The notes under the pieces: model-generated
What the model was told of the DNA's origin: nothing
Databases searched by the model: none
What the model saw: the letters and a program-made list of their open reading frames with translations, nothing else
Assembly: GCF_023704175.1 (NCBI RefSeq)
Contig: NZ_CP084530.1
Span: 1,634,001-1,698,000, forward strand
DNA: 64,000 nucleotides
Direction of reading: 5' to 3'
Source: Paenibacillus sp. YPG26
GTDB taxonomy: Bacteria; Bacillota; Bacilli; Paenibacillales; Paenibacillaceae
Part shown: piece by piece, positions 1 to 64,000 of the stretch
How the letters are laid out: each line of letters begins with the position of its first letter
Position numbering within the stretch: the first letter of the stretch is position 1
Translations under genes and position numbers: made by a program

Positions 1-554
1 AGAATTATGAAGCGACCATGAAATTTTTGCGCTTGATGATCCATGAGAAGGGTTTGAATATTGGACAGCGGCATATTACTGTATCAACGAGCGGTATTGT
101 GCCTAATATATATAAATTTGCAGATGAGGATACCCAGATTAATCTGGCTATATCCATTCATGCGCCGAATGATGCGCTTCGCTCGAAGCTTATGCCGGTT
201 AACCGCCGTTTTCCGTTCGATGACGTGATGGAGTCCCTCAGGTATTACCAAGCTAAGACGGGGCGCCGGATTACGTTTGAATATGCGCTTATCGGTGGTG
301 TGAACGACAGACCCGAGCATGCCGAGGAGCTTGCCAGTGTGCTGAAGAACATGCTCTGCCACGTCAATCTGATTCCGGTCAACTATGTTCCGGAGCGTAA
401 GTACACTCGAACTTCCAGAAATGACATATTTCAATTCCAGCGTATATTGGCGGACAAGGGAATTAATGTGACGATTCGCCGGGAACAAGGTCATGATATC
501 GCGGCAGCCTGCGGACAATTGCGGGCGAAGCATATGGAGTCTGGTGCGAGGTGA
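1..554 (+). CDS. rlmN: 23S rRNA (adenine-2503-C2)-methyltransferase RlmN, 5'-truncated by the window edge
   Basis: This is the C-terminal half of the radical-SAM enzyme that methylates A2503 of 23S rRNA (and A37 of some tRNAs). The frame is open from the first bases of the window, so the start and the CxxxCxxC cluster lie upstream; the ATG at 18 is internal. Visible family features are [36 protein letters not shown] and the C-terminal AAACGQL, which holds the conserved catalytic cysteine. The TGA at 552-554 overlaps the ribosome binding site of prpC, so the two are probably cotranscribed. The order rlmN-prpC-prkC-rsgA-rpe matches Bacillus subtilis. Confidence 0.95.
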
Positions 555-560
555 TGAAAT

Positions 561-1334
561 TTGATAAATACGGTATATGTCAGTGATGTAGGACATGTTC
601 GTTCGGTGAACGAGGATTCATCATGGGTAGCTAACTTGGAGCAAGGGTTCACTTTGGGTATTGTTGCAGATGGAATGGGTGGACATCAGGCCGGAGACAC
701 AGCCAGCAGGCTTGCTGTTGAGACCATTGTATCCGATCTGCAGTCTCTCCCCAGGGCAACCTCTCCTGAGCTTCGGCGCGAAGCTCTCAGGAAGGCGATC
801 CTGCATGCCAATGAGGTGGTGTTCCAGACCGCTTCGGCAAGTGTTGAATATCACAATATGGGAACTACCGTTGTGGCGATTCTAATGGATCGCCGTGAAG
901 GTATTATCGGTCATATTGGAGACAGCCGTGCTTATTTGTTCAGGCAGGGAAATATTACCCAGCTGACAGAGGATCATACCTTGGTCAATGAACTCGTCAA
1001 AAGCCGCCAAATCAGTGAAGAAGAGGCATACAATCATCCGCGCAGAAATGTAATTACCCGGGCGTTAGGGACAGATGCTAAGGTGGACGTGGATCTAATT
1101 CATGTTGCGCTGAAGGAAGGCGATATTCTCCTTCTCTGCAGTGATGGACTTAGCAGCTATGTCTCCAAGCATAAGATGGCCCAGACTGTAGGACTGCCTA
1201 ATGTGTCCCTCAAAGACCGGGCAGATCATCTTCTGCAGCTAGCCCTTGATGTAGGCGGAGAAGATAATATTACTGTGGCTTTATTTGAAATACCGGGTGC
1301 GGCTGGGGCCAGTGCAAAGGAGTGGACAACATGA
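561..1334 (+). CDS. prpC: PP2C-type Ser/Thr protein phosphatase (PrpC/Stp)
   Basis: A 257-residue metal-dependent phosphatase that reverses phosphorylation by the PASTA kinase encoded next. Motifs in order are SVNEDS, VADGMGGHQAGD (metal-binding Asp and the Gly-rich turn), GDSRAYLF, CSDGLSSYV and GGEDNITV, the full bacterial PP2C set at the usual length of about 250 residues. The start is TTG at 561, served by GAGGTGA at 549-555 inside the end of rlmN. Its TGA (1332-1334) overlaps the kinase ATG (1331) as ATGA, which implies translational coupling of the phosphatase-kinase pair. It is expected to be cytosolic. Confidence 0.96.
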   Translation: MINTVYVSDVGHVRSVNEDSSWVANLEQGFTLGIVADGMGGHQAGDTASRLAVETIVSDLQSLPRATSPELRREALRKAILHANEVVFQTASASVEYHNMGTTVVAILMDRREGIIGHIGDSRAYLFRQGNITQLTEDHTLVNELVKSRQISEEEAYNHPRRNVITRALGTDAKVDVDLIHVALKEGDILLLCSDGLSSYVSKHKMAQTVGLPNVSLKDRADHLLQLALDVGGEDNITVALFEIPGAAGASAKEWTT

Positions 1335-3541
1335 TCGGACACGAATTGGGCGGTCGATATCAAATCATTGAACGAATTGGCGGAGGCGGAATGGCGCTTG
1401 TGTACAAGGCCCAGGACATTCTTCTTGGACGCAATGTGGCTATTAAGGTGCTGCGCCAACAATTTGTGCACGATGAGGAATTTATCCGCCGGTTCCGGCG
1501 GGAGGCGCAGTCCGCTGCATCTCTGTCTCATCCAAATGTCGTAAATATTTATGATGTGGGCCAGGAAGATGACATTCATTATATCGTTATGGAGTATATT
1601 GAAGGCCAGAATTTGAATGAGATTATCAAAGAACGCGCCCCGCTCCAGGTGGATGAGGCCGTTCGAATTGCCTCACAAATATGTGATGCCCTTGATCATG
1701 CTCATCATCATCAGATTATTCATCGGGATATTAAGCCTCATAATATATTAATTGGACGCAATGGACGGGTTAAGGTCACGGATTTCGGTATCGCCCGCGC
1801 CGCGTCTTCGGCAACGATTACTCAAACGGGATCCGTGGTAGGATCTGTACATTATTTCTCTCCTGAGCATGCTAAAGGCGTGGTGACGGGGGAGAAATCG
1901 GACTTATACTCACTTGGGATTGTACTGTATGAGATGCTGACCTCCAAGCTTCCTTTTCTGGGTGAAAGTCCAATCAGCGTAGCGTTGAAGCATCTCCAGG
2001 AGAATTTTGAAGAGCCGCGGCTTGTTAATCCACTTATTCCTCAAAGTGTGGAGAACGTCATTCTGAAGTCGATGCGCAAGAACCCGGGCGAGCGGTACCA
2101 ATCGGCCAAGGAGATGCTTAGGGATCTGGAGACCTGCCTTCTTCCAGAGAGACGGACAGAATCCAAGATCATTTTTGATGACATGGATGATGCTGATAAG
2201 ACACGTGTAATCCCGGCTATCAAGCCACCAGTTCAGAGGCCGGCAGCTGGAAGAACCTCGCGTGTGGAAGAAGACAATTCTCCAGCTGCATCTTCCGCTG
2301 CCAAGAAGAAGTCCTGGGTGAAGCCAACTATGTGGGTTGGGGGCACACTTCTGGTCATCGTATTCATGCTTGGAGTTGCCTGGTATGTCAATGCTAGCCT
2401 TAACAAACCTAATGTAAAGGTGCCTCAGCTCATTAATCTTCAGGAAGATGTGGCGAGAGCGGAGCTCGCCAAGGTGGGCCTCACCGTTCAGGAGCCAATC
2501 ACAAGAAAGTACCGCGAAGGCTTTGCTGCCGGGGTAGTCTATGAGCAGAACAAGCCGGGAGGAACGGAAGTCAAGCAGGGGTCTGCTATTGCCTTGACAG
2601 TGAGCGTGGATAAGCCGCTCAAGAAAGTGCCGGACCTAAGCGGACTGTCCTATGAGGATGCAAGCAGAAAGCTGATGGATGAGTTCCAGATGAAGGAAGA
2701 GCAGATTACCCGCAAGGAAGACTATAGTGAAGCTGATCCAGGGAAAGTTACGGGTCAGAGCCTCGCTGCGGGTTCGGACTTCGATCCTGCAACGGCTGTG
2801 ATGGAGCTTACAGTAAGCAAGGGGCAAGAGAAGGTGAGTATGCCTGATCTGACGGGTCTTACTCAGCAGCAGGCAGAAGCTAAGCTCAAGGAATACGGCT
2901 TAAAGCTGGCTAAGGACGGAATTGTTCAGGAGTCCAGTTACAAGGTTGAGCAGGGTCTGGTGTTCAATCAGCACCCATATGCTCCTAAGGAGCAGGTGTC
3001 ACCGGGTGAAGCGATTACGATATTCGTTAGTTCCGGTTATCCGCCTGAAGCGATCAAGTACACATACAATGTTCCGGTCGCACCTAAGACGGAAGGCAAG
3101 AACAGCAAGATTCGTCTGGTATATACCGATGCCCGCGGCGAGAACCTGGAAGCTGGGGTTAAGACGATCAAAACGGCTCAGAACATTCCGGTTAATCTTG
3201 TGCTTGCTCCTACTAAAGATGGGGCGATTCTGGTCTATCAGGATGGCAAGTATCTGGACACACTCCCGGTGTCGTATATTGACGCGAAGCAGGGAACTGT
3301 GCCTGTGCCTTCCACACCTATCGGACAGGAGCCGGTTGAACCTCTGGATCAAGAACAGCAGGATCCTACTAATACCGGAGATAACAACGCCGAGGATTCA
3401 GCCTCGATTCAGGGTGAATACAGCGGTGTAACCGAACGTTATGCTTCGTCTTCCACTGCTGCCAAGCAGGTCAAAGACGCGCAAAAGGAAGCGCAGAAAG
3501 CCGAGAGAAAGCAGAAGAAAGATCAGGAAAAGAGCAGATAA
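1331..3541 (+). CDS. prkC: PASTA-domain Ser/Thr protein kinase (PrkC family)
   Basis: A 736-residue membrane kinase that senses muropeptides or cell-wall fragments outside the cell and phosphorylates cytosolic proteins; in Bacillus it takes part in germination and cell-wall control. The N-terminal kinase domain covers about residues 8-265, with Gly-loop IGGGGMA, Lys39 in AIKVL, H131-R-D in HRDIKPHN, and DFGIA. A basic, low-complexity juxtamembrane stretch leads to one membrane segment (about 334-355), followed by three PASTA repeats (about 362-570) and a Gln/Glu/Lys-rich tail. ATG 1331 is preferred over GTG 1322 because AAAGGAG ends about 8 nt before it and it forms ATGA with the prpC stop. 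Confidence 0.96.
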   Translation: MIGHELGGRYQIIERIGGGGMALVYKAQDILLGRNVAIKVLRQQFVHDEEFIRRFRREAQSAASLSHPNVVNIYDVGQEDDIHYIVMEYIEGQNLNEIIKERAPLQVDEAVRIASQICDALDHAHHHQIIHRDIKPHNILIGRNGRVKVTDFGIARAASSATITQTGSVVGSVHYFSPEHAKGVVTGEKSDLYSLGIVLYEMLTSKLPFLGESPISVALKHLQENFEEPRLVNPLIPQSVENVILKSMRKNPGERYQSAKEMLRDLETCLLPERRTESKIIFDDMDDADKTRVIPAIKPPVQRPAAGRTSRVEEDNSPAASSAAKKKSWVKPTMWVGGTLLVIVFMLGVAWYVNASLNKPNVKVPQLINLQEDVARAELAKVGLTVQEPITRKYREGFAAGVVYEQNKPGGTEVKQGSAIALTVSVDKPLKKVPDLSGLSYEDASRKLMDEFQMKEEQITRKEDYSEADPGKVTGQSLAAGSDFDPATAVMELTVSKGQEKVSMPDLTGLTQQQAEAKLKEYGLKLAKDGIVQESSYKVEQGLVFNQHPYAPKEQVSPGEAITIFVSSGYPPEAIKYTYNVPVAPKTEGKNSKIRLVYTDARGENLEAGVKTIKTAQNIPVNLVLAPTKDGAILVYQDGKYLDTLPVSYIDAKQGTVPVPSTPIGQEPVEPLDQEQQDPTNTGDNNAEDSASIQGEYSGVTERYASSSTAAKQVKDAQKEAQKAERKQKKDQEKSR

Positions 3542-3563
3542 ACATGGAAGTGAGGCTGCATAC

Positions 3564-4466
3564 ATGCCTGAAGGCTTAATTGTTAAGGCTCTAAGTGGAT
3601 ATTATTATGTGAAAGAGACTGGCGGTGAACCGGGAGAACCGGTTCAATGCCGGGGCCGGGGAGTATTCAAGAAGAGGGGAATTACTCCTCTCGTAGGCGA
3701 CAGGGTTATCTTTGAGCCTACGGAGAATGGAGAAGGAACAGTTACAGAGATCCTGCCACGAGTGTCGGAGCTTATACGCCCGCCTGTGGCCAATGCCCGT
3801 CTGGCTGTTCTCTTGTTCTCCCTGCGTGAACCCGATATGAATCTTCAGCTGCTGGACAAGTTCCTGGTCCACATTGAGAATGAAGGTCTTGACACGCTTA
3901 TTTGCCTAACAAAACGTGATCTGCTTGATGATTCAGATACAGCAGATGAATTGACCAGGCAGGTTAGTGATTTATACAGTTCCATCGGTTATGAAGTCAT
4001 TGTAACCAGCTCGCATACCGGAGCAGGCACTGACGAAGTGCTTAAGCGTCTTGCGGGAGAGATCAGCGTCTTCTCGGGACAATCCGGGGTTGGCAAGTCT
4101 TCGCTTCTCAATGCGATGCTGCCTGGTCTGGGTCTGGAGACCAGCGCCATCAGCCTGCGTCTTGGCAGAGGTAAGCATACGACGCGTCATGTTGAGCTTA
4201 TTGAGCTTGAGAACGGCGGTTACGTTGCCGATACGCCAGGATTCAGCCAGCTGGACTTCTTGGAGCTCGGTGTGGAACAGCTGTCGGATTGTTTTCGAGA
4301 GTTCGCTCTGCTGTCTTCGGATTGTAAATTCCGCGGCTGCAGTCATCTACACGAACCTGGCTGCCAGGTTCGGGCTGCACTTGAAGATGGGAAGATTGCT
4401 GCGAGTCGATATGAGCATTATGTGCAGTTCTATGAGGAAATGAAAGATAAGAAACGGAGGTACTAA
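3564..4466 (+). CDS. rsgA: Small ribosomal subunit biogenesis GTPase RsgA (CpgA/YloQ)
   Basis: A 300-residue circularly permuted GTPase that helps late 30S maturation. An N-terminal OB-fold carries GRGVFKKRGITPLVGD. The G motifs are in permuted order: LTKRD (G4), then GQSGVGKSS (P-loop), then DTPGF (G3). A C-terminal zinc knuckle has the Cys/His pattern of DCKFRGCSHLHEPGC. The frame is open further upstream from 3441 but that stretch overlaps the end of prkC out of frame. ATG 3564 gives the usual MPEGLIVKA start, with GAAGTGAGG about 8 nt upstream. It sits 22 nt after prkC and in the same operon. Confidence 0.95.
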   Translation: MPEGLIVKALSGYYYVKETGGEPGEPVQCRGRGVFKKRGITPLVGDRVIFEPTENGEGTVTEILPRVSELIRPPVANARLAVLLFSLREPDMNLQLLDKFLVHIENEGLDTLICLTKRDLLDDSDTADELTRQVSDLYSSIGYEVIVTSSHTGAGTDEVLKRLAGEISVFSGQSGVGKSSLLNAMLPGLGLETSAISLRLGRGKHTTRHVELIELENGGYVADTPGFSQLDFLELGVEQLSDCFREFALLSSDCKFRGCSHLHEPGCQVRAALEDGKIAASRYEHYVQFYEEMKDKKRRY

Positions 4467-4470
4467 TCAA

Positions 4471-5130
4471 GTGATCAATATTGCACCGTCTATTTTATCT
4501 GCGGATTTCGCCAAATTGGGTCAGGAAATTGCTGAAGTGGAACAAGCGGGGGCCGAGTGGCTTCATGTGGACGTCATGGATGGGCACTTTGTCCCTAACA
4601 TTACATTAGGTCCTCTTGTTGTAGAGGCTATCAAGCCTCATACCAAGCTTTTCATGGATGTGCACCTGATGATTGAGAATCCCGACGCTTACATACCCGC
4701 CTTCGCCAAAGCAGGCGCCGATCTGATCACCGTGCATGCAGAAGCTTGTATTCACCTGCATCGGGTAATCCACCTTATTAAGGAGCAGGGAGTCAAGGTG
4801 GGGGTGGCAATTAACCCGGGAACCCCTGTATCTGTATTGTCTGAAGTGATTGAGGAGCTTGATCTTGTACTCGTTATGACCGTGAACCCTGGCTTTGGCG
4901 GTCAATCCTTCATTTCGGGAACGGTTCGCAAAATCCGTGAGCTGAATGAATGGAAAAAGCGGCTGGGGCTGAATGACCTGCTTATCGAGGTGGATGGCGG
5001 TATTACGGCCGAGACTGCGCCGCTTGTTGTGGAGGCGGGTGCGGAGGTTCTGGTTGCTGGAAGTGCGGTATTCGGCCGTTCTGATCGCGCTGGAGCTATT
5101 GCCGAGATCCGTAACAGCGTAACAGCATAA
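4471..5130 (+). CDS. rpe: Ribulose-phosphate 3-epimerase
   Basis: A 219-residue TIM-barrel enzyme interconverting ribulose 5-phosphate and xylulose 5-phosphate in the pentose phosphate pathway. Clear motifs are APSILSADFAKLG, HVDVMDGHFVPN (catalytic Asp and metal ligands), HLMIENPD, MTVNPGFGGQSF and EVDGGI. The start is GTG 4471, with CGGAGG at 4455-4460 lying inside the end of rsgA, only 4 nt after its stop. A strong terminator follows at 5197-5233, so rpe ends this operon. Bacillus subtilis has thiN next; here thiN is missing and spoVM follows directly. Confidence 0.97.
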   Translation: MINIAPSILSADFAKLGQEIAEVEQAGAEWLHVDVMDGHFVPNITLGPLVVEAIKPHTKLFMDVHLMIENPDAYIPAFAKAGADLITVHAEACIHLHRVIHLIKEQGVKVGVAINPGTPVSVLSEVIEELDLVLVMTVNPGFGGQSFISGTVRKIRELNEWKKRLGLNDLLIEVDGGITAETAPLVVEAGAEVLVAGSAVFGRSDRAGAIAEIRNSVTA

Positions 5131-5196
5131 CTGAAAAATGGGGACGAGCTTCAGCCTGCTTAACTGGAATAGGGCTGGCGCGAGACGCATACAATT

Positions 5197-5233
5197 GGTT
5201 ACATGAGCTAAGGTTCTCATGTAACCTTTTTTT
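5197..5233 (+). terminator. Rho-independent terminator after rpe
   Basis: A perfect 11-bp stem (GGTTACATGAG with CTCATGTAACC) is followed by seven T residues. It closes the rlmN-prpC-prkC-rsgA-rpe transcription unit and isolates spoVM. Confidence 0.9.
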
Positions 5234-5243
5234 GTGAACGGAA

Positions 5244-5271
5244 CACATGATGTGGACTCGTGTCATAGAAT
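5244..5271 (+). promoter_or_regulatory. Possible sigma-E-like promoter of spoVM
   Basis: CATAGAAT at 5264-5271 resembles the -10 of mother-cell sigma-E promoters (CATAnnnT), with a loose -35-like ACATGAT some 14 nt upstream. In Bacillus subtilis spoVM is sigma-E dependent, and the site sits 35 nt before the spoVM ATG. The match is short, so this is inference. Confidence 0.35.
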
Positions 5272-5305
5272 AAAGTAAGCATGGGAAGTATGGGGAGGGT
5301 GAATA

Positions 5306-5386
5306 ATGAAGTTTTACACATTTAAGTTGCCTAAATTTTTGGGAGGTTTTGTGAAGGCCGTTCTGAATACATTTCATAAGAACTAA
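5306..5386 (+). CDS. spoVM: Stage V sporulation protein M (SpoVM), 26 aa
   Basis: A 26-codon gene, too short for most gene finders. The peptide begins MKFYTFKLPKFLGGFVK and ends in a basic NTFHKN. It matches Bacillus SpoVM in length, in the MKFYT-KLPKFLGG start and in the Pro9 helix-breaking position. SpoVM is an amphipathic helix that binds the convex outer forespore membrane and anchors SpoIVA, so the spore coat assembles in the right place. GGGGAGGGTG at 5292-5301 is the ribosome binding site. The position between rpe and rpmB is the same as in Bacillus subtilis. It marks the organism as a spore former. Confidence 0.95.
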   Translation: MKFYTFKLPKFLGGFVKAVLNTFHKN

Positions 5387-5397
5387 AAAAAGACATT

Positions 5398-5430
5398 AAA
5401 AAAGCACCTCTTATGAAAAAGGTGCTTTTT
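5398..5430. terminator. Bidirectional terminator between spoVM and rpmB
   Basis: A hairpin with arms AAAAAGCACC and GGTGCTTTTT has A residues before and T residues after the stem. It can therefore terminate spoVM on + and rpmB on -, which converge here. Confidence 0.88.
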
Positions 5431-5451
5431 GTCTATATGCCTGGTTGAAGA

Positions 5452-5640
5452 TTACACACGGGTAACTTTACCGGATTTCAAAGCGCGAGTGCTGACATAA
5501 ACGCGTTTTGGTTTACCGTTTACCAGAATGCGGACCTTTTGGACGTTAACGCCCCAAGTACGGCGGTTACGGTTGTTAGCGTGGGATACATGGTTACCTG
5601 TGCTAGGCTTTTTGCCTGTTACATAACATTTACGTGACAC
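5452..5640 (-). CDS. rpmB: 50S ribosomal protein L28
   Basis: A 62-residue ribosomal protein reading [15 protein letters not shown] after the start, then [12 protein letters not shown] and a C-terminal [10 protein letters not shown]. Only one Cys of the ancestral zinc site remains, as in Bacillus L28, so this is the zinc-free form. The frame is open upstream to 5694, but GTG at 5640-5638 is chosen because GGAGGTG lies 7-8 nt before it and the length then fits the family. It is the only - strand gene in the first 25 kb. Confidence 0.97.
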
Positions 5641-5832
5641 GAAATTACACCTCCTTGTTCCAATACCCTGCATAAAACAATACCTAAATATCATATCACA
5701 GCAAAAAAAGCTTCGTCAACCGATTAACTAACTTTATTTGCGTGGCTAAGGTCTTCTTTTATTTATTTCTCCTTCTTCTTATAGTACAATGGTGATTAGT
5801 CCATAATATTTTTAAGGGGGGAGTGAAGGATA

Positions 5833-6192
5833 GTGGCTATTGAACTGAATACCGAATATGGACAAATTGATATATCGGATGAAGCGGTAGCGGTAATTGC
5901 CGGATCAGCCGCCATGGAATGTTATGGACTTGTGGGGATGGCAAGCCGAAAGCAATTTAAAGACGGTATTGCAGAACTGCTTGGACGGGAGAACCTTACC
6001 CGCGGAGTAGAAGTGAAACCTGATAACAATAGAATCGTAATCAATCTATATATTATAGTTATTTACGGGGTCAAGATATCCGAGGTGGCCCATAACATTC
6101 AACAAAGAGTCAAATACGTATTGAACGATATAATAGGACTTCAAGTCAGTGAAGTGAATATTGTAGTCCAGGGCGTACGTGTATCAAGCTAG
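5833..6192 (+). CDS. yloU: Asp23/Gls24 family envelope-stress protein (YloU)
   Basis: A 119-residue cytosolic protein of the Asp23/Gls24 family, whose members form membrane-associated filaments linked to cell-wall stress. Family features are GQIDISDEAVAVIAGSAAMECYGLVGMA, the basic MASRKQ, and YGVKISEVAHNIQQRVKY with a C-terminal EVNIVVQGV. GTG 5833 is preceded by GGGGGGAGTGAAGG. It lies 15 nt before the fatty-acid kinase gene, as yloU-yloV does in Bacillus subtilis. Its exact biochemical role is unknown. Confidence 0.93.
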   Translation: MAIELNTEYGQIDISDEAVAVIAGSAAMECYGLVGMASRKQFKDGIAELLGRENLTRGVEVKPDNNRIVINLYIIVIYGVKISEVAHNIQQRVKYVLNDIIGLQVSEVNIVVQGVRVSS

Positions 6193-6207
6193 GAAGGGGA
6201 TTTCTCA

Positions 6208-7986
6208 TTGAGTAAGCGTTCTCTAAATGGAACAGATTTTACAGCTATGGTATTAGCCGGAGCAGACCAGCTTCACAAGCATGCGGAACACGTGAATTCC
6301 CTTAATGTGTTCCCGGTTCCGGATGGGGATACCGGTACAAATATGAATCTTACGATGACTGCCGGTGTAGCGGAACTAAAGCGCAGCGGCAGTGGCGGTG
6401 TCGGCAGCAGGGCGGCCGTATTGTCCAAGGGACTGCTGATGGGTGCACGGGGGAATTCCGGGGTGATCCTGTCTCAGCTATTCCGGGGATTCAGCCGTTA
6501 TTCGGCCTCTTATGAAGAGCTGAATACGATTCAATTCGCCTCAGCGCTGCAAAGCGGTGTGGACACCGCATATAAGGCGGTTGTGAAGCCCGTGGAAGGG
6601 ACGATCCTTACTGTGGCTAAGGAAGCGGCCAAACATGCGGTTCATTATGCCCGCCGCACGACGGATATATTAGAGCTTATGACAGAAGTTCTGGCTAAGG
6701 CGAAAGAAGCTCTTGCCCATACACCGGAACAGCTGCCTGTATTGAAGCAGGTTGGTGTAGTGGATTCCGGAGGACAGGGTCTTGTGTACATCTATCAAGG
6801 GTTCTTTGATTATCTGTCCAACAACATCCAGAATGCGGCACCTGCCACCCAAGCTCCCGGACAAGCTTCCGTTCCGGCGGCCCGTCAGGAGAGTCGTCCT
6901 GAATTCAAAGCTGTTCCTGAAGTGCCTGCGTCTGCGCAGTCCCGGCTTGAGACAGAGGATATCGAATTCTTGTATGACATGGAATTCTTCATTAACCGCA
7001 AGCTCGGTGAAGCGAAAGACACGGCATTTGATGAGAATCAGTTCCGTAAGGCTCTGGGTGTAAATGGAGATTCCATCATCGTTATTGCTGATGACGAAGT
7101 CATCAAGGTTCACGTTCATTCCAAAGCACCGGGTGAAGTGCTGAATTTGGCTCTTCGTTACGGCGAGATTACTCAGATTCATATCTTGAATATGAGAGAG
7201 CAGCACAGGGACTTGTTGACTGCGGGTATGGACATTGCCCCGGCTCCAGAGGTGTTCGCCGAGATTCCTGCTGAGAAGGCCTGGGTAGCTGACCCAGCTG
7301 TACTGCCAGCTGACGAAATGGCGCCTTATGGATTCATCGCGGTGGCTTCAGGCCAGGGAATCGCGGATATTTTCACAAGCCTTGGGGTCGATGCGGTACT
7401 GTCCGGAGGACAGACGATGAATCCTAGCACTGAAGATTTCGTTAATGCCATTAATTCAATCTCTGCCCAGCATGTATTCGTACTTCCTAACAACTCGAAT
7501 ATCGTTCTTGCCGCACAGCAGGCCCGTGATCTGCTTGAAGGTGAGCGTAGTGTTACAGTTATTCCAAGCAAGAGTATTCCCCAAGGGATTGCGGCTGCGT
7601 TCGCGTTCCAGGAAGAAGAGAGCATCCAGATTAATACGGAGAGTATGCTTGCCGCGGTAGGCCACGTGAAGACCGGCCAGGTTACTTATGCGGTGCGTGA
7701 TACTCATTTCGATGATTTGGAGATTAAAGCGGGTCATTATATAGGTATTGAAGAGTCCAAGATCGTATCTACAGAAGAGCGTCTTCTTCAGACCTGTGAG
7801 TCATTGCTGCAAAAGATGCTTGTAAGCGGTGATGAGATTTTAACTATTCTGACCGGTGAAGAGGCAAGCAAGGAGGATACTCTGCTGCTGTTGAACTGGC
7901 TTAAAGAGAATTATCCGGATGCTGAAGTGGAAATTCACGAAGGCGGTCAGCCGATCTATTACTATTTATTCTCTGTAGAATCCTGA
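6208..7986 (+). CDS. fakA: Fatty acid kinase, catalytic subunit FakA (DAK2/YloV)
   Basis: A 592-residue kinase that phosphorylates fatty acids held by FakB (DegV-family) proteins, giving acyl-phosphate for phospholipid synthesis. The N-terminal DhaL-like domain shows FPVPDGDTGTNMNLT (Mg-binding Asp residues), GARGNSGVILSQLFRGF and GVVDSGGQGLVYI. A Pro/Ala-rich linker near residues 210-245 is followed by the FakA middle and C-terminal domains with HVHSKAPGEVLN and LPNNSNI. The start is TTG 6208, with AGGAAGGGGA about 8 nt upstream. A DegV-family gene follows 48 nt downstream and is the probable acyl-carrier partner. Confidence 0.92.
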   Translation: MSKRSLNGTDFTAMVLAGADQLHKHAEHVNSLNVFPVPDGDTGTNMNLTMTAGVAELKRSGSGGVGSRAAVLSKGLLMGARGNSGVILSQLFRGFSRYSASYEELNTIQFASALQSGVDTAYKAVVKPVEGTILTVAKEAAKHAVHYARRTTDILELMTEVLAKAKEALAHTPEQLPVLKQVGVVDSGGQGLVYIYQGFFDYLSNNIQNAAPATQAPGQASVPAARQESRPEFKAVPEVPASAQSRLETEDIEFLYDMEFFINRKLGEAKDTAFDENQFRKALGVNGDSIIVIADDEVIKVHVHSKAPGEVLNLALRYGEITQIHILNMREQHRDLLTAGMDIAPAPEVFAEIPAEKAWVADPAVLPADEMAPYGFIAVASGQGIADIFTSLGVDAVLSGGQTMNPSTEDFVNAINSISAQHVFVLPNNSNIVLAAQQARDLLEGERSVTVIPSKSIPQGIAAAFAFQEEESIQINTESMLAAVGHVKTGQVTYAVRDTHFDDLEIKAGHYIGIEESKIVSTEERLLQTCESLLQKMLVSGDEILTILTGEEASKEDTLLLLNWLKENYPDAEVEIHEGGQPIYYYLFSVES

Positions 7987-8034
7987 TTTGATGGTTGGGA
8001 GAAGTTCAGAGGACGGGATGGAGGCTTGTTCTGA

Positions 8035-8901
8035 ATGAATCATATTATTATTGTTACCGACAGTACAGCGGATATTCCGCAGAAGACGGTTTCAGAGTAC
8101 GGTATTCATGTCATCCCGATGACGGTGAACTTCAAAGAACAATCTTTTGTGGAAGGGGTCGACATCACGCCGGCTGAATTCTATGACCGATTAACGAAGT
8201 CACCGGAGCTCCCTACAACTTCCCAGACGTCTCCTGCCCAGTACGTTAATGTGTATCAAGGTCTGCTCGATCAGTACCCGGGGGCATCTATTATTTCTAT
8301 TCATATCTCCTCGGGGATGAGCGGCACCTTTCAATCCGCGTTGTTAGCTAAATCGATGATGGAAGAAGAGGGCATTGCGGCCGATATTACGATCATTGAT
8401 TCACGCTGTGCCTCATACGGATTTGGTCTTCAGGTGGTTGCCGCGGCAAGACTTGCCGCTAATGGTGCTTCGGTGCAGGAGATTGTAGACGAAGTGGAGC
8501 GGCTGCGTCAGGTCCGAAGGTTGTATTTCTTGGTAGATACGCTGGAGTACTTGCAGAAAGGCGGACGCATTCGCAGGGGAGCGGCGATCATAGGCACTGT
8601 TCTGAATGTCAAGCCGATACTCTCTGTGGATGAGGAAGGCGTCATATATCCGGTAGACAAGGCGCGGGGACGCAAGAAGGCGGTATCGCGTATTGTGGAG
8701 CTGTTCCGTAAGGATTTTGGTGAGCATAAGGATCTGAATATCGCTGTCTGTGACGGGGTTAATCCGGAAACGGCAGAAGATATCGTGCAGGAAATGTCAC
8801 AGCATTTCACACTGCATGAAGTGGTTCGGACCGATATTGGCGCAGTTGTAGGAACCCATGTGGGTCCGGGAATTGTGGCGGTATTCGTCTGGCCGGCATA
8901 A
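8035..8901 (+). CDS. DegV/FakB family fatty-acid-binding protein
   Basis: A 288-residue DegV-fold protein. Family marks are IVTDSTADIP at the N-terminus, TSQTSPAQY (lipid-head and phosphate contacts), SIHISSGMSGTFQSA, DSRCASYG, YLQKGGRIRRGAA and a C-terminal VVGTHVGPG. In Staphylococcus, FakB proteins of this family carry the fatty acid to FakA for phosphorylation; the adjacent fakA supports this role here. ATG 8035 is preceded by GGAGG at 8019-8023. Which fatty acid it prefers cannot be read from the sequence. Confidence 0.9.
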   Translation: MNHIIIVTDSTADIPQKTVSEYGIHVIPMTVNFKEQSFVEGVDITPAEFYDRLTKSPELPTTSQTSPAQYVNVYQGLLDQYPGASIISIHISSGMSGTFQSALLAKSMMEEEGIAADITIIDSRCASYGFGLQVVAAARLAANGASVQEIVDEVERLRQVRRLYFLVDTLEYLQKGGRIRRGAAIIGTVLNVKPILSVDEEGVIYPVDKARGRKKAVSRIVELFRKDFGEHKDLNIAVCDGVNPETAEDIVQEMSQHFTLHEVVRTDIGAVVGTHVGPGIVAVFVWPA

Positions 8902-8916
8902 AGTGAGGGATTAAAT

Positions 8917-10962
8917 ATGGATATCAGCACGATATCCGTGAAGCAGGTCAGCGGCGTGAGTGCTCTCAAAGAGGGGGAGCTTCACGCCTTTGGCGTCTTT
9001 ACGGTACAAGATTTACTTGAATATTATCCGTTCCGTTATGAAGATTACCGCCTCCGTTCATTAAGTGAAGTGAAGGATGGGGATAAGGTAACGGTACAGG
9101 CCAAGATTATGGGACTTCCGGTACTTCAGCGTTATGGCAAAAAATCGAGATTGACCTGTAAAGTAATGGCCGACGAGTGGATGTTCACGGCGACCTGGTT
9201 CAATCGGCATTTTCTAAAAGACCAGCTGACGCCTGGCCGGGAGATTACGCTGACAGGCAAATGGGACCAACGCCGTGCGCAGATGACCGTCTCGGAATCG
9301 GAGTTCCCGGATAAGGGCGTGATCCGCAGCGGAAGCCTGCAGCCGGTCTATTCCGTTGGAGGGAACATCACCCAGGCCTGGATGCGCAAGACGGTAGGAC
9401 AAGCTCTGACCCAGTTCGGGGAGATGATTCCCGAGATTCTGCCGGAGGATCTTGTCCGCAAGTATGAGCTTATGCCGCGAAAGCATGCGATTCTACGCAT
9501 TCATCAGCCGCAGGATAGCCATGAAGGACAGGAAGCCCGCAAGCGGATGGTGTACGAGGAGCTGTTCCTCTTTCAGCTGAAGCTTCAGGCCTACCGGGCC
9601 ATGAATCATGAACGGATGGACGGGATTGAGCACACGGTAGACAATGCGACGGTCAGAGAATTTGTCCGGAGTCTTCCTTTTGAACTGACGGATGCCCAGA
9701 AGAAAGTGGAGCTTGAAATTCTGAAGGATATGCGCTCTCCCTTCTGCATGAATCGTCTGCTCCAGGGGGATGTTGGCTCCGGTAAGACGGTCATTGCTGC
9801 TGTTGCGCTATATGCTGCCGTCAAGTCAGGCCACCAGGGGGCCTTCATGGTACCAACTGAAATTCTGGCGGAGCAGCATGTGAGGTCGCTCACAAAGCTG
9901 TTCGAGCCGTACGGGATTACCGTAGGCCTGCTTACGGGAAGTGTAACGGGAAGGCGGCGCAAGGACCTGCTTGGTGCCCTGCAGATGGGCCTGGTTGATG
10001 TGGTTGTAGGTACTCATGCCCTGATTCAGGAGGAAGTATACTTCCGGAGCTTAAGTCTCGTCGTCACCGATGAACAGCATCGGTTCGGTGTGAATCAGCG
10101 CAGTATTCTGCGGCGAAAAGGGTTCAACCCGGACGTCCTGACCATGACGGCGACGCCGATTCCGAGAACGCTGGCCATCACGGCTTTTGGGGATATGGAT
10201 GTGTCAACACTGTCTGAACGGCCCAAAGGAAGAAAGCCGATTTCTTCCTATTGGGTCAAGCATGACAAGATGGACCGGGTGCTTGGGTTCATCTCGCGTG
10301 AGATCGGGCAGGGCCGTCAGGCTTACCTTATCTGCCCGTTGATTGAGGAGTCCGAGAAGCTGGATGTCCAGAATGCCATTGACCTCTATGTGTCGATGTC
10401 CCAGGCGTTCCCCGACTTCAAGGTGGGTCTGCTGCACGGCCGGATGTCAGCGGCCGAGAAGGAGGAAGTGATGCGCGAGTTCTATGCGAACGAGGTGCAG
10501 CTTCTCGTCTCGACGACCGTGGTTGAGGTCGGCGTTGACGTTCCCAATGCGACGCTGATGATTATTATGGACGCCGACCGGTTCGGCTTGTCCCAGCTTC
10601 ACCAGCTACGCGGCCGGGTTGGCCGGGGAGAGCACGCCTCTTACTGCGTGCTCATCGCAGATCCGAAGTCGGAGGTAGGTCAGGAGCGGATGAAGGTCAT
10701 GACCGAGACGGACGACGGCTTCGAAGTGGCCCGGCGGGACCTTGAGCTTCGCGGTCCCGGCGATTTCTTCGGCACGAAGCAGAGCGGCGTGCCGGAGTTC
10801 CGAATCGCGGACATGGTCAGCGATTTCGCAGTGCTTGAGGCGGCGAGGGGGGATGCCGCCTCGCTGGTGGGCGAAGAGGCGTTCTGGACTTCGCCGGTGT
10901 ACAGCCCGCTGCGGCATTATTTGCAGCGGGAGCAGATTTTGCAAGGTGAGCTGATTGACTAG
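8917..10962 (+). CDS. recG: ATP-dependent DNA helicase RecG
   Basis: A 681-residue SF2 helicase that remodels stalled replication forks and Holliday junctions. The N-terminal wedge OB-fold domain is followed by helicase motifs GDVGSGKT (Walker A), TDEQHRFG (motif II, DEQH), TMTATPIPRT (motif III), STTVVEVGVDVPN and QLRGRVGRGEH (motif VI). The C-terminal RDLELRGPGDFFGTKQSG is the TRG motif needed for branch migration. The ATG lies 15 nt after the degV stop, so yloU-fakA-degV-recG form one operon. The second half of recG is visibly richer in GC than its neighbours. Confidence 0.97.
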   Translation: MDISTISVKQVSGVSALKEGELHAFGVFTVQDLLEYYPFRYEDYRLRSLSEVKDGDKVTVQAKIMGLPVLQRYGKKSRLTCKVMADEWMFTATWFNRHFLKDQLTPGREITLTGKWDQRRAQMTVSESEFPDKGVIRSGSLQPVYSVGGNITQAWMRKTVGQALTQFGEMIPEILPEDLVRKYELMPRKHAILRIHQPQDSHEGQEARKRMVYEELFLFQLKLQAYRAMNHERMDGIEHTVDNATVREFVRSLPFELTDAQKKVELEILKDMRSPFCMNRLLQGDVGSGKTVIAAVALYAAVKSGHQGAFMVPTEILAEQHVRSLTKLFEPYGITVGLLTGSVTGRRRKDLLGALQMGLVDVVVGTHALIQEEVYFRSLSLVVTDEQHRFGVNQRSILRRKGFNPDVLTMTATPIPRTLAITAFGDMDVSTLSERPKGRKPISSYWVKHDKMDRVLGFISREIGQGRQAYLICPLIEESEKLDVQNAIDLYVSMSQAFPDFKVGLLHGRMSAAEKEEVMREFYANEVQLLVSTTVVEVGVDVPNATLMIIMDADRFGLSQLHQLRGRVGRGEHASYCVLIADPKSEVGQERMKVMTETDDGFEVARRDLELRGPGDFFGTKQSGVPEFRIADMVSDFAVLEAARGDAASLVGEEAFWTSPVYSPLRHYLQREQILQGELID

Positions 10963-11040
10963 AGCAGCTGGTTGGGCTGATCTCATTTGAACTCATTTTC
11001 GCGTGTTATCGGGAGTATTCTATTTTTCATGAACTATCTG

Positions 11041-11061
11041 CACTCCTGCCGTCATATATTA
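11041..11061 (+). promoter_or_regulatory. Possible sigma-K-like promoter of spoVIF
   Basis: CATATATTA at 11053-11061 fits the late mother-cell -10 pattern CATAnnnTA, with a simple AC-type -35 at 11041-11043. It stands 33 nt before the spoVIF start. The Bacillus spoVIF homologue (yjcC) is a late mother-cell gene. The motif is short, so confidence is limited. Confidence 0.35.
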
Positions 11062-11093
11062 GAACAGTGACGTACGGGAGGTGAGAAGCAGCT

Positions 11094-11381
11094 TTGAATT
11101 ATCAGCAGTTTGGAATCAGCCCGCAGCTCGTTGAACGGGTTAAGCTCAAGATGAAGAACAAGGCGGTCAAGGATCGTGTGAAGCAGCTGACGGAGAACCT
11201 GACGAAGGGGGACCTGCAGGACCCGGCTAAAGTACACAGGCTGGTGAGATCCGCTGCGGGGATCATGAATGAGAGATTGTCTTCAGTTCAAGAGCAACAG
11301 ATGGTTCAGTTCGTTATTACACAGAAAATTGACCCGAAGAATACCTTCCATCTCATCAAGCTGTGGGGCATGTTCAGGTGA
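11094..11381 (+). CDS. spoVIF: Stage VI sporulation protein F (SpoVIF)
   Basis: A 95-residue soluble protein starting MNYQQFGISPQLVERVKLKM and ending IDPKNTFHLIKLWGMFR, typical of the SpoVIF (YjcC) family. In Bacillus this protein is needed for correct spore-coat assembly through GerE. TTG 11094 is preceded by GGGAGGTGAG (11076-11085). A terminator follows at 11401, so the gene is monocistronic. The assignment rests on recognised family sequence and length. Confidence 0.8.
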   Translation: MNYQQFGISPQLVERVKLKMKNKAVKDRVKQLTENLTKGDLQDPAKVHRLVRSAAGIMNERLSSVQEQQMVQFVITQKIDPKNTFHLIKLWGMFR

Positions 11382-11400
11382 ATCCGCAGACTCATCCTTC

Positions 11401-11437
11401 AAGCTGATATCCGGTTGTGCCGGTATCAGCTTATTTT
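11401..11437 (+). terminator. Terminator after spoVIF
   Basis: The stem AAGCTGATA-CCGG pairs with CCGG-TATCAGCTT and is followed by ATTTTGTT. Confidence 0.75.
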
Positions 11438-11491
11438 GTTATAGGCCGATCTCCAAGGACACGGCTATAACGTCTTTGGGCTGCTTGCTGA

Positions 11492-11544
11492 TTGCTTTTT
11501 AAGCTAATAAGGTATAATTTTATATTGACATGTCAGTAGGTCAA
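11492..11544 (+). promoter_or_regulatory. Promoter and putative operator of the TetR gene
   Basis: TATAAT at 11513-11518 is a perfect -10, with a weak TTGCTT about 15 nt upstream. Just downstream is the 10-bp palindrome TGACATGTCA (11526-11535), nested in a wider TTGAC-N10-GTCAA arrangement (11525-11544). An operator over the transcription start is the usual place for TetR self-repression. The palindromes are seen; the binding is inferred. Confidence 0.5.
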
Positions 11545-11568
11545 AAAAAGAAAGGAGAGGAGGATCTA

Positions 11569-12141
11569 TTGACCCCTCGCACCAAAGAACAGAATGAAGC
11601 TATACGCACCCGCCGGATGGGGCAAATTATGAGGGCTGCTGCCGAGGCTTATGTAATCAAAGGGATTAATATGGATATGCGTGATGTGGCCGCAGCAGCG
11701 GATCTCGGTTATGGCACGGTGTACCACTATTATAAGAACAAGTATGATTTATTATCTGATCTTCTTACCATGGCTCTAGGTGAGGCGGAAGAGATAGGTC
11801 TGAACTATCTGATCAAGGGCAGTTCCGTCCAAGATTATGGCATGACTCTGCTGCGAAGGTGGAGGAAAGATCCGTCCCTGTTCGTTCTGTATAAGCTTGC
11901 ATGCGAGCATTTCCGGGAGCTTCCGGAGCAGGAGGCGAAGGTATTTGCAGAACGGTTCAGACAGAGTGTTATTATTCCTTTGGCTGAAGTGCTCGGGACA
12001 CTACGCAGAGATTCGCGTCTGGAAGAGTCAGCCTTTCTGATCATTGGCGGTCTGGTAGGCTGCGCAGGTCTATCGGTATATCGCCGTTCTGCGGAAATGA
12101 ATGAAGATGAAATTGTGAAGCTGCTGCTTGGCGGATTTTAG
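11569..12141 (+). CDS. TetR/AcrR family transcriptional regulator
   Basis: A 190-residue one-domain repressor. The N-terminal helix-turn-helix region has GQIMRAAAEAYVIKGINMDMRD, then VAAAADLGYGTVYHYYKNKYDLL, a textbook TetR recognition helix. The C-terminal ligand domain is unrecognised. TTG 11569 is chosen over ATG 11530 because GGAGAGGAGG ends 6-7 nt before it and because the 11530 start would fall inside the palindromic operator. The map gene follows 22 nt downstream in the same direction, so the two may be cotranscribed. Confidence 0.9.
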   Translation: MTPRTKEQNEAIRTRRMGQIMRAAAEAYVIKGINMDMRDVAAAADLGYGTVYHYYKNKYDLLSDLLTMALGEAEEIGLNYLIKGSSVQDYGMTLLRRWRKDPSLFVLYKLACEHFRELPEQEAKVFAERFRQSVIIPLAEVLGTLRRDSRLEESAFLIIGGLVGCAGLSVYRRSAEMNEDEIVKLLLGGF

Positions 12142-12163
12142 AGATGAGAGGAGCGATATAACT

Positions 12164-12910
12164 GTGATTACTCTAAAAACAAGACATGAGATTGAGGCTA
12201 TGAGGAGGGCTAGTGAGATTGTGGCCGATTGCCACCGGGAACTCGCAAAGCTCATTGCACCCGGAATTACGACAATGGAGATCAACGATTTTGTGGCTAA
12301 GCATATTACCAAGCTGGGAGGTAAGCAGTTCACCAAAGGGTATAACGGATTCCCAGCAGAGACCTGTGCTTCCATCAATGACGTGGTTGCCCATGGATTT
12401 CCGGGTAGGACGCCGCTGAAGGAAGGGGATATCGCCAAAATTGACATTGTGGTGGAGTGTGACGGCTGGTTCGGTGACTCAGCATGGTGTTATGAGGTTG
12501 GTCAAGTCAGTGAGCTTGCCCAGAAGCTGATGCGGGTTACACGGGAATGCCTGTATCTGGGCATTGAGCAGGCTGTTCCGGGCAACCGACTGGGAGATGT
12601 GGTGTCGGCTATTCAGAAGCATGCGGAGAATAACGGTTTCTCGGTTGTACGTGATCTGCTCGGCCACGGCATTGGGCGCTCTCTGCATGAAGAGCCTAAC
12701 TACGAGCACGTGGGGACAGCTGGGAAGGGAGTCCTTCTCAAAGAAGGCATGGTCTTCACCGTGGAACCGATGATCAATGAAGGAACGTACCGGATTACAA
12801 TCGACGAAGACGGTTGGACAGCCCGGACGGCCGATGGGAAGCTGTCCGCCCAGTATGAGCATACGATTGCGGTTACTGAAGGCGGGCCAATTATTCTGAC
12901 AGAACAATAA
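12164..12910 (+). CDS. map: Methionine aminopeptidase, type I
   Basis: A 248-residue enzyme removing the initiator methionine from nascent proteins. It begins MITLKTRHEIEAMRRASEIV. The metal ligands are visible in DIVVECDGWFGDSAW (two Asp), GHGIGRSLHEEP (His), FTVEPM (Glu) and QYEHTI (Glu). GTG 12164 is preferred over the in-frame ATG 12128, which lies inside tetR; GAGAGGAG stands upstream and the length then equals the family norm. Bacillota often carry another map in the ribosomal-protein operon, so this TetR-linked gene may be a second copy. Confidence 0.95.
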   Translation: MITLKTRHEIEAMRRASEIVADCHRELAKLIAPGITTMEINDFVAKHITKLGGKQFTKGYNGFPAETCASINDVVAHGFPGRTPLKEGDIAKIDIVVECDGWFGDSAWCYEVGQVSELAQKLMRVTRECLYLGIEQAVPGNRLGDVVSAIQKHAENNGFSVVRDLLGHGIGRSLHEEPNYEHVGTAGKGVLLKEGMVFTVEPMINEGTYRITIDEDGWTARTADGKLSAQYEHTIAVTEGGPIILTEQ

Positions 12911-12968
12911 ATACCAGCCATTAAAGCCTATTCAAGGCGGATTCCCCAGTAATAACCTGTTGTCAAAG

Positions 12969-13012
12969 CGAATATTTGTTCGTATTATGAATATAATAAG
13001 AACAAACGTTCT
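12969..13012 (+). promoter_or_regulatory. Two LexA (SOS) boxes flanking a -10 element
   Basis: The Bacillus LexA box is CGAAC-N4-GTTCG. CGAATATTTGTTCG at 12969-12982 differs in one core position. AGAACAAACGTTCT at 12999-13012 is a perfect 14-bp palindrome with an intact GAAC-N4-GTTC core. A perfect TATAAT at 12992-12997 lies between them. This layout predicts tight LexA repression of the 13030-14761 operon. Confidence 0.85.
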
Positions 13013-13029
13013 GATAGTGGGTGAATATA

Positions 13030-13125
13030 ATGAGAGTACTCTGGTTCAGAAATAGGATTATCCTTAATGAGCTTGAACATGCTAACAGAAATCAGGCCTC
13101 AGCGCCAAGAGGGAATCTTACATGA
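13030..13125 (+). CDS. 31-codon ORF at the head of the SOS operon
   Basis: A short frame starts at ATG 13030, 17 nt after the second LexA box and behind GTGGGTGA. It encodes a basic peptide beginning MRVLWFRNRIILNELEH. Its TGA (13123-13125) overlaps the ATG of the next gene (13122) as ATGA. That coupling and the promoter position suggest it is translated, either as a micro-protein or as a leader tuning the downstream gene. It resembles no family I know. It could also be chance. Confidence 0.5.
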   Translation: MRVLWFRNRIILNELEHANRNQASAPRGNLT

Positions 13126-13499
13126 AACAGGCGCCTTATCGGACTGAGGAAGAGGCAGGATGGGTTAAGGAGTTTCTTTTACTGCCGCTCATTCTGGATT
13201 TAATGGAAAGGGATGCGCAGCTGATCTCATCGCGTTCGGCTCCCTTCAAGCTGCCTGAGCTCTATATGGCTGTACTGCGTGAATTGCAGTCCCGAATTAC
13301 CCAGGAGCTGAGTCGGATCCGGCAGCAGATGCGCCAGCATGGAATTAAGGTGTATGAGCAGCATCGCACCAAGGCGGGGCTTGAGGCGCGTTACTTGTGC
13401 CGGGGCTACCAATATGAATTCTCCATGCTCTGGGGCTTCGCCCGGGCAGAGATTGATAGACGCATAACCCTCTATCTGGAAGAGGTGGTACTTAAGTGA
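13122..13499 (+). CDS. Unknown 125-aa protein of the SOS polymerase operon
   Basis: A 125-residue soluble, mostly helical protein with a basic middle. It has a hydrophobic patch KEFLLLPLILDLMERD, a Gln/Arg-rich amphipathic helix around SRIRQQMRQHGIKVYEQH, and a C-terminal RGYQYEFSMLWGFARAEIDRR. I do not recognise the family. It overlaps the genes on both sides (ATGA before, GTGA after), so it is translationally coupled to the Y-family polymerase. Bacillus uvrX-type genes often follow a small YolD protein; this could play the same part, but the sequence does not clearly look like YolD. A polymerase accessory role is inference. Confidence 0.75.
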   Translation: MKQAPYRTEEEAGWVKEFLLLPLILDLMERDAQLISSRSAPFKLPELYMAVLRELQSRITQELSRIRQQMRQHGIKVYEQHRTKAGLEARYLCRGYQYEFSMLWGFARAEIDRRITLYLEEVVLK

Positions 13500-14761
13500 G
13501 AGCAGCAGATCGGGTCATTATGCTTGGAGACTGTCAATCGTTCTATGCCAGTGTGGAGAAGGCGGAGAATCCCGCATATAAAGATCGTCCTCTCGTCGTT
13601 GCGGGAGACCCGGCCCGCAGATCGGGGATTATTCTGGCGGCTTGTCCCCTCGCGAAGAGTTACGGAATAACTACGGCGGAGCGGCTTGGGGAAGCGCTTA
13701 GGAAATGCCCTGAGGTGGTTGTGGTGAAGCCGAGAATGCAGCGGTATATTGATATTTCCCTTAGAATCACAAAAATTTATGAGCAGTATACCGATCTGGT
13801 TGAGATCTTCTCCATTGACGAGCAATTTCTGGATGTAACGGGGAGCCTCCGGATTTTTGGGGACCCCTATACAATGGCCTGGTCAATTCAGCAGAAGGTG
13901 CTTGAAGAGACCGGAGTCCGGGTACGCTTCGGAATCAGCTCTAATAAGATGCTGGCCAAGGCGGCTACGGATATCTGGGCGAAGAAGAATGCGAAAGGCA
14001 TCTATATTCTGAACAAATCAGAGCTGGCCGAAACTCTATGGAAGCAGCCGGTGGACAAAATGTTCGGGGTAGGTTCCCGAATGCGGAACCACTTTCTAAG
14101 CTTGGGGATGCTTACCATTGGCGATGTCGCCAGAACGCCGCTGCCCCGGCTTAAGGAGAAGTTCGGTGCGCGGTTTGGCAAGCAAAGCGATATTCAGGCC
14201 GAGGTAATGTGGAGAACGGCCAACGGCATTGACGATTCTCCCGTGACGCCGGCCACATTCAATACACCACCCAAGTCTGTCGGACATATGATGACCCTTC
14301 CCCAAGACTATACGGATGAGGAGCAGATTAATACTGTCCTCCTGGAAATTGCAGAAGAGGTCTGCAGAGACTGCCGCCGAAAGGGGTACATGGGCCAGGT
14401 AGTATCCGTAGGCTGCATGTGCAGTCCCTACGAGACAGGGACGGGCTTCTCACGCCAGATGAAGATCCCGGACCCAACGAACGATACGAACACCGTATTC
14501 CGTGCAGCCAAAGCTTTATTCTACCGGCATTGGGATCGTATGCCAGTGCGCCAGATCGGGGTAACGCTCAGCCAGCTGGTCACGGATGAGGAATATCAGC
14601 TGACCCTGTTTGATGATCTGGCGAAATCCCAGGCTCTGAACAAGGCCACTGACTTCATTAAAGACAGGTATGGCAGCGCGGCTATTGTAAGAGCCGCCTC
14701 CTTGACGTCATCCGGTCAAGCGCTGGAAAGGTCACGAAAAATCGGTGGTCATTACAAATGA
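13496..14761 (+). CDS. Y-family translesion DNA polymerase (UvrX/UmuC-like)
   Basis: A 421-residue error-prone polymerase that copies past damaged bases. Catalytic acidic residues are Asp12 in GDCQSFYASVE and Asp108-Glu109 in SIDEQFLDV. The RFGISSNKMLAKAATD and FGVGSRMRNHFLSLGM regions are the palm and thumb marks of the UmuC/UvrX branch, and the C-terminal little-finger domain ends the protein. A QLTLFDD segment near residue 367 resembles a beta-clamp-binding motif (QL-L-F). GTG 13496 overlaps the preceding stop as GTGA. LexA boxes upstream place it in the SOS response. Confidence 0.92.
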   Translation: MRAADRVIMLGDCQSFYASVEKAENPAYKDRPLVVAGDPARRSGIILAACPLAKSYGITTAERLGEALRKCPEVVVVKPRMQRYIDISLRITKIYEQYTDLVEIFSIDEQFLDVTGSLRIFGDPYTMAWSIQQKVLEETGVRVRFGISSNKMLAKAATDIWAKKNAKGIYILNKSELAETLWKQPVDKMFGVGSRMRNHFLSLGMLTIGDVARTPLPRLKEKFGARFGKQSDIQAEVMWRTANGIDDSPVTPATFNTPPKSVGHMMTLPQDYTDEEQINTVLLEIAEEVCRDCRRKGYMGQVVSVGCMCSPYETGTGFSRQMKIPDPTNDTNTVFRAAKALFYRHWDRMPVRQIGVTLSQLVTDEEYQLTLFDDLAKSQALNKATDFIKDRYGSAAIVRAASLTSSGQALERSRKIGGHYK

Positions 14762-14774
14762 CAGTTCATCCAAT

Positions 14775-14817
14775 ACAGGGGTGTCCTTACGGTTATCCGT
14801 AGAGACACCCCTGTTTC
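14775..14817 (+). terminator. Terminator after the SOS operon
   Basis: A long perfect stem (ACAGGGGTGTC with GACACCCCTGT) has an inner TACGG/CCGTA extension. The T run is short (TTT), so termination strength is uncertain. Confidence 0.7.
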
Positions 14818-15783
14818 AGGTTAGAATAGTGCAGCATGATGGCTTGAGAATACTAGTATTAGGCTCTTTGAGTATAGGGTGGAGAGTTACCGAAGGTCTG
14901 GGTCAGAGTAATCAGTTAAACTCGGCGGATTATTCGGATGAAAAGAATCGGAAATTATCGATTTTGTCACAAAAACAACAAAAAAGATGCGTGAAAGTTA
15001 GTCGTAAAGACATTCTTGACCCGGTTTCCAAGGTTAAATGAAAAGTCCAGGGCGGGAAAGTGGCTGTACGGACATTGTCGAATCAGGAAGCAGCATATCG
15101 AATGAGGTAGAAATCAGGAGAGAGGTCCTTGAGAGACTTTGTGGGGGGAAATCAGCTTTTTACAAAAATAAGGAAAAGCGGGAGAGTAATCCTAGGAAAA
15201 AAGGAGGTTTAATTGGGACTTTTTCCCGGGGTACAAGGAAGGGAGTAGTTGGTAAATTATCAAAAGACCCTATATAGGTCTACCTAACCCTTTTTGTAAA
15301 ATGGTAATAATTGAAAAACGTTGATATAGAGCGATTTTCAAGCGTTTCCTGCTAAGACTTTGGTATCAATTCTGTTACCGAATTGGAAAAGGGTGGGATA
15401 ATAACCACAACTTCGATATATCGCTAGCGTTTAATACTACATATAATGAGTCTGAGCCATTGGAGCGGTCAGGGCAAATCCCTATGAGGTGTGACTAGGC
15501 TTGAATTGATAAGGGAACTTCTGGAATCTCGCAACTAAAATAATCACAGTAATTTAGGAGTTTTTGTGTTTGTCCGGGATTAGTAGTTTTTTGTAAGAAA
15601 TGTTATGCAATGTCGTGGAACTTTCATGAAAGTCCCGAAAAAAAATGCTCCCATCCGCCTAGTTACTTTATGAGTTCTCTTGGTTAATCATTAAGGAGTG
15701 ACAAAGGGAGTGGAGGTGTGAGAGCCTTACTATGGAAATCGCCTGCATACAAAAAAATAGCGAGGTGAAGGGATTTTATAGCG
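14818..15783. other. Non-coding stretch of about 970 bp before the exopolysaccharide cluster
   Basis: No convincing gene is present. Frames at 14745-15041 and 15038-15277 lack good ribosome binding sites and have unconstrained composition. The DNA is poorer in GC and richer in purines on + than its flanks. It holds a TATAAT at 15442-15447, a hairpin AGACC/GGTCT near 15263-15281, and a near-palindrome around 15617-15636 followed by A residues, which is not a + strand terminator. A long 5' leader for the downstream operon is possible. No known riboswitch was recognised. Confidence 0.6.
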
Positions 15784-18003
15784 ATGTCAAAACTAGCGCG
15801 CAAACGAATAATTTTATGGATTACGATTGGAATCATTTTAATCGGAGGGGTAACCTCCCTGGTATTCTTGTATCTTCCTCCGTCCCACACAAGCTACGCT
15901 ACCTCGGACGGAACGAAAATGAAGTTCCAAACCTCGGGAGATAAGTTCCTGAGATACGATGGACAAGGAAATTGGAAAGAGATCTTTGTTAAAGGTGTCA
16001 ATCTAGGAGCAACGGTACCGGGCCATTTTCCCGGCGAGTTCCCGGCAACAGAAGAGGACTATCTAAGATGGTTCCAGCAGATCCATGATATGGGTGCGAA
16101 TGTAATTCGGGTATATACGATTCATAATCCTGTATTTTATACGTCATTAGTCAAGTTCAACCGGGATAAGGGAGAGAATCCTCTGTATTTCATTCAGGGA
16201 GTCTACTCGCAGGAAGAACAATTGATTGAATCAAAAGATGCTTACGGCGGAGGAATTCCCAAAGCCTTCGAGCAGGATATTGATAAGGTAGTTAGTGCGG
16301 TGTACGGGGATTTGGACATACCTGTCAATCCCGGCTTTGCAGGGGGCAAGTACACAACCAACGCAGGCGCTTACCTGATGGCCTGGCATATTGGAACCGA
16401 GTGGGATCCCGAAATGGTGGAGAACACGAACAAGGTTCATGCTGGACAGGCCCCTTATAAGGGCAAACATTTCAGTGCGACAGATAATGCCAGTCCGTTC
16501 GAAAGCTTCCTGGCGAGTATGCTGGATCGCGCAGCAGCCAAAGAGCAGACTTACGGCTGGGAGCATCCTGTAACTTTTACCAACTGGGTAACCACAGATG
16601 TGCTTGAGCATCCAGGAGAGCCTTTATTCCAAGAGGATCTAGTTAGTGTGGATGCTACACATGTGAAGCCAGTGAAATGGGAAGCTGGTTATTTTGCGGC
16701 ATACCACGTGTATCCTTATTATCCTGATTTATTCCACCTGGATAAGTCGCTGCAGACCATTTCTGACGGCAAGGGTGGCTATAACACTTACAAAGCTTAT
16801 TTACGGAAGCTTAAGGCCTATTACAAGGATATGCCGATCATGGTTACAGAGTACGGTGTTCCTTCATCTCTGGGTGTATCCCACTTGGGTCCGGGAGGAC
16901 GCAACCAAGGAGGCCACAATGATAAGGAGCAGGGCGAGATTAACGCCTCACTCACTCAGGATATCTACGATGAAGGATATTCAGGAGCGATTCTGTTCAT
17001 GTGGCAGGATGAGTGGTTCAAGAAGACATGGAATACCATGCGTTTTGAAATACCGGCCGATCGACGTTCTTATTGGCTTAACGTTCTAACCAACGAGAAA
17101 CAGTTCGGTATCGTGGCTATGGGACCAGGCAAGTCAGACAAGATCATCATTGATGGCAAGCTGGATGATTGGAACACACTGCCGAAGGACCAGGTGACCG
17201 TGTGGGACAAAACTGCACCAGGCATTAGCAAAATGAGGGTTACTCATGATGAGGCTTATGTCTATGTCGGGCTTGACCTTGAGAAAGATTTCGACCCTAA
17301 GAAGTCTCTAATGTATCTGGGTACCGATACGCAGCCAGGCGGTGATCAGCCGAAGAATGAGCTGCCAAACAAAACACTCAGCGATGGTCTTGAGAATCTC
17401 GTGGTCATCGGTAACGATAAGGAGACTCAAGTCAAGGTTGCTCCATCGTATAATTTCCATCAAAGATTGTATGGGGAACGCGGGTATTGGATGCTTCCAG
17501 AGCAGAAAGCGGCAGATAAAGTTAACTTCCAACCATGGAAGCTGGCGGTCAGCTTGACCATGACTCCACCGGATACGCGTTCAGCCCATCCTTTCCAGGA
17601 TGAGACGGTTGGGATCTTGAAGAGGGGCACTTCGAATCGAAGCAGTGCGGAGTTTGACTCACTGACTTCATGGCAGTACAGCGGTAAGCAGGTAGAGCTT
17701 CGTATACCTTGGATGCTTCTTGGATTTGCGGATCCTAGTTCTCAGCAGGTCATTGATTATGGTCCACTCAAGAAGGGACGCACGTTCTCAACTTTAAAAA
17801 CAGCGGGGATTACATTGGTGCCATGGATTGTGGATCGCGGAACCAAGCAGGTGTCCTGGCCGGGTGGAAATGAGAGTAAGCTTGACCTTAAAGATCAGCC
17901 AATCTACAAGTGGAATCCGTGGGAGACTGTGGAGTATACAGAACACCTCAAATCAGGTTATTACAACATGAAGGATGTCTACTCAAAAATGAATAAGCAG
18001 TAA
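15784..18003 (+). CDS. Membrane-anchored glycosidase-like protein with C-terminal CBM9-like domain
   Basis: A 739-residue protein with one N-terminal membrane segment (about 9-31, after MSKLARKR) and the rest outside. Residues about 45-435 look like a clan-A TIM-barrel hydrolase: VKGVNLGATVPG, GANVIRVYTIHNP, Glu206 in WHIGTEW as acid/base candidate and Glu356 in VTEYG as nucleophile candidate, 150 residues apart as in that clan. Residues about 450-600 start IIIDGKLDDWNTL, typical of CBM9-like beta-sandwiches. As first gene of a polysaccharide synthase cluster it probably trims or remodels the secreted glycan. Family number and substrate cannot be assigned. ATG 15784 follows GCGAGGTGAAGGG. Confidence 0.75.
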   Translation: MSKLARKRIILWITIGIILIGGVTSLVFLYLPPSHTSYATSDGTKMKFQTSGDKFLRYDGQGNWKEIFVKGVNLGATVPGHFPGEFPATEEDYLRWFQQIHDMGANVIRVYTIHNPVFYTSLVKFNRDKGENPLYFIQGVYSQEEQLIESKDAYGGGIPKAFEQDIDKVVSAVYGDLDIPVNPGFAGGKYTTNAGAYLMAWHIGTEWDPEMVENTNKVHAGQAPYKGKHFSATDNASPFESFLASMLDRAAAKEQTYGWEHPVTFTNWVTTDVLEHPGEPLFQEDLVSVDATHVKPVKWEAGYFAAYHVYPYYPDLFHLDKSLQTISDGKGGYNTYKAYLRKLKAYYKDMPIMVTEYGVPSSLGVSHLGPGGRNQGGHNDKEQGEINASLTQDIYDEGYSGAILFMWQDEWFKKTWNTMRFEIPADRRSYWLNVLTNEKQFGIVAMGPGKSDKIIIDGKLDDWNTLPKDQVTVWDKTAPGISKMRVTHDEAYVYVGLDLEKDFDPKKSLMYLGTDTQPGGDQPKNELPNKTLSDGLENLVVIGNDKETQVKVAPSYNFHQRLYGERGYWMLPEQKAADKVNFQPWKLAVSLTMTPPDTRSAHPFQDETVGILKRGTSNRSSAEFDSLTSWQYSGKQVELRIPWMLLGFADPSSQQVIDYGPLKKGRTFSTLKTAGITLVPWIVDRGTKQVSWPGGNESKLDLKDQPIYKWNPWETVEYTEHLKSGYYNMKDVYSKMNKQ

Positions 18004-18044
18004 GTACAGTAAATACGAACTCACAGAGGAGGTCTCATTGCATT

Positions 18045-19238
18045 ATGTTTCAACATGTCACCGTGGCTATCTATTTCGTCTATGCGTGCCTCGGATTGAT
18101 TGGACTCGGAATTGCAATCCTATTCTATATGAAGCTCAAACATCTGGCGACGCTTAAGAAAACGGAAGAGTACCAGCTTAAGCATCAGGATTATTTCAGG
18201 TTTATCCAATCCCATTTACATGAAGACAGCGATCTTCCAGTGCCGCCGGGCAAGCTCACGGCCTTGGAGAGAAGAGTGATTCAGGACAAGTTCGCAGAAT
18301 GGATTGAACAGTTCAAGGGAGAACTTCGTAACAGAATCGTTGAACTGTGCGAGAAATCGGGCTTTGTAAAAGATGAGCTTGAGCAGCTGGACAGCCTGTT
18401 CTACGGGCGCCGGGTAGAAGCAGCTTACCGACTGGGTAACATGCGGGCCGCAGAAGCGGTTCCCCGCCTGCTTCAAATGCTGAGAAAGCAAAGCTACAGT
18501 CCGCTTACCATTATTCTTGGACGGGCGATCGCCAAGAGTGCGAAGCAGGAAGATCAGCTGAAGGAAATGCTTGAACTCATGCTCAGACACGGCAAGCCCA
18601 TTCACAATCTGGTGGCGGATGTGCTGCTGGAGACAGATCTTGATTCCAGCAAGCTGCTTCTCAAGCTGCTTGAGGATGGAAATACGGATTTCGTGAAAGT
18701 TGCCTTAGTAGCTATGTGGGGACAAGCAGTGCCTGAAGTTATTCCGGCTCTCGACCGACTAGTTGGAGCAGAAGAGAAGGATGTACGGGCTGAAGCCGTT
18801 AAGCTCTACCTCAGTTCTAATCCGGTTCTCAAGGATGAGACAATCAAGCAGCTTATGTCGGATAACAACTGGGAGATCCGTGCAGCCATCGCCAAGTCAC
18901 TAGGTTCGCTTCATGCAGCGGGAAGCATTCCTCTTCTCAGAAATGCGATGAGAGATGAGAACTGGTGGGTACGTAACAACAGCGCCGAAAGCCTAGCTAA
19001 GCTTGGTGAGACAGGCTTTGAGATCTTGTGCGAGACAGCGCTTCGTGGTTCAGGTGTAGAGCGGGAGACAGCTCTATATCACATTGAGAAAGTTATGAAT
19101 GAAGGAACTGATCTTCGTGCTGTCGATCAAATGGTATCCTTCAATAAAAAACGTCTGCTCTATGACCGGTATTTCGGCGTTGCCGAAAGAAAACCAGTCC
19201 GTCAAGTAGCAGCAGTTGGGGGGGATTACTCTGCTTAG
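18045..19238 (+). CDS. Membrane-anchored HEAT-repeat protein
   Basis: A 397-residue protein with one N-terminal membrane segment (about 8-29, YFVYACLGLIGLGIAILFYM), a charged region, and a C-terminal array of HEAT-like helical repeats from about residue 125. The repeats include EAAYRLGNMRAAEAVPRLL, VRAEAVKLYL, WEIRAAIAKSLGSLHAAGS and WWVRNNSAESLAKLG. Such repeats are protein-binding scaffolds. Between a glycosidase and the synthase, and overlapping the synthase gene by 23 nt or less, it is a candidate assembly or regulatory subunit of the synthase. That role is inferred from position. Confidence 0.75.
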   Translation: MFQHVTVAIYFVYACLGLIGLGIAILFYMKLKHLATLKKTEEYQLKHQDYFRFIQSHLHEDSDLPVPPGKLTALERRVIQDKFAEWIEQFKGELRNRIVELCEKSGFVKDELEQLDSLFYGRRVEAAYRLGNMRAAEAVPRLLQMLRKQSYSPLTIILGRAIAKSAKQEDQLKEMLELMLRHGKPIHNLVADVLLETDLDSSKLLLKLLEDGNTDFVKVALVAMWGQAVPEVIPALDRLVGAEEKDVRAEAVKLYLSSNPVLKDETIKQLMSDNNWEIRAAIAKSLGSLHAAGSIPLLRNAMRDENWWVRNNSAESLAKLGETGFEILCETALRGSGVERETALYHIEKVMNEGTDLRAVDQMVSFNKKRLLYDRYFGVAERKPVRQVAAVGGDYSA

Positions 19239-20664
19239 GGATATACTTCTCATCTATGGCTTGTTCGCCATTTATTATGTAATGACGGTTAACACTCTGT
19301 ATTTCGCAGTGCTGGCTTTCTCATTCAAGAATATTATGATGATATTCCGCAGATCGGCGTACTCGAAATATAATACGCTGTCGGGTTCAGAGCTGGTACC
19401 GCCGGTATCACTGCTCGTGCCTGCTTATAATGAGGAAGTCACCGTTATCGAGAACGTTAAGTGTCTACTGACACTGAATTACCCGAACTATGAAGTTATC
19501 GTCATTAATGACGGTTCGAAAGATAACACACTGGGCGTCCTGGTGGATGAATTCGGTCTGGAGAAAATCCCGAATCCTGACATGAGAAACTCGATTGACT
19601 GTCAGGCGATTAACGGGGTCTATCACAATCCTCAGTATCCACATCTGTATGTAATAGATAAGCCGAACGGGGGTAAGGCAGATTCACTGAATGCAGGTAT
19701 TAATCTGTCACATTACCCGCTTATCTCTTCTATTGATGCGGACTCACTGCTGGAGAAAGACGCACTGATCCGTATGGCAAGGCAGTATATGGAAAACCCT
19801 GAGGAAACCGTTGCAATTGGTGGAGATGTTCGTATCGCCAATGGCTGTCTGATCGAGAATGGTCAGGTTAAGGACTTCTCCCTGCCTAACAAAATGTGGC
19901 CAATGTTCCAGGCGATAGAGTACTTGAAAGCCTTCCTCGGAGGCCGGATCGGCTGGAGTTCAATCAATGGACTTATCATCGTATCAGGTGCTTTCGGCTT
20001 GTTCCGTAAGGATTATGTCATTGCCGTGGGGGGTTACCGTGGAGGTTACCCGGGTGAAGACATGAACATTATCATCAAGCTTCACCGCTACATGCTGGAG
20101 AATAAGCTGAAATACCGGATTGCATTCTGTCCAGAGGCAGTGTGCTGGACTCAAGCACCGGACACCTACCATATTCTCTCTAACCAGCGTAAGCGCTGGG
20201 GGCGCGGTAACTTGAAGAACATGATCGAGAACTATGACATGGCCTTCAATCCGAAATATAAGGTTATGGGACTTCTAACCATGCCTTACAACATTATTTT
20301 TGAAGCATTGAACCCTTATTTCAAAATTACAGGTTTAGTGGCTCTAGTCGGTTATGTAGCTCTCGATATGACCCAGTGGAAGATTCTGCTGGTATTCGGA
20401 CTGATCAACTTCCTAAGTGGATACTTGTTCAGCATCGGCGCACTGCTGCTGGAAGAGCTTGCGTTCAAGCGGTTCATCAAAATATCTGATTTGCTCAAAA
20501 TGTTGTTTTATGGAGCATTCAAATTCTTCGGTTATTCCCAACTGGGTACGCTCTGGCGTATTCAAGGACATATACAGTATCTGCAGAACAACAATTCATG
20601 GGGAGCTATGACAAGGCAGAGCTGGAAAGAAGAAAAAACTGAGGCCCCAAGCAGTGCAGCATAA
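19216..20664 (+). CDS. Processive membrane glycosyltransferase, GT2 family (polysaccharide synthase)
   Basis: A 482-residue inverting synthase of the BcsA/HasA/PgaC type. Residues about 8-35 are membrane-embedded. The cytosolic GT-A domain has LLVPAYNEE, INDGSKDNT (Asp99), IDADS (D174-A-D176, metal and sugar nucleotide), PGED (E281-D282 region, catalytic base) and QRKRW (Q324-W328, acceptor binding). This D, DxD, D, QxxRW set marks processive enzymes. Three or four membrane helices follow (about 355-455). No PilZ domain is present. The start is ambiguous: TTG 19216 has no ribosome binding site, while GGGGGGG at 19218-19224 would serve a CTG at 19231. Confidence 0.9.
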   Translation: MGGITLLRDILLIYGLFAIYYVMTVNTLYFAVLAFSFKNIMMIFRRSAYSKYNTLSGSELVPPVSLLVPAYNEEVTVIENVKCLLTLNYPNYEVIVINDGSKDNTLGVLVDEFGLEKIPNPDMRNSIDCQAINGVYHNPQYPHLYVIDKPNGGKADSLNAGINLSHYPLISSIDADSLLEKDALIRMARQYMENPEETVAIGGDVRIANGCLIENGQVKDFSLPNKMWPMFQAIEYLKAFLGGRIGWSSINGLIIVSGAFGLFRKDYVIAVGGYRGGYPGEDMNIIIKLHRYMLENKLKYRIAFCPEAVCWTQAPDTYHILSNQRKRWGRGNLKNMIENYDMAFNPKYKVMGLLTMPYNIIFEALNPYFKITGLVALVGYVALDMTQWKILLVFGLINFLSGYLFSIGALLLEELAFKRFIKISDLLKMLFYGAFKFFGYSQLGTLWRIQGHIQYLQNNNSWGAMTRQSWKEEKTEAPSSAA

Positions 20665-20748
20665 ATGATGCTTCCCCACCCAGGGAAGGAAGTGATGCTT
20701 ACAGACGATCAACTAAAATTCAAACTAATCTGAAAGGTGGGAATTGAA

Positions 20749-21555
20749 ATGCCCAATTCGGCAACGCTCCAAAGGGGTATTCAAGAGAACTTATACCAGC
20801 ACATCGAGGAATGGGTGAGAGGAACCAAGCAAGAGGTATGCGGAGTAATATTTCTGTATTCCGAGAACAGTCCTGCCAATTTAGACGCCCAAGTCCGTGG
20901 AATACTGGAAGCTCAGCCTGATCTTTCCTTTGAGGTTTGGAGTGATGACGAGAACAGTACCCTGGCAGTGATTCTGCCGGGACGAACTCTGGATGCTGTG
21001 CATTTTGAAGGGCTGCTGCTCAAGCAGCGGCTTCAGGATAACCAAGCGGATCTGGATCCACGGATCACGTTGGCCAGCTTCCCGGAACAAGGAGAACCTA
21101 CGGAAGCTGTAATGAAGCAAATGGCTGAGTCTGCCAGACGCAGCTTGACCGGAGATATCCATATTTTCACAAAAGAAGAATCAAAGGTTGCCCGCAGCAG
21201 TATTCTGGTTGTGGACAATGATCCGACTATTCGGGAATTTCTACAAATTCGTTTTAAAATGCAGGGTTATGAAACATATGAGGCTAACGATGGTCTCACT
21301 GCTCTGAAATTAATCGAACAGATGAAGCCGGACCTGGTTCTGACTGAACTGAATCTGTATGGAATTGACGGCCTGCCGTACATCCATCATATTCAAAAGC
21401 TGAATGGAAATAAGTCACCGAAGATCGTAGTTTTGACAGAACAGAAGGTAGAACAGACGATTAGTCAATGCTTCCAAAGCGGAGTTGAAGACTACATTAC
21501 CAAGCCGTTCTCGCCGGTAGAGCTTGATGCAAGAATTCGCCGCTGCTTTAACTAG
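20749..21555 (+). CDS. Degenerate GGDEF-like domain fused to a pseudo-receiver domain
   Basis: A 268-residue cytosolic regulator. Residues about 10-140 resemble a worn GGDEF domain: VWSDDENSTLAVILPGRTLD stands where GGDEF and the following strand would be, then ITLASFPEQGE. Catalytic residues are lost. Residues about 150-268 are a CheY-like receiver (ILVVDNDPTIREFL, VVLTEQ, ITKPFS with Lys252), but the phosphoacceptor position is Glu200 in LVLTELNL. Glu there can mimic phospho-Asp, suggesting a locked state. There is no DNA-binding domain. Among polysaccharide genes it may control the synthase by protein contact. ATG 20749 follows AAAGGTGG. Confidence 0.75.
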   Translation: MPNSATLQRGIQENLYQHIEEWVRGTKQEVCGVIFLYSENSPANLDAQVRGILEAQPDLSFEVWSDDENSTLAVILPGRTLDAVHFEGLLLKQRLQDNQADLDPRITLASFPEQGEPTEAVMKQMAESARRSLTGDIHIFTKEESKVARSSILVVDNDPTIREFLQIRFKMQGYETYEANDGLTALKLIEQMKPDLVLTELNLYGIDGLPYIHHIQKLNGNKSPKIVVLTEQKVEQTISQCFQSGVEDYITKPFSPVELDARIRRCFN

Positions 21556-21616
21556 TGATTTTCTAAACCTATTATTCTATTAAACTAATATATAGATAAA
21601 TTGGAGGATGAGAAAT

Positions 21617-22981
21617 GTGAATAAAGAATACCATGACTTATTGGGTGCTATTGAATCGAAGAATGCCGTACTTGGTGTGGTAGGTCTTGGCTATGTAGGC
21701 CTACCGCTCGCCGTAGAGATGGTCAAGCAGGGATTCCATGTCATTGGTATTGATCTGGATATCTCCAAAATTGATAAATTATATCGTGGAGAATCTTATA
21801 TTCACGACATTTCCAATGAGACACTGGGAGAAGCTATCGCTTCTGGAAGGTTCAAGCCGACTGCTGATTACAGCTCCATTCGTCAAATTGACGCAATCAG
21901 CATTTGCGTGCCAACGCCGCTTAGTGAGAACCAAGATCCAGATACTTCCTATATTGTGACTGTAGTGGACGAAATCAAGAAATACATGAAAAAAGGCATT
22001 CTGATCACGTTAGAAAGCACAACCTACCCAGGAACTACAGAAGAGCTCATTCAACACGAGCTTGAAGCTCTTGGCTATAAAGTCGGGGAAGACTTCTTCC
22101 TGTGCTTCTCTCCTGAACGGGTTGATCCATCGAACACACGCTTCAATACATTCAATACACCGAAGGTTATCGGTGGAACTACTGAAGCCTGCCTTAAGCT
22201 TGGCGAAGCACTTTACAGCAAATATGTCCAGACCGTAGTTCCTGTCACTTCTCCGAAAGTGGCTGAGATGTCCAAGCTTCTCGAGAACACATTCCGCAGT
22301 GTTAATATCGCCTTCATTAACGAAATGGCAATGATGTGTGACCGTATGGGTATCGATATTTGGGAAGTAATTGATGCGGCAAAAACAAAACCATTCGGCT
22401 TCATGCCATTCTACCCGGGCCCTGGCATCGGTGGTCACTGCATTCCGCTTGACCCGATGTACCTCTCCTGGAAAGCCAAAGGCTTCCGTTTCTACAGTCA
22501 ATTCATTGAGCTAGCCCAATCTACCAATGACAATATGCCTTACTATGTGGTTAACAAGACTTCGAAAATTCTGAACGAGTATGCTAAATCGGTCAAGAAA
22601 TCGAACATTCTTATTCTCGGTATGGCTTACAAGCCGGACATTGCCGACCTTCGTGAGTCCCCAGGACTTGAAGTATACGAGCTGTTCAAGGACAGCGGCG
22701 CGTATGTAAGCTATTACGATCCGCATGCTACTACCTTCCGTGACAAGGCGGGAAGCACTGTCAGCAGCATTGCTTATGATGTGGAGCAATTCAAGAAATA
22801 TGACTGCATCGTACTTATCACGAATCACAGTGATCTGAACTATAGCGAAATTGCCAGCCTAGGTGTACCTATTCTGGATACAAGAAATGCATTCAAAGGT
22901 TATTCTTATGAGCATGTATACAAGATCGGTCATTCTGTACAACAGGTTGCTGAGAAGGAAGAGCCAGCTCTGATTGTATAA
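21617..22981 (+). CDS. UDP-N-acetylhexosamine 6-dehydrogenase (WbpA/WecC type)
   Basis: A 454-residue NAD-dependent nucleotide-sugar dehydrogenase making a UDP-HexNAc uronic acid by two oxidations. Marks are GVVGLGYVGLPLAVEM (Rossmann fold), STTYPGTTEEL, FCFSPERVDP, PKVAEMSKLLENTFR and the active-site Cys275 in GPGIGGHCIPLDPMYLSWKAK, which is closest to the WbpA group acting on UDP-GlcNAc or a relative rather than UDP-glucose. GTG 21617 is preferred over ATG 21608, which is only 1 nt from GGAGG. It implies that the cluster polymer contains an acidic amino sugar. Confidence 0.9.
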   Translation: MNKEYHDLLGAIESKNAVLGVVGLGYVGLPLAVEMVKQGFHVIGIDLDISKIDKLYRGESYIHDISNETLGEAIASGRFKPTADYSSIRQIDAISICVPTPLSENQDPDTSYIVTVVDEIKKYMKKGILITLESTTYPGTTEELIQHELEALGYKVGEDFFLCFSPERVDPSNTRFNTFNTPKVIGGTTEACLKLGEALYSKYVQTVVPVTSPKVAEMSKLLENTFRSVNIAFINEMAMMCDRMGIDIWEVIDAAKTKPFGFMPFYPGPGIGGHCIPLDPMYLSWKAKGFRFYSQFIELAQSTNDNMPYYVVNKTSKILNEYAKSVKKSNILILGMAYKPDIADLRESPGLEVYELFKDSGAYVSYYDPHATTFRDKAGSTVSSIAYDVEQFKKYDCIVLITNHSDLNYSEIASLGVPILDTRNAFKGYSYEHVYKIGHSVQQVAEKEEPALIV

Positions 22982-23029
22982 ACCGATTATTATTAGATTA
23001 GGAAGGGGGATCAGACGATCAAGTTATTT

Positions 23030-23941
23030 TTGATGAAGAATAAGGGTTATATCTTCGCTCTCTTGGTCATCATCATGGCTTTGGTCGTGCTTATTCCTTA
23101 TCTTAACAAGCAGCCATCGGCACCAGAGACTAAATCCACGTGGCTTTGGGACACGGATTTGATCATTGATCAAGCTGATGATATTGTCAGATTCTCCAAG
23201 GAACAGGGCGTTAAGATTGTTTTTCTGCAAATTGGTGAGAAGGTGGCTGCGGATCAATACCGCAGCTTCATCTCCAAGGCCAAGAAGGAAAAGATTGAGG
23301 TACATGCTCTAAATGGCAGACCTGGATGGGCACTGTATGACAACAAAGAGGAAGCGGATGAATTCCTGAACTGGGTGAAGGACTATAATGCAAGCTCCAA
23401 ACCGGAGGAGCAGTTTGCGGGCGTCCAATTCGATGTGGAACCTTATTTGCTCAAACAGTGGAAGTCCAGTCAGAAGGTTGTGCTTCAGGAATGGATGCGC
23501 AATATGAGATCGTGGAGCGAAAGCGGCAAAGAGGCCGGACTCTCCGTTGGAGCGGCGGTCCCCTTCTGGCTGAACGGGGTGAATAATCCCAATGGTAATG
23601 GCAAGCAGCCGATGAGTGATTGGATGATCGACAGGCTTGATTATCTGGCCATCATGGCCTACCGTGACAAAGCGGATCAAATCTATGAAATTTCTGAACA
23701 TATGCTATCTGAGGCCGACTCACAGGGCAAGAAGATATGGGTTGGAGTCGAGGTTGCGCCGAGCCAAGAGGGTGAAGGGGTATCCTTCTATGCCCAGTCT
23801 GACTCGAAGCTGGATGCGGAGCTGAACAAGCTGGTCAGCATGGGAGATAATCATGTCTCCTTCGCGGGTATCGCTGTTCACAGTTATGAAGCATGGCGTA
23901 CCCGGTTCGATGAGACAAAGACAGCACTCAGAAATGACTAG
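23030..23941 (+). CDS. Membrane-anchored TIM-barrel protein, possible glycosidase
   Basis: A 303-residue protein with an N-terminal membrane anchor or signal segment (IFALLVIIMALVVLIPYL) and an extracellular domain that looks like an alpha/beta barrel. Strand ends KIVFLQIGEK, VHALNGRPGW, FAGVQFDVEPYLL, SVGAAVPFWLNG, YLAIMAYRD and KIWVGVEVAP carry the kind of acidic residues (Asp135, Glu137) seen in GH18-like barrels. No named family is recognised. As last cluster gene it may cut or modify the polymer. The start is unclear: GGAAGGGGGA lies at 23001-23010, 20 nt before TTG 23030 and ATG 23033; an ATC codon at 23018 would have ideal spacing. Confidence 0.7.
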   Translation: MMKNKGYIFALLVIIMALVVLIPYLNKQPSAPETKSTWLWDTDLIIDQADDIVRFSKEQGVKIVFLQIGEKVAADQYRSFISKAKKEKIEVHALNGRPGWALYDNKEEADEFLNWVKDYNASSKPEEQFAGVQFDVEPYLLKQWKSSQKVVLQEWMRNMRSWSESGKEAGLSVGAAVPFWLNGVNNPNGNGKQPMSDWMIDRLDYLAIMAYRDKADQIYEISEHMLSEADSQGKKIWVGVEVAPSQEGEGVSFYAQSDSKLDAELNKLVSMGDNHVSFAGIAVHSYEAWRTRFDETKTALRND

Positions 23942-23950
23942 TGAAGAGAA

Positions 23951-23977
23951 GGCAGCCTTAAGGGCTGCCTCTTTTTT
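23951..23977 (+). terminator. Terminator of the exopolysaccharide cluster
   Basis: The GGCAGCC/GGCTGCC stem with a TTAA-containing loop is followed by CTTTTTT. It closes the 15784-23941 unit. Confidence 0.88.
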
Positions 23978-24019
23978 GAATCAAGACAAGTGAGTTTAAT
24001 AGGAGAAGAGGTAGTCGTA

Positions 24020-24436
24020 ATGAGCAGATTTTTGCGTGGGGAAGTGGCAAGAATGGCCCAATTAAATATGGAGACGATACGATATTATGAGAACTATGGT
24101 CTCATTGATACGCCTTCCAGGAGTGATTCAGGATACCGCATCTACTCGGAAGAGGTTCTTACCCGTCTCACTTTTATCAAGAATGCCAAGGACTGCGGCT
24201 TCACACTCAAGGAAATTAGGAAAGCGCTTAAGGCTGGGAAGGACAGCATCCGAGTTGAAGACTTCATCGCATTGATAGACAGAAAAATCCACAGCATAGA
24301 GACAGAGATTGAAAGACAGCAGAACACCAAGAATATGCTCAGCCATTTGAAAAGCAGTCTGCAGTCTGTACATAAGCAGCCAGAAATTAAGCAGGTCCTT
24401 CAAACACTTGGAATCAAGGAAGAAATTGAAGCTTGA
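24020..24436 (+). CDS. MerR family transcriptional regulator
   Basis: A 138-residue regulator. The winged helix-turn-helix is clear: LRGEVARMAQLNMETIRYYENYGLIDTPSRSDSGYRIYSEEVLTRLTFI, then a long dimerisation coiled coil (about 80-120). No Cys metal-site pattern is present, so metal sensing is unlikely. The effector is unknown. ATG 24020 is chosen over GTG 23990 because AAGAGGT lies 7 nt upstream and the DNA-binding domain then begins at the usual place. The gene downstream is a damaged esterase that it may once have controlled. Confidence 0.9.
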   Translation: MSRFLRGEVARMAQLNMETIRYYENYGLIDTPSRSDSGYRIYSEEVLTRLTFIKNAKDCGFTLKEIRKALKAGKDSIRVEDFIALIDRKIHSIETEIERQQNTKNMLSHLKSSLQSVHKQPEIKQVLQTLGIKEEIEA

Positions 24437-24463
24437 CGTTGTAGCTGACGTTTTTACCGCGAT

Positions 24464-25108
24464 ATGACGGCAAGAATATCCTATTCCAGCGGGCTTAGAG
24501 TACTGACCTTTGAGTATCGTAAAGCACCGGAGGATCCATATCCGGCTGCGAATGAGGATGCGCTTACAGCATACTACTGGCTTAAAGAAGCGGGTTATTC
24601 CGCCGGTCAGATCATTTTTGGCGGTGACTCTGTAGGTGCGACCCTTGCCCTTATGACCCTGATTACCCTGCGGGACAGGGAAGAAGCTCTTCCAGCGGGG
24701 GCATTTCTGATATCCCCTCATGCGGACCTGGTCCATTTGGATGGGGACTCCTATGTGACTAACAGGGAGAATGACCCCACTGGCAGCCTGGAAGGGAATA
24801 GAAGACTCATTGCAGCCTATCTGGGCAGCTGGCAGGGTGAACCTCCAGAAATATTGTCGCCCCTAAAAATGAATCTTGCAGCGCTTCCGCCTCTACTGAT
24901 ACAAGTGGGCAGTCTGGAAGTGCTGCTGAGTGATGCGGTAAGGCTGAGCGAATGGGCGAAGCAAGCAGGTGTAGACGTAACGATGGAGATCTGGGACAAT
25001 ATGTGGAGTGTCTTTCACTTTCTTGCCTATATGCTGCCGGAAGCGGAGCAGGCGATCAGAAATATAGGTGCTTTTAACAAGGCCAAGATATTAGATTGTA
25101 ATCGATAA
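24464..25108 (+). pseudogene. N-terminally truncated alpha/beta hydrolase (HSL/esterase family)
   Basis: A 214-residue remnant of a hormone-sensitive-lipase-type esterase, whose members run to about 300 residues. It keeps EYRKAPEDPYPAANEDAL, nucleophile elbow GDSVG (usually GDSAG), VGSLEVLLSD with the acid region, and a late FHF histidine. The N-terminal part with the HGGG oxyanion hole is missing, and no ribosome binding site precedes ATG 24464. Deletion joining the 3' part to the merR region is likely. A shortened active protein cannot be excluded. Confidence 0.6.
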
Positions 25109-25120
25109 GGAGAGATTAGG

Positions 25121-25618
25121 ATGATTTTGCACAAAGGAGAGATTTTGTTTCATCAGGGGGATGATGGAGCATATTTGTACAAAATCAAAAGCGGCCTATT
25201 CAAGGTAACCAGACTTCACGAGAACGGAAATATGGTTCTGTTTAATATCTTATATCCAGGGGAGACGGTTCCGCATCATTCTTTGATATCACCCAAAGAG
25301 ACTCATGGAACCGCGATCGCTCTGATACGAAGTGAAGTTGAGGCTATTCCAGCTGACGAATGGTATAGAGAACTTGAGGAGGATCCCAAGAGGCCGCTTG
25401 AGGTGGCCAGCCTGCTTCAGGAGAAGGTCAGATTCATGCAGCAGCGGCTGGATCATCTGACTGTAGGAACACCAGCTGAACGCTTAGAGCTGCTCAAAGA
25501 ATGGCTGAGCAGCTATGCCCACGGAGTTCCATTGACGGATTATCTGACACAGGAGGAGATTGGCCAACTGATCGGAGTTCGGCGTGAGACGGTCAATCGG
25601 CTTCTACGGGGACACTAA
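25121..25618 (+). CDS. Short Crp/Fnr family regulator
   Basis: A 165-residue protein with a cyclic-nucleotide-fold sensor (GEILFHQGDDGAYLYKIKSGLFKV, LYPGETVPHHSL), a dimer helix and a C-terminal helix-turn-helix LTQEEIGQLIGVRRETVNRLLRG. Family members are about 220-230 residues; this one ends right at the recognition helix, without the wing. It has no Cys cluster, so it is not an iron-sulfur Fnr. AAGGAGAG lies before ATG 25121. Its ligand and targets are unknown. It lies tail to tail with hmp. Confidence 0.8.
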   Translation: MILHKGEILFHQGDDGAYLYKIKSGLFKVTRLHENGNMVLFNILYPGETVPHHSLISPKETHGTAIALIRSEVEAIPADEWYRELEEDPKRPLEVASLLQEKVRFMQQRLDHLTVGTPAERLELLKEWLSSYAHGVPLTDYLTQEEIGQLIGVRRETVNRLLRGH

Positions 25619-25643
25619 CAGACATTTAGAATAACAACACAAC

Positions 25644-25675
25644 AAAAAGCTGATCCCGGTGCGGGTCAGCTTTTT
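25644..25675. terminator. Bidirectional terminator between the crp-like gene and hmp
   Basis: AAAAAGCTGA-CCC pairs with GGG-TCAGCTTTTT. A and T runs on both sides let it stop transcription from both converging genes. Confidence 0.88.
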
Positions 25676-25693
25676 GGGTATTAACAACGATCC

Positions 25694-26893
25694 TTATAAA
25701 TGGTCTGCTGGTCCAAAGAACTCGAAGTGTGTCCGTTCCGAAGGGATTCCCCAGGTCTTCAAGGCCTCATTCACTGCACGCATAAAAGGGACAGGTCCGC
25801 AGAAATAGAAGTCCGAATTCGGGTCCGTTACCTGCTGAAGCCAGGCCAGATCAAGATATCCTGTCTTATCGCATACCTCGTCCTGTGCAGGTGACTCATA
25901 GATCAGGAAAGACTGAAGATTCGCATGCTCCCTGGTTAAATCCGTGATATGGTCCTTCATGGCGTGGTGGCTTCCACTGCGTGCTGCATGAATATATACA
26001 ATATCGCGATGAGGGCTGTTCTTGAGAAGAGTCTCCAGCATGCTAACCATAGGAGTTAGTCCAACCCCGCCGCTTAGCAGAACAACCGGGTTGTCCTTGG
26101 TCTCATCCAGAATAAATACGCCCGCCGGGGCACTTAAGTCGAGCACTGTGCCTTCCGTTACCGAATCATGCAGATAAGTAGATACCACACCTGCAGGTTT
26201 ATCTGCTTCAGCGTCTTCACGCTTCACGGTGATCCGGTAGTAATCCGGATTAGGTGCAGCTGACAAGCTGTAATGGCGCAGATGGGTGAATTCCTGGCCT
26301 TCCGGCTTAACCCGTACTGTGATGTACTGTCCTGGCGCGTAAGAAGCGATAGCTTGACCGTCTGCCGGCCTCAGGTAGAAGGAGGTGATCAATTCGCTTT
26401 CGCGAACCTTGCGATAGACCTCGAAGGGACGAAATCCGTCCCAGCCGCCGGGTTGCCGTAAGGCATCCTCATACATTTTCTGCTCGGTTCCAATAAAAGC
26501 ATCTGCTATGACTCCATAAGCACGTCCCCATGCCTCAATAATCTCATCCGTAGCTGCATCCCCAAGAACAGATTTGATGGCTGCCAGCAGGTTCTCCCCG
26601 ACTATAGGATAATGCTCCGGCTTAATACCAAGTGCCCGGTGCTTATGTGCAATTTGGACGACCACCGGAAGAATCTCTTCCAATCGGTCAATGTGGGCTG
26701 CAGCTGCATATACGGCATTGGCGAGTGCGGCAGATTGCTTGCCTTGGCGCTGGTTGGCATGATTGAAGATATTTAACAGCTCGGGGTGGTTCCTGAACAT
26801 CGTCTGGTAAAAGGTCTTGGTAATCTCATGCCCGTGTACCTCTAGAACGGGGACGGTTGACTTGATAATGTGAATGGTGTGTTGATCTAACAT
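25694..26893 (-). CDS. hmp: Flavohaemoglobin (nitric oxide dioxygenase)
   Basis: A 399-residue enzyme oxidising NO to nitrate with O2 and NAD(P)H; under anoxia it can reduce NO slowly. The globin domain (1-140) starts MLDQHTIHIIKSTVPVLEVHG, with the proximal His in IAHKHRALGIKPEHYPIVG. The FAD/NAD reductase half has LRHYSLS (FAD), GVGLTPMVSML (NAD) and FYFCGPVPFM. The inner ATG at 26893 is chosen because GGAAAGGAAG lies about 9 nt before it and the length equals that of Bacillus Hmp. A class II FNR site lies upstream. Confidence 0.96.
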   Translation of the reverse strand: MLDQHTIHIIKSTVPVLEVHGHEITKTFYQTMFRNHPELLNIFNHANQRQGKQSAALANAVYAAAAHIDRLEEILPVVVQIAHKHRALGIKPEHYPIVGENLLAAIKSVLGDAATDEIIEAWGRAYGVIADAFIGTEQKMYEDALRQPGGWDGFRPFEVYRKVRESELITSFYLRPADGQAIASYAPGQYITVRVKPEGQEFTHLRHYSLSAAPNPDYYRITVKREDAEADKPAGVVSTYLHDSVTEGTVLDLSAPAGVFILDETKDNPVVLLSGGVGLTPMVSMLETLLKNSPHRDIVYIHAARSGSHHAMKDHITDLTREHANLQSFLIYESPAQDEVCDKTGYLDLAWLQQVTDPNSDFYFCGPVPFMRAVNEALKTWGIPSERTHFEFFGPADHL

Positions 26894-26966
26894 TTGCAGC
26901 ATCTTCCTTTCCGTAATCGGACTCGATTTCTTTACTTCATGGATGGTCTGTAGTTCAATCCATATA

Positions 26967-27009
26967 AGTATAGAAAGCCACCAGGAAGCTCATTGTGATT
27001 CTCGTCACA
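26967..27009 (-). promoter_or_regulatory. FNR-type box and -10 element of the hmp promoter
   Basis: TGTGATTCTCGTCACA (26994-27009) is a perfect TGTGA-N6-TCACA palindrome. Reading toward hmp, TATACT at 26972-26967 is a good -10. The box centre then falls at about -41.5 from the start expected for that -10, the class II activator position. Fnr is encoded at 43244-43960. Confidence 0.8.
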
Positions 27010-27100
27010 CGGAAAGTTGATACTTTGTGATTAAGAATTATTTTGCAATGAAATTAGTCACATGGTTTCAGAAAATAATATTATTTTTACATACAAGCTG

Positions 27101-27129
27101 TTTAGACATGATTATTGCTGTGGTATAAT
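27101..27129 (+). promoter_or_regulatory. Extended -10 promoter of the YitT-family gene
   Basis: TATAAT at 27124-27129 with an upstream TGG (TGnTATAAT) and TTTAGA at 27101-27106, 17 nt away, form a sigma-A promoter. It starts a leader of nearly 290 nt. Confidence 0.65.
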
Positions 27130-27135
27130 AAGATT

Positions 27136-27423
27136 AGTAAGCAGAAACGACGGGGGCTGTAAGTCTCGGAGCTCATGGTTCGTTTTTTGCAAAATGAAAA
27201 AGAAAGGATCAGGATACCATGTGTCCCCGAAGGACAATTCCCCAAAGGACGATTTGGAAACGTTGTGATCTCTCTTATACTTAGCTTCTTTCGTGGAATG
27301 TCGGTGTACGGCCAAATATCCCACGAAAGAAGAGTGTGACAATGCGAAGGATGAAGTCCTCACAGACCTTCTTCGTAGGGAGTTGCCGTAAGGTCAACCA
27401 AACTACGATAAGAGGGATTCTGT
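27136..27423 (+). ncRNA. Long structured 5' leader of the YitT-family gene, class unknown
   Basis: There is no convincing gene in this 288-nt stretch. It contains a perfect 12-bp stem (CTTCTTTCGTGG at 27285-27296 with CCACGAAAGAAG at 27321-27332) closing a 24-nt loop, then a GAAG/CTTC-rich segment before the gene. No terminator-like T run follows the stem. It matches no riboswitch consensus that I recall. A small frame (27194-27268, 24 codons) lacks a ribosome binding site. Confidence 0.4.
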
Positions 27424-28086
27424 ATGAGGAAAAAGAAGAGAAGTCTAGTTGATTCGGAACAATTGTTCATGATGCTGATCGGCACTTTTTTACTGGCATT
27501 TACGTATTATCATATTAATTTTCAGAACCATCTCTCGGAAGGCGGCTTTGTGGGTCTGTCGCTTCTTGGAAAGTATTTATTCGATTTCCCTCCTGCTCTG
27601 ACCGCGTTAGTACTGGATATTCCGGTATTTATCGTTGCCTTGTTCCTTAAAGGACGCAAGTTCCTGATGAATACTTTGATTGCATCCATAGCTTTCTCGG
27701 GATTCTACGAGCTGTGCGACCGGTTCTCACCATTTCAACTGGACCTGCAGAACAATCTGATGATTGCTGCTGTCTTATCTGGGATATTCACCGGAATTGG
27801 CGCCGGGGTGGTGCTTCGGGCAGGCGGAGCGACAGGCGGGGATGATATCTTGTCTCTGGTTGTCAGCCAATTAACAGGACTTAAGATCGGTACCGTATTT
27901 ATCGTCCTGGATGCTATTGTGCTATTAATATCTCTTGTATATATGCCTGTGCTAGAGACGATGTACACCATCGTTGCTGTGTTGATTGCAGGCAAAGTGA
28001 TTACCTGGACCGTGAATTATGGCAAGGCCGCAGAACCCAAGCTGCGTGTTCCTTACGCTGTAAAAGAGAAGACCGTTCGTGCATAA
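27424..28086 (+). CDS. YitT/DUF161 family membrane protein
   Basis: A 220-residue integral membrane protein with about five helices: LFMMLIGTFLLAFTYYHI, LTALVLDIPVFIVALFL, a central IAAVLSGIFTGIGAGVVLRAGGATGGDDIL, VFIVLDAIVLLISLVYM and MYTIVAVLIAGKVITW. The RAGGATGGDDIL loop is the YitT signature. Many relatives carry a C-terminal DUF2179 sensor domain; this one ends before it. The transported substrate is unknown. The long structured leader suggests RNA-level control. Confidence 0.85.
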   Translation: MRKKKRSLVDSEQLFMMLIGTFLLAFTYYHINFQNHLSEGGFVGLSLLGKYLFDFPPALTALVLDIPVFIVALFLKGRKFLMNTLIASIAFSGFYELCDRFSPFQLDLQNNLMIAAVLSGIFTGIGAGVVLRAGGATGGDDILSLVVSQLTGLKIGTVFIVLDAIVLLISLVYMPVLETMYTIVAVLIAGKVITWTVNYGKAAEPKLRVPYAVKEKTVRA

Positions 28087-28091
28087 GAGTG

Positions 28092-28130
28092 GAGCATCTA
28101 CTGGCTGAAGCCGGATAGGTGCTCTTTTTT
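28092..28130 (+). terminator. Terminator after the YitT-family gene
   Basis: GAGCATCTA pairs with TAGGTGCTC (one G-U) and is followed by TTTTTT. Confidence 0.85.
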
Positions 28131-28160
28131 ATATAACAGGACTAGCATTAATTTCATAAA

Positions 28161-28187
28161 CAAAGAGGACCTCTATTAAGGGTCCTC
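28161..28187 (-). terminator. Terminator of the 60-aa ydaT-like gene
   Basis: On the - strand, GAGGACC and GGTCCTC form a hairpin followed by TTTG, just past the stop of the small gene. Confidence 0.6.
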
Positions 28188-28192
28188 GTCGA

Positions 28193-28375
28193 TTATTTAG
28201 TGTGTGAGGGATGGTTCTTGTCCCATTCTTCAGCTTTGGAAGTACCGATGGCAATAGCCTTACCTTCGTCATAACCTTCTTCCAGCAGGGCGTTCGCAAT
28301 CTCCACAGCTTTATTTCTGATTCTTGTGTCCAGATTCTTCATTGAGGGTGGATAATCATTCTTGTCCCAAGGCAT
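28193..28375 (-). CDS. Small YdaT-like protein (60 aa)
   Basis: A 60-residue soluble protein starting MPWDKNDYPPSMKNLDTRIR, with EIANALLEEGYDEGKAIAIGTSKAEEW. This matches the N-terminal block of Bacillus YdaT and of similar small Bacillota proteins of unknown function. ATG 28375 is favoured over GTG 28384, which abuts the AAGGAG ribosome binding site. It stands alone, with its own terminator. Confidence 0.8.
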   Translation of the reverse strand: MPWDKNDYPPSMKNLDTRIRNKAVEIANALLEEGYDEGKAIAIGTSKAEEWDKNHPSHTK

Positions 28376-28467
28376 ATGGATCACTCCTTAGCTCAGTATA
28401 GAATAATAATTACCCGGCCAGAGGTGATCTAAACGAGAAGTGATTGATTGGATCCTCTTTCTGCCTG

Positions 28468-29436
28468 TCACGAGTTGAACAGATAACGATATTCACCGTA
28501 GCCTTGTTCCTCGAGCTCTTCCTTGGGAACGAACCGCAGGGCTGCGGAATTGATGCAGTAACGAAGGCCATTCTCTCCCGGTCCATCAGTAAATACATGC
28601 CCCAAATGTGAATCCGCTTCAGCGCTTCTGACTTCCGTCCGTACCATGAAATGGCTGAGGTCGGTCTTCTCTTTGACACTGTAGTCGCGCAGGGGCCGGG
28701 TGAAGCTTGGCCAGCCACAGCCAGAATCATATTTATCCTTCGAACTGAACAGGGGCTCACCGGATACGATATCCACATAGATCCCTTCGCCGTGATGGTT
28801 CCAGAATTCATTGGCAAAGGCAGGCTCAGTCCCGTTCTGCCGGGTGACTTTGTATTGTATGGGTGTTAGGCGCTGTCTCAGCTCATCCTCGTTAACTGTA
28901 CCAGACCAATGTGTTTCGATAAAATCCTGACGACCCGAGCCTTTGCGGTAACGCTTATAGTGGGCGGGATTCTTCTTGTGATAGCCCTGGTGATATTCTT
29001 CAGCTGCGTAAAAGGGAGCCGCTGGCAGAATTGGAGTCACAATCGGCTTATCAAAGCGGCCGCTCTCAGCAAGACTCTGCTTGGAGGCTTCCGCCAGAAC
29101 ACGCTGCTCTTCCGTGTGATAGAATATGGCTGTCCGGTAGGAGTCGCCCCGGTCGTGGAACTGACCGCCTGCATCGGTTGGATCAATCTGCTGCCAGAAC
29201 AAATCCAGCAATTTTTGATAAGGGAAGATCCCGGGGTTGTAGGTAATCTGTACAGCTTCATAATGACCTGTTGTGTCGGAGCAGACCTGCTCATACGTAG
29301 GATTCTCCACATGACCGCCGGTATAGCCGGAGACTACACTCTCTATTCCCGGAAGCTCCTCGAACGGTGACACCATACACCAGAAGCAGCCCCCGGCAAA
29401 AGTAGCAAATTGTTGGCCCTCGGACGAATTACTCAT
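28468..29436 (-). CDS. msrAB: Fused methionine sulfoxide reductase MsrA-MsrB
   Basis: A 322-residue fusion repairing both epimers of oxidised methionine. MsrA comes first: [18 protein letters not shown] holds the catalytic Cys, with [16 protein letters not shown] and [10 protein letters not shown]. MsrB follows from about residue 175: [24 protein letters not shown] and catalytic [11 protein letters not shown]. The MsrB half lacks the CxxC zinc pairs. ATG 29436 has GGAG 11 nt upstream; GTG 29448 would sit directly on that site. The TVP38 gene lies upstream on the same strand. Confidence 0.95.
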
Positions 29437-29482
29437 GTTACCATTCACTCCTCTATATTGATATGTTTGTTGTTATCCTCGC

Positions 29483-30091
29483 TTACTTCGCTCTTGTCAT
29501 TCTTTTATATCCCCATAGAACAGCTCCCGTAAACAGCAGGTAGATGATCAGAACCTGAAGCGAGAGAAGGGGGTTGCTGCTTAGTGTGCCCCCGAGAAAA
29601 GAATATACAAATATCCCAGGCAGCTTGCCAATCAGGGATCCAAGGACGAACACGCGGAACGACATCGTGGATACCCCGGCATACACATTGACCGCCATTT
29701 GAGGAAGCAGGGGAATCACTCTCCAGAGCACGATCGATTCAAAAGGATGCTTATCAACAAACCGTGTATACCGGTCCAGCGTCTTGTATTTGGCCAGCCA
29801 GATTCGGGCCTGCTCCCGGTAAGCGTATTTGACAGCAGCATAGACAAGGGCTCCTGCAGCTGTGGAGCCGATGAGACAGATCATACCTCCCCACCAGGCC
29901 CCGTACATATACCCTGCCGCGCCTACCACCAGCTTATAAGGGACTACAGGAAAAAGGGCCAGCAGGGTAGTCATTCCCAGCATGGCGGGCACAGGAGGAC
30001 GGTGATGGAACCATGCGGTTAGTTCGTTTTGATATAATAATGCGGCTACGAATAGCATTCCATAGACCGCGGCAGCCAGCCATTTACGCAT
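29483..30091 (-). CDS. TVP38/TMEM64 (DedA-like SNARE-associated) membrane protein
   Basis: A 202-residue integral membrane protein with about five helices. The family core is AGYMYGAWWGGMICLIGSTAAGALVYAAVKY, then VDKHPFESIVLWRVIPLLPQMAVNVYAGVSTMSFRVFVLGSLIGKLPGIFVYSFLG, with the conserved Arg and Pro of the re-entrant loops. DedA-superfamily members take part in lipid flipping and membrane homeostasis. GAAAGGAG stands before ATG 30091. It could be cotranscribed with msrAB, 46 nt downstream. The substrate is not known. Confidence 0.88.
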   Translation of the reverse strand: MRKWLAAAVYGMLFVAALLYQNELTAWFHHRPPVPAMLGMTTLLALFPVVPYKLVVGAAGYMYGAWWGGMICLIGSTAAGALVYAAVKYAYREQARIWLAKYKTLDRYTRFVDKHPFESIVLWRVIPLLPQMAVNVYAGVSTMSFRVFVLGSLIGKLPGIFVYSFLGGTLSSNPLLSLQVLIIYLLFTGAVLWGYKRMTRAK

Positions 30092-30245
30092 TGCGGCTCC
30101 TTTCAGGGAAGAGGTAGCATACTTATCTAGAAGTATAATACCAAAGTGCGGCCAGGGAATCGACCTCTTTCCGGTAAATCAATGAATTTGGGGCTGGCGC
30201 CTTATATCATACTTGTGCTATAATTCTCTTAAGAAATATGCATGG

Positions 30246-30420
30246 TTCCCAAAGGGGAGTAGCTACTTACAATAAAGTCGTCATTACGGGATGAAATCCC
30301 CGGCTTTATTGACAACGAATTCGTTGTTAGCGAGACCTTTGCCCGGTGCTTGAACTTGGGTAAAGGCCTCTTTTGATGCGTAAAGCGTCGCGGCCCAAGT
30401 AAAGCCGCGACGCTTTTTTT
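30246..30420 (+). ncRNA. yybP-ykoY (Mn2+) riboswitch with terminator
   Basis: The conserved parts are AAAGGGGAGTAGC at 30251-30263, the ATTACGGGATGAAATCCCC region around 30283-30302, and GCGAGACCTTTGCC near 30330 pairing with GGTAAAGGCCTC at 30359-30370. These fit the yybP-ykoY family, which senses Mn2+ and turns on exporters. An intrinsic terminator follows: AAAGCGTCGCGGC (30382-30394) pairs with GCCGCGACGCTTT (30404-30416). The TerC gene starts 42 nt later. The expected logic is read-through when Mn is high. Confidence 0.9.
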
Positions 30421-30462
30421 GCGTGGACCGGCCATTATAACAGGGGTAAAGGAGAGAATTGT

Positions 30463-31155
30463 ATGGATTTTATGAGTTTGGATTTCTGGTCTATTCTATT
30501 ATCAATTATTTTGATTGATCTAGTACTGGCCGGAGATAACGCGATCGTAATTGGACTCGCTGCGAGAAACGTGCCGAAGAAGGACCAGAAGAAGGTTATC
30601 ATGTGGGGGACCGTAGGTGCGATCGTCGTCCGCGTCGTCATGACGGTGCTGGTTGTGCAGCTACTTGCAATTCCAGGATTAAGATTAGCAGGAGGCCTTG
30701 CGCTGCTCTGGATTGCCTACAAGCTGATCGTCGATGATAAGGGTCACGACATCAAGGCGGGCAACAAGGTCTGGGCGGCTATCCGGACCATTATCATCGC
30801 GGATACCATGATGGGGCTTGATAATGTGCTTGCCGTGGCAGGTGCCGCTCACGGGGATAATGTGATGGTAATTATAGGGCTGGCAATTTCGATACCTATC
30901 ATGATCTGGGGAAGTACCGTGATTCTGAAGCTGACAGAACGTTTCCCGATTGTAATTACCCTGGGGGCTGCAGTTCTGGCATGGACAGCGGCTAAGATGC
31001 TGGTGGACGAGCCACTCGTCTCGGGATGGTTCGCCAACGGGGCAGTCAAGTATGGCTTTGAACTTATCATGATTGCTATTGTTGTTGGTTTGGGTACATG
31101 GGTCAAAAGAAGACATGAAAGACAACGGGCTATCCGCGATATAGTGAACGGTTAA
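30463..31155 (+). CDS. TerC family membrane protein, probable Mn2+ exporter (YkoY/MeeF-like)
   Basis: A 230-residue integral membrane protein with about seven helices. TerC marks are LIDLVLAGDNAIVIGLAARNVP, with the metal-binding Asp-Asn, and the inverted repeat IADTMMGLDNVLAVAGAAHGD. The charged C-terminus ends in KRRHERQRAIRD. In Bacillus, TerC proteins behind this riboswitch (YkoY/YceF group) export Mn2+ to metalate secreted proteins. AAAGGAG lies 8 nt before ATG 30463. The riboswitch directly upstream supports the Mn role. Confidence 0.92.
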   Translation: MDFMSLDFWSILLSIILIDLVLAGDNAIVIGLAARNVPKKDQKKVIMWGTVGAIVVRVVMTVLVVQLLAIPGLRLAGGLALLWIAYKLIVDDKGHDIKAGNKVWAAIRTIIIADTMMGLDNVLAVAGAAHGDNVMVIIGLAISIPIMIWGSTVILKLTERFPIVITLGAAVLAWTAAKMLVDEPLVSGWFANGAVKYGFELIMIAIVVGLGTWVKRRHERQRAIRDIVNG

Positions 31156-31176
31156 CGAACGTTGATGAATAAGACA

Positions 31177-31217
31177 ACACCGCCTCTCAACCAAGATTGA
31201 GCAGGCGGTGTTTTTTT
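31177..31217. terminator. Terminator between the TerC gene and the AraC gene
   Basis: ACACCGCCTCTCAA pairs with TTGAG-AGGCGGTGT, with one bulge, and is followed by seven T residues. It lies between converging genes. Confidence 0.88.
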
Positions 31218-31224
31218 GGCGAAT

Positions 31225-32049
31225 TCAGCTGTTCATCTTCTCTCTGCTGACCAAGCGGAACTGCTTGGGGGACATTCCGAACCGGGAACGGAATACTTTA
31301 TGGAAATAGTTATAGCTCGGGAAGCCGGAGCTCTCTGCGACATGTTCCAGAGACAAAGGACTGAAGATTACCCGTTCACGGGCCATATTCAGACGAACTT
31401 CCAGGGCATGCTGCATAATGCTTGTTCCAAACGCTGCCTTGAATAGATGAACCGCTCTGGACACGCTGATTCCTACATGGGCGGCCACATCCTCCAGCTT
31501 GAACGTGGTGGAGGCATTCGCTTCAATATAATGCTTAATCTGATAGGCGAGATAGGTACGCGGAGTAGGAACAGGAATCTCCTGCAGCTGTCTGTCAATA
31601 TCCAGGCAAAGAATACGGAGATAATATTCAGCAATTTCCGGGGAAGGATTAGAGATTCTCTGCTGCTCCAGCGTGATTTGACGGAACAACCCGATGAAGC
31701 CCTCAGACAAAGGAACGCGGAGCTTGTTAGGGCGCTGCCGCTGCTTCCACCAGTCATCCATCCATTTACCGCGAAGAAGAATATAGTAATCCCCGCTGAA
31801 CAGCGTCTGGTCGCCCTGTTTGTTCTCAGAGGCTTCAATCCGCAGCTCATAGGGCTCCCCAGGAGGGAAAATTAACAGATCTCCCGCCTCGACCATCACA
31901 AGCCTTCCATCACAGCGGGTCCGGCTGCGTCCTTCGGTCTGAATGCGGATCAGATAATGCTCCAATCCATCCTCATGACTGGAAAAGTAAGGCTTCCGGT
32001 GCTGGGCATATCCCGCTGCTAAAATATGCAAGTTCTCATTAACGTTCAT
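31225..32049 (-). CDS. AraC family transcriptional regulator
   Basis: A 274-residue regulator with an N-terminal cupin-like sensor (about 1-160; YFSSHEDGLEHYLIRI, DLLIFPPGEPYELRI) and a C-terminal double helix-turn-helix (FKLEDVAAHVGISVSRAVHLFKAAFG, ARERVIFSPLSLEHVAESSGFPSYNYFHKVFRSRFGMSPKQF). This domain order is typical of sugar-responsive activators. It is transcribed away from the oxidoreductase/isomerase pair at 32583-34653 and may control it. GGGAGACG lies before ATG 32049. Confidence 0.93.
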   Translation of the reverse strand: MNVNENLHILAAGYAQHRKPYFSSHEDGLEHYLIRIQTEGRSRTRCDGRLVMVEAGDLLIFPPGEPYELRIEASENKQGDQTLFSGDYYILLRGKWMDDWWKQRQRPNKLRVPLSEGFIGLFRQITLEQQRISNPSPEIAEYYLRILCLDIDRQLQEIPVPTPRTYLAYQIKHYIEANASTTFKLEDVAAHVGISVSRAVHLFKAAFGTSIMQHALEVRLNMARERVIFSPLSLEHVAESSGFPSYNYFHKVFRSRFGMSPKQFRLVSREKMNS

Positions 32050-32582
32050 GTTACGTCTCCCTAACCTATCATAAAATAATGACCAGATTGTTCAGGTTTC
32101 AATCATATTATTCATTTTACTGCAGCCGAAATAGGAATACCATATTACTTGTTAAATAGTTTGCACTGCAGCGAGATTACATATGTTTGAAGGTCACGGC
32201 TTGTGCGGATAGGGTGCTGGAGAAGACAAAGAGCGGTCAGATCATTTGCGGAATTGAAAACGTATACACCGTAGATGATAAGACCACTTGCCTTTATGAG
32301 GAGCAGGGCCCGGAAATCTCGGGCACCTTGCATTGCTAGTCTGCTCGGACCACTCCGAAGAATAAGCGGCTTGGCAGCTGCCCGGGATAGTCCGGCAGAC
32401 GGTACATACCGGAGAGAATGCGGGTAATCCCATCTCTGTCCATACCCTTATCCACTTCCTTCAGCCCCCTACTATTTTGACGGTGAAGTTAAGCTCGGAA
32501 GAACGGGTAATGAGGGATGGGAGATTGTACCGCACATCTGTGAATTCATTTTTACTATTTAAATATTGAGGAGGGCATCGTC
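32050..32582. other. Intergenic 533 bp with possible decayed coding sequence
   Basis: This gap between divergent genes should hold their promoters, but no clear sigma-A pair is seen. Two + strand pieces look protein-like: 32187-32339 (TTG start, about 50 codons, containing GIENVYTVDDKTTCLYEEQG), and a frame ending at the TAA of 32554-32556 that contains YYFDGEVKLGRTGNEGWEIV. They may be fragments of a lost gene. Neither resembles a family I recognise. Confidence 0.35.
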
Positions 32583-33665
32583 ATGTCTAGAGTGTTGAAA
32601 GTAGCCGTAATCGGCTGTGGAGGTATTGCCACAGGTAAGCATCTGCCGAGCTTGTCCAAGCAGAAAGAGGTGGAGCTGGTTGCCTTTTGCGATATTGTTG
32701 AAGAGCGTGCGCTTGAAGCCAAAGAGAAATACGGTAACGAGAACAGTAAGGTCTATACGGATTACAAGCAGCTGCTTGAAGAAAGCGGAGCAGAGGTAAT
32801 TCATGTATGCACTCCGAATGATTCACACGCGGAGATCACGATCGCCTCACTGGAATCAGGCAGACATGTAATGTGTGAGAAGCCAATGGCGAAGACAGCT
32901 GAGCAGGCCAGAGCTATGCTGGATGCCGCCAAGCGTACGGGCAAGAAGCTGTCCATTGCCTATCAGAACCGCTTCCGCAGTGATAGCCAATATCTTAAGA
33001 AGCTCTGTGATGACGGCGAGCTTGGAGATATTTATCTAGGGAAGGCGCTTGCTATCCGCCGCCGTGCTGTTCCTACTTGGGGCGTGTTCCTGGATGAAGA
33101 GAAGCAGGGCGGAGGACCGCTTATAGATATCGGAACCCATGCGCTGGATTTAACTCTTTGGCTGATGAACAACTATGAGCCAAAGAGCGTAACCGGCTCG
33201 GTATTTCACAAGCTCGGAAGCCGGAAGAATGCGGCGAATGCATTCGGGTCATGGGATCCAGAGGAGTTCAAAGTGGAGGATTCCGCATTTGGATTTATTA
33301 CCATGAAGAACGGTGCGACCATTATTCTGGAATCCAGCTGGGCTCTGAATGTGCTTGAGATTGGGGAAGCACAGACCATTCTGAGTGGTACAGAAGGTGG
33401 AGCCGACATGAAGAATGGTCTTCGTCTGAATGGCGAGAAGAACAGCCGTCTGTGGGAGACCAAGGTGGATCTTAGTTCAGGCGGGGTGGCCTTCTACGAA
33501 GGGGAAGAAGAGACGGATGCGTATCTCGAGGCTAAATCCTGGGTTGAGGCTGTGCTAGAAGACCGTGAACCGCTTGTGAAGCCAGAACAGGCGCTGGTAG
33601 TAACTGAGATTCTTGAGGCTATTTATGAATCGGCAAGAACAGGCCGAACCGTATATTTTGAATAA
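32583..33665 (+). CDS. Gfo/Idh/MocA family NAD(P)-dependent oxidoreductase
   Basis: A 360-residue sugar or inositol-type dehydrogenase. The N-terminal Rossmann fold reads VAVIGCGGIATGKHLPSL. The family EKP motif is MCEKPMAKTAEQA, and GGGPLIDIGTHALDLTLWLM holds the catalytic-region Asp and His. GAGGAGGGC lies before ATG 32583. It is followed 19 nt later by a sugar isomerase/epimerase, the common partner in cyclitol or rare-sugar breakdown. The exact substrate cannot be told. Confidence 0.93.
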   Translation: MSRVLKVAVIGCGGIATGKHLPSLSKQKEVELVAFCDIVEERALEAKEKYGNENSKVYTDYKQLLEESGAEVIHVCTPNDSHAEITIASLESGRHVMCEKPMAKTAEQARAMLDAAKRTGKKLSIAYQNRFRSDSQYLKKLCDDGELGDIYLGKALAIRRRAVPTWGVFLDEEKQGGGPLIDIGTHALDLTLWLMNNYEPKSVTGSVFHKLGSRKNAANAFGSWDPEEFKVEDSAFGFITMKNGATIILESSWALNVLEIGEAQTILSGTEGGADMKNGLRLNGEKNSRLWETKVDLSSGGVAFYEGEEETDAYLEAKSWVEAVLEDREPLVKPEQALVVTEILEAIYESARTGRTVYFE

Positions 33666-33684
33666 TAACTAGGAGGATACAATT

Positions 33685-34653
33685 ATGAAATTAGGAGTAT
33701 TTCTAGTTCTGTTCGGAGACCGTTCATTTGAAGAGGCTTTGGATTTTGTTGCGTCCCAGGGCGTGAAGGCAGTGGAGATTGGTACCGGAGGGAATCCGGG
33801 GAACAAGCATTGCCAGCCAGATGTACTGCTGGAGAACAAGACGGCTAGGGATGAATTCAAGAAGGCGTTGGATTCCAGGGGCATTACAATCAGTGCCCTA
33901 AGCTGCCACGGGAACCCGCTCCACCCTCAGAAAGCACTTGCTAAGGCGGATCATGAAGACTTCCTGAAGACCGTCAAGCTTGCCGAGCTTCTAGAGGTTC
34001 CCGTTGTGAATACTTTCTCGGGATGTCCCGGCGATCATGAAGATGCGAAGTATCCGAACTGGCCGGTTGCCCCTTGGCCGAATGACTACCAGGAGATTCT
34101 GAAGTGGCAGTGGGAGAACAAGATCATTCCTTATTGGACTGAGATGGGGAAATATGCAGCTGAACATCACGTAAAAGTTGGACTTGAGCTGCATGGTGGA
34201 TTCTCCGTGCATACCCCTGCAACCCTGCTTCGTCTTCGGGAAGCCGCAGGTGAGGCCATTGGAGCGAATCTGGACCCGAGCCATATGTGGTGGCAGGGTA
34301 TTGACCCTGTTCAAGCCATTCATATTCTAGGCCGTGAAGGAGCTATACATCATTTCCATGCCAAGGATACGGTTATTGATCCGGTCAACGTGAATAAATA
34401 CGGCCTTACAGATATGCAGTCCTATGCCAACATGCTTGATCGCGCATGGCAGTTCCGTACGGTAGGTTACGGTCACGATATCAAGACCTGGGCGGATATA
34501 ATCAGTGCTCTGCGCCTGGTAGGATACGACTATGTGGTAAGCATTGAACATGAAGACGGCTTGATGTCCATCGAAGAAGGGTTCACCAAGGCAGTGCGTA
34601 ACCTGCAATCAATCATCATTGAAGATTCGAGCGCGGATATGTGGTGGGTGTAA
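33685..34653 (+). CDS. Sugar phosphate isomerase/epimerase (xylose-isomerase-like TIM barrel)
   Basis: A 322-residue AP-endonuclease-2/IolE-fold enzyme. Metal-site strands are visible: VKAVEIGTGGNPG, SALSCHGNPLHP, VGLELHGGFSVH (Glu and His), IGANLDPSHMWWQG (Asp, His), HHFHAKD and VVSIEHEDGLM (Glu). It follows the Gfo/Idh gene closely with AGGAGG before ATG 33685, so the two act in one pathway. A long hairpin terminator follows. Substrate unknown. Confidence 0.92.
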   Translation: MKLGVFLVLFGDRSFEEALDFVASQGVKAVEIGTGGNPGNKHCQPDVLLENKTARDEFKKALDSRGITISALSCHGNPLHPQKALAKADHEDFLKTVKLAELLEVPVVNTFSGCPGDHEDAKYPNWPVAPWPNDYQEILKWQWENKIIPYWTEMGKYAAEHHVKVGLELHGGFSVHTPATLLRLREAAGEAIGANLDPSHMWWQGIDPVQAIHILGREGAIHHFHAKDTVIDPVNVNKYGLTDMQSYANMLDRAWQFRTVGYGHDIKTWADIISALRLVGYDYVVSIEHEDGLMSIEEGFTKAVRNLQSIIIEDSSADMWWV

Positions 34654-34695
34654 AAGCCCATGCCACATCCATTCCATATAATTAAATAAATTTTT

Positions 34696-34760
34696 AACAA
34701 ATAAGCCAAACTATGATCGGAGGATAATATCCGAAAATAGTCTTGGCTTATTTGTTATGA
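34696..34760 (+). terminator. Long hairpin after the isomerase gene
   Basis: A perfect 14-bp outer stem (AACAAATAAGCCAA with TTGGCTTATTTGTT) encloses short CTAT/ATAG and CGGA/TCCG pairs. The final T content is modest, so it may be a terminator or another RNA structure. Confidence 0.6.
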
Positions 34761-34910
34761 AACGTTCATTTTGTATACCCTTTCACGTATATATTGTATA
34801 ATCAGGCAGTATCCTGGTTTTCTTTATGACCAAAGTATTGTAAAATATATATACTAACTAAACGTAAGTTTTCGGTTATACCCTGACCGGAGTATAAAGA
34901 GGTGATTTCT

Positions 34911-35225
34911 ATGGAGGGTCAATGGAATTTGTGTCCGCGATTTGAAACCGCGTTCTCTTTTCTCGGTAAGAGATGGAACGGTCTGATCATACAGACCTTG
35001 ATGAGCGGCCCTAAGCGGTTCAAGGACATTTCTGGGCTTATTCCGTCGATGAGTGACAAAATGCTGTCCGAACGCATGAAAGACTTGGAGTGTGAAGGCA
35101 TCCTGGTTCGCCATGTATATCCCGAGACTCCTGTCCGGATTGAGTACGAATTGACAGACAAAGGCAGAGCACTTCAGCCGGTAATGGAGCAGATTCAATC
35201 CTGGGCAGAAGCCTGGGTAGAATAA
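34911..35225 (+). CDS. HxlR family transcriptional regulator
   Basis: A 104-residue winged-helix regulator. MEGQWNLCPRFETAFSFLGKRWNGLIIQTLMSGPKRFKDI is the HxlR pattern, with a conserved Cys near residue 8 that can sense thiol or electrophile stress. GLIPSMSDKMLSERMKDLECEGILVRHVYPETPVRIEYELTDKG completes the wing. ATG 34911 follows AAGAGGTG. The flavoprotein 50 nt downstream is probably its target. Confidence 0.92.
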   Translation: MEGQWNLCPRFETAFSFLGKRWNGLIIQTLMSGPKRFKDISGLIPSMSDKMLSERMKDLECEGILVRHVYPETPVRIEYELTDKGRALQPVMEQIQSWAEAWVE

Positions 35226-35275
35226 TAAGCCAGTGTCTTGCTGCTGGCTAATTAACATAGAAAGCAGGTGCTTTA

Positions 35276-35845
35276 GTGGCAGAGATCATCATTATTGGAG
35301 CCGGACCGGCTGGAGCCAGTGCAGCTTTATTTCTGGCCAAGGCAGGTAGAGAAACCTTGGTAATTGACAGCAACACAAGTATGACCAAGCGGGCTTGGAT
35401 TGAGAACCACTATGGCGTCAGAGACATCTCGGGACCGGATCTGCTCAAGATCGGTCGTGAGCAGGCCGCCAAATTCGGAGCCAAATTTATTGAAGAGAAA
35501 GTTACGGCTCTGGATACCAACGGCGGCCAATCAGTTACTATTAAGACGGAATCGGGAAGAAGCTATGAGGCGTCTCATGTGATCTTTGCTACGGGAGCGC
35601 TTACAGATTTGGCTAAGCATATCGGGCTTGAGTTTAAGGAAGGTCCGGAGCCTAGAATTAAGACGGTTATTGCAACGGATAGGGAAGGCCGCACAAGTAA
35701 GCCGAGAATCTGGGCAGCCGGAACGGTGGCCGGGGCAAGTGTTCACACGATTATAACGGCTGGCGACGGTGCTAGAGTAGCAGTTGAAATATTAAGCGAG
35801 TTAAATGGCGAGCGTTATGTAGACCACGATGTATTGAAATCATAA
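35276..35845 (+). CDS. Small thioredoxin-reductase-like FAD protein (189 aa)
   Basis: A single-domain flavoprotein of 189 residues. The FAD site is IIIIGAGPAGASAALFLAKAGRETLVID, with a second contact HVIFATGA and a late IWAAGTVAG. Full thioredoxin reductases are about 310 residues, with an inserted NADPH domain and CxxC; both are absent here. It must therefore receive electrons in another way or act as a redox sensor. GTG 35276 is preceded by GCAGGTG. It pairs with the HxlR gene and ends before a terminator. Confidence 0.85.
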   Translation: MAEIIIIGAGPAGASAALFLAKAGRETLVIDSNTSMTKRAWIENHYGVRDISGPDLLKIGREQAAKFGAKFIEEKVTALDTNGGQSVTIKTESGRSYEASHVIFATGALTDLAKHIGLEFKEGPEPRIKTVIATDREGRTSKPRIWAAGTVAGASVHTIITAGDGARVAVEILSELNGERYVDHDVLKS

Positions 35846-35853
35846 ATATGATC

Positions 35854-35890
35854 AGGCTTTTTGCAGCTATATCTGCAGAAAGCCTTTTTT
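35854..35890 (+). terminator. Terminator after the mini flavoprotein gene
   Basis: AGGCTTT-GCAG pairs with CTGC-AAAGCCT, followed by TTTTTT. Confidence 0.85.
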
Positions 35891-35932
35891 ATTTAGAATT
35901 GTGATCAATAGTGACTTTTATTACAAAATCTC

Positions 35933-35976
35933 TGTTACTCAAATCACACATGTTCTTCAGTGAATTGAAGTACGAT
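35933..35976 (+). promoter_or_regulatory. Degenerate FNR-type box and -10 upstream of ric
   Basis: TGTTACTCAAATCACA (35933-35948) matches TGTGA-N6-TCACA in nine of ten positions. TACGAT at 35971-35976 serves as -10, placing the box centre close to -41.5, as at hmp, nirB and adhE. Confidence 0.6.
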
Positions 35977-36014
35977 GGTATCAGATATTAACCAAAAACA
36001 ATGGAGTGGATGAA

Positions 36015-36716
36015 ATGGGTATGGCTAATCTTGCTTTCAAAGCAGAAGACATGGTGAGAGACGTTGTGGTGCGTTTTCCTAAGTCAAGCGATTATTTTCG
36101 AAGCCATCGTATTGACTTCTGCTGTGGTGGGAATCGTCCGTTAAGTGAGGCGTTGGAAGAGAGAGGTCTCAGTACTGAAGATGTGTTGAAGGATCTTCAC
36201 AGGCTGCTCAGCGAGCATCCAGTGACCGAAGAGAATGATAACTATGCGGCATGGAGCTCTAATGATTTGATCGCATACATTGTGAATAAGCATCATGCCT
36301 ACCTTCGTGAGGAGCTTCCGTTAATCGAGCAGAACGTGAAGAAGGTATTCCGCGTTCATGGTCAAGAGGGGGAGCATTTGGCTGAAATTAACCTTCTATT
36401 CGGAGTATTGAAGAAAGAACTGCTTGAACATACAGACAAGGAAGAAGCAAGTGTCTTCCCGAAAATGATTAATTGGGAGTCCAGTCAGGAGCCGGACACG
36501 CTGAACAAGCTTCGTTCCTCTATTACAGAGCTTGAGGCGGAGCACGATGCTGCAGGAGATATTTTGAAGCGGCTTCGCGAACTGACTCAGGATTTCACGC
36601 CGCCAGCTCATGCTTGTACAACCTACAGAATGACTTATTCCCGGCTCGAGGAATTAGAAGCGATGACCTTTCAGCATGTTCATGTGGAGAATAATATTTT
36701 GTTCCCCCGTTATTGA
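36015..36716 (+). CDS. ric: Iron-sulfur cluster repair di-iron protein Ric (ScdA/YtfE)
   Basis: A 233-residue protein that repairs iron-sulfur clusters damaged by NO or peroxide. The N-terminal ScdA_N/DUF542 domain has VVVRFPKSSDYFRSHRIDFCCGGNRPL with the CC pair. The C-terminal hemerythrin-like helical bundle holds His/Glu iron ligands in NKHHAYLREELP, LLEHTDKEEASVFP, ELEAEHDAAG and FQHVHVENNILFPR. ATG 36015 is chosen over GTG 36006, which overlaps its ribosome binding site ATGGAG. Next to nirBD and with hmp nearby, it forms part of the nitrosative-stress set. Confidence 0.93.
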   Translation: MGMANLAFKAEDMVRDVVVRFPKSSDYFRSHRIDFCCGGNRPLSEALEERGLSTEDVLKDLHRLLSEHPVTEENDNYAAWSSNDLIAYIVNKHHAYLREELPLIEQNVKKVFRVHGQEGEHLAEINLLFGVLKKELLEHTDKEEASVFPKMINWESSQEPDTLNKLRSSITELEAEHDAAGDILKRLRELTQDFTPPAHACTTYRMTYSRLEELEAMTFQHVHVENNILFPRY

Positions 36717-36749
36717 GTAAGAGAAACTGTGATGAAGTATGCTTATGAA

Positions 36750-36832
36750 TGTGAAAAGTATCACTATTATGTGAGCTATATCACTATAGTGTGAGGTATG
36801 TCACAACTTCGATATTGTACTGTCGATATACT
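36750..36832 (+). promoter_or_regulatory. Three tandem FNR-type boxes and -10 of the nirBD promoter
   Basis: TGTGAAAAGTATCACT (36750-36765), TGTGAGCTATATCACT (36770-36785) and TGTGAGGTATGTCACA (36790-36805) are repeated at exactly 20-bp steps, close to two helical turns. TATACT at 36827-36832 is the -10, so the third box is centred at about -41.5, the other two at about -61.5 and -81.5. Confidence 0.85.
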
Positions 36833-36895
36833 TAAGTCATCAAAGGGCGAAATTAAACAATAACATGCCTGAATAGTTTGAGGAGGCATCTGAAT

Positions 36896-39337
36896 ATGAG
36901 CACGAATAAAAAGAAGCTTGTTGTCATAGGTAACGGAATGGCCGGGATTAGCACGGTCGAGCAAATTCTTAAGTTAACTACAAATTTTGATATAACGGTG
37001 TTTGGCAGTGAACCACACCCTAACTACAACCGGATTATGCTCTCTTATGTTCTGGATGGCAGCAAGACGATGGATGATATTGTTCTCAATGATCTGAATT
37101 GGTACAGCGAGCATGGGATTAAGCTTCATACCGGCACGACGGTAACACATATTGATGAAGCCAGCAGAGAAGTCGTGGCTGAGAATGGACAGCGCGTGCC
37201 ATATGATCAAATTATTATAGCAACTGGCTCGAAGCCGTTCATCCTGCCGATTCCAGGCAGCGATAAAGAAGGCGTAATCGGGTTCCGCGATATCGAGGAT
37301 TGCAATCAAATGCTGGAAGCAGCCAAGAATTACAAGAAGGCTGCGGTTATAGGCGGCGGACTACTAGGACTTGAGGCTGCCAAAGGACTTGTTCATTTAG
37401 GAATGGACGTGACTGTGGTTCATCTGATGGAAGATCTGATGGAGCGTCAATTGGACAGCACGGCTGCAGCAATGCTGAGAGCGGAGCTTGAGCGTCAAGG
37501 GATCAAATTTGCCATGGGCGTTCAGACCACTGAATTGATCGGTGAGGAACGGGTGCAAGGACTGAAATTCAAGGACGGAACCGTGCTTGAAGCTGACTTT
37601 GTCGTAATGGCTGTTGGAATCAAGCCTAATATTGCTGTCGCGGCGGCAAGTGGAATTGAGACAAACCGGGGCATCATTGTGGATGACTTCATGCAGACAT
37701 CCATGCTTAATGTATACTCCGTCGGAGAATGTAACGAACATAGAGGTGTGTGTTACGGTCTGGTAGCCCCACTCTTTGAACAAGGCATGATTCTGGCCAA
37801 GCATATTTGCAATGTGGACACAGCTGGCTATGAAGGTTCTGTTGTATCAACAAAGCTTAAAATTTCGGGTGTTGATGTATTCTCAACTGGAGAATTTATC
37901 GACGGGCCAGAGCATGTTGTAATTGCTCAGAAAGACGAATGGAAGCGAACTTACAAGAAGATTTTGCTTAAAAACAACGTCATGGTAGGAGCAGTGCTCT
38001 TTGGCGACATTACAGAATCCGCTAATTTGCAGAAGCTGATCAAGCAGAGAACAGAGATGACGGATGAGCTGTATGCTCAGTTGATGGGAACCGGCTGCTG
38101 CGGCGGCGGAGCTGAGAAGAAATCGTCGTCTGTAGATACGATGGCTGATGACGAAATCGTATGTGGATGCAACGGGGTAACGAAGAAAGCAATTGTCGAT
38201 GTAATTAATGATCAGGGCCTGACAACAGTGGATGAGATTAAAGCTTGCACAGGAGCTACACGTTCATGCGGCGGTTGTAAGCCTGTTGTTGAACAAATCC
38301 TGCAGTACGTCCTCGGAGATGGCTTCAAGAAGACAGCCAAACAGGGAATATGCGGCTGTACAACCTTGAGCCGTGATGAAATTGTTGCTGAGATCAAGAG
38401 CAAAGGTCTCACTACAACCAAGGAAATCATGCACGTGCTTGATTGGAACCAGAAGGAAGGATGCTCGAAGTGCCGGCCAGCCTTGAACTACTATCTGGGC
38501 ATGATCAATCCGGATTCACATGTGGATGAGAAAGAATCACGTTTTGTTAACGAGCGTATGAATGCGAATATCCAAAAGGATGGCACCTATACCGTAGTTC
38601 CACGGATGTACGGCGGTGTAACTACTCCAGAAGATCTTAAGAAAATCGCCGATGTCTCGCTCAAATATGATGTTAAAGCTGTTAAAGTCACAGGCGGACA
38701 GCGTCTAGACTTAATTGGAGTGAAGAAAGAAGATCTTCCAAAAGTATGGGAAGAGCTGGATATGCCATCAGGGTACGCATATGCCAAATCGCTGCGCACG
38801 GTTAAGACTTGTGTCGGTTCGCAGTTCTGCCGCTTTGGTACACAGGATTCGATGGGTATGGGAGCACTTCTTGAACGCAAGTTCGAGAGACTTGATTTCC
38901 CGGCTAAATTCAAGATGGCGGTTAATGGCTGCCCAAGAAACTGTGCCGAGTCGTGCACGAAGGATATTGGTATTGTTGGTAACGATGGAGGCTGGGAAAT
39001 CTTTATTGGCGGTAACGGCGGGATTAAAGCCCGTCTTGCGGATTCGCTGTGCAAAGTGAAAACGGATGAAGAGCTTATTGAAATCTGTGGCGCGATGATG
39101 CAATACTACCGGGAGACCGGCAACTACCTTGAGAGAACATCGGAGTGGGTTGAACGGTTAGGTCTGGAACAGATTCGGGCAGTTGTGGTGGAAGATGAAG
39201 CCAACCGCAAGGCCTTGATGGAACGCATCGAGTTTGCGCTTGAGCAGGTTGAAGATCCTTGGAAGAAAGTCTTGAATGATGAGAAGACCCAAAGAGCCTT
39301 GTTTAATCAGCTGGACCCTGCGTTGCTTCAGAAATAA
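36896..39337 (+). CDS. nirB: Assimilatory-type nitrite reductase [NAD(P)H], large subunit
   Basis: An 813-residue sirohaem enzyme reducing nitrite to ammonium with NAD(P)H in the cytosol. Order: FAD/NAD domains (VVIGNGMAGISTVEQI, VIGGGLLGLEAAKGL), a BFD-like [2Fe-2S] region with CGCNG and SCGGCKP, a second such segment (ICGCTTLSRDEIV, GCSKCRPALNYY), then the sirohaem/[4Fe-4S] part with TCVGSQFCRFGTQDS and NGCPRNCAESCTKDIG. ATG 36896 has GAGGAGGC upstream; TTG 36878 is disfavoured. Three FNR boxes precede it, so the role is probably nitrite respiration-linked ammonification or detoxification. Confidence 0.96.
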   Translation: MSTNKKKLVVIGNGMAGISTVEQILKLTTNFDITVFGSEPHPNYNRIMLSYVLDGSKTMDDIVLNDLNWYSEHGIKLHTGTTVTHIDEASREVVAENGQRVPYDQIIIATGSKPFILPIPGSDKEGVIGFRDIEDCNQMLEAAKNYKKAAVIGGGLLGLEAAKGLVHLGMDVTVVHLMEDLMERQLDSTAAAMLRAELERQGIKFAMGVQTTELIGEERVQGLKFKDGTVLEADFVVMAVGIKPNIAVAAASGIETNRGIIVDDFMQTSMLNVYSVGECNEHRGVCYGLVAPLFEQGMILAKHICNVDTAGYEGSVVSTKLKISGVDVFSTGEFIDGPEHVVIAQKDEWKRTYKKILLKNNVMVGAVLFGDITESANLQKLIKQRTEMTDELYAQLMGTGCCGGGAEKKSSSVDTMADDEIVCGCNGVTKKAIVDVINDQGLTTVDEIKACTGATRSCGGCKPVVEQILQYVLGDGFKKTAKQGICGCTTLSRDEIVAEIKSKGLTTTKEIMHVLDWNQKEGCSKCRPALNYYLGMINPDSHVDEKESRFVNERMNANIQKDGTYTVVPRMYGGVTTPEDLKKIADVSLKYDVKAVKVTGGQRLDLIGVKKEDLPKVWEELDMPSGYAYAKSLRTVKTCVGSQFCRFGTQDSMGMGALLERKFERLDFPAKFKMAVNGCPRNCAESCTKDIGIVGNDGGWEIFIGGNGGIKARLADSLCKVKTDEELIEICGAMMQYYRETGNYLERTSEWVERLGLEQIRAVVVEDEANRKALMERIEFALEQVEDPWKKVLNDEKTQRALFNQLDPALLQK

Positions 39338-39366
39338 GCTCACTCAGTTCGAAAGGAGAGTTATCC

Positions 39367-39711
39367 ATGGAAGAAAAGCATGCCTATTATCCTGTGGGAA
39401 CAGTAAATGATTTTCCCGCACAGATTGGCCGGGTTGCACACGTTGGTGAAGTGGAAATCGCGATATTCTTAAATTCAGCCGGAGAGATATATGCGGTAGA
39501 GAACAAGAATCCTCATCCTAAGGGTGGGCCGCTTGCAGAAGGAATTGTCTCTGGGACATACCTGTATGATCCGCTCTATGACTGGAAGATCGATCTTAAG
39601 ACCGGACTCGTGCAGGCCCCTGATGAAGGAATGGTAAGAACCTTTCCCGTAATTGTCAAGGGTGGTATCGTCTTTGTAGGCGCGCTGGCTCTTGAACCGG
39701 CAAAAGTATAA
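39367..39711 (+). CDS. nirD: Nitrite reductase small subunit NirD
   Basis: A 114-residue Rieske-fold subunit of NirBD. The fold is clear (VGEVEIAIFLNSAGEIYAVENKNPHPKGGPLAEGIV, YDPLYDWKIDLKTG), but the usual CxH...CxxH cluster ligands are replaced, as in other NirD proteins, so it carries no [2Fe-2S] centre. AAAGGAG precedes ATG 39367. It ends the nirBD operon. Confidence 0.93.
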   Translation: MEEKHAYYPVGTVNDFPAQIGRVAHVGEVEIAIFLNSAGEIYAVENKNPHPKGGPLAEGIVSGTYLYDPLYDWKIDLKTGLVQAPDEGMVRTFPVIVKGGIVFVGALALEPAKV

Positions 39712-39722
39712 AGAGAATGAGT

Positions 39723-39755
39723 AAAGGATCCTTTCGAAATGAAAGGATCCTTTTT
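39723..39755 (+). terminator. Terminator after nirBD
   Basis: AAAGGATCCTTTC pairs with GAAAGGATCCTTT, ending in TTTTT. The arms are themselves palindromic (GGATCC). Confidence 0.88.
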
Positions 39756-39785
39756 ATATAACTCTGCTGAGTATTAAATACGTAT

Positions 39786-40493
39786 TTAGGAAGCCCATTT
39801 TCCGATAAGATACAAGACCACACAGACACCAAGAAGTATGAAAGCATGTACAGTGAACAAAACAATGCTATCCAGCTTGTTGATCACATAGAGCGAAATC
39901 ATTAGAAAAGTCCCTATCCCGGCACCGATCAGAAACCTCTTTAAATACCGACTTTTTGGTGAGTAGGATTTACGATTGTCAGCCATTTGAGTATGATGAA
40001 ATGCACGCTTGCCAATCCATGTAACTAGACCCCAGGCTATGGATAATAGCAGTATGGCATTAAGTACAAATCCAAGGCCGATAGGGATATAGAGATTAAT
40101 TTTGAAGGTTGAGAATCCATTTTGTATCCATTGATTAAGTGATCCCGAAACAATCACGTGTATTAATAATAATATACTTAAACCAGAGAATATGATGGCA
40201 ACTGCCTCTTTCAGCTTGTCTCTCCCTGATTTTGAAGCCGAGTTAAGAATAATTTCATCGCAAAAGCTTTTGTAATCAGTTCCGATTATTGTAGATATGT
40301 CCTCATTTCTTTCTTGTGCAGCCAGAGTCATATCCAGCAGATCGTGCCTGACCAATTCCACTTGTGCATCGGGCATACTGCTAACCCGCAGATATACAAC
40401 TATGTCCAACATGACTTGCTGGTTATGTTTCTCTAATTTCTTATCCAGTTCGTTATTTTTCATGCGAAGCTGATTAGTAGTTGTAATACTCAA
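39786..40493 (-). CDS. Membrane protein partner of the PadR regulator
   Basis: A 235-residue protein. A soluble, charged N-terminal half (about 1-95, MKNNELDKKLEKHNQQVMLDIVVYLRV) is followed by four membrane helices (AVAIIFSGLSILLLIHVIV, LYIPIGLGFVLNAILLLSIAW, FLIGAGIGTFLMISLYVI, SIVLFTVHAFILLGVCVVLYLIG). Membrane proteins of the DUF1129/DUF1048 sort are often paired with PadR regulators; the family here is not certain. TTG 40493 has GGAGGAGAG upstream. It follows padR by 15 nt. Confidence 0.75.
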   Translation of the reverse strand: MSITTTNQLRMKNNELDKKLEKHNQQVMLDIVVYLRVSSMPDAQVELVRHDLLDMTLAAQERNEDISTIIGTDYKSFCDEIILNSASKSGRDKLKEAVAIIFSGLSILLLIHVIVSGSLNQWIQNGFSTFKINLYIPIGLGFVLNAILLLSIAWGLVTWIGKRAFHHTQMADNRKSYSPKSRYLKRFLIGAGIGTFLMISLYVINKLDSIVLFTVHAFILLGVCVVLYLIGKWAS

Positions 40494-40508
40494 TGGCTCT
40501 CCTCCTTA

Positions 40509-40826
40509 TCAGTCAAACAATTTGTGAACCGCAGCCACAAGAGTTAACCATTTCTCCCAAAAGGCTTCAAGCTCAATTAGTCCCTCATTCGTAAGGTTGA
40601 AATACTTTCTCTTCGGACCTAGTGGTGAATTCTTATAGTTAGCAGCGATCAATCCATTCTTCTCAAGCCTCATTAACAAAGGGTAAATTGTCCCTTCCGA
40701 AATGTTTGGGAATCCCTTAGAAATGAGCTTCTCGGAAATTTCATAACCATAAGTTTCATGAGTGCTAATAATTTTTAGAATACATCCCTCCAAAGTTCCC
40801 TTGAGCATTTGAGATTTATCATTCAT
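40509..40826 (-). CDS. PadR family transcriptional regulator
   Basis: A 105-residue winged-helix repressor: MLKGTLEGCILKIISTHETYGYEISEKL, FPNISEGTIYPLLMRLEKNGLI and NSPLGPKRKYFNLTNEGL are diagnostic of the PadR family. The short C-terminus is the dimerisation helix. It leads the operon with the membrane protein. Two 20-bp direct repeats lie just upstream and are the likely operator. Confidence 0.92.
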   Translation of the reverse strand: MNDKSQMLKGTLEGCILKIISTHETYGYEISEKLISKGFPNISEGTIYPLLMRLEKNGLIAANYKNSPLGPKRKYFNLTNEGLIELEAFWEKWLTLVAAVHKLFD

Positions 40827-40839
40827 CTGAACACCTACC

Positions 40840-40887
40840 TTGTATTACATAATAGCTTGTGGCTATATTGTATTACATACTAGTTTG
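40840..40887 (-). promoter_or_regulatory. Tandem 20-bp direct repeats upstream of padR
   Basis: TTGTATTACATAATAGCTTG (40840-40859) and TTGTATTACATACTAGTTTG (40868-40887) are alike in 18 of 20 bases and spaced 28 bp apart; a partial third copy (ATTGTATTAT) is at 40901. They stand where a PadR self-control operator would be. Confidence 0.55.
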
Positions 40888-40943
40888 CGAAAGCAAGCTG
40901 ATTGTATTATGAATGTCAGCAATGCAGACAAGCTGAACTGCTA

Positions 40944-42344
40944 TTAGAGCGTTTCAGCTTGTTGATTGTACAGCTTGATTTCAAAAGTGGTTCTGCCGGC
41001 AGCGCTTAACAGATGCAGTTCTCCGCCGTGCAGTTCAACGGCCTTCTTGGCAATGGATAGCCCGAGTCCAGTCCCTCCATCGCTTGTCCTTGCCGCATTC
41101 CCCCGGACAAAAGGATCAAAGAGGGTGTCCCGGATAGATTCAGGAATTCCAATCCCATCATCGCTAATCTTGAGACTGATAGTATCCCGCATTTGAGTTA
41201 ATTCAATGTCTACCGAGGTTCCCGCGGGATTGTATTTGAGCGCATTTACTAGCAGATTGGATACGGCCCTGCTCATCATAGTAGGGTGGAGACGGATAGA
41301 AATCTCCTCCGCTGGGATGGATAGGCTCAAATTAAAGTGTTTTTGCTCAAATTGATCATAATTCTCTGCTGCAATCTCACGAACCAGTTCACCCAAATCG
41401 GTGTATTGAAACTCTCCCGTCCATGGATAATCTGGGGTATCCAGTTTGGATAATTCGAACAAATCCTCGATTAGCTCCGTCATTAATTTCGCCTTTGTAT
41501 GGATCAAATTCAGATACTTTATTCTTTTCTCCTCATTATCAGCCAGACCAAGCAGCAAAGCGCTGGCGTAGCCCTGAATTGTTGTAATAGGAGTCTTCAG
41601 ATCATGCGAGATATCTAGCAGCATGCGCTGTTTGCTCATCTTTAACGTCTGATTGGCCTGCTCCGTATCCTGTAGATGTTCAGCCATTTCGTTAAAGCAT
41701 TCTTGAATGGTGGTCAGCTCCTCATTGGACCTGAATGCCAGGCGCTGATCGTAATTTCCTTCCTTCATATGCTTGATGGCTGCTGAGATCTGCTCCAGAG
41801 GAATGGTTAGGCGCGAAGAAGTCCACCTGCTGTAAATATATGCACTAAGCACAGACAGAAGAAGAATTCCATAAAAGCTACTGGTAAGCGTAATTGAAAC
41901 ACTGTTAGGAGGCTGAAGCAGCTTCAGCTCTGAGTGGCCCATCTCTCTTGGTATCACAACTAGACATATCAAGCTGGCACCTTGATTGGACCGGAATGGG
42001 GCTATGGAGTACAAATAGGATCCCTTTTGCCCGGAATACATCATGGACATCATCTCTTCTGTGGAATATTGGGTTCGCTTGTCCCGCTTATTTCCTATAA
42101 TGTAGATAAGTGCCCGCTGATTATCCAGGATTTCAACCCACCCTCCCGACTCCTCAATCGCTTTGGAATCAATAGAGGTATAATCGGCTTTGACAATAAG
42201 GGAAGCATCAACTGGGTCGTCAAAATATTTACTTGAGAAGCCCCCAGAGAAGAGTTGGACAAATAAATAGATAATCCCGAGTGTTAGAGCAAAGAACAGA
42301 TAAGACTTAACCAGCGAGTGAAATAAGCGCCCCCTCTTTCTCAC
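40944..42344 (-). CDS. Two-component sensor histidine kinase
   Basis: A 466-residue membrane kinase. There are two membrane segments (about 12-32 and 150-170) with an extracellular loop between them, then HAMP and a HisKA site with His in LLDISHDLKTPITTIQGYASALL. The ATPase domain has MSRAVSNLLVNALKYNP (N box), ISDDGIGIPE and GGTGLGLSIAKKAVELHGG. GTG 42344 overlaps the regulator stop as GTGA. The signal is unknown. Confidence 0.93.
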   Translation of the reverse strand: MRKRGRLFHSLVKSYLFFALTLGIIYLFVQLFSGGFSSKYFDDPVDASLIVKADYTSIDSKAIEESGGWVEILDNQRALIYIIGNKRDKRTQYSTEEMMSMMYSGQKGSYLYSIAPFRSNQGASLICLVVIPREMGHSELKLLQPPNSVSITLTSSFYGILLLSVLSAYIYSRWTSSRLTIPLEQISAAIKHMKEGNYDQRLAFRSNEELTTIQECFNEMAEHLQDTEQANQTLKMSKQRMLLDISHDLKTPITTIQGYASALLLGLADNEEKRIKYLNLIHTKAKLMTELIEDLFELSKLDTPDYPWTGEFQYTDLGELVREIAAENYDQFEQKHFNLSLSIPAEEISIRLHPTMMSRAVSNLLVNALKYNPAGTSVDIELTQMRDTISLKISDDGIGIPESIRDTLFDPFVRGNAARTSDGGTGLGLSIAKKAVELHGGELHLLSAAGRTTFEIKLYNQQAETL

Positions 42345-43057
42345 AGGAAATCTTCCTTCTTGGCGAACTTGTATCCAAGTCCACGTATAGTCTTGATATA
42401 GACAGGCTGCCTGGGGTCTTCCTCAATCTTATCGCGTAGCCTCGAAATATGAACCATAACTGTGTTGTCATCCTTCCAATAAGGATCACTCCATACCTTC
42501 TCGAACAGCTGCTTCTTCGTAAATACACGCCCGGGTGCCTCCATAAAGGTCTTAAGCAGCTTGTATTCTGTAGATGTCAGCTCTATTTCATTCCCTTCTA
42601 GCGTCAAGGCGCAGGACTCCAAATGAAGTCTCAGCCGACCAACGGAAAGGGCAGCAAGTGGAGCTGAAGAGACAGGAAGGGCGTCATTGAAGTCATAGGC
42701 TCTTCGAACCTGGGCTTGAATACGGGCTACAACTTCAAGGGGATTAAATGGCTTGACTATGAAATCATCTGCTCCTAGACCAAGTCCAAGGATCTTGTCA
42801 CTATCCTGATTTTTGGCTGAGAGAAAAATAATCGGCATTTTATAAACCGAACGGATCTGCTTAACCAGCTGATAACCGTCCTGAACTGGCATCATTATGT
42901 CAATTACAGCCAGGTCGATTTGTTCGGACTGAACAATCTCCCACGCTTGCATGCCGTCATAAGCTTCCAGAACACGGTAGTTGTCTCTCTCCAGGAACAG
43001 CTTCAACAGCTCTACAATATCAGGCTGATCATCAACAATTAAAATGGTGGGATTCAT
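42341..43057 (-). CDS. OmpR family response regulator
   Basis: A 238-residue regulator. The receiver domain has ILIVDDQPDIVELL, the phosphoacceptor in LAVIDIMMPVQDGYQLV and Lys in DFIVKPFNPLE. The winged-helix output domain has LTSTEYKLLKTFMEAPGRVFTKKQLFEKVW and VMVHISRLRDKIEEDPRQPVYIKTIRGLGYKF. ATG 43057 follows GGAGG; the upstream extension to 43084 lacks a site. It is translationally coupled to the kinase. Targets are unknown. Confidence 0.94.
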   Translation of the reverse strand: MNPTILIVDDQPDIVELLKLFLERDNYRVLEAYDGMQAWEIVQSEQIDLAVIDIMMPVQDGYQLVKQIRSVYKMPIIFLSAKNQDSDKILGLGLGADDFIVKPFNPLEVVARIQAQVRRAYDFNDALPVSSAPLAALSVGRLRLHLESCALTLEGNEIELTSTEYKLLKTFMEAPGRVFTKKQLFEKVWSDPYWKDDNTVMVHISRLRDKIEEDPRQPVYIKTIRGLGYKFAKKEDFL

Positions 43058-43188
43058 GACTATAGCCTCCAGTGGGTATAACATTAAGCTTCTAGCTTCT
43101 TAAGTCATGTAATTCTATTTACAGCGGCCGAATCCTGTTCGGATAAAGGAATGTAAGTTTATTTTAAGATTAAGACCATATGAAGTGC

Positions 43189-43228
43189 AAAAAAAAGCAG
43201 GCAGGCCCGGATCGGACGCTGTCTGCTC
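43189..43228 (-). terminator. Terminator after fnr
   Basis: On the - strand, AGCAGACAG pairs imperfectly with CTGCCTGCT, followed by a run of eight T. Confidence 0.6.
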
Positions 43229-43243
43229 AGAGACCTCTGTATT

Positions 43244-43960
43244 CTAGATACGGCAAATTTGGTGTGGACATAATTCACAGTGGCAAATATCCTGCAGCAT
43301 GACCAGATCCTTAATAATGATTAATCCGTTCTCATACTCAAGGGCGTCCTTCCTGCGCAGATCACTGAGCATCCGGTTCACACTTTCCCGAGTGGCCCCA
43401 ATCATATTCGAGAGATCGGTATGAGTGATCTTTTTGTTGATACGGATAGTATTGCCCAGCTTCTCCCCATAAGAATTGCTAAGGCGGATCAAGGTGGAAC
43501 ATAAGGCCCCGGGCTTGCCGTACATCATCAAATCACGGAATTTGGTCTGAGTCAGACGGTGGTGAATCCCCATCCATTTCATAAAGTCAATGGCAAAATC
43601 CGCATGCTGGCAAATGATAACCTCCAGATCGCGTTGTTCAATTATCCCGACTTCACTGTCTTCAATTACTTCAGCAGTGAAGCTGAATTTGGATGCGAAG
43701 AAGGGATCTGCTTGGCCGACCAGGTCGCCATTTTGATACATATATAAGATAAGCTCCTTACCCTCATCTGTGGACTTTGTTAATTTGATTCGTCCTCTCT
43801 TAATGAAGAATAGCTTATCTGCCAAATCTCCTTCCCAGAACAAATGAGATCCGGACGGATAAAATTTATCCTTCATCATTACTAATAGACGGTTAAAATT
43901 TTGTTCGGTGAAGCTGTCCGTGTTCCCTTGGGTCAAGGTAGTAGTCATATACTCCTGCAT
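43244..43960 (-). CDS. fnr: Anaerobic regulator Fnr (Crp/Fnr family, C-terminal Cys cluster)
   Basis: A 238-residue oxygen-sensing activator. The sensor fold (SHLFWEGDLADKLFFIKRGRIKL) lacks N-terminal cysteines. The helix-turn-helix is ITHTDLSNMIGATRESVNRMLSDLRRK, whose Glu-Ser-x-x-Arg recognition helix reads TGTGA. The C-terminus CHCELCPHQIC holds the cysteines that in Bacillus Fnr bind a [4Fe-4S] cluster with Asp. AAGGAGTGAG lies before ATG 43960. It is divergent from adhE and shares a region with three FNR boxes, so self-control is possible. Confidence 0.93.
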   Translation of the reverse strand: MQEYMTTTLTQGNTDSFTEQNFNRLLVMMKDKFYPSGSHLFWEGDLADKLFFIKRGRIKLTKSTDEGKELILYMYQNGDLVGQADPFFASKFSFTAEVIEDSEVGIIEQRDLEVIICQHADFAIDFMKWMGIHHRLTQTKFRDLMMYGKPGALCSTLIRLSNSYGEKLGNTIRINKKITHTDLSNMIGATRESVNRMLSDLRRKDALEYENGLIIIKDLVMLQDICHCELCPHQICRI

Positions 43961-44297
43961 AACTGCTCACTCCTTAGTGGTCCAATTTAGTCATATTCTA
44001 CCTGGAAGGGACTAAAGGTCCGATCCATTTATATGCCTCAATTATATAGCTAAATCAAACTGTTGAGGGGCTTGTGAGGAGGGCAAAAGTGGCGAATAAA
44101 CGAACATTGTGATTTTTTTCACTTTAGTTATTTTGTGTGAGAAATATCACAGTATAGCATATCTTACCATGCTAAGATGAATGCGTAGAGAGAAGGACAA
44201 CAAACGAGCGGTTTTGAGATTAATACTCTTGTGAAAATATTCACGATTAGTTAATCCTTTAATTCCCGCTCAGCTAAATAATAGGAGGATGAGAGTA
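43961..44297. promoter_or_regulatory. fnr-adhE divergent regulatory region with three FNR-type boxes
   Basis: TGTGATTTTTTTCACT (44108-44123), TGTGAGAAATATCACA (44136-44151) and TGTGAAAATATTCACG (44230-44245) are seen. TAAGAT at 44173-44178 would be an adhE -10, placing the second box at about -41.5. The third box lies downstream of that start and could give feedback repression. No other gene fits in this 337-bp gap. Confidence 0.75.
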
Positions 44298-46910
44298 ATG
44301 GCTGTAAAAACCGAAGTAACTGAACCCGTAAAGCCAACCGCTGAAGAACACATCCAGACATTAATTAACAAAGCAAAGAAAGCAACTGACGCATTTATGA
44401 AGATGGATCAGGAGCAGATCGACAATATCGTTCAAGCCATGGCTCTAGCCGGCATGGATAAGCACATGTACCTGGCTAAGCTCGCCATTGAAGAGACTGG
44501 ACGCGGCGTCTATGAAGACAAAATTATTAAGAATATGTTCGCTACCGAATATATCTACCATAGTATCAAGAATAACAAAACTGTAGGTGTAATCGAAGAT
44601 AATCAATACGATAACTTCCAGAAGATTGCTGAACCTGTTGGTATTATCATGGGGATCACACCTGTTACGAATCCAACTTCAACAACCATCTTCAAAGCCC
44701 TGATTGCCATCAAGACTCGTAACCCTATTATCTTCGGGTTCCACCCGTCTGCACAAGGCTGTTGTACAGAAACAGCGCAGATCCTGCTCAAAGCAGCAGT
44801 AGAGAACGGTGCTCCTGCAGACTGCATTCAATGGATTGAAGCTCCTTCCATGGATAAGACCAATGCCCTGATGAATCACCCTGACGTGGCCTTGATTCTT
44901 GCCACAGGCGGATCAGCAATGGTTAGAGCAGCATACAGCTGTGGTAAGCCGGCACTTGGTGTAGGTCCTGGTAACGTACCTTGCTTCATTGAGAAGAGCG
45001 CCGATATCGACCAGGCTGTGAATGACCTGATCTTGTCCAAGACGTTTGACAACGGCATGATTTGTGCTTCCGAGCAAGCAGTAATCATTGAAGAACCAAT
45101 CTTCGATCAAGTGAAGAAGAAAATGATCGCTAACGGATGTTACTTTGTTAATAAAGAGGAAGCAGCCAAGTTGACAGCTGGGGCCATCATCGCTGATAAA
45201 TGCGCTGTGAATCCCACTATCGTAGGTCAACCAGCTGTGAAGATCGCTGAAATGTGCGGAATTCAAGTACCGGAAGGAACCAAAATTCTGGTTGCCGAAA
45301 TTGAAGGTGTAGGCACCAAGTACCCGCTGTCTGCTGAGAAGCTTAGCCCGGTACTCGCTTGTTACAAAGTAAACAGTGCACAGCAAGGTATCGACCGCGC
45401 AGCTGAGATTGTCGCATTTGGCGGTATGGGTCACTCTTCGGTTATTCACTCGAACAACGAAGAAGTAATTCAGAAGTACTCTGATCGTATGCCAACTTGC
45501 CGGATTCTGGTGAATCAGCCATCTTCGCAAGGCGGTATCGGAGATATCTACAATACCAACCTTCCATCGCTTACACTCGGCTGCGGTTCGTATGGACGGA
45601 ATTCTACTTCCTCGAACGTAACAGCGGTGAACTTAATCAACGTGAAAAGGGTGAATCGTCGTACCGTGAATATGCAATGGTTCAAAGTACCTTCCAAAGT
45701 CTATTTTGAAAAAGGCGCAACTCAGTATCTTGCCAAAATGCCTGATATCTCACGTGTATTGATTGTTACAGACCCAATGATGGTGAAGCTGGGTTATGTT
45801 GAAAGAGTGGAACACTACCTGCGTCAACGTGAGACCCCGGTTGCTGTTGAAGTATTCTCACAAGTTGAACCGGATCCATCGACTACTACGGTACAACGCG
45901 GTACAGAACTGATGAATCAATTCCAGCCTGACTGCATCATCGCCCTTGGTGGTGGATCCCCAATGGATGCTGCCAAAGGAATGTGGTTGTTCTACGAATA
46001 TCCAGATACTGACTTTAACAACCTGAAGCAAAAATTCATGGATATCCGTAAACGGATCTACAAATACCCGCGTCTTGGCCAAAAAGCTCAGTTCGTAGCT
46101 ATTCCAACAACATCGGGTACAGGTTCGGAAGTGACTTCATTCGCGGTTATCACTGATAAAGAGAATGGCAATACGAAATATCCATTGGCTGATTATGAGC
46201 TGACACCAGATGTTGCGATTATCGATCCAGAATTCGTATACAGCTTGCCTAAAGTGGCTGTAGCCGACACAGGTATGGACGTGCTTACCCATGCGATTGA
46301 AGCTTATGTATCTGTAATGGCTAGTGACTATACAGACGGTCTTGCGATCAAAGCTATCCAACTCGTATTCGAATGGCTGGAGAAATCGGCTCTGACTGGA
46401 GACAAATTGGCCCGTGAGAAAATGCATAACGCTTCGACTCTTGCCGGTATGGCGTTCGCAAATGCATTCCTCGGTATCAACCACAGCTTGGCCCACAAAT
46501 GGGGAGGTCAGTACCACACTGCTCACGGCCGGACTAACGCGATCTTGATGCCGCACGTCATTCGCTATAATGCGAAGAAACCAACGAAGTTTGCTGCTTT
46601 CCCTAAATACACCAACTTCGTGGCTGATCAACGCTATGCGGAGATTGCGCGTATTCTGGGACTGCCAGCTCGTACAACTGAAGAAGGCGTGAAGAGCCTG
46701 ATCAACGCCATTCGCGATTTGAACAAGAAGCTGGGAATCCCCGAATCGTTCCAGGAACTTGGATTCGATCCTAAAGACTTTGAGAGCAGAGTTGAATACC
46801 TGGCAGATCGTGCATTTGAAGACCAATGTACAACAGCTAACCCTAAGCTGCCGCTTGTGAAGGAATTAGCTGAAGTATACAGAGACGCTTTCTACGGCAG
46901 ATTTGAATAA
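44298..46910 (+). CDS. adhE: Bifunctional acetaldehyde-CoA/alcohol dehydrogenase AdhE
   Basis: An 870-residue fermentative enzyme taking acetyl-CoA to ethanol and reoxidising two NADH. The N-terminal aldehyde dehydrogenase half has [16 protein letters not shown] and catalytic Cys in [17 protein letters not shown]. The C-terminal iron-dependent alcohol dehydrogenase half (from about 450) has [35 protein letters not shown] and the iron His residues in [16 protein letters not shown] and [16 protein letters not shown] 44298 is chosen, 9 nt after AGGAGG; ATG 44289 abuts it. It is probably active in anoxic growth. Confidence 0.97.
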
Positions 46911-46943
46911 GGAAGCCTAAGTTAATAGCACGCTGAAAACGGA

Positions 46944-46987
46944 GTGACAAATATCACCGAAAGAGTGATATTTGTCACATCCTTTTT
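46944..46987 (+). terminator. Terminator after adhE whose arms are FNR-like palindromes
   Basis: GTGACAAATATCAC (46944-46957) and GTGATATTTGTCAC (46965-46978) form a perfect 14-bp stem with a 7-nt loop, then ATCCTTTTT. Each arm is itself a GTGA-N6-TCAC palindrome, matching most of the FNR box. Confidence 0.85.
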
Positions 46988-47082
46988 ACGGCAGATCTCC
47001 TATGATAAGAGTATAAAGAGTCCCAGTTAGAAAGGGATAGGGGCAGAGAGGGAATCACAGAAAGCACTTTGTTGACACCTGT

Positions 47083-47098
47083 TGTGAAAATTATCACA
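47083..47098 (+). promoter_or_regulatory. FNR-type box of the pflBA promoter
   Basis: TGTGAAAATTATCACA is a perfect TGTGA-N6-TCACA palindrome, 77 nt before the pflB ATG. A class II position would place the -10 near 47119-47125 (TAGTGAT), which is a weak match. Confidence 0.8.
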
Positions 47099-47174
47099 AT
47101 TTACGTATTGTACAAACTTAGTGATCTCGCATGTTCCTGCTGGCATCAAAATTAATGTGATGGAGGGAATTATC

Positions 47175-49445
47175 ATGTCGGTTATCGAGAGAGAAGTGCA
47201 GCCGGTAAAACTGGTACAATCCGGATGGAGAAGCTTCAAGAAAGGGAAATGGCAAAAAGAAGTCAATGTTCGCAATTTCATTGATGATAACATTAACCCA
47301 TACCATGGCCGGGAAGATTTCTTGCAAGGTGCCACACAGAATACGAAGGAATTGTGGGACATCGTCTCCGATTTGACCAAGAAGGAACGGGATAACGGCG
47401 GCGTTCTTGATGTAGACGTGAATACCCCATCTACTATCATTTCCCATCAACCAGGTTATTTGGATAAAGAAAAAGAACAAATTGTCGGCGTTCAGACAGA
47501 CGCTCCGTTCAAACGTTCCATTCAGCCGTTCGGCGGGATCCGGATGATGATTGATGCGTGTGAGGCTTATGGTTTCAAAATGCCTGAAGAAGTTATTAAT
47601 ATATTCAATGGAATTCGGAAGACTCATAACCAAGGCGTATTCGATGCCTATACCTCCGAGATGAGAGCAGCGCGCAAAGCGGGGATCATTACAGGTCTAC
47701 CAGATGCATACGGCCGTGGCCGTATTATTGGGGACTACCGCAGAGTCGCCCTGTATGGCGTGGATTTCCTTGTTATTCAGAAGAAATATGAACTAAATCA
47801 ATTGGAGCTTGATGTGATTGACGAGGATGTTATCCGTCTACGCGAAGAGCTGTCTGAACAGATTCGTGCTCTAGGGGAGCTTAAAGCTCTGGCTGAAATG
47901 CATGGATTTGATATCTCCAAGCCTGCTAATAACGCGAAAGAGGCATTCCAATGGGTCTATTTCGGTTATCTGGCAGCAATTAAAGAACAGAATGGTGCCG
48001 CTATGTCCCTGGGCCGCGTGTCTTCCTTCCTTGATATCTACATTGAACGGGATCTAGCTGAAGGCACATTAACAGAAGAACAAGCTCAGGAATTGGTGGA
48101 CCATTTCGTTATGAAGCTGCGTATTGTGAAATTCCTGCGTACGCCGGACTACAATGATCTATTCAGTGGCGACCCTACCTGGGTGACAGAGTCTATCGGG
48201 GGTATGGCGGATAATGGGCAGACAAGAGTAACTAAGAACAGCTTCCGGTTCCTGCATACGCTCTATAACCTGGGACCTGCTCCAGAGCCTAACCTGACTG
48301 TGCTGTGGTCTGATAAGCTGCCTGAAGGCTTCAAGAAATTCTGTGCCAAAGTATCCATTGAGACCAGCTCCATTCAATATGAAAATGACGACTTGATGCG
48401 TCCGATCTATGGTGACGATTATGGAATTGCCTGCTGTGTATCCGCTATGGAGATCGGTAAGCAAATGCAATTCTTCGGTGCCCGTGCGAACCTTGCCAAA
48501 GCATTGCTGTACGCAATTAATGGTGGTAAAGATGAGAAGTCCGGCGCTCAAGTGGGTCCAGAATATCCTGCAATTACAGCAGAAGTTCTTGATTATGCAG
48601 AAGTAATGAAACGGTTCAAGCCAATGATGGAATGGTTGGCTAAGCTCTACATGAATACGCTCAATGTTATTCACTATATGCACGATAAATACAGCTATGA
48701 GCGGATCGAAATGGCACTGCATGACCGGGATATTCTCCGGACTATGGCTTGCGGTATCGCAGGACTATCCGTCGCAGCAGACTCCCTTAGTGCCATTAAA
48801 TACGCTAAAGTAAAGCCAGTTCGTAATGAGAATGGGATTGCGGTTGATTTTGAGATCGAGGGAGACTTCCCTTGCTACGGTAACAATGATGATCGCGTCG
48901 ATCAAATTGCTGTTGAGCTGGTTGAGCTGTTCATGGGCATGATCCGCAAGCATAAGGCTTACCGGAACGCAATGCCGACACAGTCCGTGCTTACCATCAC
49001 ATCCAACGTGGTATACGGCAAGAAGACGGGAACTACACCGGATGGACGTAAAGCCGGGGAACCGTTCGCACCAGGGGCCAACCCGATGCATGGACGTGAC
49101 AAGAAAGGCGCACTTGCTTCCTTAAGTTCTGTGGCCAAGCTACCATATGAGCACAGTCTGGACGGTATATCCAATACATTCTCCATTGTTCCTAAGGCTT
49201 TAGGCAAAGAAGCCGAGGTTCGCAAATCCAACCTCGTATCCATGATGGACGGTTATTTCGGCAGCGGGGCGCATCATCTTAATGTCAATGTCTTCGACCG
49301 TGAACAACTTATGGATGCGATGAATCACCCAGAGAACTACCCACAACTGACTATCCGGGTATCTGGATATGCGGTCAACTTCATTAAGCTGACTCGTGAA
49401 CAACAGCTCGATGTGATTAACCGTACCTTCCACGGTACAATGTAA
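47175..49445 (+). CDS. pflB: Formate acetyltransferase (pyruvate formate-lyase)
   Basis: A 756-residue glycyl-radical enzyme splitting pyruvate with CoA into acetyl-CoA and formate in anoxia. The paired active-site cysteines are in [11 protein letters not shown], and the radical glycine is in RVSGYAVNF near the C-terminus. [21 protein letters not shown] and [10 protein letters not shown] are family blocks. ATG 47175 ([10 protein letters not shown]) follows GGAGGGAA; upstream in-frame codons to 47121 lack a site. It forms an operon with its activase. Confidence 0.97.
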
Positions 49446-49513
49446 GGCGCAATGTCGAGATATAGTTAGATAATTATCAGCTGCAGCCTCTGCAGAAAGG
49501 AATGAGACAAATC

Positions 49514-50260
49514 ATGCTTACAGGTCATATTCACTCACTAGAAACGTTCGGAACGGTAGATGGCCCGGGGATACGGTTCGTCCTCTTCATGCAAGGCTGT
49601 CTGCTGAAATGCAAATACTGCCATAACCCGGATACCTGGAACTTGGCTGGCGGCCAAGACATGCAGCTTGAAGAGGTGCTTGCCGAAATTGAGCCATATA
49701 TCAATTACTATCGTTCTTCAGGTGGCGGATTAACCGTATCTGGGGGAGAAGCGACGCTGCAGGCTCATTTCGTAACCGAGCTGTTCCGCGAAGTGAAGCA
49801 GCGGTGGGGGCTTCATACAACTCTGGATACCAACGGTTACAATGAAGGGGATAAGATCAAGGATCTGCTTGATGTAACAGATCTTGTGCTGCTCGACTTG
49901 AAGCACATAGATAACGATAAGCATATCGAACTAACAGGGAAGCCCAATGATCGGATGCTTCATATGGCGGAGTGGCTGTCTGAGCATAATAAGAGCATGT
50001 GGATCAGACACGTTCTGGTTCCAGGCATTAACGATGATCAGGAAGACTTACTGCGACTCGGCCGTTTCATAGGGACACTTAGCGGGGTAGAGAAATTTGA
50101 AATTCTTCCTTATCACCAAATGGGTGTATATAAATGGGAAGCTATGAACTGGAAGTATCCGCTTGAGAATGTACCTTCTCCAACGGATGACGAGGTTCAA
50201 AGGGCGTACCAGCTGGTGGCTGAAGGAATAACCCAGAGCCCTATGCATGTTGGCAGTTGA
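49514..50260 (+). CDS. pflA: Pyruvate formate-lyase activating enzyme
   Basis: A 248-residue radical-SAM enzyme that puts the glycyl radical on PflB. The cluster motif is CLLKCKYCHNPDTW (CxxxCxxC), preceded by GTVDGPGIRFVLFMQGC. SGGGLTVSGGEATLQ and TLDTNGY bind SAM. The ATG at 49514 aligns with family starts (MLTGHIHSLETFG); ATG 49502 is only 1 nt from AAAGG. It lies 68 nt after pflB and is followed by a terminator. Confidence 0.95.
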   Translation: MLTGHIHSLETFGTVDGPGIRFVLFMQGCLLKCKYCHNPDTWNLAGGQDMQLEEVLAEIEPYINYYRSSGGGLTVSGGEATLQAHFVTELFREVKQRWGLHTTLDTNGYNEGDKIKDLLDVTDLVLLDLKHIDNDKHIELTGKPNDRMLHMAEWLSEHNKSMWIRHVLVPGINDDQEDLLRLGRFIGTLSGVEKFEILPYHQMGVYKWEAMNWKYPLENVPSPTDDEVQRAYQLVAEGITQSPMHVGS

Positions 50261-50322
50261 CCACCGTCAACTGACCTGGGCACAGCGCTTGGGAGCCCTG
50301 CAGAGAGCTAGAACCTTATAAG

Positions 50323-50372
50323 CAGCGTGAGAATCAGGATCCTTAGATGCTGGATCTCACGCTGTTTGTTAT
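50323..50372 (+). terminator. Terminator after pflBA
   Basis: CAGCGTGAGA-TC pairs with GA-TCTCACGCTG, followed by TTTGTTATT. Confidence 0.8.
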
Positions 50373-50614
50373 TCAATCCCTCAAGTAGGGGGGAATGAAA
50401 CTGTGAAAGGTCAACGGATAGTGAATAGTCTCTCTACGGGCCGTAAGTGAGGCTGTCAGTTAAATATTCGCTGGGGATTCATGCACGGACTTCATTAGTC
50501 ATGATGGGTGTAGAACGGAGCGCACTCCTACATGGTAGGACCGTGATTGACTCAGGTATCTTTTTACGGCATTATGGGAGATAGACAGATTTGTCAGGGC
50601 AGGAGGAAGAATAC
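50373..50614. other. Intergenic region before zur
   Basis: No gene is seen. A small TCCTAC/GTAGGA hairpin lies near 50525-50540, and a GGGGGGAATG stretch near 50389 has no worthwhile frame after it. No Zur box was recognised before zur. Confidence 0.4.
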
Positions 50615-51064
50615 ATGCTGTCGACAGACCAGATTATTGGAGTTATGTCGAGTCAAGGGCTTCGGATTACAGATCAGAGGAAGACCCTGGCTAAATTATT
50701 TGCCGAAACCGAAGGATATCTGACACCCAAAGATGTCTATGATTATATGTGTAAGAAATACAGCGGACTAAGCTTTGATACCGTCTACCGCAATCTGCGG
50801 GTAATGGAAGAGCTAGGTGTGATCGAGCAGATCGTGTTTGAAGACGGGCTCAAATTCAAGGGTGGCTGCAGCGAGGTACATCACCATCATCATATGATTT
50901 GTCTGCAATGTGAGAAGACTTATCCCATTCATTTCTGCCCCATGTCATTCGCTGATACACCAGAGCAATTCCAGGTGGTTAAGCACAAATTTGAAGTATT
51001 CGGTTATTGCAGAGACTGCCAGGCGGCCAAGCAGGATTCCTGTGAAGCTCAGCCTAAGGAATAG
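50615..51064 (+). CDS. zur: Fur family regulator, Zur-like (zinc uptake repressor)
   Basis: A 149-residue metal-dependent repressor. [31 protein letters not shown] and [20 protein letters not shown] form the DNA-binding part. [22 protein letters not shown] and FGYCRDC hold the two CxxC structural zinc pairs and the sensing His cluster; this matches Bacillus Zur better than Fur or PerR. ATG 50615 follows AGGAGG; TTG 50591 is upstream of that site. A Zur-type box stands before znuACB, 2.8 kb away. Confidence 0.82.
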
Positions 51065-51069
51065 ACAAG

Positions 51070-51324
51070 ATGTCCATTACGCGCAAAGTTGTTCAATCTC
51101 CTATCCATGTGTACCGGAAATTCATCTCTCCGCTCAAGCCGCCCACCTGCCGCTTCTATCCCAGCTGCTCGGCCTATGCGCTTGAAGCGATAGAAGTCCA
51201 TGGAGCTCTGAAGGGGTCCTGGCTTGCCGCGAGACGGATTGCGAAATGTCATCCGTTTCATCCCGGAGGGCTTGATCCGGTTCCACCGCGGCATGAAGAT
51301 GTTCACCTTCAAGAGAAGACCTAG
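51070..51324 (+). CDS. yidD: Membrane protein insertion efficiency factor YidD
   Basis: An 84-residue small protein: [39 protein letters not shown], then [25 protein letters not shown]. The three-Cys [22 protein letters not shown] pattern is diagnostic. YidD helps YidC-dependent membrane insertion. It begins 5 nt after zur and is probably cotranscribed. Confidence 0.93.
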
Positions 51325-51369
51325 CTTGACATCGTATATTACTTTTCATATATTTTAAATATATACATT

Positions 51370-51650
51370 TCCTAAGAATGGATAAGTACGAAGCAGCCAG
51401 CCAGTACAGAGAGCCGGAGGAAGCTGGGAACCGGTCTGGAGGGACTTTGGAAGATGGTCCGGGAGGAACTTCTTTCGAGCTGGCGGGCATGCCCCGCAGT
51501 AAGGGAGAGGCGCTGATCCAGCGTTAACGGAGCGTCTATTTAGACGGTAATGAGCCCGGGTGGTCAGTTTGTCCGGGGAAATTGGGTGGTAACACGTGAG
51601 ATCTCTCTCGTCCCATTAGGGGACGGGAGTTTTTTGTTTTTTTGCTGGTG
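51370..51650 (+). ncRNA. T-box riboswitch of metG
   Basis: The leader has the AGAGAG K-turn region (51408-51413), an apical-loop segment with GCTGGGAACCGG, and the T-box sequence AAATTGGGTGGTAACACG at 51579-51596. TGGT at 51587-51590 pairs with tRNA ends reading ACCA, which fits the A discriminator of tRNA-Met. An intrinsic terminator follows at 51604-51646. Uncharged tRNA should favour read-through. The specifier codon is not certain; ATG at 51454-51456 is one candidate. Confidence 0.85.
51604..51646 (+). terminator. T-box terminator hairpin
   Basis: CTC-CGTCCC pairs with GGGACG-GAG around an ATTAG loop, followed by TTTTTT. It competes with the antiterminator that contains the TGGT sequence. 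Confidence 0.85.
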
Positions 51651-51708
51651 AATGAGACTTAGAAATGGAATATTCCGTGTTGAGATTTACAATCCAGAAG
51701 GAGGATGA

Positions 51709-53742
<2,034 letters not shown>

Positions 53743-53764
53743 GAAATTTCGTATTAATTGCAAG

Positions 53765-53799
53765 GGCCTTCTTCTCTCGTGGAAGAAGGTCTTTTTTTT
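53765..53799 (+). terminator. Terminator after metG
   Basis: GGCCTTCTTC pairs with GAAGAAGGTC, followed by eight T. Confidence 0.9.
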
Positions 53800-53827
53800 A
53801 TTTTACCGGGCACAATGGAACTCGGGG

Positions 53828-53878
53828 TTGACATTCATTTTGCAGTGCCCCTATAATTCTCTTAGTAATTATTACGAA
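53828..53878 (+). promoter_or_regulatory. Sigma-A promoter and Zur box of znuACB
   Basis: TTGACA (53828-53833) and TATAAT (53852-53857) are both perfect, with 18-bp spacing. TTAGTAATTATTACGAA at 53862-53878 matches the Zur operator core GTAAT-N-ATTAC, centred at 53870. It lies over the transcription start, so Zur-Zn would block initiation. Confidence 0.9.
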
Positions 53879-53895
53879 TAGGGAAGGCGAATTCG

Positions 53896-54858
53896 ATGAA
53901 ACTAAACGCAGGGCGAACCTTAATGGGGCTATTATTTATAATTGTATTGGCAGGCTGCGGCCGTGGAGAGACTAATCAGCTTGTGGAAGGTAAAGTGAAT
54001 GTAGTTACAAGCTTTTATCCAATCTATGAATTTGCTTCTGCCATTGGAGGAGAGAATGCCAATGTCATTAATCTGCTGCCAACGGGGGTGGAACCCCATG
54101 AATGGACTCCTCGCAGCAACGACATCATTACGGCATCCAAAGCTCAGCTGTTCTTCTATAACGGAGCCGGATTGGAAGGGTGGGTACCGAACTTCCTGAA
54201 AGGGCTGAGTCAAGACTCTAAAGTAAAGACCGTTGAAGTCAGCAAAGGCATCGCCTTGATTGAAGCCGAGGAAGGCGCAGACGGGCATGATCATGGAGCG
54301 GAAGCAGATTCTAACAGCAATGAGCCCGAAGCGCATGAGACGGATCCTCATACTTGGATTAGTCCTAAGTCAGCGATGCAGATCGCGAAGAATATCAAGG
54401 ATAGTTATGTGCAGGCCGATCCGGCACACACAGCAGATTATGAGTCACGATACGAGAAGCTGGCGGATCAGCTGAAGCAGCTGGATGCGAAGTTCACAAG
54501 TGAGCTGTCGAAGACGAATAAAAAAGAAATTGTTGTGTCCCACCAGGCATTTGGCTATCTGTGCCGGGATTATGGTCTGACCCAGCATGCGATTATGGGG
54601 CTGTCACCGGATGCGGAGCCAAGGGCCCAGGATATTATTGAACTGACCAAAGTGGTGAAGCAGGAGAATATCAAATATATATTCTTCGAGGAGCTCGTCT
54701 CCGACAAGCTTGCTCGTACACTAGCAGGGGAGACGGGCGTTCAGACCCTGGTGCTCAATCCGGTGGAAGGGCTCACCAAGCAGGAAGAACAGAACAAAGA
54801 TAATTACTTCACTTTAATGGAGAAAAATTTGCAAAATTTAATTCTAGCTTTACAATAA
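53896..54858 (+). CDS. znuA: Zinc ABC transporter substrate-binding lipoprotein (ZnuA/AdcA)
   Basis: A 320-residue cluster-9 binding protein. The lipobox is VLAGC with Cys22. VVTSFYPIYEFASAIGG and LLPTGVEPHEW hold the first His ligand. A His/Asp-rich loop (GHDHGAEAD, EAHETDPHTW, around residues 132-153) is typical of zinc rather than manganese binders. IVVSHQAFGYLCRDYGL holds the next His. AGGGAAGGCG precedes ATG 53896. Zur-boxed operon with ATPase and permease. Confidence 0.94.
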   Translation: MKLNAGRTLMGLLFIIVLAGCGRGETNQLVEGKVNVVTSFYPIYEFASAIGGENANVINLLPTGVEPHEWTPRSNDIITASKAQLFFYNGAGLEGWVPNFLKGLSQDSKVKTVEVSKGIALIEAEEGADGHDHGAEADSNSNEPEAHETDPHTWISPKSAMQIAKNIKDSYVQADPAHTADYESRYEKLADQLKQLDAKFTSELSKTNKKEIVVSHQAFGYLCRDYGLTQHAIMGLSPDAEPRAQDIIELTKVVKQENIKYIFFEELVSDKLARTLAGETGVQTLVLNPVEGLTKQEEQNKDNYFTLMEKNLQNLILALQ

Positions 54859-54895
54859 AGATAGATAATCACACGGAAATGGAAGGCGGCCGGTT

Positions 54896-55654
54896 ATGAG
54901 TTCAGACAGCGGCAATACTGCACCTTATTGTCATCAGAATATTATTGAAATAGACCATGTATCCTTCTCATACCGGGATCAGAAAGTGATAACAGACCTA
55001 AGCTTTACGGCCAAGGAACGTGACTTCGTCGGGGTGCTGGGATCTAACGGCACGGGGAAGACGACTTTGCTCAAAATGATTGTTGGGCTGCTTGCTCCTT
55101 CTCAAGGCAGCATTAAGCTGTTCGGCGAACCGATTCAGAAATTTAAGGACTGGGAACGTATTGGATATGTTCCTCAGAAAAATGCATTTAATCCGCTCTT
55201 TCCCGCCACCGTGCGGGAAGTTGTGCTTTCAGGCTTATACAGCAACCGGAAGATCTTCCGCCGTATGAGCCGGGCGGACCACCAGAAGTGTGCGGATGCC
55301 ATGGAAGTCATGCGGATTACAGATATCGCACATAAAAGAATTGGCCAGCTCTCGGGAGGGCAGCAGCAGCGTGTATTCCTGGCCCGGGCCTTGATCAACC
55401 ACCCGGATCTGCTCATTCTGGATGAGCCGACAGTAGGCATTGATGTGCAGACCCAGGCTGATTTCTTCGAGCTGATCTTCCATATGCATGCTCATCACCA
55501 TATGACCTTCTTGATGGTATCTCATGATATCGAGATGATTGAAGGGTATCTGGGCAAGGAACCGCGTGACCGCAGCGGCGGCATCAAGTTCCATGTCAGA
55601 CATTCCCATGATACGGACTGTGAGATTCCGGATTTGCAGCATTCGCTTAACTAG
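54896..55654 (+). CDS. znuC: Zinc ABC transporter ATP-binding protein (ZnuC)
   Basis: A 252-residue ABC ATPase energising zinc uptake. Walker A is GSNGTGKTT, the signature is LSGGQQQRVFLARAL, Walker B is LLILDEPTVGID, the switch His is in MVSHD and the Q-loop is VPQKNAFNP. The C-terminus is His-rich (KFHVRHSHDTDC), as in zinc systems. ATG 54896 has GGAAGGCGG upstream. It lies between znuA and the permease. Confidence 0.95.
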   Translation: MSSDSGNTAPYCHQNIIEIDHVSFSYRDQKVITDLSFTAKERDFVGVLGSNGTGKTTLLKMIVGLLAPSQGSIKLFGEPIQKFKDWERIGYVPQKNAFNPLFPATVREVVLSGLYSNRKIFRRMSRADHQKCADAMEVMRITDIAHKRIGQLSGGQQQRVFLARALINHPDLLILDEPTVGIDVQTQADFFELIFHMHAHHHMTFLMVSHDIEMIEGYLGKEPRDRSGGIKFHVRHSHDTDCEIPDLQHSLN

Positions 55655-55676
55655 CTTCCATAAGGAGATATGTACA

Positions 55677-56480
55677 TTGGAGATTTTAACAGTTGATTTT
55701 TTCCAGAGAGCGCTCGCGGGGGGACTGCTTATCGGAATTACAGCACCGCTTATCGGGATATTCCTTGTGCTGCGCCGTCTGTCGATGATTGGGGATACCC
55801 TCGCTCATGTAACCATTGCGGGTGTGGCTCTCGGCTTTCTGATAAATGTGTACCCTATCGCGGTGGGACTTATCTTCGCCATTGTCGCCTCTTTTGCAAT
55901 TGAGAAGCTGCGCAAGGCGTATCGCGGTTATGCGGAGCTGTCCATTGCGATTATTATGTCCGGTGGTGTGGCTTTGGCCTCTCTATTCTTCACGCTGGGG
56001 ATGGGTTACAATACCGATGTGGTAAGTTATTTATTCGGGAGCATATATACGCTGGATACAACAGACCTCTATGTAGTTGGCGCGGTTACTGTTGTTGTCG
56101 TGCTGGGTATATCGCTATTCTTTAAGGAATTCTTCCTGCTGACGTTCGAGGAGGACGCTGCCGCGGTGAGCGGTCTGCCTGTAAAGTGGCTTAATCTGCT
56201 TATTACAGTAATGACAGCTCTTGTTATCAGTACAGCGATCAAGATTGTAGGGGCCCTGCTGGTGTCTGCTCTGATAACCATCCCTGCTGCATGCAGCCTG
56301 TTTATTGCCAGAAGCTTCAAGAGCTCGGTGATCTTCTCGGTAGTCATTGCCGAAATTGCTGTTGTTGTCGGCCTGATGGTCGCGGGAATCTGGAATCTGG
56401 CTCCTGGCGCCACGATTGTACTGCTTCTGATCGCTATGCTCATTCTTACTTTGCTCGCCAAAAGAGGATTCACTGCCTAA
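55677..56480 (+). CDS. znuB: Zinc ABC transporter permease (ZnuB)
   Basis: A 267-residue cluster-9 permease with eight or so helices: FFQRALAGGLLIGITAPLIGIFLVLRRLSMIGDTLAHVTIAGVALG is the family start, and IKIVGALLVSALITIPAACSLFIARSF carries the coupling region. TTG 55677 follows AAGGAGATAT; the frame is open upstream to 55539 but that part overlaps znuC. It is the last gene of the zinc operon; ccdA follows 26 nt later. Confidence 0.94.
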   Translation: MEILTVDFFQRALAGGLLIGITAPLIGIFLVLRRLSMIGDTLAHVTIAGVALGFLINVYPIAVGLIFAIVASFAIEKLRKAYRGYAELSIAIIMSGGVALASLFFTLGMGYNTDVVSYLFGSIYTLDTTDLYVVGAVTVVVVLGISLFFKEFFLLTFEEDAAAVSGLPVKWLNLLITVMTALVISTAIKIVGALLVSALITIPAACSLFIARSFKSSVIFSVVIAEIAVVVGLMVAGIWNLAPGATIVLLLIAMLILTLLAKRGFTA

Positions 56481-56506
56481 TTTGGACTGATTAACAGGAG
56501 GAACAT

Positions 56507-57220
56507 ATGCCGGATATTAATATTTGGGTTGCTTTTGCGGCCGGGATTGCGTCCTTCATTTCTCCCTGCTGTCTGCCTCTGTACCCCTCGTATCTATCCT
56601 ATATTACAGGGATGTCTGTACAGACCTTGCGCAACGAGCAGGATAGGCCAAACGTCCGCTTTCGGACGATGACCCACACACTCGCTTTCATACTAGGGTT
56701 CTCTGCGGTATTCTACACGCTTGGATTTGGGGCAGGAATGTTCGGGCAGCTATTTAATGAGTACAGGGACCTCATTCGTCAGCTGTCTGCCATCTTAATT
56801 ATGGTTATGGGTTTATTCTTATTGGGCATATTTCAACCGCAATTTCTGATGAAAGAACGTAAGCTGGAGTTCAAATGGAGGCCAGCCGGATACATAGGTT
56901 CATTCATACTTGGAATCGGATTCTCAGCCGGATGGTCTCCCTGTGTGGGACCGATCCTGATGTCCATCATTGCCTTGTCAGCAAGCGCTCCTGGTACATG
57001 GATAGGCCTGATCACTGCTTACTCGGTTGGCTTCGCGGTTCCCTTCTTCATACTGGCATTCTTCATCGGCTCAACAAAATGGATTCTTCGTTATTCTGGT
57101 CTGATGATGAAGATTGGCGGTGGTGTGATGGTGCTTATGGGAATCCTGCTATTTACTAACCGGATGACCTATATTACCATCTGGCTGCAGGGAATCACGC
57201 CGGAATGGTTGAAATTCTAG
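56507..57220 (+). CDS. ccdA: Cytochrome c biogenesis protein CcdA
   Basis: A 237-residue membrane thiol transporter with six helices. The redox cysteines lie in AGIASFISPCCLPLYPSYLSYITG (helix 1) and FSAGWSPCVGPILMSI (helix 4). It moves electrons from cytosolic thioredoxin to the outside for cytochrome c maturation and, in Bacillus, for spore-cortex synthesis. AGGAGGAAC precedes ATG 56507. Its TAG shares the CTAG at 57217-57220 with the stop of splB on the other strand. Confidence 0.95.
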   Translation: MPDINIWVAFAAGIASFISPCCLPLYPSYLSYITGMSVQTLRNEQDRPNVRFRTMTHTLAFILGFSAVFYTLGFGAGMFGQLFNEYRDLIRQLSAILIMVMGLFLLGIFQPQFLMKERKLEFKWRPAGYIGSFILGIGFSAGWSPCVGPILMSIIALSASAPGTWIGLITAYSVGFAVPFFILAFFIGSTKWILRYSGLMMKIGGGVMVLMGILLFTNRMTYITIWLQGITPEWLKF

Positions 57221-58290
57221 GTGAAGTAGTCAATCTTGGCATAGGGAAAATGCTCAAAAATTCGCTCTGTGATGAATTCGCGCAGGGCGATTTGCTGTTC
57301 ATCTGGATACACATATTTGTATTGGCCATAGCGGCCCCACTTTTTCTTGCGCTTTTCCATATCCATCTCAAGCTTGGTTTTTGGATATCTTTTCTCGATT
57401 GTTGCTTTTGCGGTCTTGGTGAACCGGTGCTGGATCATCTCAAAGGTCAGATCCTTGACCGGTTCCGCCGGCATAGCCTGGGCTAACTGCCGGAGCAGGT
57501 CGGCATAACCCTGTTCCCAGCCATCGTACCAAATGATCGGAGCGATAATGAAGCCCAGGGGATACCCGGCTTTGGCTATTTTGCCTGCAGCTTCAATACG
57601 TTCTTCAAAGCTGGATGTAGCGGGTTCGAATTGACGGATCACATAGTCAGAGTTGATGCTGAACCGGATCCGGGTATGACCGGCATGGTTCAAATCCAGG
57701 AAAGGTTCCACATGGTGAAATTTGGTCACGAACCTTAGACGTCCGTATTCTTCCCCGGCCATGAAGGTAATAAGCTCCGTCAGGGAACCGGTGATATGCT
57801 CCAGGCCTACGGGATCGGAGGTACACGCTGCTTCAAACCGGGTAATTTCCGGAATGCGTTCATCAATGTATTTTTTGGCGGCAGCTATGACATCCCCGGT
57901 ATTCACATAGACCCTGATGTAGGGCTTAGCCCCGAGGGTGGTCTGCAGATAACAATAATGACAGTGCCCCATACAGCCCGTCGATATCGGAATGGCATAT
58001 TCCGCTGACGGCTTGGATTGATCGAACTTCAATGTCTTGCGGACTCCAACAACCAGCGTGCGCTTGGCGTTCTTGTACTGCTGCAGCTCGGTGTCTCCGG
58101 GAAGCCCGGTTATCCGGTTGTGGGAGGTTGTCATTTTGTAAGGGATGCCCTTAGATTTGACCCAGTTCATAATTTGAATGCCTTTGGGATAATCGAGCGC
58201 ACCAGGCTCAAAATAGACAAAGTCAGGAACAAAAGGTTTGGTACGGGTCTTGGATTTCACAGGGGGTTCAGCAGTAATTATGGGAGTCAT
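57217..58290 (-). CDS. splB: Spore photoproduct lyase SplB
   Basis: A 357-residue radical-SAM repair enzyme that reverses spore photoproduct (a thymine dimer) during germination. FVPDFVYFEPGALDYPKG opens the protein and STGCMGHCHYCYLQTTLGAKPYIRVYVN holds CxxxCxxC. The catalytic Cys is in EAACTSDPVGLEHITG. The start is ATG 58290, with GGAGGTGGG about 7 nt upstream; the open frame to 58401 has no such site. It is expected to be made in the forespore. Confidence 0.96.
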   Translation of the reverse strand: MTPIITAEPPVKSKTRTKPFVPDFVYFEPGALDYPKGIQIMNWVKSKGIPYKMTTSHNRITGLPGDTELQQYKNAKRTLVVGVRKTLKFDQSKPSAEYAIPISTGCMGHCHYCYLQTTLGAKPYIRVYVNTGDVIAAAKKYIDERIPEITRFEAACTSDPVGLEHITGSLTELITFMAGEEYGRLRFVTKFHHVEPFLDLNHAGHTRIRFSINSDYVIRQFEPATSSFEERIEAAGKIAKAGYPLGFIIAPIIWYDGWEQGYADLLRQLAQAMPAEPVKDLTFEMIQHRFTKTAKATIEKRYPKTKLEMDMEKRKKKWGRYGQYKYVYPDEQQIALREFITERIFEHFPYAKIDYFT

Positions 58291-58484
58291 CGTACCCACC
58301 TCCAGCTCATTTCGGATATTGTGTATTGTGTGTAGAATGAGTTGATAAGAATCATGGCAATAATAGTACAATGCGCTGCGGCCGCCGCCAGGACTTGCCA
58401 AGTCCTCTCAGGAACATGTATCATTACAAGAGCAGGTTTTGTGGCACACAGGCCATTGTGGACATATAGAAATGAGGGAATAAC

Positions 58485-58910
58485 ATGCCAACGCCCAGCA
58501 TGGAGGATTATTTGGAGCGCATCTACAAGCTCATCGATGAGAAGGGATACGCCCGCGTTTCGGATATAGCCGAAGGCTTGGAGGTTCATCCTTCTTCCGT
58601 AACGAAGATGATCCAGAAGCTAGACAAGGACGATTATTTGATCTATGAGAAATACAGAGGACTTGTACTGACCAGCAAAGGCAAGAAGGTAGGCAAGCGC
58701 CTGGTCGACCGGCATGAGCTGCTGGAGGAGTTCCTTGAAATGATCGGAGTGCAGCAGGAGAACATCTACAAGGATGTTGAGGGAATTGAGCATCATTTAA
58801 GCTGGGATTCGATTACCCGGATTGAAACTTTAGTCGAGTTTTTACGTCAGGATAAGCAAAGAATACAGCAGCTTCACGCATTACATGGTGAAGTGATTAG
58901 CGATTCGTGA
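58485..58910 (+). CDS. mntR: Manganese transport regulator MntR
   Basis: A 141-residue DtxR-family repressor. [60 protein letters not shown] is nearly the Bacillus MntR N-terminus; metal ligands are Asp8, Glu11, His77-region in [13 protein letters not shown], and Glu-His-His in IEHHLS. It responds to Mn2+ and represses Mn uptake. In Bacillus mntR (yqhN) also lies next to yqhO-yqhS. Here a secreted protein gene is inserted between them. Confidence 0.95.
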
Positions 58911-58915
58911 ATGAG

Positions 58916-58953
58916 GCATCTGTCCTTATAGGCAGGTGCTTGTTCTTTTTTTT
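58916..58953 (+). terminator. Terminator after mntR
   Basis: GCATCTGTCC pairs with GGCAGGTGC (one bulge), followed by TTGTTCTTTTTTTT. Confidence 0.75.
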
Positions 58954-59043
58954 GGGGAAGCAGCGCTTATGCCCTATGTACTTAACATGGCTGCGAGTGT
59001 TGTTTTGCCTGCAAATCTATGATTGTGGGAGGATTAGTAGTGT

Positions 59044-60651
59044 ATGAAGTTACGTAGTTTGTTGATGCTGATGCTGTTGTCGGTGCTGAGTCTGTCGTCC
59101 TTGTCTCCATCTGCCCAGGCCAAAGCTTCGCAGATTACCATGCTGCTGGATGGGCAGCCGCTTCGTAGTGACGTGCCTCCATATTTGAAGTCGAACTTCA
59201 CGATGGTTCCCCTTAGGGTAATTAGCGAGGGATTAGGTGCAAGCGTGAATTGGAACCCTTCCACCAGCACGGCAACCATCTCCAAAGGCTTAGATACCCT
59301 GGTGCTTCAGTCAGGAAAAAGATCGGCGAAGGTGAATGGCGCAGCGGTATCTCTGGATGCCACAGTTCAGGTTGTAAGCGGGAGAACCATGGTTCCCCTG
59401 CGGTTTGTTGGAGAACATCTGGGTCTACTCGTGAATTGGAATCAGGCTAAGCAGCAGGTTGTGTTGACTACCAAGGATGCCGGGGGAGTGCCTACAGTAC
59501 CAGTTACACCGCCCGGAACAACCCCTGGGAATACAGACTCGGCACAGCTTCGCGGGGCATGGATATCCACGGTCTATAACCTGGACTGGCCAAGTACCAA
59601 ATCCTATGGCAGAGAGGATCAGCAGAAGGCCGAGTATACAGCTCTGCTGGATAAGCTTCAGGATACGGGGATTAATGCTGTATTCGTGCAAGTGCGTCCC
59701 GCAGCGGATGCAATCTATCCATCTAAGCTTGTGCCATGGTCCCAGTACTTAACAGGCACGCCGGGGAAGGATCCAGGCTACGATCCATTAGCCTTCTTGG
59801 TAGAGGAGACACACAGACGCGGAATGAAGTTCCATGCCTGGTTCAATCCGTTCCGGGCCAGCATCCTGACTGATGTCAGCAAGCTGCCTGCGAACAGCAC
59901 GGCTGTGCAGCATCCGGACAGGATTGTGAAGCAGGGCGGGAAGCTGTATATTAACCCCGGTATTCCGGAAGCCCGCCAGCAAATTATTGATTCCATTATG
60001 GAAGTTGTGCAGAATTACAATATTGATGGTGTGCATCTCGATGATTACTTCTATCCTTCGGCAGAAAGCACCAGTGATAAATTCGATGATGACAGCACTT
60101 ATAAGACCTATAATCCTGCTCAAATTAAGACCAAGGGTGATTGGCGCCGAGCGAATATTAACGGCTTTGTGAGAGACCTCGGGCAGAGCATTCATAAGGT
60201 CAAACCTGCCGTTAGCTTTGGGATTAGCCCGTTCGGAGTGTGGCGTAATAAGGCAACTGACTTAACGGGATCGGATACCAAAGCGGGAATAACCGCTTAT
60301 GACAGCATGTATGCTGATGTCCGTACATGGATTAGGAGCGAATGGATCGATTATGTAGCCCCGCAAGTCTATTGGAGCATGTCGTTCACGAATGCTCGCT
60401 ATGACAAGCTTGTGGATTGGTGGTCTCAGGAAGTCCGTGGAACAGATGTCCAGTTATATATCGGGCATGCTCCCTACAAGCTGGGAAGTCCAGAGGTAGG
60501 CTGGCAGACTGCCCAGGAGATCATTAACCAATTGAACTACAACAAGCAATCTGGTGAAGTGAAAGGAAGCATTTTTTACAGCGCGAAGGATCTCATCAAG
60601 AACCCGCTTGGCCTGCTTCCATTGTTGAAGTCTTATTTTCTAACTAATTGA
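59044..60651 (+). CDS. Secreted GHL10 (DUF187) glycosidase-like protein with copper-amine-oxidase-like N-terminal domain
   Basis: A 535-residue exported protein. The signal peptide (about 1-27) ends SAQA. Residues about 28-140 form the Cu_amine_oxidN1 domain, with twin MVPLRVISEGLGASVNWN and MVPLRFVGEHLGLLVNWN repeats, common in Paenibacillus wall proteins. After a Pro/Thr linker the GHL10 barrel begins at about 165: RGAWISTVYNLDWPS, VFVQVRPAADAIYPS, KFHAWFNPFRAS, DGVHLDDYFYPS and YVAPQVYWSMSF. It is probably a peptidoglycan or exopolysaccharide hydrolase. ATG 59044 is used; GGAGGATTAG lies upstream. Confidence 0.88.
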   Translation: MKLRSLLMLMLLSVLSLSSLSPSAQAKASQITMLLDGQPLRSDVPPYLKSNFTMVPLRVISEGLGASVNWNPSTSTATISKGLDTLVLQSGKRSAKVNGAAVSLDATVQVVSGRTMVPLRFVGEHLGLLVNWNQAKQQVVLTTKDAGGVPTVPVTPPGTTPGNTDSAQLRGAWISTVYNLDWPSTKSYGREDQQKAEYTALLDKLQDTGINAVFVQVRPAADAIYPSKLVPWSQYLTGTPGKDPGYDPLAFLVEETHRRGMKFHAWFNPFRASILTDVSKLPANSTAVQHPDRIVKQGGKLYINPGIPEARQQIIDSIMEVVQNYNIDGVHLDDYFYPSAESTSDKFDDDSTYKTYNPAQIKTKGDWRRANINGFVRDLGQSIHKVKPAVSFGISPFGVWRNKATDLTGSDTKAGITAYDSMYADVRTWIRSEWIDYVAPQVYWSMSFTNARYDKLVDWWSQEVRGTDVQLYIGHAPYKLGSPEVGWQTAQEIINQLNYNKQSGEVKGSIFYSAKDLIKNPLGLLPLLKSYFLTN

Positions 60652-60680
60652 TGGTAACGAACTCCGTCTAATGTCATAAA

Positions 60681-60762
60681 CACAGCCCTCATCAACATAC
60701 ATAAGCAGTAGACCGCCCCGTTCCAAGGGGATGGGCCACTCTTGTGCAGGATGGGGGCTGTG
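60681..60762 (+). promoter_or_regulatory. Inverted repeat covering the ribosome binding site of the patatin gene
   Basis: CACAGCCCTCATC (60681-60693) pairs with GATGGGGGCTGTG (60750-60762), 13 bp with one G-U. A CCCC/GGGG helix (60716-60731) lies inside. The distal arm contains the G-rich site just before ATG 60770, so the fold could hide it. Confidence 0.5.
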
Positions 60763-60769
60763 TGGTTGT

Positions 60770-61735
60770 ATGCGGATAAATGGAGTGTTTCAAGGCGGGG
60801 GTGTCAGAGGGATTTCTCTGGTGGGCGCGGTACGTGCGGCTGAAGTGCATGATTTCAAATTTAACAGATTGGCCGGAACGTCCTCGGGATCTATTATTGC
60901 TTCACTATTGGCAGCTGGATATGACGCAGAAGAAATGAAGGAACTCATTCTGGCAACCACGTTCACCAAGTTCTTGAAAAGATCGTTCATCTTCAACACG
61001 CCGCTAATTGGACCGGCAGCGCGGATTATGTTAAAGAAGGGCTTGTATGCAGGTGAAGCTCTGGAGGATTGGCTTAGAGAGGTGCTTCTCTATAAGAACA
61101 TTAGAACATTTAAGGATTTGGAGAAGGGGAAGCTAACGATTATCGCTTCCGATATTACAAGCGGCAAAATTCTCATACTCCCTGATGATTTGCATAAGCT
61201 CGGGATCAATCCTGATCAATTCGAGGTCGCCCATGCCGTCAGAATGAGCTGCAGCATTCCTTACTTCTTCGATCCCGTTCTGCTCCGGCTGCCGCCCAAA
61301 TTATCGCGAGGCAAGGCGTTCAAGGATCAATTTATTCATATCGTGGATGGAGGCCTGCTCAGCAATCTGCCGCTGTGGCTGTTCGATCAGGATGGATTGA
61401 AGACTGACGGTGAGAGGATTCCAACGGTAGGCTTTCAGATGGTGGGGAAAAACTCGAACCAGCCGCACCGGGTTGGAGGACCGTTCAGCATGCTTCAGGC
61501 GTTATTTGACACCATGTTATCCGCCCATGATGAGCGCTATATTGAGCAGGAGAACCGATACCGTACGGTCAAGGTGCCTATTCTCGGCATTGGCGTGACC
61601 CAATTTCACATTACCCATGAAGAAAGCCTGCTGCTTCACGAATCCGGCTTCCGGGCGGGAAGCAAGTTCTTCGGTGACTGGAGTACCCAGCATTACGAAG
61701 AGGAATTCGAGAAGTATTGTCAGCAGGCTTTCTGA
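60770..61735 (+). CDS. yqhO: Patatin-like phospholipase (YqhO)
   Basis: A 321-residue patatin-fold lipid acyl hydrolase. The oxyanion loop is FQGGGVRGISLVG, the nucleophile Ser is in AGTSSGSIIASL, and the Asp of the dyad is in HIVDGGLLSNLPLWL. ATG 60770 (MRINGVFQGGG) fits family starts; upstream codons to 60731 are Cys/Gly-rich and unlike the family. The G-rich ribosome binding site sits in an inverted repeat. It ends 12 bp from yqhP, which converges on it. Confidence 0.9.
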   Translation: MRINGVFQGGGVRGISLVGAVRAAEVHDFKFNRLAGTSSGSIIASLLAAGYDAEEMKELILATTFTKFLKRSFIFNTPLIGPAARIMLKKGLYAGEALEDWLREVLLYKNIRTFKDLEKGKLTIIASDITSGKILILPDDLHKLGINPDQFEVAHAVRMSCSIPYFFDPVLLRLPPKLSRGKAFKDQFIHIVDGGLLSNLPLWLFDQDGLKTDGERIPTVGFQMVGKNSNQPHRVGGPFSMLQALFDTMLSAHDERYIEQENRYRTVKVPILGIGVTQFHITHEESLLLHESGFRAGSKFFGDWSTQHYEEEFEKYCQQAF

Positions 61736-61747
61736 TTCTTCGATAGA

Positions 61748-62074
61748 CTAATGATATTTCGGCTGCTGCCCATCCTCATTCTTACCCTTATTCCCTTCGA
61801 TGACTTGAAAAGGGTAATGTTTGCGTTTGGGAGCAGCATCTGAACGGCGCTGAGGCGTCGTTTTTGTTATTTTTGCCATCGTTCTGGCAGAAGGCTTCAC
61901 TTTAGGTGACTTTGAACGGTACTTGGCCGGCGGGAATTTGTAGAGCAGGAACACAGCGGCAACGAGAACAACGGGAATGAGCCAATTTAGGAGCCCGCCT
62001 GTAAGCATACTGTTCACAACTCCGATTGCTGCGAGTCCAATAAGGACCCAGAATATGATGGCCTGTTTTCTCAT
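61748..62074 (-). CDS. yqhP: Small membrane protein (YqhP-like)
   Basis: A 108-residue protein with two membrane helices (AIIFWVLIGLAAIGVVNSML, LLNWLIPVVLVAAVFLLYKF) and a basic, disordered C-terminal tail rich in Lys, Ser, Thr and Pro. Position between yqhO and yqhQ and its architecture match Bacillus YqhP. It lies 7 nt after yqhQ in the same direction. Function unknown. Confidence 0.8.
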   Translation of the reverse strand: MRKQAIIFWVLIGLAAIGVVNSMLTGGLLNWLIPVVLVAAVFLLYKFPPAKYRSKSPKVKPSARTMAKITKTTPQRRSDAAPKRKHYPFQVIEGNKGKNEDGQQPKYH

Positions 62075-62081
62075 CGATTCA

Positions 62082-63086
62082 TCATCCTTTCACAGGGTCC
62101 AGATGGGTACCGAGCGTGGATAGCTCAGCCGAAGGATTCCGTTCCAGTACAGCGTCGAGCTCGCGCATCCGGTTGAAGGAGGCGATAGATACTTCGACTT
62201 GATCGTCATTAGGTTCTTTGGTGGTGAGCAGCTGCAGCCATAGCCCCGGGTAGCCTAGATAGCGAAGTACCGGAACATCGCGCAAGGAATTCGTAATACG
62301 CAGCATTTCGAACGAGACTCCAATAACTAGGGGCAGAAGCAGCAGGCGGATATATACCCGTTCCCAGATATTATCCCAAGAAAAGAAAGAGTAAATTATT
62401 ACACCAACAATCACAGTCAGCACCATAAAGCTGCTGCCGCAGCGGTAGTGGAGCCTGCTGTATTTCTGCACATTGGAGACCGTGAGTTCCTCACCAGCTT
62501 CATAGGCACTGATTACTTTATGCTCGGCGCCGTGATATTGGAACAACCGCTTAATCATCGGCGTCAGGGAGATTGCCCACAAATAGATGAGAAGAAAAAT
62601 AATTTTGATTACGCCTTCTAGGAGCGTATGCGCAAATTGACCGCTGAATGTGTTTTTGAACAGGAACTCTTCGATCGCAGCCGGGACTACAGTAAGCACT
62701 ACTTTACCAAATACAAAAGAAAGAATACCCATGATAGCAACACCGAGGATCATAGTCAGCGAGAAGCCGGATTCCTGTGAAGCTTTCTGCTGCGCTCTCT
62801 CTTCTGGACTAAGCTCATCATCGGCCAAAGCCTCTGCGGAATAGTTCAAATGCTTCGATCCCTTGGCACTGGCATCAATAATACTTACAATGCCTCGAAG
62901 GAGCGGGATCTTGCGAAGCTGAGTTACCCATTTCTTGTCTCTCTTGGGCACTTCAAGGAAAGTGATCTCTTGATTCTTCCGGCGGACAGCCGTGACGTTC
63001 ACATGCTTACCACCGAACATAACGCCCTCGATAACGGCTTGGCCGCCATAGATGGCTGGACTTGATTGTTCAGGCAACAACTTCAC
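62082..63086 (-). CDS. yqhQ: DUF1385 family membrane protein YqhQ
   Basis: A 334-residue protein. IYGGQAVIEGVMFGGKHVNVTAVRRKNQEI opens the DUF1385 domain; several membrane helices follow (FSLTMILGVAIMGILSFVFGKVVL, IIFLLIYLWAISLTPMIKRLFQYHGAEHKVISAYEAGEEL). FQYHGAEHK is the family signature, possibly metal-binding. Biochemical role unknown. GTG 63086 is only next to AGGAAG; TTG at 63080 or 63077 would be better spaced. Operon with yqhP. Confidence 0.9.
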   Translation of the reverse strand: MKLLPEQSSPAIYGGQAVIEGVMFGGKHVNVTAVRRKNQEITFLEVPKRDKKWVTQLRKIPLLRGIVSIIDASAKGSKHLNYSAEALADDELSPEERAQQKASQESGFSLTMILGVAIMGILSFVFGKVVLTVVPAAIEEFLFKNTFSGQFAHTLLEGVIKIIFLLIYLWAISLTPMIKRLFQYHGAEHKVISAYEAGEELTVSNVQKYSRLHYRCGSSFMVLTVIVGVIIYSFFSWDNIWERVYIRLLLLPLVIGVSFEMLRITNSLRDVPVLRYLGYPGLWLQLLTTKEPNDDQVEVSIASFNRMRELDAVLERNPSAELSTLGTHLDPVKG

Positions 63087-63263
63087 CTTCCTAAGCTTAG
63101 TATTAGATTTGTACAGGAGTCTTCAAATCGTTATATCTTATAAAATCTATTGTATCTAACTTCAGGACTAAATTCTAGTTTTTCGGCTGGTTAGCCTTTT
63201 TCAATTTGCACATACTAACTGGGATAAATATAAGTATCAGGAAAATAACCGGAAGGGATGAAG

Positions 63264-63797
63264 ATGCTAATGACAAGGCAGCAAAGACGAAGCGACAATA
63301 CGGGAGTACTTACAAATCCTTGGTGGTTCGCATTGGAGCTCGGTTTTTTCGCGGGGCTAATCTGGGGGGGCGTTCATGGCTTGTTTTATTTTCTGAGGTT
63401 CACCTCGGTGCTTCCCGGATTTCTGGCTGAACCCTTCTTCAAGACTACTTATCTCATGACTCAGCCGGGTTATTATCTGGGCTGGTTATATTTCATCATG
63501 TTCTCCATTATTGCGGCCTATCTATATACCTTCATATTGAGAAAGGTACCGGGGCCGTGGCTTGGTATGATCTACGGAATCATGTGGTGGGCCATCATTT
63601 ACTTGGCAGCCGGACCTGCTCTTTACATGGTGAAGCCATTCAGACAGCTCCATTTAACCACGCATATAAGTGAATTTTGCCTCTTTCTTCTATGGGGGCT
63701 GTTTATCGGGTACACAGCCGCATTTGAGTACACAGATGAACGGAAAAGAGAGCCTAAGAAGCTGCTGGACCGGCTCAAAAGTGCTTCTCAAGAATAA
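63264..63797 (+). CDS. yqhR: YqhR family membrane protein
   Basis: A 177-residue protein with four membrane helices: WWFALELGFFAGLIWGGVHGLFYFL, YYLGWLYFIMFSIIAAYLYTFIL, GPWLGMIYGIMWWAIIYLAAGPAL and ISEFCLFLLWGLFIGYTAAFEYTDE. This and its place before aroQ match Bacillus YqhR. GGAAGGG lies 6 nt before ATG 63264; ATG 63258 abuts it. Function unknown. Divergent from yqhQ. Confidence 0.85.
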   Translation: MLMTRQQRRSDNTGVLTNPWWFALELGFFAGLIWGGVHGLFYFLRFTSVLPGFLAEPFFKTTYLMTQPGYYLGWLYFIMFSIIAAYLYTFILRKVPGPWLGMIYGIMWWAIIYLAAGPALYMVKPFRQLHLTTHISEFCLFLLWGLFIGYTAAFEYTDERKREPKKLLDRLKSASQE

Positions 63798-63855
63798 CCA
63801 TCCTATGGTAAAATAAGCTTTGGTTATTTTACGAGGAGAGGGGCGCCTAAGGCAG

Positions 63856-64000
63856 ATGACACACATTCTGATCATGAACGGCCCGAATTTGAATTTGCTC
63901 GGGGTTCGTGAGCCTGGAATATACGGCTCCCTGAGCCTGGCTTCTATTGAGGAGAATTTGAGGAAGCAGGCAGAGGATTTGGGTATTCGAGTATCCTTCT
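63856..64000 (+). CDS. aroQ: 3-Dehydroquinate dehydratase, type II, 3'-truncated by the window edge
   Basis: The first 48 codons of the shikimate-pathway enzyme that turns 3-dehydroquinate into 3-dehydroshikimate. [25 protein letters not shown] holds the NGPNLNLLG motif and the catalytic Tyr in EPGIYG. Same order (yqhR, then aroQ/yqhS) as Bacillus. The frame stays open to the last base. Confidence 0.95.

Follow-up and report, generated by a model that had tools for sequence, protein, structure and literature searches.

The six genes at positions 15784-23941 of the window, the 64,000-nucleotide stretch of Paenibacillus sp. YPG26 DNA analyzed here, most likely build and export a sugar polymer. 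They probably constitute a synthase-dependent exopolysaccharide machine whose class is characterized by three components: a signaling-type regulator, a HEAT-repeat protein and a processive glycosyltransferase of family 2 (GT2). This estimate, which is somewhat better than even, covers the whole mechanism described below. The polymer-machine type with a HEAT protein and a signaling-type regulator seems to be widespread.

The operon (genes A to F) is real and lies within a genome of 3.97 Mb assembled into a single contig. All six genes occupy the plus strand and are separated by short gaps, and in the list of open reading frames genes B and C overlap. The last gene is followed by an intrinsic terminator-like stem-loop with a T-run (23950-23970, plus strand), which has the most pairs among the terminator-like sites listed, while such sites overall occur at the chance level (8 found against 7.1 expected). 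The original prediction of six tightly spaced genes in one direction ending in a terminator thus describes the layout correctly. Approximately 120 bp upstream of gene A, a conserved promoter-proximal element, CTYCCATNNGCCTAGTTAC, is located at 15648-15666 of the plus strand. In 49 of 81 loci, gene A is preceded by the core GCCTAGTTAC with at most one mismatch, and the long pattern has one exact site in the genome. The element is possibly a −35 or operator region. A regulon under its control was also considered, but at up to three mismatches the genome contains 10 matches, fewer than the 22 of the reversed control, which gives no basis for postulating one. Another conserved block, GACTTTGGTATCAATTCTGTTACC, is found at 15356-15379, around 430 bp before gene A, and recurs with up to three mismatches in 18 of 81 loci. 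Neither a riboswitch nor any other Rfam RNA was detected between 14700 and 24300 up to an E-value of 1.

The linkage of the first five genes is far beyond chance. A GT2 scan of species genomes yielded 134 relatives, the best 80 of which were kept; as these loci were picked by GT2 similarity, they are no gauge of cluster frequency. They come from Paenibacillus, Fontibacillus, Cohnella, Brevibacillus, a Paenibacillaceae bin, and records labelled Neobacillus and Anoxybacillus, and the closest among these best 80 is the locus of Paenibacillus zeisoli, with 96% GT2 identity. In all 80, genes A to E are kept in the same order and on one strand. The joint co-occurrence that had been proposed as a check of the cluster is therefore found for A to E. 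In 69 of the 80, E is directly followed by gene F in the same orientation; in the other 11 (L078-L088, from Cohnella, Brevibacillus and the Anoxybacillus record), relatives of F are placed on the opposite strand or about 1.1-4.4 kb further on the same one. Among 148 genomes of the family, some match to the HEAT protein occurs in 63, with 42 below 1e-40 among the matches listed.

The center of the operon is gene C (19216-20664, 482 aa), a GT2 polysaccharide synthase of the processive type according to its Pfam assignment, its catalytic motifs and its clade. The QRKRW/QRRRW motif is present in 75 of 81 family members, and the GEDMN and DADS motifs in all 81, which bears out the earlier assignment as a processive enzyme. 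The closest NCBIfam model is that of the poly-beta-1,6-GlcNAc synthase PgaC/IcaA (TIGR03937), yet the score of 141 bits is far below the cut-off of 422, and no polysaccharide deacetylase was matched in Pfam among the six proteins. The second-best model, the XrtG-associated GT2 (TIGR03111), gives 110 bits against a cut-off of 364. The features of the cellulose synthase BcsA/BcsB are likewise missing from the six proteins: Pfam detects no PilZ domain, the two PilZ places of the genome lying elsewhere, and no family of a BcsB-like subunit at E ≤ 1. The absence of both had already been remarked on for this cluster. YdaN, encoded in the ydaJKLMN operon of Bacillus subtilis, is BcsB-like.

Immediately before the synthase, gene B (18045-19238, 397 aa) encodes a HEAT-repeat protein (Pfam HEAT_2, 1.2e-20) with an N-terminal hydrophobic segment, in agreement with its previous description as a membrane HEAT protein. 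Of the genome's 10 GT2 places and 4 loci with a HEAT_2 match, only the pair of the operon is adjacent. In the Paenibacillus barengoltzii/timonensis group (L020-L024, L026), the HEAT protein reaches just 321-339 bits despite a close GT2, and in six similar genomes the match covers only residues 3 to approximately 245 of this protein.

The association of HEAT and GT2 extends well beyond the family. A GT2 profile search of 398 genomes of the phylum, limited to the four best candidates of each genome, gave 33 matches distributed over 31 genomes; 29 of the matches are strong (at least 555 bits). Of these strong loci, 28 were examined, 24 as fetched sequence and four by coordinates (G000, G006, G025 and G038), that is, all but G296. 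In every one of the 28, the window included, a HEAT gene is located directly upstream of the GT2 gene or is fused to it. Fusions of HEAT and GT2 occur in L155 (HEAT 41-300, GT2 480-949) and L204, and a glycosidase is fused to HEAT in L158 (11-711 and 742-1082). The three fusions and five further HEAT proteins exceed the Pfam cut-off for HEAT_2. In ten loci, namely L207 and nine of the strong ones (L155, L195 and L198-L204), the HEAT protein gives a weak profile match (17-67 bits); the Pfam test, applied to six of the ten (L155, L195, L199, L203, L204 and L207), was passed by each of these. The four weaker GT2 matches were read except for the second one of G038: L207 has a HEAT gene, whereas L205 and L206 have none. 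In a tree of 38 GT2s, the HEAT-linked enzymes group together with a support of 0.98, with L205, whose GT2 is spread over two frames, branching inside their clade; two other GT2s of the window's genome, L149, L150 and L206 fall outside it. Close relatives matched by GT2 only, among the best 120 of 7999, include species of Thermoanaerobacter, Caloramator, Thermoanaerobacterium and Clostridium.

HEAT repeats generally serve for docking, and gene B matches no catalytic family in Pfam. Such a protein could be a mere chaperone or membrane-placement factor that shares the operon by chance and exerts no control over synthesis. This explanation is very improbable: it is at odds with the adjacency or fusion seen in all 28 strong loci examined and with the single open reading frames that join HEAT to a GT2 or a glycosidase. 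The fusions appear to be the best evidence that the HEAT protein acts directly with the synthase.

A gene for a receiver and/or GGDEF protein stands in the same run in 21 of the 24 fetched loci. In 20 of these, it shares the strand and is at most 2.5 kb away; the remaining one is L158, with a GGDEF gene ahead of the fused frame. Three loci (L157, L163 and L192) have no adjacent regulator. These counts were made without a chance control, and receiver and GGDEF genes are common, with 19 GGDEF matches in the genome of the window alone. The combined GGDEF-receiver architecture is found beside HEAT and GT2 in L155, L196, L198 and L204, and with an AGDEF motif in L161. The glycosidase of the gene A type is encoded no more than 3 kb away in the same orientation, or is fused to HEAT, in 8 of the 24 loci, and is divergent in L155. 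No dehydrogenase gene occurs on the same strand within 6 kb in any of the 24 distant loci, some stretches of which end sooner, and in L157 one lies on the opposite strand. Given HEAT beside or fused to GT2 in 28 of 28 loci and a regulator in 21 of 24, the core of the class is regulator, HEAT and GT2, with the glycosidase as a frequent companion and the dehydrogenase and last gene as additions of particular lineages. This corrects the original prediction, in which the HEAT and pseudo-receiver partners were the oddity of the cluster; they are part of a core conserved across a wider GT2 clade of the phylum, and it is the dehydrogenase that is the local addition.

Several regulators of these loci carry further domains. 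In L204 (12170-14194), the regulator next to the HEAT-GT2 fusion has a domain of the ODP/metallo-beta-lactamase type before its GGDEF-receiver part, and is perhaps an oxygen sensor. In L155 (11415-13634), the corresponding protein has a C-terminal DivIVA domain, a hint that it may be positioned at the pole or septum of the cell. A different subtype is present in L198, from the same family as the window: a weak Hpt domain, two receivers and a GGDEF domain without the motif adjoin HEAT and GT2, and the 19 kb fetched contain no match to glycosidase A or the dehydrogenase.

In the operon of the window, the regulator is the product of gene D (20737-21555, 272 aa), which has no hydrophobic segment and carries a receiver domain (Pfam Response_reg, 6e-25). 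As receivers filled the list of the fold search, the N-terminal half was assigned by profile comparison, in which hhalign scored the GGDEF family at 31.1, against a maximum of 16.4 in 20 column shuffles. Both domains are degenerate. The GGDEF active-site motif is present in 0 of 81 family members, and the RxxD motif of the I-site, sought at residues 48-76, in 4 of 81, with none in this stretch of the window protein. In the receiver, the second acidic residue of the metal site is replaced by N, G, H, Q, Y or S in all 81, and the phosphorylation position is occupied by Glu in 72 and Asp in 9. Gene D therefore has neither the motif of a diguanylate cyclase nor the acidic metal pair and phospho-Asp of a phosphorylatable receiver, and the profile comparison and residue counts together confirm the GGDEF-like and pseudo-receiver domains proposed for it. 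Since both signaling domains are degenerate in the family of the window, gene D may serve as a structural or protein-docking switch.

Among the known systems closest to the operon are ydaJKLMN of Bacillus subtilis and pssA-E of Listeria, which, in the available portions of their descriptions, also combine a degenerate GGDEF protein with a GT2 synthase in Gram-positive bacteria; ydaJKLMN shares the glycosidase as well. The cluster could then be a divergent system of this type, with the degenerate GGDEF domain sensing c-di-GMP and turning on a PNAG-like GT2. The common occurrence of glycosidase, degenerate GGDEF protein and GT2 in one operon and the 19 GGDEF matches, which indicate plentiful c-di-GMP-type enzymes, are consistent with such a scheme. 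According to the same partial sources, however, ydaJKLMN and pss employ a c-di-GMP receptor with an I-site, through which YdaK and PssE work, and pss includes a BcsB ortholog; the present operon instead has a HEAT protein, a receiver and no I-site motif, no BcsB-like match among its six proteins, and a regulator that lacks a hydrophobic segment. We regard this relationship as rather improbable. The earlier choice of ydaJKLMN as the nearest analogy holds for a GGDEF-type regulator encoded with a GT2, and fails for an intact I-site. A degenerate GGDEF regulator and a hydrolase are also described for the Gram-positive Pel operon (pelDEADAFG), where, as far as the accessible text goes, PelD keeps the I-site and binds c-di-GMP. 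Pfam and NCBIfam scans detected no Pel-type family among the six proteins.

Two glycosidase-like proteins frame the operon. Gene A (15784-18003, 739 aa) encodes a putative membrane-anchored protein with an N-terminal hydrophobic segment, for which the structure model predicts a TIM-barrel glycosidase fold and a beta-rich C-terminal part (pLDDT below 50 at 78-85, 270-287, 365-374 and 409-418). The TEWDP motif is conserved in 80 of 81 members and TE(Y/F)G in all 81. Assignment to a named glycosidase family was tried, and the top rows, GH157, GH5 and GH2, lie within about one Z unit (24.5, 23.7 and 23.6), so close that no family was given; GH113 appears as one weak match among 10 relatives. The search for a solved relative by sequence or profile gave none, as did the comparison with PHROGs. 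In Pfam, the window protein matches no family at E ≤ 1, and gene A may therefore represent a new glycosidase family. The membrane glycosidase foreseen for gene A is consistent with the modelled fold; the CBM9-like domain assigned to it is not matched in Pfam at E ≤ 1, and residues 454-513 give a sub-threshold NCBIfam match of 24 bits against a cut-off of 50. Relatives of gene A were found in 23 of the 398 phylum genomes by a profile search in which the best two candidates per genome were scored, and some of their loci also carry HEAT and GT2 genes. In 10 loci (L149, L150, L151, L154, L159, L160 and L164-L167), the gene has neither an adjoining HEAT gene nor a GT2 of the clade, so the substrate of gene A need not be the polymer of the operon. 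In L031 and L048, gene A is interrupted, its parts lying in two or three frames, by pseudogene formation or sequencing error.

At the other end, gene F (23030-23941, 303 aa) encodes a second putative membrane-anchored glycosidase, with a hydrophobic segment at residues 7-25. No family was above the cut-off in the Pfam and NCBIfam scans. Its profile matches one solved putative glycosidase, 10yv (2.3e-28), and D135 and E137 are invariant across 17 aligned rows.

The chemistry of the polymer can be approached through gene E (21608-22981, 457 aa), a nucleotide-sugar 6-dehydrogenase (TIGR03026, 438 bits against a cut-off of 190) with the GGHC motif in 81 of 81 members. All subtype models remain below their cut-offs; the best are those of UDP-ManNAc (270 and 252 bits) and TviB (205), and the UDP-glucose models AglM and TuaD give 161 (cut-off 670) and 152 bits (cut-off 700). 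The best solved relative is Cap5O. From these similarities, we infer a substrate of the UDP-HexNAc type, and an acidic amino-sugar polymer is a plausible product. Because the genome has three matches to the UDP-HexNAc 2-epimerase family, both ManNAcA and GlcNAcA are possible. Processive GT2s are combined with nucleotide-sugar dehydrogenases in the streptococcal hasAB and pneumococcal type 3 loci. The present operon differs from these in a dehydrogenase that is HexNAc-like and falls short of the UDP-glucose models, and in the additional HEAT protein, regulator and glycosidases.

A UDP-HexNAc-like dehydrogenase would also suit a polymer bound to the cell wall, similar to teichuronic acid or a secondary cell-wall polymer, rather than a secreted exopolysaccharide, with HEAT and regulator coupling synthesis to wall growth. 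The GT2 identity of 67-96% over several genera in the 80 loci, judged unusual for free exopolysaccharide loci, and the DivIVA domain of the L155 regulator point in the same direction. Yet Pfam and NCBIfam show none of the enzymes for lipid-linked initiation or for attachment among the six proteins, nor a flippase, and the GT2 carries the motifs of a processive synthase. The wall-bound polymer is thus considered unlikely.

In the preferred reading, a secreted polymer made by a HEAT-linked synthase, gene C would polymerize the sugar chain from UDP-sugars and move it through the membrane. The HEAT protein, probably anchored on the cytoplasmic side of the membrane, would dock on the synthase as a co-subunit and take the place held elsewhere by parts of the PilZ/BcsB type. 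Gene D may form a GGDEF-receiver platform on this HEAT scaffold, inform B and C of the cell's state, and set the activity or assembly of the synthase. Gene E would supply the uronic UDP-HexNAc building block, while A, and F in Paenibacillus, may act outside the membrane to trim or remodel the chain. Judged by sequence, the regulators of several relatives seem to have kept the capacity for phosphorylation or for c-di-GMP synthesis. A broader proposal, put forward tentatively and with less than even confidence, is an undescribed Bacillota-wide class of processive GT2s gated through a HEAT adaptor by a receiver/GGDEF regulator, in which two-component phosphorylation would act directly on polymer synthesis in some lineages, and the Paenibacillaceae regulator would be a double pseudo-signaling domain for docking only.

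The system seems to be undescribed: no description of a HEAT-GT2 locus was found in the literature searched, of which only part was available and whose coverage leaves most subscription journals outside, and a published pipeline for synthase-dependent operons never uses the term HEAT in its main text. In view of this coverage, the HEAT-linked machine is placed within the synthase-dependent kind and not called categorically new. Gram-positive exopolysaccharide machines are poorly catalogued, and the conserved combination of regulator, HEAT protein and GT2, with its natural HEAT-GT2 and glycosidase-HEAT fusions, would extend the range of partners known for such synthases. Whether receivers, and not c-di-GMP alone, can control polymer synthesis through contact between proteins could be tested directly in such a class, which would also point to a probable locus for a matrix polymer in many Paenibacillaceae and other Bacillota.
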